From IMG/VR virus record IMGVR_UViG_3300031351_000018, positions 1 to 25,391 of that record: a stretch of DNA of 25,391 bases, one strand, 5' to 3'. The DNA comes from a virus. Below are positions 1 to 25,391 of this stretch, piece by piece. The position numbers were made by a program, and so were the translations under genes. A model generated the notes under the pieces. That model did no database searches. It was not told where the DNA came from and saw only the letters and a list, made by a program, of their open reading frames with translations. Each line of letters opens with the position of its first letter. The first letter of the stretch is position 1.

Positions 1-1
1 G

Positions 2-964
2 GAGAATAACCCCAGATACAATAAGACCGAGCAGACCTATGCATTCGGCAAGGGGATAATAGAATTCTTTGGGGCGGATGAAGCGGACAAGGTAAGGGGT
101 CCAAGAAGGGATATCCTCTTCATCAATGAGGGCAACAATGTGCCTTGGGAGACAGCCCGGGGGCTTGATATAAGAACCGCCAGATTCACCTTCGTTGACT
201 GGAACCCAGTTGGTGAGTTTTGGGCACACGAACACTGGGTAGGGCAACTTGAGAACGCCTATATCCATTCAACCTATCTTGACGCTCTGGATGTACTACC
301 TTCAGAAGTGGTAGATAACATAGAATCCAATAAAGACAAAGACCCCAACTGGTGGAACATATATGGGTTGGGACTGATAGGTAAAGTTGAGGGGCTTGTC
401 TATCCCCTTTTCTCTCAGGTAGACAGCTTACCGAGTCAAGGGAATCTAATTTACGGTTTAGACTTCGGCTTCTCTGGTGACCCGGCCACATTAACCAAAA
501 ACAGGATATTCCCTGATGAGATATATAGTCAGGAACTGTTTTATGAGCGGGGTCTTACCAATCAGGATATCGCCGTTCTTATGGGTCAACTCGGGGTGGA
601 AAAGCACTCCGATGAGATATGGGCTGATTCAGCCGAGCCGAAATCAATAGAAGAAATCTACCAGCACGGCTTCAATATCAAGGGAGCACCCAAGGGGCCG
701 GGGAGTGTGGAATACGGCCACCAGAAGGTCAGGCAGTATAAACAGTTCTGGACTAAGGACTCATTAAACTGTATCAAAGAGCAGAGGAACTACAGATACA
801 TGCCTGACAAGAACGGGAAGCTCACGGAAAAGACGACTCACCTTTACTCTCACGGGATGGACTCGAGGCGGTATGCGGTGATGGGCTTTTCTGAAGAGCC
901 CGAACCAGAGGAAGCCATCATAGTCTATGATGCTATGGAAACAGTTAGGGAATTAGAGTTATAA
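2..964 (+). CDS. Terminase large subunit, C-terminal part (5' end outside window)
   Basis: DNA-packaging motor ATPase and nuclease; 320 residues are in the window and the frame is open to its left edge. A Walker B-like motif with its acidic end (ILFINE, bases 111-128) marks the ATPase domain. An RNase H-like nuclease domain follows: the YGLDFGF motif has its Asp at 461-463, WADSAEP has an Asp at 625-627, and SHGMDSRRYAV near the C-terminus has an Asp at 860-862. These are the three acidic positions expected of the terminase nuclease family. The Walker A motif must lie upstream. It sits directly before the portal region, the usual order. The first visible ATG (base 140) is internal, since Walker B lies before it. 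Confidence 0.93.
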   Translation, partial: ENNPRYNKTEQTYAFGKGIIEFFGADEADKVRGPRRDILFINEGNNVPWETARGLDIRTARFTFVDWNPVGEFWAHEHWVGQLENAYIHSTYLDALDVLPSEVVDNIESNKDKDPNWWNIYGLGLIGKVEGLVYPLFSQVDSLPSQGNLIYGLDFGFSGDPATLTKNRIFPDEIYSQELFYERGLTNQDIAVLMGQLGVEKHSDEIWADSAEPKSIEEIYQHGFNIKGAPKGPGSVEYGHQKVRQYKQFWTKDSLNCIKEQRNYRYMPDKNGKLTEKTTHLYSHGMDSRRYAVMGFSEEPEPEEAIIVYDAMETVRELEL

Positions 965-995
965 AAAGGAGTAGATATGACTAGGTGGGAATGGA

Positions 996-1208
996 TTGAA
1001 GATATGTCCTGCTTGTTACAGAGTTAATCCCGATGAGGTTGATGAGTGTCTTTACTGCGGCAATGACGACTGGGGAGAGACAGAGCCACCATCTTATGAC
1101 TCTAAAATACCTTATTTAGAGAAGGTAGCACTGGTCCCGACCTGGCTACAGGAATTTGAGAAAGAGGCTGGCTATCATCACCCATATAAGAAGAAGCCGA
1201 AGAAATGA
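996..1208 (+). CDS. Small zinc-ribbon protein
   Basis: 70 residues. An N-terminal four-cysteine zinc ribbon has Cys4-x2-Cys7 and Cys18-x2-Cys21, followed by an acidic middle and a lysine-rich tail. No enzymatic motif is visible, so a nucleic-acid or protein-binding role is only inferred. The start is TTG at 996, six bases after AGGTGGG (983-989); the frame has a stop at 978-980, so no ATG is available before the first cysteine. The TGA stop overlaps the portal ATG (ATGA at 1205-1208), which suggests translational coupling. A 16-codon ATG mini-ORF (977-1027) with a better ribosome binding site overlaps the start in another frame. Confidence 0.75.
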   Translation: MKICPACYRVNPDEVDECLYCGNDDWGETEPPSYDSKIPYLEKVALVPTWLQEFEKEAGYHHPYKKKPKK

Positions 1209-2608
1209 GTATGAAGCAGAAACAAGAAATCCGTTTAAGAGAGTTTGCTCCAAGGGATGAGCTGGAAATCCTGATAAGGGAAGCCACAGCCAGTGTAGAG
1301 GCTGATTTGGCTCTTGAAGATGCAGGCTGGATAAACCTGAGCGGGACAACTGGGGATGTCGTCACACCACGGGAGCGGATAACGAATCTCAAATTGTCCC
1401 GTCTCTATGCCACCAAAGACCCAATGGGGAAACAGGCTATCCGTCTATGGACTGATTATACATTCGGCTCTGGTATGGCTTGGGATGCTGATGATGAGAA
1501 GGCTAAAAAGGCACTAAAGGGGTTTTGGGATTCAAAAGCTAATCAGGCTGTCCTGTCAGCAAGAGGGCAGCGCAAATCATCTGATAAACTACTAATTGAC
1601 GGCGAGATTTTCTTCGCTATCTTCTTGGGAGCTGAGGGCAAGGCGAAGATTAGACGTATTGACCCGTTAGAGATAACTGAGATAATCACCGACCCGGATG
1701 ACAAAGAGGATGTGAAATTCTACCGCCGGCAGTGGACAGATACACAAGGTAAATCGCACACAGATATTTACCGTTCCACAACCAATACCGAGAATGAGGC
1801 GGCCAAAGATGCCACAGGGGCGACTGTCCAGAAGACCGAGGATGCCCTTGTTTATTCTTTGACCTATAACACTACCACCCAGAGAGGGAATCCCTTATTA
1901 TTACCAGCGCTAATCTGGATGAAGTATCACACCAAATTCTTATCATCCAGAATAGCGATTATGCTTGCACTGGCTAAGTTTGCCTGGAGAGACAAGGTAA
2001 AAGGTGGGCAAATAGCCGTAGATGCTCAGAAGGCAAAGTTACACGGAAAGGATATACCAGCAGGCTCTACTTTATTGGAGAATCTTGGGTCTGATATGAC
2101 TCCTATAAAGACAGAGACAGGTGCTCAAGCCGCCTATCAAGATGGCAGGATGATTAAGCTGATGATAGCGGCTGCGGTTGGTATCCCTGAGCAGTATTTT
2201 GGGGACATATCAATCGGCAACCTAGCTACGGCAAAGACAGTAGAACTTCCAATGATGAAGATGTTCCAGTCCTACCAGAAAGTATGGGCTGACACCTACC
2301 AGGATATAGATGAAGTTGTCCTGGAGCATAACCAAGTGCCAGAAGATAAATGGTATATTGACAGGGACTTCCCTGCGATAGCGCCGGCTGATGTGGGTTT
2401 GGCGGCGACAGCCCTTGTTCAGATTTTACAGGTTATGCCCGAATTGGGTTATTCTGATGATGTCAAACAGATAGCCCTAATGACACTAGGAGTGAATGAC
2501 CCGTCTGAGGTATTGGATGAATTGAGCAAAGAAGCAAAAGTAAATCCTGAAATAGCATTGAGTAAAGCACTTAAACAGTTTAGGGAATCATTGATTAAAA
2601 AGGAGTAA
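1205..2608 (+). CDS. Phage portal protein
   Basis: 467 residues, a normal length for a portal, which forms the dodecameric ring at the capsid vertex through which DNA is pumped. The N-terminal part has the helical/beta arrangement seen in SPP1/HK97-type portals (for example LYATKDPMGKQAIRLWTDYT, then a GEIFFAIFL strand and a RIDPLEITEI strand). The long-helix region is at about 225-270, and a VGIPEQYFGD segment near 330 precedes the crown-like C-terminus. It directly follows the terminase and the zinc-ribbon gene, whose TGA overlaps its ATG. The assignment rests on these local patterns plus position; the exact portal subfamily is not certain. Confidence 0.88.
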   Translation: MSMKQKQEIRLREFAPRDELEILIREATASVEADLALEDAGWINLSGTTGDVVTPRERITNLKLSRLYATKDPMGKQAIRLWTDYTFGSGMAWDADDEKAKKALKGFWDSKANQAVLSARGQRKSSDKLLIDGEIFFAIFLGAEGKAKIRRIDPLEITEIITDPDDKEDVKFYRRQWTDTQGKSHTDIYRSTTNTENEAAKDATGATVQKTEDALVYSLTYNTTTQRGNPLLLPALIWMKYHTKFLSSRIAIMLALAKFAWRDKVKGGQIAVDAQKAKLHGKDIPAGSTLLENLGSDMTPIKTETGAQAAYQDGRMIKLMIAAAVGIPEQYFGDISIGNLATAKTVELPMMKMFQSYQKVWADTYQDIDEVVLEHNQVPEDKWYIDRDFPAIAPADVGLAATALVQILQVMPELGYSDDVKQIALMTLGVNDPSEVLDELSKEAKVNPEIALSKALKQFRESLIKKE

Positions 2609-2613
2609 AAAAA

Positions 2614-2703
2614 ATGGGAATACTAATCGGCATCATAGTAATAGCTGCCATTCTCCTCTATGTCGTGATAAAGCAGAGGGGGAATGGTGGCCAGTATGAA
2701 TAA
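2614..2703 (+). CDS. 29-residue single-span membrane peptide
   Basis: A short ORF with an excellent ribosome binding site: AAAAAGGAG precedes the ATG. The product begins MGILIGIIVIAAILLYVVIK and ends in a short polar tail. One hydrophobic segment (about residues 2-18) is followed by Lys and Arg, as expected for a single transmembrane helix with a cytoplasmic basic flank. It fills the gap between the portal stop and the next ribosome binding site exactly, supporting a real gene. Function unknown; its position after the portal is not that of a classical lysis gene. Confidence 0.7.
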   Translation: MGILIGIIVIAAILLYVVIKQRGNGGQYE

Positions 2704-2715
2704 AAGGAGTAAAAA

Positions 2716-2931
2716 ATGGTCGTATGTGAAAAGTGTCAAGATAGAGGATTTACAGAACTAGAACACGGATTAATCAGGGTATTTTGTGACTGTGAAAAGG
2801 GGCAAGCATTGAGAGAAGAGGTAACAGGAGTAGTTAATGACAGTAGTAGCGGAATTGAACAACCTGATAAACTAGCCATCAATTCCCCGAAGCCTAGAAA
2901 ACGCAAGAAAAGGAGCGTCAGGAATGCGTAA
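2716..2931 (+). CDS. Small Cys-rich zinc-binding protein with basic tail
   Basis: 71 residues. Cys4-x2-Cys7 and Cys24-x-Cys26 form a probable zinc site (pattern CxxC-DRGF ... CDCEKG), followed by an acidic/polar linker and a strongly basic C-terminus (PKPRKRKKRSVR). This CxxC...CxC arrangement is common in small phage proteins of unknown role; the basic tail suggests nucleic-acid binding, which is inference. AAAAGGAG lies just before the ATG. Its end overlaps the start of the next gene by 8 bases. Confidence 0.7.
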   Translation: MVVCEKCQDRGFTELEHGLIRVFCDCEKGQALREEVTGVVNDSSSGIEQPDKLAINSPKPRKRKKRSVRNA

Positions 2932-3694
2932 ACTGACAATAGATAAACTCAGGCAATTCATTAGTGCTGGTCAATGTCCTTGGTGCGATAACCACCATAG
3001 CTATATCGTATTAGCAAGACACACTAATCACGCTCATGGAATATCAGCATATGAATTGCGAGAAATGGCAGGACTAAATAGATATTCTAGTATATGCGAC
3101 CCTGATTATTCGGACAAAATGAGGCAAATAGTAAAAAGCCGTCCCGCTGAATTACAAGACCGAATATTGAAGCTGGGCCGCACACCTGAAGTTGCGGCAC
3201 AAAGGGATTTCAAACTTAGACCTGAAGGGCGGACAAATCAATTAACTTGGCTTCTTAGTCCCCAAAGGATTGAAATGTCAGTAGTAGCTATGCATACACC
3301 AGAAGCCAGAGCGAAGATGAGACTAGCATCTCGGAATTGCTCCCCAGAAATTGTTAAACAGCGAACAGAGCGTGTATTGCAGGGTCATATTCAATGGATT
3401 GCTACTCATACCAAAGAAGAAAGAAGTGAAAACCGTAAACATGCTTATCAAACTTGGATAAAAAATACTAGCCAAGAATATGTTGACGAGCATTTTACTA
3501 ATATGCGTAAAATGATTCCACATGATGCTCAAGTAAAAGGAGCACAAGCAGCAGCTAAAGTCATGCCCTTATATCATGCTGACTCAGAATGGAAAAGGCG
3601 CTGGTGGATTAACTTCCAAGCTGGTATGCGAAGAAGAGCAGAGAATAAAGCACTTAAGATACAATTAAGGGAACAGCATGTCAGTTATCACTGA
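2924..3694 (+). CDS. C2H2 zinc-finger (MucR/Ros-like) protein with helical repeats
   Basis: 256 residues. The N-terminus carries Cys18-x2-Cys21 and His33/His36/His38 followed by Gly (HTNHAHG), a single C2H2 finger like those of the prokaryotic Ros/MucR family and of small phage proteins. Residues about 85-200 are polar and helical, with recurring Pro-Glu-x-Arg or Glu-Glu-Arg segments that resemble short DNA-contacting modules in phage nucleases (NUMOD3-like), but I see no GIY-YIG or HNH catalytic motif. The C-terminus is basic. A DNA-binding role is inferred. It starts inside the end of the previous gene (SD AAAAGGAG at 2908-2915) and overlaps the next gene by 17 bases. It is slightly more AT-rich than its neighbours and may be an acquired gene. 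Confidence 0.65.
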   Translation: MRKLTIDKLRQFISAGQCPWCDNHHSYIVLARHTNHAHGISAYELREMAGLNRYSSICDPDYSDKMRQIVKSRPAELQDRILKLGRTPEVAAQRDFKLRPEGRTNQLTWLLSPQRIEMSVVAMHTPEARAKMRLASRNCSPEIVKQRTERVLQGHIQWIATHTKEERSENRKHAYQTWIKNTSQEYVDEHFTNMRKMIPHDAQVKGAQAAAKVMPLYHADSEWKRRWWINFQAGMRRRAENKALKIQLREQHVSYH

Positions 3695-3875
3695 AATTGA
3701 TAGTATTATAACATTACTTGAGAGTGAAATCCCAGCAAACCCAAACGCACCCGCAAATCAAAGACAAAGAAGAAGGCTGCAAAAAGAAGTAGCTAAATAC
3801 TTTGATAAGCTGGAAGATGCGTTTCCATATAGTTCCTTAGAGAAGATTTATAATAGGTATGTAGAAAAGGAGTGA
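3678..3875 (+). CDS. Small hypothetical protein
   Basis: 65 residues, mostly helical and charged, with a basic stretch (NQRQRRRLQKE) in the middle and a C-terminus containing YSSLEKIYNRYVEKE. No recognised domain. The ATG overlaps the end of the zinc-finger gene by 17 bases, with AAGGGAACAGC upstream as a plausible ribosome binding site, which suggests coupling. It ends in TGA just before the next gene and contains the ribosome binding site for it. Its place among head genes suggests a head-assembly or regulatory role, but nothing in the sequence shows this. Confidence 0.6.
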   Translation: MSVITEIDSIITLLESEIPANPNAPANQRQRRRLQKEVAKYFDKLEDAFPYSSLEKIYNRYVEKE

Positions 3876-3878
3876 TAT

Positions 3879-4421
3879 ATGACTTGTATAATTGGTTTAC
3901 TTGATAAGGGTAAAATCTATATGGGTGGGGATAGTGCTGGTGTTGCCAACCTCTCCCTCTCTGTTAGAGCTGACCAGAAAGTCTTTATCAAGGACGATTT
4001 TATAATGGGCTTCACCTCATCTTTCAGAATGGGGCAATTGCTTAGATACAATCTACGGATACCATTTCATCATAACGGTATTGATACTTTTGAATATATG
4101 GTTAGCTCATTCGTTGAGGCCGTTAGAAAGTGCCTCAACGATGGAGGATTTGCCGAAAAGAAGGATGCGAAGGAAAAGGCAGGAACCTTTCTCGTAGGTT
4201 ATCGGAGAAGATTATTTTGTATTGATGAAGATTATCAAGTTGCAGAGCAACTTCTACCCTTCTATGCTGTAGGTTGTGGGGAAGATATTGCTCTAGGAGC
4301 ATTGTTTGCCAATAGCCATCTAGAACCAGAGAAACGGATTCTACAGGCTCTTGAAGCTGCTGAGCAATTTAGTGCAGGTGTTAGACGACCATTTGTGATT
4401 AAGGAAATTTGTGGAGAATAA
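3879..4421 (+). CDS. Proteasome/HslV-type Ntn hydrolase (N-terminal threonine peptidase)
   Basis: 180 residues, close to HslV in length (about 175). The second residue is Thr (MTCIIGL), which would be exposed after Met removal. In mature numbering the nucleophile is Thr1, with Asp17 in YMGGDSAG and Lys33 in DQKVF: exactly the spacing of the proteasome beta/HslV catalytic residues. A FIMGFTSS strand follows, and YAVGCGEDIALGALFA near 130-145 matches the family's GSG-helix motif with Cys in the usual Ser place. AAAAGGAG lies just upstream of the ATG. It is sandwiched between portal-region genes and the MuF gene; no partner ATPase (HslU/ClpX type) is in the window. A role in head maturation or host protein turnover is inference; the fold call is strong. 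Confidence 0.85.
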   Translation: MTCIIGLLDKGKIYMGGDSAGVANLSLSVRADQKVFIKDDFIMGFTSSFRMGQLLRYNLRIPFHHNGIDTFEYMVSSFVEAVRKCLNDGGFAEKKDAKEKAGTFLVGYRRRLFCIDEDYQVAEQLLPFYAVGCGEDIALGALFANSHLEPEKRILQALEAAEQFSAGVRRPFVIKEICGE

Positions 4422-5027
4422 ATGCCATTAAATAAAGACATAGAGAATATCCTTGACCCCATACTGGCTACCTTCTCAGAGACACTAGAATCAACAATAG
4501 GCGGTCAAATATCTGAGACCTATATATCGGGTCAAGCCGAGATGATAACTTGGGGTAAGACCAAGGGTGGAGTTCCGATAGCCTATGAGGGACCGCCGAT
4601 ATCACAGGCTGTAGACTGGGCAGGTAAACATTCCGCCACACTGGTCAAGGGGTTAGATGAAGAAACCAAGAAGCGGTTAGCCCATACTATCAGCCAGGGG
4701 ATTAAGAACAAGAGCGGTATACCAAAACTTTCCAGAGATATCAAGGCGCAGTTCGCCGATATGAGCAAATACCGCTCTGAGCTAATTGCTAAAAATGAAA
4801 CTGCGGAGGCATTGGGCCAGGCTTTTGAGGATAATGGCACGGCTATGGGAATTGACGGCAAGGAATGGGTGACGGCTGGTGATGATTTAGTTAGTGATGG
4901 TTGTGAGGAAAATGAGGCAGCAGGCGTAATCCCATTTAATGAACCATTCCCTAGTGGACATATGAGACCTCCCCGTTTCCCTGGATGCCGATGTACTGCG
5001 GCGCCCGCTCGTTTAAGCAGGAAGTAG
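4422..5027 (+). CDS. MuF-type head morphogenesis protein
   Basis: 201 residues. The C-terminal half has the Mu gpF/SPP1 gp7 signature: SELIAKNETAEALGQAF, then WVTAGDDLVSDGCEENEAAG, then HMRPPRFPGCRCTAAP, with the conserved Cys/His residues (DGC, GH, GCRC) typical of this family. Such proteins are minor capsid components that bind the portal and help head assembly or DNA ejection. The N-terminal half is helical. The ATG abuts the TAA of the Ntn hydrolase gene, with GTGGAG as ribosome binding site. It ends in TAG; its last 15 bases overlap the 3' end of the minus-strand endonuclease gene, but the C-terminus looks complete. Confidence 0.9.
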   Translation: MPLNKDIENILDPILATFSETLESTIGGQISETYISGQAEMITWGKTKGGVPIAYEGPPISQAVDWAGKHSATLVKGLDEETKKRLAHTISQGIKNKSGIPKLSRDIKAQFADMSKYRSELIAKNETAEALGQAFEDNGTAMGIDGKEWVTAGDDLVSDGCEENEAAGVIPFNEPFPSGHMRPPRFPGCRCTAAPARLSRK

Positions 5028-5828
5028 ATAAATATGTTTGCTTATTTTGATAAGGCATTTAGAAAGGTCATGGTAGATATTCATTTCCTTAAGTCGGATG
5101 ACTTTCCATCCTTGGCTTTGAAGATAGGCGTCCTTTATTTTATCTAGCTTTTTACGCTTTGGCAGAGAATGCCAGTAATCACCATCAACCTCTATCACGA
5201 TATGGTGCTGTATTAAGACAAAATCACAGGGATATTTGCCAATGCGATATTCTGTTTCAAAAGGGATACTCAGCTTTTGGAGAGCATCTTTAACAATCAA
5301 TTCTGGTTTAGTAGGGCTTTGACAGTTAGAACTTACCCAAGCTCCAAGACATTGCCTAGAGCAAAAGCGGAATTCGTGAAGTTTGGCTGGTTTTACCCAT
5401 ACTTCTTTACCACACCATTCACATTTGCGAAGTTGGCGTTTCCAGAGTGGATGAGAAGTGCCGGTGATGGTTGCCTTAAATTTATGAGAGCATTCACGGC
5501 TACAAAATTTACTGCGGTCTGTCTCGCATTCGTGAACTTGATAGGCTTGCCCACAAAATTGACAGGTAAGTATTATTTTATCCTTTCTATTCCAAGCAGG
5601 TTTGCCTCTAACTGCTTCGTGTGCTTTGAGAACATTTATTCTAGATTGAGGACTAGGTTTGCCAATTCTCGCCTTACCATTAAAAATGGCACTACAAGCT
5701 TTAGAGCAGAATTTGCCTTTACCTCTCTTGGCTACAGACGGGATGACATAAATTTCCTTACCACAATTGAGGCAATTGGTAGTTGTGCCTGTTTTCCTAT
5801 TGGGTCTAGGTAGTTTTCTCCAATCCAT
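5013..5828 (-). CDS. Free-standing homing-type endonuclease: triple zinc finger plus Vsr/DUF559-like nuclease
   Basis: 271 residues, the only convincing minus-strand gene. Three C4 zinc fingers occur in tandem: Cys19/22/41/45, Cys89/92/109/113 and Cys136/139/156/160, each ending in an FCS-(K/R)-x-C knuckle. The C-terminus is a PD-(D/E)XK-like nuclease domain of the Vsr/DUF559 type: Glu176 (TKPEL), Asp202 (YPCDFVL), Glu213-x-Asp215 (VIEVDGDYWH) and His220, followed by a QGWKVIRLKE strand. This matches the EDxHD homing endonuclease architecture. Likely a selfish element or an exclusion factor against related phages. It overlaps the MuF gene tail to tail by 15 bases. It has its own promoter and no visible ribosome binding site. 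Confidence 0.85.
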   Translation of the reverse strand: MDWRKLPRPNRKTGTTTNCLNCGKEIYVIPSVAKRGKGKFCSKACSAIFNGKARIGKPSPQSRINVLKAHEAVRGKPAWNRKDKIILTCQFCGQAYQVHECETDRSKFCSRECSHKFKATITGTSHPLWKRQLRKCEWCGKEVWVKPAKLHEFRFCSRQCLGAWVSSNCQSPTKPELIVKDALQKLSIPFETEYRIGKYPCDFVLIQHHIVIEVDGDYWHSLPKRKKLDKIKDAYLQSQGWKVIRLKEMNIYHDLSKCLIKISKHIYLLPA

Positions 5829-5834
5829 ACTACT

Positions 5835-5863
5835 ATTATAACATAAAAATGAATAAGATACAA
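5835..5863 (-). promoter_or_regulatory. Candidate leaderless promoter of the endonuclease gene
   Basis: On the minus strand a perfect -10 box TATAAT (5835-5840) lies six bases before the ATG, with TTGTAT (5858-5863) exactly 17 bases further upstream as a weak -35. Transcription would begin at or next to the start codon, fitting the lack of a Shine-Dalgarno sequence. A TTGACA on the same strand (5890-5895) with another TATAAT (5871-5876) is spaced by only 13 bases. Confidence 0.5.
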
Positions 5864-5934
5864 GCGAAGCATTATAGCAATAGCATAGTTGTCAAGAACT
5901 GCGAGTGTGCTCTAGCTCCTGCGAGGTTGCCTAA

Positions 5935-6075
5935 ATGACAGAACAGCAAGACCTGGAACTCAAGAAGGCACTTGAGAAGATAGACTGGCCGATTGAATAC
6001 GGAAGTGTTAAGATAACATTGAGAAACGGCAAACCGACTCTAATAACCATAGAGAGGACGGTTAAGCTAGATTAA
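5935..6075 (+). CDS. DUF2292 (YezD-like) small protein
   Basis: 46 residues (begins MTEQQDLELKKALEKIDWPI). The core pattern KALEKI...YGSVKITLRNGK followed by ITIERTVKLD matches the YezD/DUF2292 family, in which a KAL-x-x-I helix is followed by a small beta hairpin (GSV-x-I-x-x-x-x-GK) and an I-E-(R/K)-T-x-K-x-R-like end. Family function is unknown. A GAGGTT ribosome binding site (5923-5928) lies seven bases from the ATG. It stands alone between the endonuclease insertion and an AT-rich repeat region. Confidence 0.7.
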   Translation: MTEQQDLELKKALEKIDWPIEYGSVKITLRNGKPTLITIERTVKLD

Positions 6076-6091
6076 ATAATTAATGATATAT

Positions 6092-6137
6092 TATTACTAG
6101 CATATTACTGCTAATATATTACTAAAAGTATATTACT
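6092..6137 (+). repeat. Four TATTACT repeats in AT-rich region
   Basis: TATTACT occurs at 6092-6098, 6103-6109, 6117-6123 and 6131-6137, with start-to-start distances of 11, 14 and 14 bases. The last three lie in a longer near-repeat (A-TATTACT). A separate direct repeat TAGTCTGAA occurs at 6141-6149 and 6184-6192. The spacing is close to one or one-and-a-half helical turns, as in protein-binding arrays, but no function is shown. The region 6076-6196 contains no ORF of note. Confidence 0.55.
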
Positions 6138-6196
6138 ATCTAGTCTGAAGATAAAAACGCAGTAACTTTTAATCAAATAGACTTAGTCTGAATCGG

Positions 6197-6235
6197 AGGA
6201 ACCGACAGGCAGAAATGTTTGTCGGTTCCTTTTTG
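6197..6235 (+). terminator. Intrinsic terminator before the protease gene
   Basis: A perfect 11-bp stem (AGGAACCGACA, 6197-6207, with TGTCGGTTCCT, 6220-6230) encloses a 12-base loop and runs into TTTTTG. It lies only 18 bases before the next ATG, so downstream head genes need read-through, antitermination or another promoter. Confidence 0.85.
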
Positions 6236-6252
6236 TATTTAAGGAGATAATC

Positions 6253-8379
6253 ATGCCGTATAAGACACTAAGCGAATTACCGCCACCAGTTAAAGATAAT
6301 CTACCCACTCACGCTGAGGAAATATATATGGCAGCCTATAATTCTGCCTGGGAGCAGCACGGGAAGGAAAACAATGCGGAGATAATATGTAATTCGATAG
6401 CGTGGGCTGCCGTCAAGAAAGCCTATAAAAAGAACACCGAGGGCAAATGGGTAGCCAAAGAAGCCGTTCATCCTCATGGCGAGCATATCTGTGTATGCTC
6501 TAAGTGTGGCAAAGAAATAACTGTCCAAGAAGATGTGAGGTGCAACACTCAAGAGTGTCCGGAGTGCGGTGCTCCAATGGTGGCTAAAGAAGCAGGTGAA
6601 AAAAGAACCAAGGAGGCGATTATGCCAAATAAACTAAGTGATGAAAACAAGAGACAACTCATACAACAAGGCTTAACTACTGAATATGGACTTGGTGTGG
6701 ACGATACCATTCCAAGAGGTGTGTGGGTTGAAGATGTCTTTGAAAGTGAAGTAATTTACAACGTTAATGGGCAGTCCTATAAAGTAAGTTATAAGCTAGG
6801 CGAAGATGGGAAAACCACTTTTGGAGAGCCTGAAAAGGTAGCGCGCCAGACAATCTATAAGCCATTGGAATCTCTACGAACTACATACTCCGAGATTATA
6901 CAGGAAGCAGGCAGACGAAATGCCAACTTGGACTCTGCTCGGATAAAGAAGATTGTGGCATTGTGTCAGGAATTGTTGTCTTCTGAAGAGCCAGAGGAGA
7001 AGGAGACCAAGGAAGCCTTGAAAGAGGCTAAGTCAGTCTTAACCCTGATTAAAGAACAGGCAGTTATGAAGACTGAGGATGGTATGAAGTTCCCTGCGGC
7101 TGCCTATGCCTATATCGGAGACCCAGAGAAGTCTACAACCTGGAAACTCCGATTATGGGAAGACCCCACAAAGAAAGTTACCAGGGCACAGTTAGGACGG
7201 GCTGCTGCTGCCTTGAGTCCTGGCGGATTCAGAGGGCAGAAAGTGGCTATACCTTCTGCTGACCTGCCGGCTGTCAAAAGGAAGATAAGGGCTGAATATC
7301 GCAAGCTCGATGTGGAAGATGAGGAAATACCGAGGTGGGTGCGGGAAGTTGAGACGCGGGAAGAAGTATTAGACTATATACCTCTCACGGAGGTCACATT
7401 TGACAAGGGAAGAGCTACTGTAATCATTATCAAGGCTGGATTCAACGCAACTAAAGATAGGTACTATCCCAAGGAAGTTTTGCAGCGGGATTATGGCATC
7501 TTTGAGGGGCTCAAGATGTATGCCGACCACCCGACTGAATCTGAAGAGAAAGAACGCCCTGAGAGGTCGATAAGGGAATGGGTTGCTACACTTAAAGACG
7601 TAACTTGTGATGAAAGTGGCACTGTCGCTGGGGTTGCTGAAATCATCGAACCTTGGTTGATGCAGAAGTTAGCTGCGTTGCGAGATAAGCAGATGCTGTC
7701 TGAAATGGGCATCTCAATCAATGCAGTGGGCAGCGCTTCTAAAACTACCATCGATGGAGTTGAAACGCTCTCAATTGAAAAGTTGGAGCGGGCAAATTCG
7801 GTTGATTTCGTAACTGAACCTGGTGCCGGTGGAGTAGTCACATTATACGAATCGGACAGGCAGAGGAATGTCGATTTAGTGGAACTGGCGACCTTAAAGG
7901 AGCGCCGCCCTGACTTGGTAAAACTTATCGAAACCAATGTCAGAGCAGAAATAACCAAGGAGGTAAAGAAACACATGGACGACCAAGAAAGGATTACTGA
8001 ACTGGAGGGTCAGATTGAAACCCTGACCACAGAGCGCGACAACCTCAAAGAAGCCGCTGAAAAGGCAGAGAAGGAGAAGGCACAAGCCGAAGCACAAGCC
8101 CTCATTAAGGAGGCTGTAGACAAGGCTGAGCTACCCGATGCTGCCAAAGAGCGCCTTATTGAGAGGTTCAAGGATGCGGAGTCTGCTGAGGGAATAGAGG
8201 AAGCGATAAAGGCGGAAGCCGATTATATCGCCAAACTATCCGAGGCGGGCAAGGTTAAGAATCTGGGAGGTTCAACGCCAAATCCTGAGAAGGATAAAGA
8301 AGCGTTGAAGGAATCATTCAAGCGCATGAACCCGGAATGGACAGACGCACAGTTAGAAACTGCTGTCTCTGGGCGCTAA
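6253..8379 (+). CDS. ChaB / zinc ribbon / prohead protease / scaffold fusion protein
   Basis: 708 residues, long for a prohead protease. Residues 1-70 are a ChaB-like domain (PYKTLSELPPPVKDNLPTHA, EEIYMAAYNSAWEQ, IAWAAVKKAY, GKW). A zinc ribbon follows (Cys80/82/85, Cys97/102/105). Residues about 270-350 hold a small alpha-rich module (AYAYIGD ... SADLPAVKRKIRAEYRKL). Residues about 365-545 are protease-like: GFNATKDRYYPKEVL, MYADHPTE with candidate catalytic His426, and EMGISINA with candidate Ser488, followed by RANSVDFVTEPGAGG. From about 575 to 650 a long Glu/Lys/Ala coiled coil forms a scaffold-like tail. The protein likely organises and then processes the procapsid. Ribosome binding site TTAAGGAG precedes the ATG. 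Two in-frame ATGs (6622, 7975) follow AAGGAGG and could give shorter products. Confidence 0.82.
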   Translation: MPYKTLSELPPPVKDNLPTHAEEIYMAAYNSAWEQHGKENNAEIICNSIAWAAVKKAYKKNTEGKWVAKEAVHPHGEHICVCSKCGKEITVQEDVRCNTQECPECGAPMVAKEAGEKRTKEAIMPNKLSDENKRQLIQQGLTTEYGLGVDDTIPRGVWVEDVFESEVIYNVNGQSYKVSYKLGEDGKTTFGEPEKVARQTIYKPLESLRTTYSEIIQEAGRRNANLDSARIKKIVALCQELLSSEEPEEKETKEALKEAKSVLTLIKEQAVMKTEDGMKFPAAAYAYIGDPEKSTTWKLRLWEDPTKKVTRAQLGRAAAALSPGGFRGQKVAIPSADLPAVKRKIRAEYRKLDVEDEEIPRWVREVETREEVLDYIPLTEVTFDKGRATVIIIKAGFNATKDRYYPKEVLQRDYGIFEGLKMYADHPTESEEKERPERSIREWVATLKDVTCDESGTVAGVAEIIEPWLMQKLAALRDKQMLSEMGISINAVGSASKTTIDGVETLSIEKLERANSVDFVTEPGAGGVVTLYESDRQRNVDLVELATLKERRPDLVKLIETNVRAEITKEVKKHMDDQERITELEGQIETLTTERDNLKEAAEKAEKEKAQAEAQALIKEAVDKAELPDAAKERLIERFKDAESAEGIEEAIKAEADYIAKLSEAGKVKNLGGSTPNPEKDKEALKESFKRMNPEWTDAQLETAVSGR
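7975..8379 (+). CDS. Possible nested scaffold protein from internal start
   Basis: An in-frame internal ATG (residue 575 of the fusion) is preceded by AAGGAGGT at 7957-7964, 10 bases from the ATG. It would yield a 134-residue protein made of the coiled-coil region and C-terminal tail only (begins MDDQERITELEGQIETLTTE). Lambda is the known precedent: its C protease gene contains the nested scaffold gene Nu3. Lys-Glu codon pairs make AAGGAG by chance, so the site may be accidental. Confidence 0.4.
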   Translation: MDDQERITELEGQIETLTTERDNLKEAAEKAEKEKAQAEAQALIKEAVDKAELPDAAKERLIERFKDAESAEGIEEAIKAEADYIAKLSEAGKVKNLGGSTPNPEKDKEALKESFKRMNPEWTDAQLETAVSGR

Positions 8380-8399
8380 AAGTGGGACTATCCCACTTT
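8379..8399 (+). other. Hairpin between scaffold and cement genes
   Basis: A perfect 9-bp inverted repeat, AAAGTGGGA (8379-8387) and TCCCACTTT (8391-8399), has a 3-base loop and starts at the last base of the protease stop codon. There is no following T-run, so it is more likely an mRNA processing or stability element, or a weak terminator. Confidence 0.6.
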
Positions 8400-8432
8400 C
8401 CAACTTAACAAAATAACATGGAGGTAAACAAA

Positions 8433-9467
8433 ATGCCGTATGGAGTTTATACAGCAGGAGACGCTGGAGACGAGGTTTCCAGCACCTATGAAGGTAGGCA
8501 CTTGACCTTCACCGAAAGCCAGCTTACTCACCCCTCTCATCCGGCAGATGGGTTTGTCAATAAAGGCGACCCTGTCTTATGTGGGGAAAATATAGTGGGC
8601 GTGGCTTTCATTAGCGCTGCGGCTGACACTGACCTAATTTCTATCGATACCGAGGGAATCTGGCAGCTATCAGTTGTGGCCACTAACGAAGACGATGATA
8701 TTGCGGTGGCGGTTGGTGATGAATTGTTTATCAATAAAACCACCTGCATAATCAGCAAAAACCCCAACAAGAACACGCACCAGAGATTCGGTTATGCTCT
8801 TTATGCAATCGGGGCAGGGGAAACTGATGTCATCCCAGTCAAGGTTCACTTCGACCCTGATGATGCGACAGAATTGGTTGGTGTGTCTGGGGCGGCTTAC
8901 ACAACCGCGCTAGCCAATACTTTCCGTGAATATAGATATCAGTGCAGTGCGGCATCCGGCGCATCACAGGGCATCTATATCCGCCAGTACTTGACTGGTG
9001 ACGGAACGCTAACTGCTAACTCACTACGAGCCTATACTGATATCGTGGGTGTAACAATCGGTAACGCTTATGGCGCCCACCTTTCATTAGGTATGGGTGA
9101 AAGCACAACCGGGGGCGCAATCACGGGGCTTGGCGTAGCGGTAAGAGCTACACTAGGACTACCGGATGTCGCCTTAGCAGCTGGTGGAACTTATGCCGCT
9201 ATCATGCCAGAGATATATGCCTTCGGTGCTGCATCTGACCCAGCGGCAGTTACACAACTATCATTTATCAAGTGTGTAGCTGGTGGTGATGCCGCTGGTA
9301 TAGAAGACATCGATGACAAGGCGTATCTGTTGGTAATAGATGGGGTTGCTGAAGGTGCTAATAATATGGTTGTAGCTTCCAACACAGAAGCCAACTATGT
9401 ATCTGCCGCTCGATGCTTAATCAATGGAGTTGAGAAGTGGCTGATGTTTGCTAGTGCCTCTGGATAG
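8433..9467 (+). CDS. Capsid cement/decoration protein (DUF2190-like N-terminus)
   Basis: 344 residues. Residues about 25-125 resemble DUF2190 capsid-decoration proteins: a GDPVLCGENIVGVAFISAAA strand region, then a GIWQLSVVA strand, then VAVGDELFIN, and a Gly-rich FGYAL strand. The C-terminal half is an extra Gly/Ala-rich, beta-type domain (about 130-340) without catalytic motifs. The start is ATG 8433, seven bases after GGAGGT; an upstream in-frame ATG at 8418 overlaps that ribosome binding site and has none of its own. It lies between the protease-scaffold and major capsid genes, where cement proteins usually are. It ends in TAG, with a TAA two codons later. Likely binds the outer surface of the mature capsid. 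Confidence 0.72.
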   Translation: MPYGVYTAGDAGDEVSSTYEGRHLTFTESQLTHPSHPADGFVNKGDPVLCGENIVGVAFISAAADTDLISIDTEGIWQLSVVATNEDDDIAVAVGDELFINKTTCIISKNPNKNTHQRFGYALYAIGAGETDVIPVKVHFDPDDATELVGVSGAAYTTALANTFREYRYQCSAASGASQGIYIRQYLTGDGTLTANSLRAYTDIVGVTIGNAYGAHLSLGMGESTTGGAITGLGVAVRATLGLPDVALAAGGTYAAIMPEIYAFGAASDPAAVTQLSFIKCVAGGDAAGIEDIDDKAYLLVIDGVAEGANNMVVASNTEANYVSAARCLINGVEKWLMFASASG

Positions 9468-9492
9468 AGTAACTAAAAAAGGAGTAAGGATA

Positions 9493-9834
9493 ATGCGTAA
9501 AATAAAACTGGCTGACTACATGGTAAAAGTCAAAGCCCCCGACCAGATGAATCCGGGGAAGATAATAGAGGGCGAATACCCTTATCGTGTCAAGGATTCA
9601 ATTCTCAATCTAATGTTCATTCCAAGTTTGCAATTGAACGGTGCCGAACTGGTCAAGCAGAATGTGCTGGCTATGAAGCTAGAACAATGCAAAGAGGATG
9701 TAATTCTGTTAGAGGATGAGGAATATAACAGGATTAAACGAGCAATAGATACCTTCAAGGGCTTCGGCAGGAACGATGTAGAACTTGTAACACGCATTAA
9801 CGAGGCGGAGGTTGTGGCGGTGGAACAAAAATAA
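9493..9834 (+). CDS. Hypothetical head-region protein
   Basis: 113 residues (begins MRKIKLADYMVKVK). It has a basic N-terminus, a beta/alpha middle (YRVKDSILNLMFIPSLQLNG) and an acidic helical end (LLEDEEYNRIKRAIDTFKGF, then VELVTRINEAEVVAVEQK). Function not recognised; genes of this size between cement and capsid genes are common in Mu-like and lambda-like head clusters. The chosen ATG follows AAAAAAGGAG at about nine bases; an earlier in-frame ATG at 9448 lies inside the previous gene and is rejected. Confidence 0.65.
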   Translation: MRKIKLADYMVKVKAPDQMNPGKIIEGEYPYRVKDSILNLMFIPSLQLNGAELVKQNVLAMKLEQCKEDVILLEDEEYNRIKRAIDTFKGFGRNDVELVTRINEAEVVAVEQK

Positions 9835-9850
9835 ACTAGGAGGTTCTTTG

Positions 9851-10972
9851 ATGGAACTGATGAAGTTAATGGAGGACTGGAAGGGTTTTGTCGCCCTCTC
9901 TGATGTTCAGAGAGGCGAGGGCTATGAGTTAAGGTTAAAGGAGACCATCGACCTGCTCTCAAACGCAATGAACCTTCCAGCCCACAAACACGAATACCTG
10001 ATAAGGGAAGCACTGACCACTTCAGACTTCCCGCTACTGTTCGGCGATGTCCTGGATAGACAGGTCTTGGCTTCCTATAAAGCCGTTGACCCTGTTTGGA
10101 AGGCATTTGTCAAGATGTCCACCGTTCCCAGAATATCCCCTCAAGTCGGCGGATATAGGTTTGCCATTACCGGGGGAGACCAGAAGCTAAATAAAGTAGC
10201 TGAAAAGGGCGAATATCTGGCAAGTGACCGAGACGAAACCAGATATAGCCTATCAGTCGACAAGTATGGGCGCCAGTTTGACATATCTTGGGAAGCACTA
10301 ATCAACGATGACTTGGGTGCTTTGAAGGACACGCCAGAGAGGTTTGCCCGGGCTGCGGTAAGGACTGAACACGACACAGTTACTTCTACTTATGCTGGGA
10401 ACGCAGTGCTCTATAGCAGTGCTGCTGGACAAGGCAATGCCGTAGGTACTGCTTTAAGCATAGCTGCTCTTGAGACAGGGGTAGAGACAATGTCCTCATT
10501 CTTGGATGCTGCTAACCAGCCAATAATGAATAGGGCTAAATATCTAGTCGTGCCCCCAGCACTTGAAATGACGGCTCGCCAAATCTTGACCTCAACCAAC
10601 AAGATGTGGACGGCTGCAGCTGGTGCTGCGATAGCCTACCCAACAACCAATGTAATAGCCACCTATGGATTGTCTTTAATAGTTGACCCGTATCTGGCGA
10701 TATATGGCACCGCTGCCAATCTTACTACTCAGTGGTATCTATTCTCAGACCCGAAGGATATTGCAGCTCTTGAGTTTGCTCATCTTAAAGGACATGAGCG
10801 ACCTGAGATTTGCATGAAGGCAAGCGACAAGGTAACTATTGGCGGTGGGGCAATCACCCCAATGAGTGGCGATTTTGCTACGGACAATGTATTCTACCGA
10901 GTCCGCTTGGTCTTTGGTGGAACTACACTCGATTGGAGAGCCACTTATATAGGCGGAGACAACACACTATAA
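9851..10972 (+). CDS. Major capsid protein (Mu gpT-like, HK97 fold)
   Basis: 373 residues. The segment with WKAFVKMSTVPRISPQ, then GDQKLNKVAEKGEYLASDRD, then YSLSVDKYGRQFDISWEALI, then DDLGALKDTPERFARAAVRT follows the pattern of Mu gpT-type major head subunits: an E-loop and spine-helix arrangement of the HK97 fold. A late YLVVPPALEMTARQILTS segment and a YLFSDPKDIAALEFAHLKGH strand are also typical. The start is ATG 9851, seven bases after AGGAGGT; the frame extends to TTG 9812 inside the previous gene, which is less likely. It forms the icosahedral shell. The N-terminal about 75 helical residues could be a scaffolding delta domain removed by the protease (inference). Confidence 0.9.
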   Translation: MELMKLMEDWKGFVALSDVQRGEGYELRLKETIDLLSNAMNLPAHKHEYLIREALTTSDFPLLFGDVLDRQVLASYKAVDPVWKAFVKMSTVPRISPQVGGYRFAITGGDQKLNKVAEKGEYLASDRDETRYSLSVDKYGRQFDISWEALINDDLGALKDTPERFARAAVRTEHDTVTSTYAGNAVLYSSAAGQGNAVGTALSIAALETGVETMSSFLDAANQPIMNRAKYLVVPPALEMTARQILTSTNKMWTAAAGAAIAYPTTNVIATYGLSLIVDPYLAIYGTAANLTTQWYLFSDPKDIAALEFAHLKGHERPEICMKASDKVTIGGGAITPMSGDFATDNVFYRVRLVFGGTTLDWRATYIGGDNTL

Positions 10973-10994
10973 AAGGAGTGAAAACTAGAACTAG

Positions 10995-11045
10995 CTAGTC
11001 GGGGCGAGGGGGGTTTTGCTCCTTTACCTCTCTCGTTCCGGCTAG
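10995..11045 (+). other. Long RNA hairpin after the major capsid gene
   Basis: A 19-bp uninterrupted stem pairs 10995-11013 with 11027-11045 around a 13-base loop. Five of the pairs are G-U, so the structure forms in the + strand RNA but would be a poor DNA cruciform. No T-run follows, so it is not a standard terminator. It ends six bases before the ribosome binding site of the next gene (GGAGGAG, 11051-11057) and may act as an mRNA processing or stability element separating abundant capsid expression from downstream genes (inference). Confidence 0.8.
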
Positions 11046-11063
11046 ACTTTGGAGGAGAATAAT

Positions 11064-11363
11064 ATGAACTCTGTAACAGATTTCCCGTGGAATTATGCTC
11101 ATGTGGCTGCAAGCGTTCAGGTAAGTCCTGGCCCATGTGTACTACATCATATAACGGTCAATGGATTGACTACTGCCGGTGATTGTACCGTGCATGACAA
11201 CCCAGCAGCGGCTGGGACTGTCATTGCCATATTACATCTTGACCCGACTACATCCATATCTGTTCAACCAATAAACTTGGCTTACGATGTGGAGTGTGGA
11301 ACGGGACTATATCTTCTCTATGATGGAACACTGGTTGCAGACCTAACAGTGAGCTATAAATAG
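11064..11363 (+). CDS. Small beta-rich structural protein
   Basis: 99 residues (begins MNSVTDFPWNYAHVAASVQV). It contains PGPCVLHHITVNGLTTAGDC, a Pro-Ala turn, a TVIAILHLDP strand and ends with TGLYLLYDGTLVADLTVSYK. This about-100-residue beta-barrel pattern (VLH-x-ITVN ... GLYL ... ADLTVSY) is frequent among phage structural accessory proteins. The ATG at 11064 follows GGAGGAG at seven bases; an earlier in-frame ATG at 11049 overlaps it. First of the genes between capsid and connectors; probably a decoration or fibre-base protein, with modest certainty. Confidence 0.65.
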   Translation: MNSVTDFPWNYAHVAASVQVSPGPCVLHHITVNGLTTAGDCTVHDNPAAAGTVIAILHLDPTTSISVQPINLAYDVECGTGLYLLYDGTLVADLTVSYK

Positions 11364-11371
11364 GAGCTAAT

Positions 11372-11617
11372 ATGGCTAGAACGCCTGAAAATATAAACTT
11401 TTGTATATTCACTGAATGCCATTACCTTGAGGGTGAAGAGTGCACAGTTGAAGAGTGTGTTTTTAGTAAGAAGGCACAAAGATGGTGGGAGTGGACTCTG
11501 GTGCGTGGTCTTGATGTGCGTAGTGCTCCACCCATCGGAAAACACAGGCTTTACAATTTATGGGTAAGTGAAAATGGCTATCTTGAGGGCGAATGGGAGA
11601 ATATCCCCAAATCTTAA
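11372..11617 (+). CDS. Cys-containing hypothetical protein
   Basis: 81 residues. Cys11, Cys16, Cys24 and Cys29 lie in the first third (FCIFTECHYLEGEECTVEEC), spaced like a small metal-binding or disulfide knuckle. The rest is Trp-rich (WWEWTLVRGLDV, LYNLWVSENGYLEGEWENIP), with repeated YLEGE segments at about residues 18-22 and 69-73. No family recognised. AGGAG five bases before the ATG. Overlaps nothing; next gene starts 17 bases after the TAA. Confidence 0.6.
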   Translation: MARTPENINFCIFTECHYLEGEECTVEECVFSKKAQRWWEWTLVRGLDVRSAPPIGKHRLYNLWVSENGYLEGEWENIPKS

Positions 11618-11634
11618 TGAGGGAGGAAAAAACA

Positions 11635-12003
11635 ATGGCGAGAGAAGTTACGGAATTCGTAACCCCCGCAGACTTGGATGCAATACCTGATGGGACTACC
11701 TACAAGAGGATGAGTACTACCGAGCAGACCAAACTTGGTGGTATTGAGGAGGGTGCTGATGTCAACCCCACAGATTTAGCTGACCTTGATTCCACGGCAG
11801 CTACCAAGTTAGGTAACATTGAGGACAATGCTACTGCTGACCAGACTGCTGCTGAAATGCAGGCATCTATCTTGGGGCAATCTGACGCTGATATTGGACT
11901 GATGGCAGTCTCTGCATCGTCTGGGGAGAAGAAGGTCTATAGTGTCCACATTAATGCATCTGGCAACTTGGAAGCCGATAACGAAGATACTGCGGAGAGT
12001 TAA
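11635..12003 (+). CDS. Fibre-like protein A (MAREVTEF family)
   Basis: 122 residues. The N-terminus MAREVTEF is shared with the next gene. A linker contains recurring tail-fibre type units: YKRMSTTEQTKLGGIEEGAD, and a TKLGNIEDNATADQTAAEMQ segment (pattern T-K-L-x-x-I-E-x-x-A). Such units connect domains in phage fibres and appendages. The C-terminus (GEKKVYSVHINASGNLEAD) is short and beta-like. The start is ATG 11635 after GGGAGGA; an in-frame ATG at 11593 lies inside the previous gene. Inferred to be a short fibre or adaptor on the head, from its place after the capsid gene. Confidence 0.65.
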   Translation: MAREVTEFVTPADLDAIPDGTTYKRMSTTEQTKLGGIEEGADVNPTDLADLDSTAATKLGNIEDNATADQTAAEMQASILGQSDADIGLMAVSASSGEKKVYSVHINASGNLEADNEDTAES

Positions 12004-12255
12004 GTGGCTAGAGAAGTTACTGAGTTTATTACTAGTGGCGTGCCACAAGCGGAATTTGATGCTCACACACATAACTACCGCAAGGTAACACAGATAGGTG
12101 CTGATGGGGATTACAGATGGGCTAGTCCTACTATAAGGGATATAGCGGATGATGACCTAACCTGGGCTCATGATAGTATTCCAGATAAAGATATTGCAGC
12201 TGTAGGTATAACTGTGGCTACATCGCCAACAAGTACGCCGGTTAAGGAGGAATAA
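12004..12255 (+). CDS. Fibre-like protein B (MAREVTEF family, GTG start)
   Basis: 83 residues starting at GTG, directly after the TAA of protein A. It begins MAREVTEF, the same eight residues as its neighbour, but with different wobble bases, then SGVPQAEFDAHTHNYRKVTQ, and ends PTSTPVKEE. The DAHTHNYRKV segment resembles short phage fibre linkers. The reading frame lacks an ATG for this start, and a CGGAGAG lies just upstream as ribosome binding site. Probably a fibre/decoration partner of protein A; function unproven. Confidence 0.6.
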   Translation: MAREVTEFITSGVPQAEFDAHTHNYRKVTQIGADGDYRWASPTIRDIADDDLTWAHDSIPDKDIAAVGITVATSPTSTPVKEE

Positions 12256-12564
12256 ATGCCTGACCCAAGAATATTTCCAATAGATACTGAAGATTCAAGT
12301 TTTGCAGTTGCAGGTGCTTTAAGTACACTTGTATTAGCAACTAATCCCGATAGAGTGGGGCTTGACCTTATAAATACTGCACAGCCAGCAGAGGCTATTT
12401 GGCTGGGGCTTGGACATGCTGCCACTGTAGGGATGGGCAAAACTTTGACAACTTACGGCAGCACTTATCACATGGGGACTGAGAATCTGTTTTTAGGTGC
12501 TATTTATGCTGTGAGTATTAGTGGTCTAGCTTTCTTAGCGATTAGCGAGGAGGCCAAACCATAA
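12256..12564 (+). CDS. Small beta-sheet phage structural protein
   Basis: 102 residues (begins MPDPRIFPIDTEDSSFAVAG). The middle has NPDRVGLDLINTAQPAEAIW, then LGLGHAAT, and the end has ENLFLGAIYAVSISGLAFLA, then ISEEAKP. The pattern N-P-x-R-V-G-L ... I-W-L-G-L-G ... G-x-I-Y-A-(I/V)-S ... E recurs in about-100-residue phage structural proteins with a beta-sandwich shape. AAGGAGG nine bases before the ATG. The next ATG overlaps its TAA by one base. Likely a capsid or tail accessory protein. Confidence 0.65.
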   Translation: MPDPRIFPIDTEDSSFAVAGALSTLVLATNPDRVGLDLINTAQPAEAIWLGLGHAATVGMGKTLTTYGSTYHMGTENLFLGAIYAVSISGLAFLAISEEAKP

Positions 12565-13049
12565 TGGATGGTATAGTTAATCCAACCGATATTCGCCCAA
12601 TCCTAGATATAATCGGTGAATTTGAGGACATTGAGGAGACCCTTGCCGCCATTACTGAAGAGATTATAGAGGATACTGAGGCTATCAGGGCAACTACAGA
12701 TGCCGAGGCTATTTTAAGCGAAATAGCTGGGCAGATAGCCACAGATGGTAATGTGCAGAACCTCTATATTGCCGAAGCTCCAGCAGGTATATTTAGACCT
12801 ATATGCGTCAAGATAGATTTTACCAATCATACCGCCGGTGAAACAGTGGTTATAAAGACTCATTATCGCATAGCCCCTGGGGGTGCCCATATTGAACATG
12901 ATTCAGTGACCTACGCAGGAGTCGTTAGCCCCGAGCTAATCAATATAGACCTAGAACCCAATCGGTATGGAATTAAGGTAACTATCCAAAAGACAGCAGG
13001 AACAAACCGAGCCTACGATTGGGAAGTTTTCTATGAGGAGGCTCCATAA
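12564..13049 (+). CDS. Helical stalk plus beta-domain structural protein
   Basis: 161 residues. The first 70 residues are acidic and heptad-like (IEETLAAITEEIIEDTEAIR), fitting a coiled-coil stalk; residues about 75-161 form an alternating beta domain ending NRAYDWEVFYEEAP. This stalk-plus-head layout suits a fibre or decoration protein. Starts one base into the preceding TAA; the next gene starts one base into its own TAA, so the three genes are probably translated together. Family not recognised. Confidence 0.6.
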   Translation: MDGIVNPTDIRPILDIIGEFEDIEETLAAITEEIIEDTEAIRATTDAEAILSEIAGQIATDGNVQNLYIAEAPAGIFRPICVKIDFTNHTAGETVVIKTHYRIAPGGAHIEHDSVTYAGVVSPELINIDLEPNRYGIKVTIQKTAGTNRAYDWEVFYEEAP

Positions 13050-13771
13050 TGACAGTTCACTATGATGCTTTAGCTATAAACAGAAATATTGCATTAGACC
13101 TTCCGTTCAGGGAAGGAGTTGGAACTATCACTCACAGCCTTGCTAGGACGAAGCCTGTTGTAACGATAGTAGATGTTGGTGGGGTATGGACGACCCTTGA
13201 TTCGTATCTAAATGTTCTTACCCTTAATGGAGCAAACGATTATCTGTGGGCTTCGGCAGCGGATACTGCGCTCTTGGACTTCACTGGTCAGGATTATAGC
13301 ATTGGCGGATGGTTCTTTTTAACATCCGGTGGAGCAGATGATAAAACACTATTAAGTCGCTTTCTTGTAAGCACTGATGGGTGGGAATTATATCATTATA
13401 CAAACCTTATTCTTACCTTGAGGCATCATCACGCAAGTCAGGGAGTGGGCAATGAACGAACATCAGCCTACTCAACTAATTGGGCTTTTAATAAATGGTG
13501 GTTTTTGGGTGTTAGCCGTAACGGAGTAGCAGCTCAATTCTGGCGTGGTGATGTAAATGGATTCGGTTCTCTTACAACAACCATACAAGCAGGCGGGTTG
13601 GTTGACCCTGATGCCTGTAATCGCAATCTCCATATTGGGCGTGATGCTGCTATAGGCACTAATCTTTATAATGGCGGAATGTGGAGACCCAGAATATGGT
13701 TTGAGAGATACATTACTGAAGCCGAATGGCAGCAGATATGGGAAAAAGAAGTGGAATGGTTTAGGTCATGA
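13049..13771 (+). CDS. LamG/concanavalin-like glycan-binding protein (head side)
   Basis: 240 residues. The jelly-roll pattern is clear: YLWASAADTALLDFTGQDYS, then IGGWFFLTSG, then a KTLLSRF strand, WELYHYTNLILTLRHHH, then NKWWFLGVSRNG, and finally NLHIGRDAAIGTNLYNGGMW with RPRIWFERYITEAEWQQIW. The order (framing strands with YSIGGW-F and W-x-x-x-G-V-S-R-x-G) is the Laminin-G_3/LamG-like fold used by phages for surface binding. GAGGAGG precedes the ATG. Its position between the capsid and connector genes suggests display on the head; binding target unknown. Confidence 0.75.
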   Translation: MTVHYDALAINRNIALDLPFREGVGTITHSLARTKPVVTIVDVGGVWTTLDSYLNVLTLNGANDYLWASAADTALLDFTGQDYSIGGWFFLTSGGADDKTLLSRFLVSTDGWELYHYTNLILTLRHHHASQGVGNERTSAYSTNWAFNKWWFLGVSRNGVAAQFWRGDVNGFGSLTTTIQAGGLVDPDACNRNLHIGRDAAIGTNLYNGGMWRPRIWFERYITEAEWQQIWEKEVEWFRS

Positions 13772-14163
13772 TAGACGAAACGGGAAGAGCAAGAGATACA
13801 CTTTACAATGTGGCGGTTCAAGAACACCACGAGCATTCCCGTAGCCGTGTTTACCCTCAAGATGTAGGAGCTACAAAAACTCTAGCTGCGGGAGCGCCAG
13901 CCAATACATTCGGCAGTTGGGCGGAGATAATACCAATAGACACGGTTGACTTTTGTTATGAAGTAGTGGGGCTGGTGATAGAAGCGGCCGATGCTGCGAC
14001 AACCTATTTTATTCAGTTAGGATATAGCACGGCTGGTGGGTCTGACCCTATTACATCTCAGATTATGGGTGAAAGGCGGCTAATACTAGGTACCCCAATA
14101 AACAAGGCGACAGAGATACTTGAATTTTGGAGCCAAAATTGCCCCGCTAATGCTAAATTGTAG
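13768..14163 (+). CDS. Structural accessory protein ending at an in-frame amber codon
   Basis: 131 residues up to TAG at 14161-14163. N-terminal MIDETGRARDTLYNVAVQEH and HHEHSRSRVYPQDVGATKTL lead to a beta-sandwich (AEIIPIDTVDFCYEVVGLVI, then ATTYFIQLGYSTAGG). The frame continues past the TAG for another 39 sense codons with the same beta character, ending TAA at 14281, exactly where the ribosome binding site of the next gene begins. So the ancestral gene was probably 171 residues. The 120-base untranslated gap this leaves is unlike its tightly packed neighbours. The ATG overlaps the TGA of the LamG gene. Confidence 0.65.
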   Translation: MIDETGRARDTLYNVAVQEHHEHSRSRVYPQDVGATKTLAAGAPANTFGSWAEIIPIDTVDFCYEVVGLVIEAADAATTYFIQLGYSTAGGSDPITSQIMGERRLILGTPINKATEILEFWSQNCPANAKL

Positions 14164-14283
14164 GGTAGAATAAAATCTGCTTCTGGGAATCTTGACGAAT
14201 TAGAAGTTAGCGTTGTTGTAATAAGGCACATAGAAATTACTAATCCCATACCACTATTGACCACGGCCAAGTGGTCAACGTAA
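14164..14283 (+). other. In-frame C-terminal extension beyond TAG (read-through or degraded gene end)
   Basis: 39 sense codons (GRIKSASGNLDELEVSVVVI, then RHIEITNPIP and a short end) followed by TAA. The sequence continues the beta pattern of the upstream protein. No start codon with a ribosome binding site lies at its head, so it is not a separate gene. An 8-bp perfect inverted repeat (14257-14264 with 14271-14278) lies near its end. Confidence 0.6.
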
Positions 14284-14293
14284 GGAGTGAATT

Positions 14294-14650
14294 ATGGCTT
14301 TTAATTATGATATAACCACCGATAGGGGTAAGGTCAGACTCCTAATTGGCGATACAGTTGATGCAGGTCATCAATTTGAGGATGATGAGATTGATGCCTT
14401 TTTAACTATGGCTTCAGGCTCCATACTTATTGCCGCTGCTTATGCCCTGGAAGCGTGGGCATCCGCTCTTTCTGATAGTTTAACATCAGAAAAGATAGGT
14501 GACTATGCCTACACTAAAAAGAACGCTGCAAATAAGATGGCTCAGGCTATGGAATACAAGAAGCAGGATGCTGAAAAGCCTTATCTTACCTGGGCTGAGA
14601 TGGACTTATCTGGGGTAGAAGATACTACCATTGATGAGGATATAGAATGA
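14294..14650 (+). CDS. Head-tail connector protein (gp6/gp15-like)
   Basis: 118 residues. The opening MAFNYDITTDRGKVRLLIGD, then an acidic FEDDEIDAFLTM and a small-residue-rich helix (IAAAYALEAWASALSD), match the helical connector/adaptor proteins (HK97 gp6 or SPP1 gp15 type) that bind below the portal. TAAGGAG precedes the ATG. It overlaps the next gene (ATGA). Followed by closure, gp10-like and terminator genes, the normal neck order. Confidence 0.8.
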   Translation: MAFNYDITTDRGKVRLLIGDTVDAGHQFEDDEIDAFLTMASGSILIAAAYALEAWASALSDSLTSEKIGDYAYTKKNAANKMAQAMEYKKQDAEKPYLTWAEMDLSGVEDTTIDEDIE

Positions 14651-15132
14651 GCTATGCTTCTCTATTGATTCATTCCTGTATTATTCAGAGATATAGCCAG
14701 GTCAGTATCGTAGTCGGGACTGATAGTCTTGATTACTATTGTATTCTAGCACACACAGCAGCGGTCGCAGATAAGCCTATCACTGGGGGCAACTATACAA
14801 CCTATTGGTATCCCACGGGCGGTTCAGGAGTCGGTGTGGCTTGGGTATTAGGGACTGTTTATGCCGCTTCTGTTGATGGTTATGGGAATCCTGTTTTAAC
14901 ATGGACTGACCGCACATTTGATTGTCGCTTGACTGCAGGTACCGGGAGAGAGATTAAAGTCGGAGCCGAAATTGTCGTGGCCGATTATAAGCTCTTCGTT
15001 GAGTCTATTGATATTATTGAACAGGACAAAGTAGTTATCGGTGGACTAACTTACGAAGTATTGTTAGTTCAAGACTACTCGGATGATGCAGTAAGTCACC
15101 ACAAGCAATGCTGGCTCAGGATAAGCCGTTGA
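14647..15132 (+). CDS. Head closure protein with inserted sugar-binding-like module
   Basis: 161 residues, long for an about-110-residue head closure protein. The parts before 25 (IIQRYSQ) and after 77 (GYGNPVLTWTDRTFDCRLTA, then REIKVGAEIVVADYKLFVES) follow the closure/stopper pattern with conversion of an OB-like beta barrel. Residues about 30-75 are an insertion: YYCILAHTAAVADKPITGG, then TTYWYPTGG and VAWVLGTVYAA. This pattern (Y-x-C-x-x-A-H-T ... P-x-x-G ... Y-W ... W-V-x-G-x-x-Y) is the short carbohydrate-binding-like module often seen in phage fibres. Overlaps both neighbours (4 and 25 bases). Confidence 0.75.
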   Translation: MSYASLLIHSCIIQRYSQVSIVVGTDSLDYYCILAHTAAVADKPITGGNYTTYWYPTGGSGVGVAWVLGTVYAASVDGYGNPVLTWTDRTFDCRLTAGTGREIKVGAEIVVADYKLFVESIDIIEQDKVVIGGLTYEVLLVQDYSDDAVSHHKQCWLRISR

Positions 15133-15488
15133 AGATAAAGACAGATTTTAAGGTGAACCTCAAATCAAAAGAAGTTCAGGATAAGGTAGAAAAGGCAACC
15201 AAACAAGGCATACAAGATGCGGTAGTGGCCATCGCTGGTGATGCTATTAAGTTAAGCCCACATGTGACTGGCAATAATAGGCGGTCAATTATGTTTGAAG
15301 TCGGGCCAGGCAAGCCAGTCGCTCAGGGTGAATTAGAAGGGGCTGTGTATAGCACGTCAGGTTATGGAGGTTTCTTGGAAACTGGGACTGTAAATATGGC
15401 AGCACAACCCTATTTCAAACCAGCTTTAGATAAGAATATAAAGAACCTGCCTAAGAACATAAAGACAAATCTGAGCAGAGGTTTTTAA
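15108..15488 (+). CDS. HK97 gp10-like tail completion protein
   Basis: 126 residues. The middle pattern AIKLSPHVTGNNRRSI, then VYSTSGYGGFLETGTVNMAA, then QPYFKPALDK is the hallmark of the HK97 gp10 family (P-x-x-T-G-x-x-x-x-S ... Y-x-x-x-x-E-x-G-T ... A-x-P-(F/Y)-x-x-P-A). Such proteins act at the head-tail neck or tail completion. It overlaps the closure gene by 25 bases and its TAA overlaps the next ATG by one base. A better-placed internal start is not needed. Confidence 0.88.
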   Translation: MLAQDKPLKIKTDFKVNLKSKEVQDKVEKATKQGIQDAVVAIAGDAIKLSPHVTGNNRRSIMFEVGPGKPVAQGELEGAVYSTSGYGGFLETGTVNMAAQPYFKPALDKNIKNLPKNIKTNLSRGF

Positions 15489-15889
15489 TGGCAATAGCAG
15501 ACACTAATTCAATAATCTTTTCATATTTAGTAACTCAGGCACCCCTTGTGGCTCTCGTGGGTCGCAGGATATTTACTCCCAGACTACCTGAAAATGCGAC
15601 TCTACCGGCTATCAGTTTCTTTACCCGGGGCGGAACTTCAACGCCTTATATACCAGGGATACCAGAGCCCAGCGTTCAGTTCGATTGTTGGGCGGATAAT
15701 CCCATTACAGCCAGGCAAGTCTATTGTGCTCTTTATGATGCACTTCAAGGAATCCAGGATATCACTGTAGGAGCTTATAAAATCCTATCAGCGATTGAAG
15801 AGGTGCAAGGGCAGGATTTAGTCGATGTAGAAATCCCAAACTACTTTAGAACCCTTACCTTTTTCAGAATTATGGTTCGTGCCGAATAA
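15488..15889 (+). CDS. Tail terminator/completion protein (DUF3168-like)
   Basis: 133 residues. Pattern LVTQAPLVALVGRRIFTPRL, then ATLPAISFFTRGG, a VQFDCWADNPITARQVYCAL helix-entry and a last RTLTFFRIMVRAE strand match the DUF3168/gpU-like tail terminator family, which caps the tube at its head-proximal end. Ribosome binding site AGAGG lies upstream, overlapping the stop of the gp10-like gene. It is followed by a 104-base gap with a hairpin before the tail tube genes. Confidence 0.85.
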   Translation: MAIADTNSIIFSYLVTQAPLVALVGRRIFTPRLPENATLPAISFFTRGGTSTPYIPGIPEPSVQFDCWADNPITARQVYCALYDALQGIQDITVGAYKILSAIEEVQGQDLVDVEIPNYFRTLTFFRIMVRAE

Positions 15890-15944
15890 GGCGCACTGTA
15901 GTCCAAAATAAGGGGCATTAAACAATCTTTTGATACTATTCCAT

Positions 15945-15970
15945 AGGTGAGCTCAGGCTCGCCTTTCTCT
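15945..15970 (+). terminator. Hairpin with U-rich tail before tail tube genes (possible attenuator)
   Basis: An 8-bp stem (AGGTGAGC, 15945-15952, with GCTCGCCT, 15957-15964, one G-U pair) with a 4-base loop is followed by TTCTCT. The U tract is interrupted by C, so termination would be partial. It lies in the only sizeable gap (15890-15993) between the neck and tail tube genes, which otherwise holds no ORF. Confidence 0.5.
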
Positions 15971-15993
15971 ATATCAAAAACAGGAGGTAACAG

Positions 15994-17097
15994 ATGGCGA
16001 ATGTTGTAGCGAATGTTTTAGCAGGAGTAGCGGTACTATCGGTTAGGCAACCGAATGATGCTATCGCAGAATGGGATGATGCAGAACAACAAGCGGGCAC
16101 TTATTCGGTAAAACTCTATAAAGCAGGGACGGGTAATGCCGGGAGCACCCATGTGGAATTTACTCCAATAAACACGGCAATAAAGTTTTCTGAATTCTGT
16201 GCCGATGTTGATACAGGGGCACCTACAGATTACAGCTATTACCATAAGGAATCGGTTACAGATGTACTCAACTGGACGCAGTTTGAACTGCAATTTGACG
16301 ACCCTAATTCTGATGGCTGGGTTCAAATAACCGCCGTAAGGCAGAATGTAGCTGGTGTGGTAGGTTGGAATAAGGAGACATTGGGGCAGACTACACTTTA
16401 TGGGTGTGGTGGCAATACCCCCGATGGGTCATCAGTTTTTGAATGGACAGCCCCATTAGAGAATATGGCTGGCATTCAGGCTAAGGTGCAAGGTTACTTC
16501 AATGCAGCAGAAGGTGGTTCGGGTACTCAACTTCTCAATTATCTTCTGACTAGAGTTCGGATTGAGTTGTGGGAAAATTCAGCGAGGACAGTTTATGTTG
16601 ATACTGTCGTGATAGATGGAGATGCTCACCCATTAGAGCCAGGCTCGGCTACTACGCCAGGTCTTTCCTTGGGTAGCCCATTCACCGAGTTAGGCTACAC
16701 TGAAGATGGTGTAACTATCGAGTATACTGCCGATACTGTCGATATTGAGGTTGAAGAAGAGACTTTCCCTATTAACCGAGTAATAGCAAAGGAAACTCTA
16801 GCTATTACCGCTAATATGGCAGAAAGCTCGCTTGCTAATGTGAACAATGCGATGGCTGGTGCTGTGGTGGTTGGCAGTGTTTTAACATTAGATGCTGGCG
16901 TGAATAAGACAATGAACCTCAAGATAAAAGGAACCAATACGGCTGGCTTCATTCGTGAAATCTATGTTCCTATGGCAACTACTGTGGGTGCAGTTGGGAT
17001 GTCCTATAAGAAGGGAGAGAAGACGGTAGTTCCCATCACATTCCAAGCCTTAAAAGATATTAGCGATGCTTGCACGATAGTGGACAATGTGGTGTAA
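15994..17097 (+). CDS. Tail tube protein A with inserted beta-sandwich domain
   Basis: 367 residues. Residues 1-14 (MANVVANVLAGVAV) and 234-367 align with the next gene without gaps over 134 residues, including GYTEDGVTIEYTAD, then EVEEETFPINRVIAKET and the end GMSYKKGEKTVVPITFQALK. This is the tail tube fold. Residues about 16-228 are an insertion of about 210 residues with jelly-roll pattern: GTYSVKLYKAGTGNAGSTHV, then FELQFDDPNSDGWVQITA, then RVRIELWENSARTVYVDTVV, like carbohydrate-binding modules. The domain probably projects from the tube surface. CAGGAGGTAAC lies just before the ATG. Which of the two tube proteins forms the main tube cannot be told. Confidence 0.82.
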   Translation: MANVVANVLAGVAVLSVRQPNDAIAEWDDAEQQAGTYSVKLYKAGTGNAGSTHVEFTPINTAIKFSEFCADVDTGAPTDYSYYHKESVTDVLNWTQFELQFDDPNSDGWVQITAVRQNVAGVVGWNKETLGQTTLYGCGGNTPDGSSVFEWTAPLENMAGIQAKVQGYFNAAEGGSGTQLLNYLLTRVRIELWENSARTVYVDTVVIDGDAHPLEPGSATTPGLSLGSPFTELGYTEDGVTIEYTADTVDIEVEEETFPINRVIAKETLAITANMAESSLANVNNAMAGAVVVGSVLTLDAGVNKTMNLKIKGTNTAGFIREIYVPMATTVGAVGMSYKKGEKTVVPITFQALKDISDACTIVDNVV

Positions 17098-17125
17098 AAA
17101 ATAAATCAATGGGAGGTAAAAGGAA

Positions 17126-17620
17126 ATGGCGAATACTGTAGCAAATGTTCTGGTAGGGGTGGCAACAGTAAAGATGGGAGCCGCAGGGAATGCGGCTGCG
17201 GCAGCCACTCTGTTGGGATACACTGAAGATGGTGTGACGCTGGAATATACGGCTGATATTGCCGATATAGAGGTTGAAGAAGAGACTTTCCCCATCAACA
17301 GGGTAATCACTAAGGAAACCGTCACGGTCACCCTTAATTGCGCTGAATCACTCCTAGCTAATCTCGGTTATGCTATGGGTGGAGCGGATGGACTCGTAAG
17401 TCCTGTTGTGCTTGGTGGTGGAGCTTTACAAGAATTTTCACTCAAGATAGACGGGATTCCCCCGCTTGCCACTAGTCGCACTATTGAGATTAATTGGGTT
17501 CACGCTATTGGAACTGTTGGGATGGCCTACAAAAAGGGGGAGAAGACGGTTATTCCCGTAAGTTTCGCTGCTTTCAAAGGTCTGGAGACAGACGATGTTG
17601 TCACAATAACTGATGTCTAA
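17126..17620 (+). CDS. Tail tube protein B (plain paralogue)
   Basis: 164 residues, a usual length for a compact tail tube protein. It begins MANTVANVLVGVATVKMGAA and then has a short Ala-rich loop (about residues 17-29) where protein A carries its large domain. LGYTEDGVTLEYTAD, EVEEETFPINRVITKET and AYKKGEKTVIPVSFAAFKG parallel protein A. GGGAGGTAAAAGG lies before the ATG, 29 bases after protein A. Tandem paralogues suggest either a mixed tube or one major and one minor subunit; the sequence alone does not decide. Confidence 0.85.
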   Translation: MANTVANVLVGVATVKMGAAGNAAAAATLLGYTEDGVTLEYTADIADIEVEEETFPINRVITKETVTVTLNCAESLLANLGYAMGGADGLVSPVVLGGGALQEFSLKIDGIPPLATSRTIEINWVHAIGTVGMAYKKGEKTVIPVSFAAFKGLETDDVVTITDV

Positions 17621-17641
17621 GTCTAATAAAAGGAGTATGTC

Positions 17642-18028
17642 ATGAAAAGGACAGAAGAACAGATAGTGGCTCAAGCGCCTATCATTGTCGTTCTGGGTGG
17701 CAAAGACTATCCGGTTAAGCCCCTAGTTATACGGGAAGCTAGGGCGTGGCGGCAGAAGGTGGTAGAAGTTATCGCCAAGCTGCCGGAGCATCTACAAGCG
17801 ACCACTGATACCCCTGAAAGTTTCGATGCTGCGCTGAAGGCACTGCTTGTCACGATGCAGGATACAGTCCTGGACTTGTTTTTTGAGTATGCCAAGGACT
17901 TGGACCGAGAGGAAATAGAGGGAATCGCCACGGAAGAGGATGTCGCTGAGGCGTTTAGCCGGGTTGTCGAGGTGGCATTCCCTTTAGCACGAAGCCTTCC
18001 GGAGTTGAGGGGGAGACTCTTTCGGTAG
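17642..18028 (+). CDS. Tail assembly chaperone, short form (gpG-like)
   Basis: 128 residues, between the tail tube and tape measure, the fixed place of the gpG/gpGT pair. It opens with a small beta segment (PIIVVLGGKDYPVKPLVIRE) and continues as helices (ARAWRQKVVEVIAKL, LDLFFEYAKDLDREEIEGIA, FSRVVEVAFPLARSL). It ends in TAG at 18026-18028. A -1 frame opens at 17959 and runs without a stop into the next ORF, with a GGGGG run (18009-18013) where a ribosome could slip. AAAAGGAGTATGTC precedes the ATG. Confidence 0.75.
   Translation: MKRTEEQIVAQAPIIVVLGGKDYPVKPLVIREARAWRQKVVEVIAKLPEHLQATTDTPESFDAALKALLVTMQDTVLDLFFEYAKDLDREEIEGIATEEDVAEAFSRVVEVAFPLARSLPELRGRLFR
18009..18013 (+). promoter_or_regulatory. 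Candidate -1 ribosomal frameshift site
   Basis: In the gpG-like frame the codons read AGG GGG AGA. The Gly codon can re-pair one base back on GGG. It is not a classical X-XXY-YYZ heptamer. The slip must occur between 17959 (after the last -1-frame stop) and 18028; this run is the best candidate I see. Confidence 0.45.
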
Positions 18029-18048
18029 GCGGTGCGTTTGAGTTCTTA

Positions 18049-18240
18049 ATGGCCGAGTGGCACGTAACACCAGACTATATCGTGAATAACTGGACGGATG
18101 AGTTGCTTGACCTTATGGTGGAGAAACTGGCCGAAAGGAAGATACAGCCACCACAGGGGGATTCAGGGAGGTATAAAGTCCCTGATAGTGTGCTGTTTGC
18201 CCGGGCTTCTAACCTTATAAAAGTAGAGAGAAAAAAGTAA
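18049..18240 (+). CDS. Tail assembly chaperone second part (gpT-like), probably made as frameshift fusion
   Basis: 63 residues from ATG 18049 (MAEWHVTPDYIVNNWTDELL ...), with the W-x-x-x-P-x-x-I-x-x-x-W-T-x-E-L pattern of the second part of tail chaperones. No ribosome binding site precedes the ATG (GTTTGAGTTCTTA). The frame is open back to 17959 and the upstream codons read ETLSVGGAFEFL, so a -1 shift in the upstream gene gives a fusion of about 199 residues. The fused and short chaperones coat the tape measure before the tube polymerises. Immediately downstream is an unrelated small cassette. Confidence 0.75.
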   Translation: MAEWHVTPDYIVNNWTDELLDLMVEKLAERKIQPPQGDSGRYKVPDSVLFARASNLIKVERKK

Positions 18241-18245
18241 ATGAC

Positions 18246-18308
18246 TTGACATTCCCTTACCAAGGGAAGCAGATATAGTATACTATTCTGTGGTATAGCG
18301 GTTATACT
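18246..18308 (+). promoter_or_regulatory. Promoter/operator-like region of the small zinc-ribbon cassette
   Basis: TTGACA (18246-18251) is followed by a palindrome TTCCCTT-ACC-AAGGGAA (18252-18268), a perfect 12-bp palindrome ATAGTATACTAT (18275-18286) and an inverted repeat GTATA-N5-TATAC (18293-18307). TATACT occurs at 18279 and 18303 as possible -10 boxes, but the spacing to TTGACA (27 and 51) is wrong, and TATAGT at 18274 gives 22. The region is clearly regulatory-looking; the exact promoter is unresolved. Confidence 0.5.
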
Positions 18309-18327
18309 GTAAGGTAAGGGGGGGAAT

Positions 18328-18435
18328 ATGAAGATAGACATACCAAGGTTACATTGTAAGCGGTGCGGACATAGTTGGTATCCCAAACAGCCTGAAATTA
18401 GAATCTGCCCAAAGTGTAAAAGCCCTCATTTCTGA
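18328..18435 (+). CDS. 35-residue zinc-ribbon protein (moron-like)
   Basis: Begins MKIDIPRLHCKRCGHSWYPK and ends with CPKCKSPHF. Two CxxC pairs (Cys10/13 and Cys27/30) with RCGHSW-x-P-x-x-P-E...CPKCKSP form a compact zinc ribbon of a kind widespread in bacteria and phages. Ribosome binding site AAGGGGGGG lies just upstream. It sits alone between the tail chaperones and tape measure, normally adjacent, behind its own regulatory-looking region, and its stop codon lies inside a terminator stem. Role unknown; perhaps a transcription or nucleic-acid binding factor. Confidence 0.75.
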   Translation: MKIDIPRLHCKRCGHSWYPKQPEIRICPKCKSPHF

Positions 18436-18446
18436 GGGCTTTCTCT
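18421..18446 (+). terminator. Intrinsic terminator ending the zinc-ribbon cassette
   Basis: A perfect 8-bp stem (AGCCCTCA, 18421-18428, with TGAGGGCT, 18433-18440), 4-base loop, then TTTCTCT. The stem contains the gene's last codons and its TGA. It ends just before the ribosome binding site of the tape measure gene, so late transcription must pass through it or be partly reduced. Confidence 0.75.
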
Positions 18447-18461
18447 ATTAAGGAGGATAAT

Positions 18462-20231
18462 ATTAGTATTTCAATTGGTGATGCTTTACTTAAAATAGGT
18501 GTAGACAAGAAAGACTTTGACCGAGATATGAAAGGTCTGTCCGGTGCCATTAACAAGCACAAGAAAGCCATCGGCGTTGCCATGATTGGTATGGGGGTTG
18601 CTGCGATTGGCGCTGCGGCAGCAAGCATCAAGGCTTTCGCTGATATGGGCGATGAAGTGCAGAAAATGGCTCTTCGGACCGACTTTTCTACTGAGGCTTT
18701 ATCAGAATTGCGCCATGCTGCTGAAATAAGCGGTGCTGATTTAGGCACACTTGAAAAAGGCGTTAAGAAGATGTCCAAAACCATCGTTGATGCTGATGAG
18801 GGAATGGCTACTTATATTCGGTCATTTGACCGCATAGGACTTTCCGCCCAAGAGTTAATGGAACTTTCCCCCGAAGAGCAGTTTAACAAGATAACTATGG
18901 CAATTGCCGACCTTGAAAGCCCCACATTGAAGGCAGCCACAGCACAGGATATATTCGGACGAGCCGGCACGGCACTATTGCCCTTGCTTGCTGAGGGTGC
19001 TGATGGCATAGCTGAACTTCGCCAAGAGGCTCATAAGTTGGGTATTGTCTTTGACCAGGAAGCAGCCAATAAAGCTGCCGAATTTAATGACAGTTTAACC
19101 CGCCTCAATGGAGCCCTAAATGGTGTGAAATTTACTTTAGCAAAAGAGTTGATGCCCGCAATGGAAGCTGGCATTCCTCTACTGGAGAAATGGGTTGTAG
19201 CATTAGGACCTTGGATTGAAACTGCCCTTAATTGGAATGCCGTCCAAGATAAACAGGTAAAGATGCATAGAGCTTGGCAGACTATGGCGCAGGAAAGATA
19301 CAGAGCCCTTCAGGGATTAAGCAATGAATATGAGCAAGCCGTTGATTTACTGGAAGCCACACTGAAAAATCAAGGTCTTTTGAATGCACAAGCTATCGAG
19401 ACGATTAAGGGGTTAAGAGAGGAAATCGAGGCAAGGAAAGACCACCAAGAAGAACTCGAAGGAACCAATGAATTACTAGAAGAGCAGGTAGAGGCTTACG
19501 AAGCGGTTACCAAGCAGATTGAAGATGCAATCAAGGAAATGGAATATGAGCGAAGCGCTGCTGGTAGATTAAGTATAAGTATTGATGATGTTATCACGGC
19601 ATTACACTTGATGGGCAAATCTAACGAATATATCTCTGATACCTTAGTTGGGCTGGGAGATGAGGGCGATAATGTTATAAAGGTTCTTGAGGCTTTCGGT
19701 ATATCGGCAGAAGAGATTAATTTTATTCTCGGACGCCAAAAAATTGCTGTAGATGGATTAGCAGATTCCTATAAAAGATATGGAGAGGAAGTCGATAAGG
19801 TAAAGGAAAAAGCGGGACTACCATCACTTGCCGCACAAGAAAAAGAGTGGGAAAAGGAATTCCAATCTTGGTATAACGACTATAAAGCTGCTGGTGGGAC
19901 TTTAACTTATAAACGATGGCTGGAATACGGGAGACCAACCGAACCCTGGCAAGAGGAGATATTCAAAAAGTATCGCACAGGAGAATTGACGGCTCCTGAA
20001 ATCCCAGGGGGAATGCCTAGCTTTCAACATGGTGGTATCGCTATGCGCCCTATAACAGCCAAGATAGCCGAGGATAGACCAGAGGCAGTAATACCACTAG
20101 ATAGGATGGGAGGAATAATGGGTGACAGAAGAGTCAATATTTATGTGGAATTGGATGGCAGGACAATCGCCAAAGCGGTAGGTCAACCTCTAGTAGATGA
20201 AATAAGGTTAAAAACAGGAGTGCATATCTAA
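18462..20231 (+). CDS. Tape measure protein, apparent ATT start
   Basis: 589 residues from ATT 18462, which lies five bases after AAGGAGG (18450-18456). The first 22 codons read (M)SISIGDALLKIGVDKKDFD and so on, the usual tape measure opening (x-GDALLK-x-GVDKK-x-F). The first ATG, at 18528, has no ribosome binding site and would lose this segment. A hydrophobic helix AIGVAMIGMGVAAIGAAAAS is followed by KMALRTDFSTEALSELRHAA. A long coiled coil spans about residues 290-365, and the C-terminus has RPEAVIPLDRMGG, the common tape measure end. At about 1.5 A per residue the length suggests a tail near 90 nm (inference). Confidence 0.85.
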   Translation: MSISIGDALLKIGVDKKDFDRDMKGLSGAINKHKKAIGVAMIGMGVAAIGAAAASIKAFADMGDEVQKMALRTDFSTEALSELRHAAEISGADLGTLEKGVKKMSKTIVDADEGMATYIRSFDRIGLSAQELMELSPEEQFNKITMAIADLESPTLKAATAQDIFGRAGTALLPLLAEGADGIAELRQEAHKLGIVFDQEAANKAAEFNDSLTRLNGALNGVKFTLAKELMPAMEAGIPLLEKWVVALGPWIETALNWNAVQDKQVKMHRAWQTMAQERYRALQGLSNEYEQAVDLLEATLKNQGLLNAQAIETIKGLREEIEARKDHQEELEGTNELLEEQVEAYEAVTKQIEDAIKEMEYERSAAGRLSISIDDVITALHLMGKSNEYISDTLVGLGDEGDNVIKVLEAFGISAEEINFILGRQKIAVDGLADSYKRYGEEVDKVKEKAGLPSLAAQEKEWEKEFQSWYNDYKAAGGTLTYKRWLEYGRPTEPWQEEIFKKYRTGELTAPEIPGGMPSFQHGGIAMRPITAKIAEDRPEAVIPLDRMGGIMGDRRVNIYVELDGRTIAKAVGQPLVDEIRLKTGVHI

Positions 20232-20908
20232 TGGACTTAATTTTTGACCCTCCGGAATTAGGTTGTGTTTTGCATCTGCCGGGACTGCCTAATGGTGGCA
20301 GCACAATTCTTGATAGAAGTCCTTATGGTAATCACGGCACTTTAGGTGCTGGTGCTGCTGCCCCTACTTGGGCAAGATTACCCAGCGGCTTATGGTATCT
20401 GGACTTTGACGGTGGTGACAAGATACTCTGCGGTAATCATATATTACTACAAGTTGGAGGTTCGGATTACACAGTAGAAGTATGGTTTAAGCCGACCAAT
20501 GCTGCTGGCTGGCAAGCTATTATTTCCAAGAGCAATGTCCAGTATAAGAATAGATATTCTTTAGGTATCAAGAATAGTGGTATATGGGCGTTTAAGGAGG
20601 TGGCAAACGATGGGGGGATCCAGATTGGGGGTGGTACGGTAACCTCAACAGCTTATCATCACGGCGTTTTAACTATGGGTAGTGCAGGATATAAGGTTTA
20701 TTTAGACGGAATCCTGGCAGATAGCAGTGCCTCCACCACTACTCCAGCTAGCGGGACTTACACTGAACTACAGATAGGGTGGGACGTTTGGAGTGAAGAA
20801 CCTTGGAGAGGTTCTATTGCCCTACCCAGAATCTATAACAGGATTTTGAGTGCTCTGGAAATCCAGAACCACTATCAGCGGGAAAAACATCTATTTGGAG
20901 TAGTATAA
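20231..20908 (+). CDS. LamG/concanavalin-like protein (tail side)
   Basis: 225 residues. Jelly-roll pattern: LGCVLHLPGLPNGGSTILDR, SPYGNHGTLG, then WYLDFDGGDKILCGNHILLQ, YTVEVWFKPTNAAGWQAIIS, a YKVYLDGILADS strand, LQIGWDVWSEEPWRGSIALP and RIYNRILSALEIQNHY. The order D-x-S-x-x-G-N-H-G, F-x-G, W-F-K, Y-x-D-G and R-I-Y-N-R is that of LamG-3 domains. AGGAG about 10 bases before the ATG, which abuts the tape measure stop. Probably a distal tail or tip glycan-binding subunit. Less similar to the head-side LamG protein than a recent duplication would be. Confidence 0.78.
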   Translation: MDLIFDPPELGCVLHLPGLPNGGSTILDRSPYGNHGTLGAGAAAPTWARLPSGLWYLDFDGGDKILCGNHILLQVGGSDYTVEVWFKPTNAAGWQAIISKSNVQYKNRYSLGIKNSGIWAFKEVANDGGIQIGGGTVTSTAYHHGVLTMGSAGYKVYLDGILADSSASTTTPASGTYTELQIGWDVWSEEPWRGSIALPRIYNRILSALEIQNHYQREKHLFGVV

Positions 20909-21391
20909 ATGGAAAGATTAAGTGCTGTCGTATTATACCCATTTGCGAAAGGAAACCTTGTTGAGACTGGTATTCAATATAGCGACCTCCATACTACGAC
21001 AACAGACGATTATGAAGTTGTTGAGACTGTTAAAATAGATGTCCCTATGCCTGCTTCACATTCTCAGGAACCGATTGTAGAAGTGGAGTTTGGACTTACC
21101 TGTTCTATTCAATCAAGTGCTGGCGCTGAGAGCGTATTGTTCAAATGGCAGGCGAGTGAAGATGTAGCTTTTACAAGTCCAGTTGACCTTAATACTGAGA
21201 TAATTTATGCAGCTGATGCTTCAGCACTAAAGGAATATACTGTCAGTGGACGATTTGAAGTTGAGGCTGATTTTAATGAAGTCCCCTTCTGGCTCAGATT
21301 AGTGATTAAGTCTGGTGGCGCTGGTGGTGAAACAGCAAAGGGTAAAACAAAGAACTCCAGCTATGTAAGAGTAATCTATAGTGATGAGTAA
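20909..21391 (+). CDS. Tail-tip beta-sandwich protein
   Basis: 160 residues. MERLSAVVLYPFAKGN opens, with a beta-sandwich middle (VEVEFGLTCSIQSSAGAESV, then LFKWQASEDVAF) and a C-terminal FWLRLVIKSGGAGGETAKGK with TKNSSYVRVIYSDE. No enzymatic residues are evident. Between the LamG and hub genes, it is probably a distal-tail structural component. GGAG precedes the ATG, which abuts the previous stop; the next gene's ATG abuts its TAA, so the three are likely translated together. Confidence 0.6.
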   Translation: MERLSAVVLYPFAKGNLVETGIQYSDLHTTTTDDYEVVETVKIDVPMPASHSQEPIVEVEFGLTCSIQSSAGAESVLFKWQASEDVAFTSPVDLNTEIIYAADASALKEYTVSGRFEVEADFNEVPFWLRLVIKSGGAGGETAKGKTKNSSYVRVIYSDE

Positions 21392-22990
21392 ATGAAGGCT
21401 AGAAATGAAATAAAGCAGGAACGAATACTGGTTTTTGGCTTGATGGCGGATACTGGAGTGAATGCTAGAACGCCAGATGGAGCCGATTATAGCCATCAAG
21501 ATATTATCTCTTTGGAAGGTGATATAGACTTCAGGTCATTACCGAGTTTGACTGTGGCTATAGATGAGACTGAAGTTCTCATTGAAAAAGGGTCGCCACT
21601 CATAGAAAACCGAATAGAGGAACGGAGCATCGCCGAATTTACCGTTGTTGACCTTGCTGGTTCTGAAACTTACCAGAAGGGTCAGCCTGTTGAAATGTGG
21701 GACATTTACGAAGCGTTAATCTTCGGTGGAGTAATAGATACCCCTGAGACAATAAGATATGCTCCCAGTGGCGAACTACACCACCCCATTCTTTGCGCTG
21801 ACTATCATTACTTTGCTGATAAACGGCTGGTTGCCGAGTCCTACTTGAATAAAACCTGTGGCTTTATCGTAGAAGACATCTTCGACAAATACCTGGCTGA
21901 TGAAGGTGCCATAATAGGCAACATAGAACTCGGGGCGACTCTTATTGAGGCTATTTTTAACTATGTCCGGGTCACTGATGCCTTTGATGCCCTAGCTGAA
22001 AAGGCGGGTAAAATCTGGTTCATAGACGAGAACAAGGCACTCTACTTTCAGAATAGAGATACTACCCCAGCACCATGGGAATTGAATGATACCACAAATA
22101 GACCAGCCAAAGGGACTACTAGACTATCAGGTGGCAATCCCTTATACCGGAATAGACAATACATCCGGGGTGGGCGGGGAACTACGGCTTTACAGAAAGA
22201 AAAGTTTGTAGCAGATGGCGAACAAAATGCTTTTACTTTATCCTTTCCTTGTGCCAAAGTGCCTACATTTGTTGAAGTGAATACTGTGGACAAAACACCC
22301 CTGGGAATTAAGGGACTAGATGCTCTTGGCGATTTCGCCTCTTACTGGAATAAAGGAGACCCCACAATAACTTTAACTGATGTGCCTACTGCTGGTTGGA
22401 TAGTAGAAATCTGGTATTACGGGCAATTTGACATCTTGACTTTAGTCGAAGATGCAGACGAAATCGCCTCCCAACTCGCCATTGAAGGTGCAGGAACAGG
22501 GTATGTAGATGATATCGCCGATGAACCGACACTGAATGATAAAGACGCTTCTTTTGATTCGGGACTGGCTAAACTAGCCAGATTTGGAGTCACAGGAAGG
22601 CACTTCCTTTTTCAGACTATTAGGAGCGGGTTGAAACCAGGGCAATTACTAACAGTCAACTATCCTGCACTGAGCCTCACTGAAGATATGCTCATAGAAG
22701 CGGTAACAATAAGGGTTATTAGAGGGCATATCACCTATGATGTTACTGCCATTCAGGGACCAGAAATGGGAAGCTGGACTAACCTATTCAAAGCCCTCGC
22801 AGCTATGAAGGGCGAAGTAATCGAACGGCTGAATGTAGGTAGCGAGCAGATACTTATTATTCTAGCTATGCACAAAGGGGGATGGGGTTGGAGCGAAGAG
22901 ATAACGGAATATGCCAATACTTGCGTCTTCCCAAGTGCGGTTACAGCTCCTATCCCATATCCAGCAACGACAGGAGTTTATCCATGTTAG
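21392..22990 (+). CDS. Tail hub / tail-tip protein (Tal or gp27-like)
   Basis: 532 residues, the longest tail-tip gene. Its N-terminal 110 residues show a beta-barrel arrangement (GDIDFRSLPSLTVAIDE, ERSIAEFTVVDLAG, KGQPVEMWD, GGVIDTPE) like the hub domains of siphovirus Tal and T4 gp27-like proteins. A middle segment includes ADYHYFADKRLVAESYLNKT, and EAIFNYVRVTDAFDALAEKA, then GKIWFIDENKALYFQNRD, again typical. A beta domain follows (residues about 250-345), then FDSGLAKLARFGVTGRHFLF and LKPGQLLTVNYPALSL. No peptidase or lysozyme motif seen. The ATG directly follows a TAA, with only a weak ribosome binding site. Confidence 0.78.
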   Translation: MKARNEIKQERILVFGLMADTGVNARTPDGADYSHQDIISLEGDIDFRSLPSLTVAIDETEVLIEKGSPLIENRIEERSIAEFTVVDLAGSETYQKGQPVEMWDIYEALIFGGVIDTPETIRYAPSGELHHPILCADYHYFADKRLVAESYLNKTCGFIVEDIFDKYLADEGAIIGNIELGATLIEAIFNYVRVTDAFDALAEKAGKIWFIDENKALYFQNRDTTPAPWELNDTTNRPAKGTTRLSGGNPLYRNRQYIRGGRGTTALQKEKFVADGEQNAFTLSFPCAKVPTFVEVNTVDKTPLGIKGLDALGDFASYWNKGDPTITLTDVPTAGWIVEIWYYGQFDILTLVEDADEIASQLAIEGAGTGYVDDIADEPTLNDKDASFDSGLAKLARFGVTGRHFLFQTIRSGLKPGQLLTVNYPALSLTEDMLIEAVTIRVIRGHITYDVTAIQGPEMGSWTNLFKALAAMKGEVIERLNVGSEQILIILAMHKGGWGWSEEITEYANTCVFPSAVTAPIPYPATTGVYPC

Positions 22991-23457
22991 GAAAATGGAG
23001 ATGGACAAAGAATATCAGAATAACGGTTTTTGACCTTGATGGTAATGTAATCCAGCAAGACGATATACCAAATACCATAACCACATTAGCCTTAAATTTA
23101 TGGCAATCTTTATTGGCGGGAGACCTTGGCGCTGTTGATGATGGCGAGATTTACTATATGGATGTAGGGGATGATGCCACGCCTCCGACTATTGGGGAGA
23201 CCACATTGGTAAACGCATTGAATCGTAAGGCACTCACCAGCTCATCCAAGCCTGCCAATGGTCAATTCCAGACAGTGTTTTATATCGCACCTAGTGAATA
23301 CAATTATCAGTGGGAGGAATTGGGGTTCTTTGCCGGGTCAACTGCGAATGCGAATGTTGATACCGGCACAATGATAGCCCGTGTCTTATACTCTCATCTC
23401 AAAAATGCGGCACACAGTGTCCAAATAGAACGTCTGGATAAAATAGAGGAGATTTAA
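22984..23457 (+). CDS. Minor tail/tip protein
   Basis: 157 residues (begins MLGKWRWTKNIRITVFDLDG). It has GEIYYMDVGDDATPPTIGET, TLVNALNRKALTS, then YNYQWEELGFFAGSTAN and a final DTGTMIARVLYSHLKN. The pattern (I-x-Y-x-x-x-G-D-x-x-x-P ... L-x-x-x-x-x-R-K) recurs in small phage tail proteins found before fibres. ATG 22984 lies eight bases after AGGAG and overlaps the hub stop; the frame opens earlier at 22882 inside the hub gene, with no signal there. Confidence 0.7.
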   Translation: MLGKWRWTKNIRITVFDLDGNVIQQDDIPNTITTLALNLWQSLLAGDLGAVDDGEIYYMDVGDDATPPTIGETTLVNALNRKALTSSSKPANGQFQTVFYIAPSEYNYQWEELGFFAGSTANANVDTGTMIARVLYSHLKNAAHSVQIERLDKIEEI

Positions 23458-23460
23458 CAA

Positions 23461-24096
23461 ATGGCTTATGTAAAATATACTTGGCAGAATTTACCGAATA
23501 TTACAACCCCAATAGATAAAGCCAATTTAGACCACCTTGAGACGCAGTATGAGGAATTCACGAAATTATTTAATGCCTTTACAATCCTTGCAGCAGATGT
23601 TAATGACACACCCGCAGCCTTAACTTTAGCTGCCTCAACAATAGTCGCAAGGTTGGCTGCCGGGGGAATTGTTGCCGCAACTCCAGCACAGATTATGGCT
23701 ATTCTTACAGGACAGGCTGGTGCTGACTTCTCAATGAATACCCACAAGATAACAGCGGTCGTTGACCCAACAGCCGACCAGCACGCAGCAACCAAGAAAT
23801 ATGTAGATGAAAGTAGGGAAATAGCCACTGGCTCTTATAGTGGTAATGGAGGGGCTGGCGGTCGGCAGATTACAACAGGCTTCGTGCCTACCCTTGTCTG
23901 GCTCAAGACGTTAAATTCGTCGATTAGTTTCATTATAGAGGGACAGGATGCTAATGAGTCTATTTTAATAACGGCAAATCCAACAAGAGAGACGGCAGTT
24001 CATATTCACGCTACCGATGGCTTTACTGTAGGTGATGGTTCTGATATAGGCAATAATAATGGTGTGACTTATTACTGGTGGGCAATATCAGCATAG
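23461..24096 (+). CDS. Tail fibre protein
   Basis: 211 residues. After a helical start (DKANLDHLETQYEEFTKLFN) comes an Ala-rich shaft, then MNTHKITAVVDPTADQHAAT with KKYVDES, the classic phage tail-fibre repeat (M-x-x-H-x-I-x-x-V-x-x-P-x-x-x-x-D-A-A-T-K-x-Y-V-D). The tip domain follows: GSYSGNGGAGGRQITTGFVP, then a LVWLKT strand, and DGSDIGNNNGVTYYWWAISA. Shape is N-terminal anchor, shaft and C-terminal receptor-binding tip. AGATTTAACAA lies before the ATG. Placed after the tail-tip genes, as usual for receptor binding proteins. Confidence 0.82.
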   Translation: MAYVKYTWQNLPNITTPIDKANLDHLETQYEEFTKLFNAFTILAADVNDTPAALTLAASTIVARLAAGGIVAATPAQIMAILTGQAGADFSMNTHKITAVVDPTADQHAATKKYVDESREIATGSYSGNGGAGGRQITTGFVPTLVWLKTLNSSISFIIEGQDANESILITANPTRETAVHIHATDGFTVGDGSDIGNNNGVTYYWWAISA

Positions 24097-24106
24097 AGGA
24101 GAAAAG

Positions 24107-24322
24107 ATGTTTTACTTTAAGCAGACTAAAGATGGGAAAATAACCAGTGTTGAGGCTAAGTCGGTAAATGTAGCCAGTTCTGGCTTTGTTAAGACTACAA
24201 AAAAGGTGTATAACGACTTTATTGCCTCTCTGCCTGTTATTGAGCCTGAGCCAGTAAGAGACCTTGCTGCTGAAATGGACGAGCTTAAAGCCAGACTAGA
24301 GAAGCTAGAGAATAAAAAATAA
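24107..24322 (+). CDS. Small coiled-coil protein
   Basis: 71 residues (begins MFYFKQTKDGKITSVEAKSV). The N-terminal half is a small beta segment; the end (EMDELKARLEKLENKK) is a heptad coiled coil. Such small genes commonly lie between tail fibre and lysis genes in phages and may help fibre trimerisation or be structural, without proof here. GAGGAGAAAAG before the ATG. Confidence 0.6.
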   Translation: MFYFKQTKDGKITSVEAKSVNVASSGFVKTTKKVYNDFIASLPVIEPEPVRDLAAEMDELKARLEKLENKK

Positions 24323-24334
24323 GGAGATATCGTT

Positions 24335-24562
24335 ATGGCAGATAACAACTTTTTTATGAAAATGACCAAAGAAGCAATGGAAGAACTGGCATCTGGTGAA
24401 AAGGGCTGGAAGGAAGCTGAAACAAATACACTACTTATGGCTTGTTTTGGTATGCTCACCAACCATCTGACGCATAAATTAGTCAAGCCGCTATGGGTCT
24501 TTGCGGGTAGCGTCTCCACAGGAGTAATCGGTTACATAGTCCACTTAGTTTTAGGGGGTTAG
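24335..24562 (+). CDS. Single-span membrane protein, holin/spanin-like candidate
   Basis: 75 residues. The N-terminal 50 residues are polar and amphipathic; the C-terminal 25 (LWVFAGSVSTGVIGYIVHLV) form one transmembrane helix. AAGGAGATATCGTT precedes the ATG. The next gene is another membrane protein with its ATG one base after the TAG, suggesting joint action. Genes with this shape after the tail fibre are often holin components; no endolysin is in the window. The assignment is from topology and position only. Confidence 0.5.
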   Translation: MADNNFFMKMTKEAMEELASGEKGWKEAETNTLLMACFGMLTNHLTHKLVKPLWVFAGSVSTGVIGYIVHLVLGG

Positions 24563-24563
24563 T

Positions 24564-24860
24564 ATGAATTGGAAAAAGTGGTTAGGATATAATCTTTACA
24601 AGAAATTTTGGTCGGTAATAGGTGGGAGACCCTGGACATTCATTAGGAGAGACATATATCACCTAGCCCCACTGGTCAATATTGTAGTCTTTATAACCAT
24701 CGGCTTCTTTTCAGGTTTGTTCTATCACGAAATACTCCAATGGGTTACTTCTGCGTGGTGGCACCCGATAGCATTAGTGGCAACATTCTGGTTTATCGGG
24801 GTGTTACAGTCACATTTTCACTGGGGAAAAGATTGGATTGAGGGACAGAAAGGCGACTAG
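24564..24860 (+). CDS. Two-span membrane protein, holin-like candidate
   Basis: 98 residues. The N-terminus is basic (KKWLGYNLYKKFW, with RR at 28-29); two hydrophobic spans lie at about 35-55 (APLVNIVVFITIGFFSGLFY) and 65-85 (WWHPIALVATFWFIGVLQSH), followed by an acidic/charged tail. Two-span, about-100-residue layout with positive N-terminus suits a class II-like holin. The ATG directly follows the previous stop. Last gene before the strong terminator at 24921, so it closes the late unit. Function is inferred. Confidence 0.5.
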   Translation: MNWKKWLGYNLYKKFWSVIGGRPWTFIRRDIYHLAPLVNIVVFITIGFFSGLFYHEILQWVTSAWWHPIALVATFWFIGVLQSHFHWGKDWIEGQKGD

Positions 24861-24920
24861 AGCCGTTACCACAAGCCACCAGAGCCAAATCTAGGGCAAT
24901 AGAATAAGGAAGTAGTAGTT

Positions 24921-24949
24921 ACTCACCTGAAAGGGTGAGTTCTTTTTTT
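24921..24949 (+). terminator. Strong intrinsic terminator ending the late operon
   Basis: A 7-bp perfect stem (ACTCACC, 24921-24927, with GGTGAGT, 24934-24940) around a 6-base loop is followed by TCTTTTTTT and an AT-rich stretch. Confidence 0.9.
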
Positions 24950-24985
24950 ATTTTAATTTATTTTGTTAAATAAGTGTTCAGGGGC

Positions 24986-25014
24986 TTGACAAATGCTAAA
25001 TAATAGTTTATAAT
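24986..25014 (+). promoter_or_regulatory. Consensus sigma-70-type promoter
   Basis: TTGACA (24986-24991) and TATAAT (25009-25014) are separated by exactly 17 bases, a perfect housekeeping consensus. A second TATAAT follows at 25018-25023. Transcription would start around 25021 and feed the gene at 25046. It lies just after the late terminator, so it opens a new unit, likely early or regulatory. Confidence 0.9.
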
Positions 25015-25045
25015 TCTTATAATAGAGTGAATAAGGAGGTTAGAA

Positions 25046-25204
25046 ATGACAATGACTAAGCTAGAAAAGGAAAAGTTACATGAGATATTTAATCCTTCTT
25101 GGGGTATGCCTCACCCAAAATGCGATTGCGAAACTTGCCCTTATAAAAAGGAATGTGAGCAGGATAATCCAGATTTCAATGCTAACTACTGCAAGGTGAG
25201 CTAA
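25046..25204 (+). CDS. Cys-rich small protein
   Basis: 52 residues (begins MTMTKLEKEKLHEIFNPSWG). Cys26, Cys28, Cys31, Cys37 and Cys49 (pattern CDCETCPYKKEC ... C) form a probable metal-binding knuckle after a charged helix. A strong AAGGAGGT lies five bases before the ATG, and the consensus promoter is 32 bases upstream of the start, so it should be highly expressed. Function unknown; the Cys pattern fits small phage zinc or iron-sulphur-like proteins, but no family is named. Confidence 0.75.
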   Translation: MTMTKLEKEKLHEIFNPSWGMPHPKCDCETCPYKKECEQDNPDFNANYCKVS

Positions 25205-25214
25205 CCTTCTGACT

Positions 25215-25267
25215 CTGCCCATCAGTTGAGCAGGTACTTGGAACACAGCATCCCGATTGGTGGGCAG
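25215..25267 (+). other. Structured intergenic RNA stem
   Basis: A 14-bp stem pairs 25215-25228 with 25254-25267 around a 25-base loop, with three G-U pairs and no bulge. No T-run follows. It fills most of the 81-base gap before the next gene, ending six bases before its ribosome binding site, so it may be a leader structure or processing site. Confidence 0.6.
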
Positions 25268-25285
25268 GAATGAGGAGAGTAGAAA

Positions 25286-25391
25286 ATGGGATATAAGCAA
25301 GAGTTAGAACGGAAGAAGATTAGAGACCAGAAGCTCTACCAGTATCATACCGAGCATCCCTTGATTAGCTACCGGGACTTGGGTAGTATCT
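25286..25391 (+). CDS. Helix-turn-helix-like protein, N-terminal part (runs off window)
   Basis: 35 residues are visible (begins MGYKQELERKKIRDQKLYQY). The segment LYQYHTEHPLISYRDLGSI resembles the first helices of small HTH regulators (pattern Y-x-x-x-H-P-x-I-S-Y-R-x-L/I-G-x-I), in which a long helix precedes the recognition fold. The rest lies outside the window. Ribosome binding site GAGGAGAG lies 6-8 bases before the ATG. Likely a regulator in the same unit as the Cys-rich gene. Confidence 0.55.
   Translation, partial: MGYKQELERKKIRDQKLYQYHTEHPLISYRDLGSI

Follow-up and report, generated by a model that had tools for sequence, protein, structure and literature searches.

An uncultured virus of bacteria, represented by a 25,391-base IMG/VR record (the window, by which we mean the whole stretch of DNA analysed), carries two adjacent tail tube genes, the first of which (here LONG) appears to encode a tube subunit with a glycan-binding-like jelly-roll domain in its first beta-hairpin and the second (SHORT) the same fold free of that domain. 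We consider it fairly probable that the two products form a mixed tube of a siphophage-type tail displaying glycan-binding domains, comparable to the gp17.1/gp17.1* tube of phage SPP1. In the proposed arrangement the insert would hang off the outside of the tube, and a tube most likely built from LONG and SHORT would carry adhesion domains along the whole length of the tail. Such domains may make numerous weak contacts with sugars on the host surface until the tail tip meets its receptor; by analogy with phage Douge, the lactococcal 936 phages and SPP1, LONG would supply the many weak contacts and SHORT would dilute them. Relatives would do the same job with LONG alone (every subunit decorated) or with a plain tube and one or two separate proteins, here called DEC, and in one relative the same domain is built into DEC.

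Tandem tail tube genes in the window

The window contains a head and tail gene module (terminase, portal, capsid plus protease, adaptor, neck proteins and tail terminator), in which the tail genes follow the order tail terminator, two tube genes, probable chaperone and tape measure. The features of this region are as follows:

15108-15488, + strand: HK97 gp10-like neck/tail completion protein (PF04883, E 1.2e-4; phrog_5, E 5.4e-16)
15488-15889, + strand: tail terminator, the synteny anchor upstream of LONG (phrog_123 tail terminator, E 6.6e-7)
15982-15988, + strand: AGGAGGT, ribosome-binding-site-like sequence 5' of LONG
15994-17097, + strand: LONG, open reading frame for a tail tube protein with an inserted CBM-like domain, 367 aa
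15994-16038, + strand: LONG N-terminal strand beta1, residues 1-15, common to SHORT (11/17 identical; strand E4-18 in the model)
16048-16671, + strand: LONG insert, jelly-roll, carbohydrate-binding module (CBM)-like, about residues 19-226, in the beta1-beta2 hairpin (pLDDT mostly 75-96; Foldseek matches in the PDB; conserved family)
16684-17094, + strand: LONG tail tube core, residues 231-367 (54% identical to SHORT; tail tube fold matches)
17112-17116, + strand: GGAGG, ribosome-binding-site-like sequence 5' of SHORT
17126-17620, + strand: SHORT, plain tail tube protein, 164 aa (phrog_2175/476/885; top Foldseek matches are tail tube proteins)
17642-18028, + strand: probable tail assembly chaperone, named by position; this gene, lying after the tube and before the tape measure, is conserved in almost every relative
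18528-20231, + strand: tape measure protein, 567 aa (phrog_8462, E 3.6e-34)

LONG and SHORT each have their own Shine-Dalgarno-like site at the usual spacing to the start. BLASTP aligned LONG residues 231-364 with SHORT residues 28-163 (54% identity, E 6e-42); the alignment has a single gap, of 2 residues, close to the C-terminus, and the two are, judged by sequence, paralogues. Both retain the stretch GYTEDGV..DIEVEEETFPI in the beta2-beta3 loop region. An earlier note on this DNA had described the first 14 residues as shared and the last 134 as aligned without gaps; the N-termini proved similar rather than identical (11 of the first 17 residues match), and the ungapped alignment holds except for the last few residues. 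The extra stretch of some 210 residues that it ascribed to LONG was recovered by BLASTP between residues ~16 and ~226. Its assignment of the pair as tandem tail tube paralogues agrees with the fold searches, with the PHROG annotation "major tail protein" and with the position between terminator and tape measure: the LONG core matches phrog_2175 and phrog_476, SHORT matches phrog_2175 (E 2e-18), and the phrog_476 major tail protein profile matches 32 out of 32 members of our family alignment (A1). For the probable chaperone, Pfam and PHROG profile searches gave no convincing family match.

Elsewhere in the window, the head maturation protease-like (6253-8379) and major head protein-like (9812-10972) open reading frames are separate, with a 349-aa frame between them, and both are spanned by a single PHROG profile, phrog_29592. 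A 240-aa protein of the head-tail region (13049-13771) has a weak lectin-like (receptor-binding) Pfam match below the cut-off and is possibly a further surface sugar-binding protein.

Predicted folds of the tube core and the insert

The AlphaFold2 model of LONG, built with 32 relatives, has a mean pLDDT of 79.6 (mostly 75-96 for residues 20-220, ~48-84 for the core). The insert is predicted to be folded, with pLDDT near 90, and lies between strands E4-18 and E231-250, which form the first beta-hairpin. The SHORT model has a mean pLDDT of 64.6, and confidence in the core is only moderate in both models. The best Foldseek matches of SHORT in the PDB are all tail tube proteins (Bxb1, Mystique, Douge, SPR and HFTV1), the first at E 5.9e-5 and probability 1.00 for a model of moderate confidence, and SHORT has the beta-sandwich plus helix of the tail tube fold. 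For LONG, the PDB matches include CBM30, CBM16, CBM11 and the X584 laminarin CBM alongside tail tube proteins, with weak scores (E 0.002-0.04, probability mostly 1.00, TM ~0.5 of the target), and numerous major tail proteins were matched in BFVD. The matches of the insert to the four CBM structures (probability 0.98-1.00, E 0.003-0.04, TM ~0.5 of the target) are weak but consistent, and correspond to a jelly-roll CBM fold. Structure prediction of both proteins thus upheld the earlier view of shared parts with a tail tube fold and of a folded, jelly-roll, CBM-like extra region at an internal loop.

None of the 32 family members has a Pfam CBM match, and a sequence-profile search of the PDB with tube, insert and DEC gave nothing usable. 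As modelled, the insert is CBM-like by fold outside any named CBM family and, since no Pfam CBM family matches, its putative sugar binding rests on resemblance of fold.

Tube genes and putative decoration genes among relatives

Scans of IMG/VR (P0002, P0001, four alignments) yielded ~180 loci, to which two from metagenome-assembled genomes (MAGs) were added. Removal of identical tube sets left 111 loci, and 106 were classed after five distant ones had been set aside. The synteny terminator - tube - chaperone - tape measure is found in the window and ~100 loci. The insert recurs at the same site in ~70 distinct relatives, with ~35-55% identity to that of the window; this recurrence, together with a fold predicted at pLDDT near 90, argues against a chance insertion.

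The earlier note had proposed a search for phages having only one of the two genes, and such phages exist on both sides: 68 of the 106 classed loci have LONG as their only tube gene, and 32 have SHORT. Every one of the lone-SHORT loci (32 out of 32) has one or two DEC genes upstream, nearly always immediately, between terminator and tube. Two tube genes occur in 6 loci representing five distinct viruses, the window included; the decorated gene comes first and a plain SHORT second, and DEC is absent. LONG is paired with SHORT in the window, in L008 and in the near-twin of L008 (L007/L060), and an Ig-like copy is paired with SHORT in L003, L005 and L006. A decorated tube gene and DEC were found together in 0 of the 106 classed loci. 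L157, a distant locus outside this set, has a plain tube gene and no recognised DEC.

The Ig-like paralogues (251-253 aa; phrog_807, phrog_18315), always with a plain SHORT next, are:

L003, 9264-10025: Ig-like tube paralogue
L005, 2141-2896: Ig-like tube paralogue
L006, 8380-9135: Ig-like tube paralogue

Their insert of ~75 residues lies between the helix and the next strand. The decorated gene of a two-gene locus has one of two distinct inserts, each in a loop of its own, and a plain copy stands next to it.

The DEC genes (e.g. L015:2428-2796, L009:5044-5794, L013:8117-8494 and about 30 other loci) encode conserved proteins of ~120 aa with NDGKT..GPF.P..WN motifs. DEC has no Pfam match except one weak hit to Big_1 and none in the PDB, and homologues of the insert or of DEC were absent from 50,697 cultured phage records. 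In L066 (2395-3435), a 346-aa DEC directly before a plain tube gene is split by the CBM-like domain that is also inserted in LONG: the DEC model matches residues 1-53 and 274-346, and the domain model residues 72-269 (E 4e-55). This domain is closest to the inserted domains of the window and L020, from which a long branch separates it. The occurrence of one domain in two unrelated carriers at the same gene position suggests, at the level of sequence, that LONG and DEC are both displayed on the same surface, and we infer a location of DEC on the tail. In the distant loci L125, L130, L136 and L137, which have a tube protein of ~205 aa, the DEC-like gene precedes the terminator and lies close to the head genes; DEC may have originated as a head decoration protein or may still function as one.

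A few loci depart from the common layout. In L042 (4523-5638), a LONG-only locus, an in-frame stop where the insert joins the core breaks LONG. HNH-endonuclease-like genes, recognised by eye from the sequence, stand between terminator and tube in L042 (3417-4157), L040 (8234-8998), L043 (6046-6666) and L038 (2390-2878). As regards the host, one LONG was found in a Chloroflexota MAG and one SHORT with DEC in a Lithacetigena MAG; in a 400-genome sample of the Chloroflexota phylum, no more than 2 further genomes matched the core, and these weakly.

Evolutionary history of core, insert and cassette

In the core tree the LONG proteins form one group (support 87/94; 81 in a larger tree), as do the Ig-like copies (100) and the companion SHORTs (96/99, weaker at 76 in the larger tree). 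The window LONG is sister to the LONG of L007/L008 (core sisters at 100/98) and is placed among LONG-only phages, and the window SHORT groups with the companion SHORTs. Because of this placement the pair is read, from the sequences, as two older lines in separate clades, and the history implied by the earlier note, a modified copy beside its unmodified twin, does not fit the tree. The cores of LONG and SHORT showed no sign of partner-specific coadaptation: the identity of a LONG to its own SHORT (0.53-0.61) falls within the range for non-partners.

The insert has a different history from the core. A tree with the inserted domains of the window and L008 (L007) as sisters was rejected (p-AU 0.0005). 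Mean identity is 46% for the insert vs 63% for the core (correlation 0.38), and L024 and L078 share 93% core identity but 51% insert identity. By these sequence comparisons the domain is exchanged between tube genes, as expected for a binding module under exchange.

The trees of neighbouring genes conflict with the tube tree, requiring ~15-20 state changes, and so the tube and its decoration appear to move between backbones as a cassette. On the core tree alone, the mutual exclusion of DEC and LONG could reflect one or two events. The well-supported independent contrasts (3 on the terminator tree, 4 on the gp10 tree and 7 on the chaperone tree) are all in the opposite direction; 7 out of 7 on the chaperone tree corresponds to p 0.016 in a sign test, the terminator and gp10 contrasts being too few for one. 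The contrasts show the cassettes to be maintained as alternatives, but alone they fall short of proving functional exclusion, because tube and DEC may travel together as linked DNA.

These patterns lead us to propose, tentatively and at somewhat less than even odds, an exchangeable decoration slot by the tube gene, with one solution per tail and swapping of the solutions as cassettes between phage lineages. The slot would be filled in cis (a tube insert) or in trans (a DEC gene), with three solutions: a domain in the tube protein, decorated and plain paralogues, or separate DEC protein(s), into which the same sugar-binding-like domain can also be taken up. If this is true, the DEC proteins would be free-standing decorations of the tail tube and form a new family. 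A single phage group whose decoration is part of the tube protein, belongs to a paralogue or apparently sits on a separate protein would make a natural series which, with the same domain in two carriers, offers a comparative test of the purpose of the decoration and of the tolerance of the tube. The purpose of Ig- or sugar-binding domains on phage tail tubes is an open question (PMC8718954).

Proposed composition of the tube and possible role of the insert

Stacking of tail tube rings runs through the beta2-beta3 loop, and the lumen, bounded by the inner sheet, is narrow (PMC8718954); a 200-residue insert in the bulk subunit should for these reasons lie outside. The first beta-hairpin would then be a loop that accepts a domain of this size in a bulk tube subunit. 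In 68 relatives no tube gene other than LONG is present. A whole tube can thus accommodate the insert, which is more than part of a minor ring, and the "minor decorated ring" of the earlier note can be set aside as a general role.

The two-gene phages themselves might still use SHORT for nearly the whole tube and LONG for a minor specialised ring, e.g. near the neck or the tip. SHORT does resemble the lone tube genes that make tails together with DEC, and in L007/L060 it is intact beside a broken LONG: in L060 (10001-10875), from a virus near-identical to that of L008 (4535-5608), 199 bases of the insert are missing and the LONG frame is shifted in consequence. LONG may be dispensable there, L060 being a deletion mutant, or the loss may be an assembly error or collapse. 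We nevertheless regard this arrangement as unlikely, because the core clade of the LONGs that serve as sole tube gene includes the window's LONG, whose core is by that token a bulk tube subunit's, and the beta2-beta3 loop stretch is kept in both copies.

The insert could also be a structural clamp between neighbouring subunits that binds no sugar, like domain2 of YSD1, which is likewise inserted, folds as a beta-sandwich and makes the ring stiffer (PMC8718954); the lack of a Pfam CBM match is in keeping with this. The fold matches of the insert are, however, of CBM type, the same domain occurs in the DEC of L066, and its lower conservation and exchange between cores fit a receptor-facing module, all of which makes a clamp distinctly unlikely.

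The converse division of labour, with LONG as the main tube protein and SHORT as a minor plain subunit placed where decoration would clash (first or last rings), agrees with LONG being enough by itself in most relatives. It is improbable in our view, as the companion SHORT clade also partners the unrelated Ig-like decorated copy and SHORT is for that reason not specific to LONG tails. Finally, a recent tandem duplication followed by domain insertion into one copy, with no functional partnership, is hardly credible: the genes are adjacent and similar, and their core parts share a mild excess of codons (24/42 identical vs 16 expected), but the core tree disfavours such an origin of the window pair, since LONG and the companion SHORT (96/99) belong there to two different clades, each also represented in other phages. 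As a trace of gene conversion between the two window copies, the analysis gave no more than that mild codon excess.

Comparison with known systems

Decorated tubes, mixed tubes, inserted tube domains and tandem tube genes are each already known. For their combination, the insertion site, the sole-subunit use across a phage group and the alternation with DEC, we found no description in the literature, the coverage of which was incomplete.

Several homologous tube genes close together occur in DizzyRudy, a cluster EL Microbacterium phage with tandem "major tail protein" genes gp17, gp19 and gp20 (PMC11080557), of which gp19 (586 aa) is much larger. The sequence family is nevertheless unrelated (phrog_2645; no hhalign match to LONG or SHORT), and the extra part of gp19 is C-terminal.

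The earlier note had implied that internal decoration is unusual, but YSD1, with a single tube gene, has a domain inserted between alpha1 and beta4, which clamps the neighbouring subunit (PMC8718954). YSD1/Chi domain2 resembles the LONG insert as a beta-sandwich inside a tube protein; the LONG insert, however, lies in the beta1-beta2 hairpin, and it is the Ig-like copies of L003, L005 and L006 that have theirs at the place corresponding to that of YSD1.

Domains borne by the tube protein are also known from Douge, whose Ig-like domain binds the host surface and is proposed to hold the tail along the cell (PMC13033339); that domain is C-terminal, and there is no inserted one. In lactococcal 936 phages, a fraction of the major tail protein subunits (those with TpeX) carry a CBM that binds host cells (PMC6669499). 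LONG would share with TpeX a carbohydrate-binding module on the tail tube, in LONG's case by fold. TpeX, in contrast, is C-terminal, made by frameshift and BppA-like, where LONG has a first-hairpin insertion with a CBM30/16/11-like fold.

The SPP1 tube consists of plain and FN3-extended subunits (gp17.1/gp17.1*) at ~3:1; its decoration has been proposed to bind host-surface sugars, and the decorated form is reported to be dispensable for viable virions (PMC8718954). A similar mixture of plain and decorated subunits in one tube is what we propose here for the window, which has the two genes in intact form. SPP1 obtains it from one gene by a programmed frameshift that adds a C-terminal FN3 domain, whereas the window would obtain it from two diverged genes in separate open reading frames, one of them with an internal CBM-like insertion.
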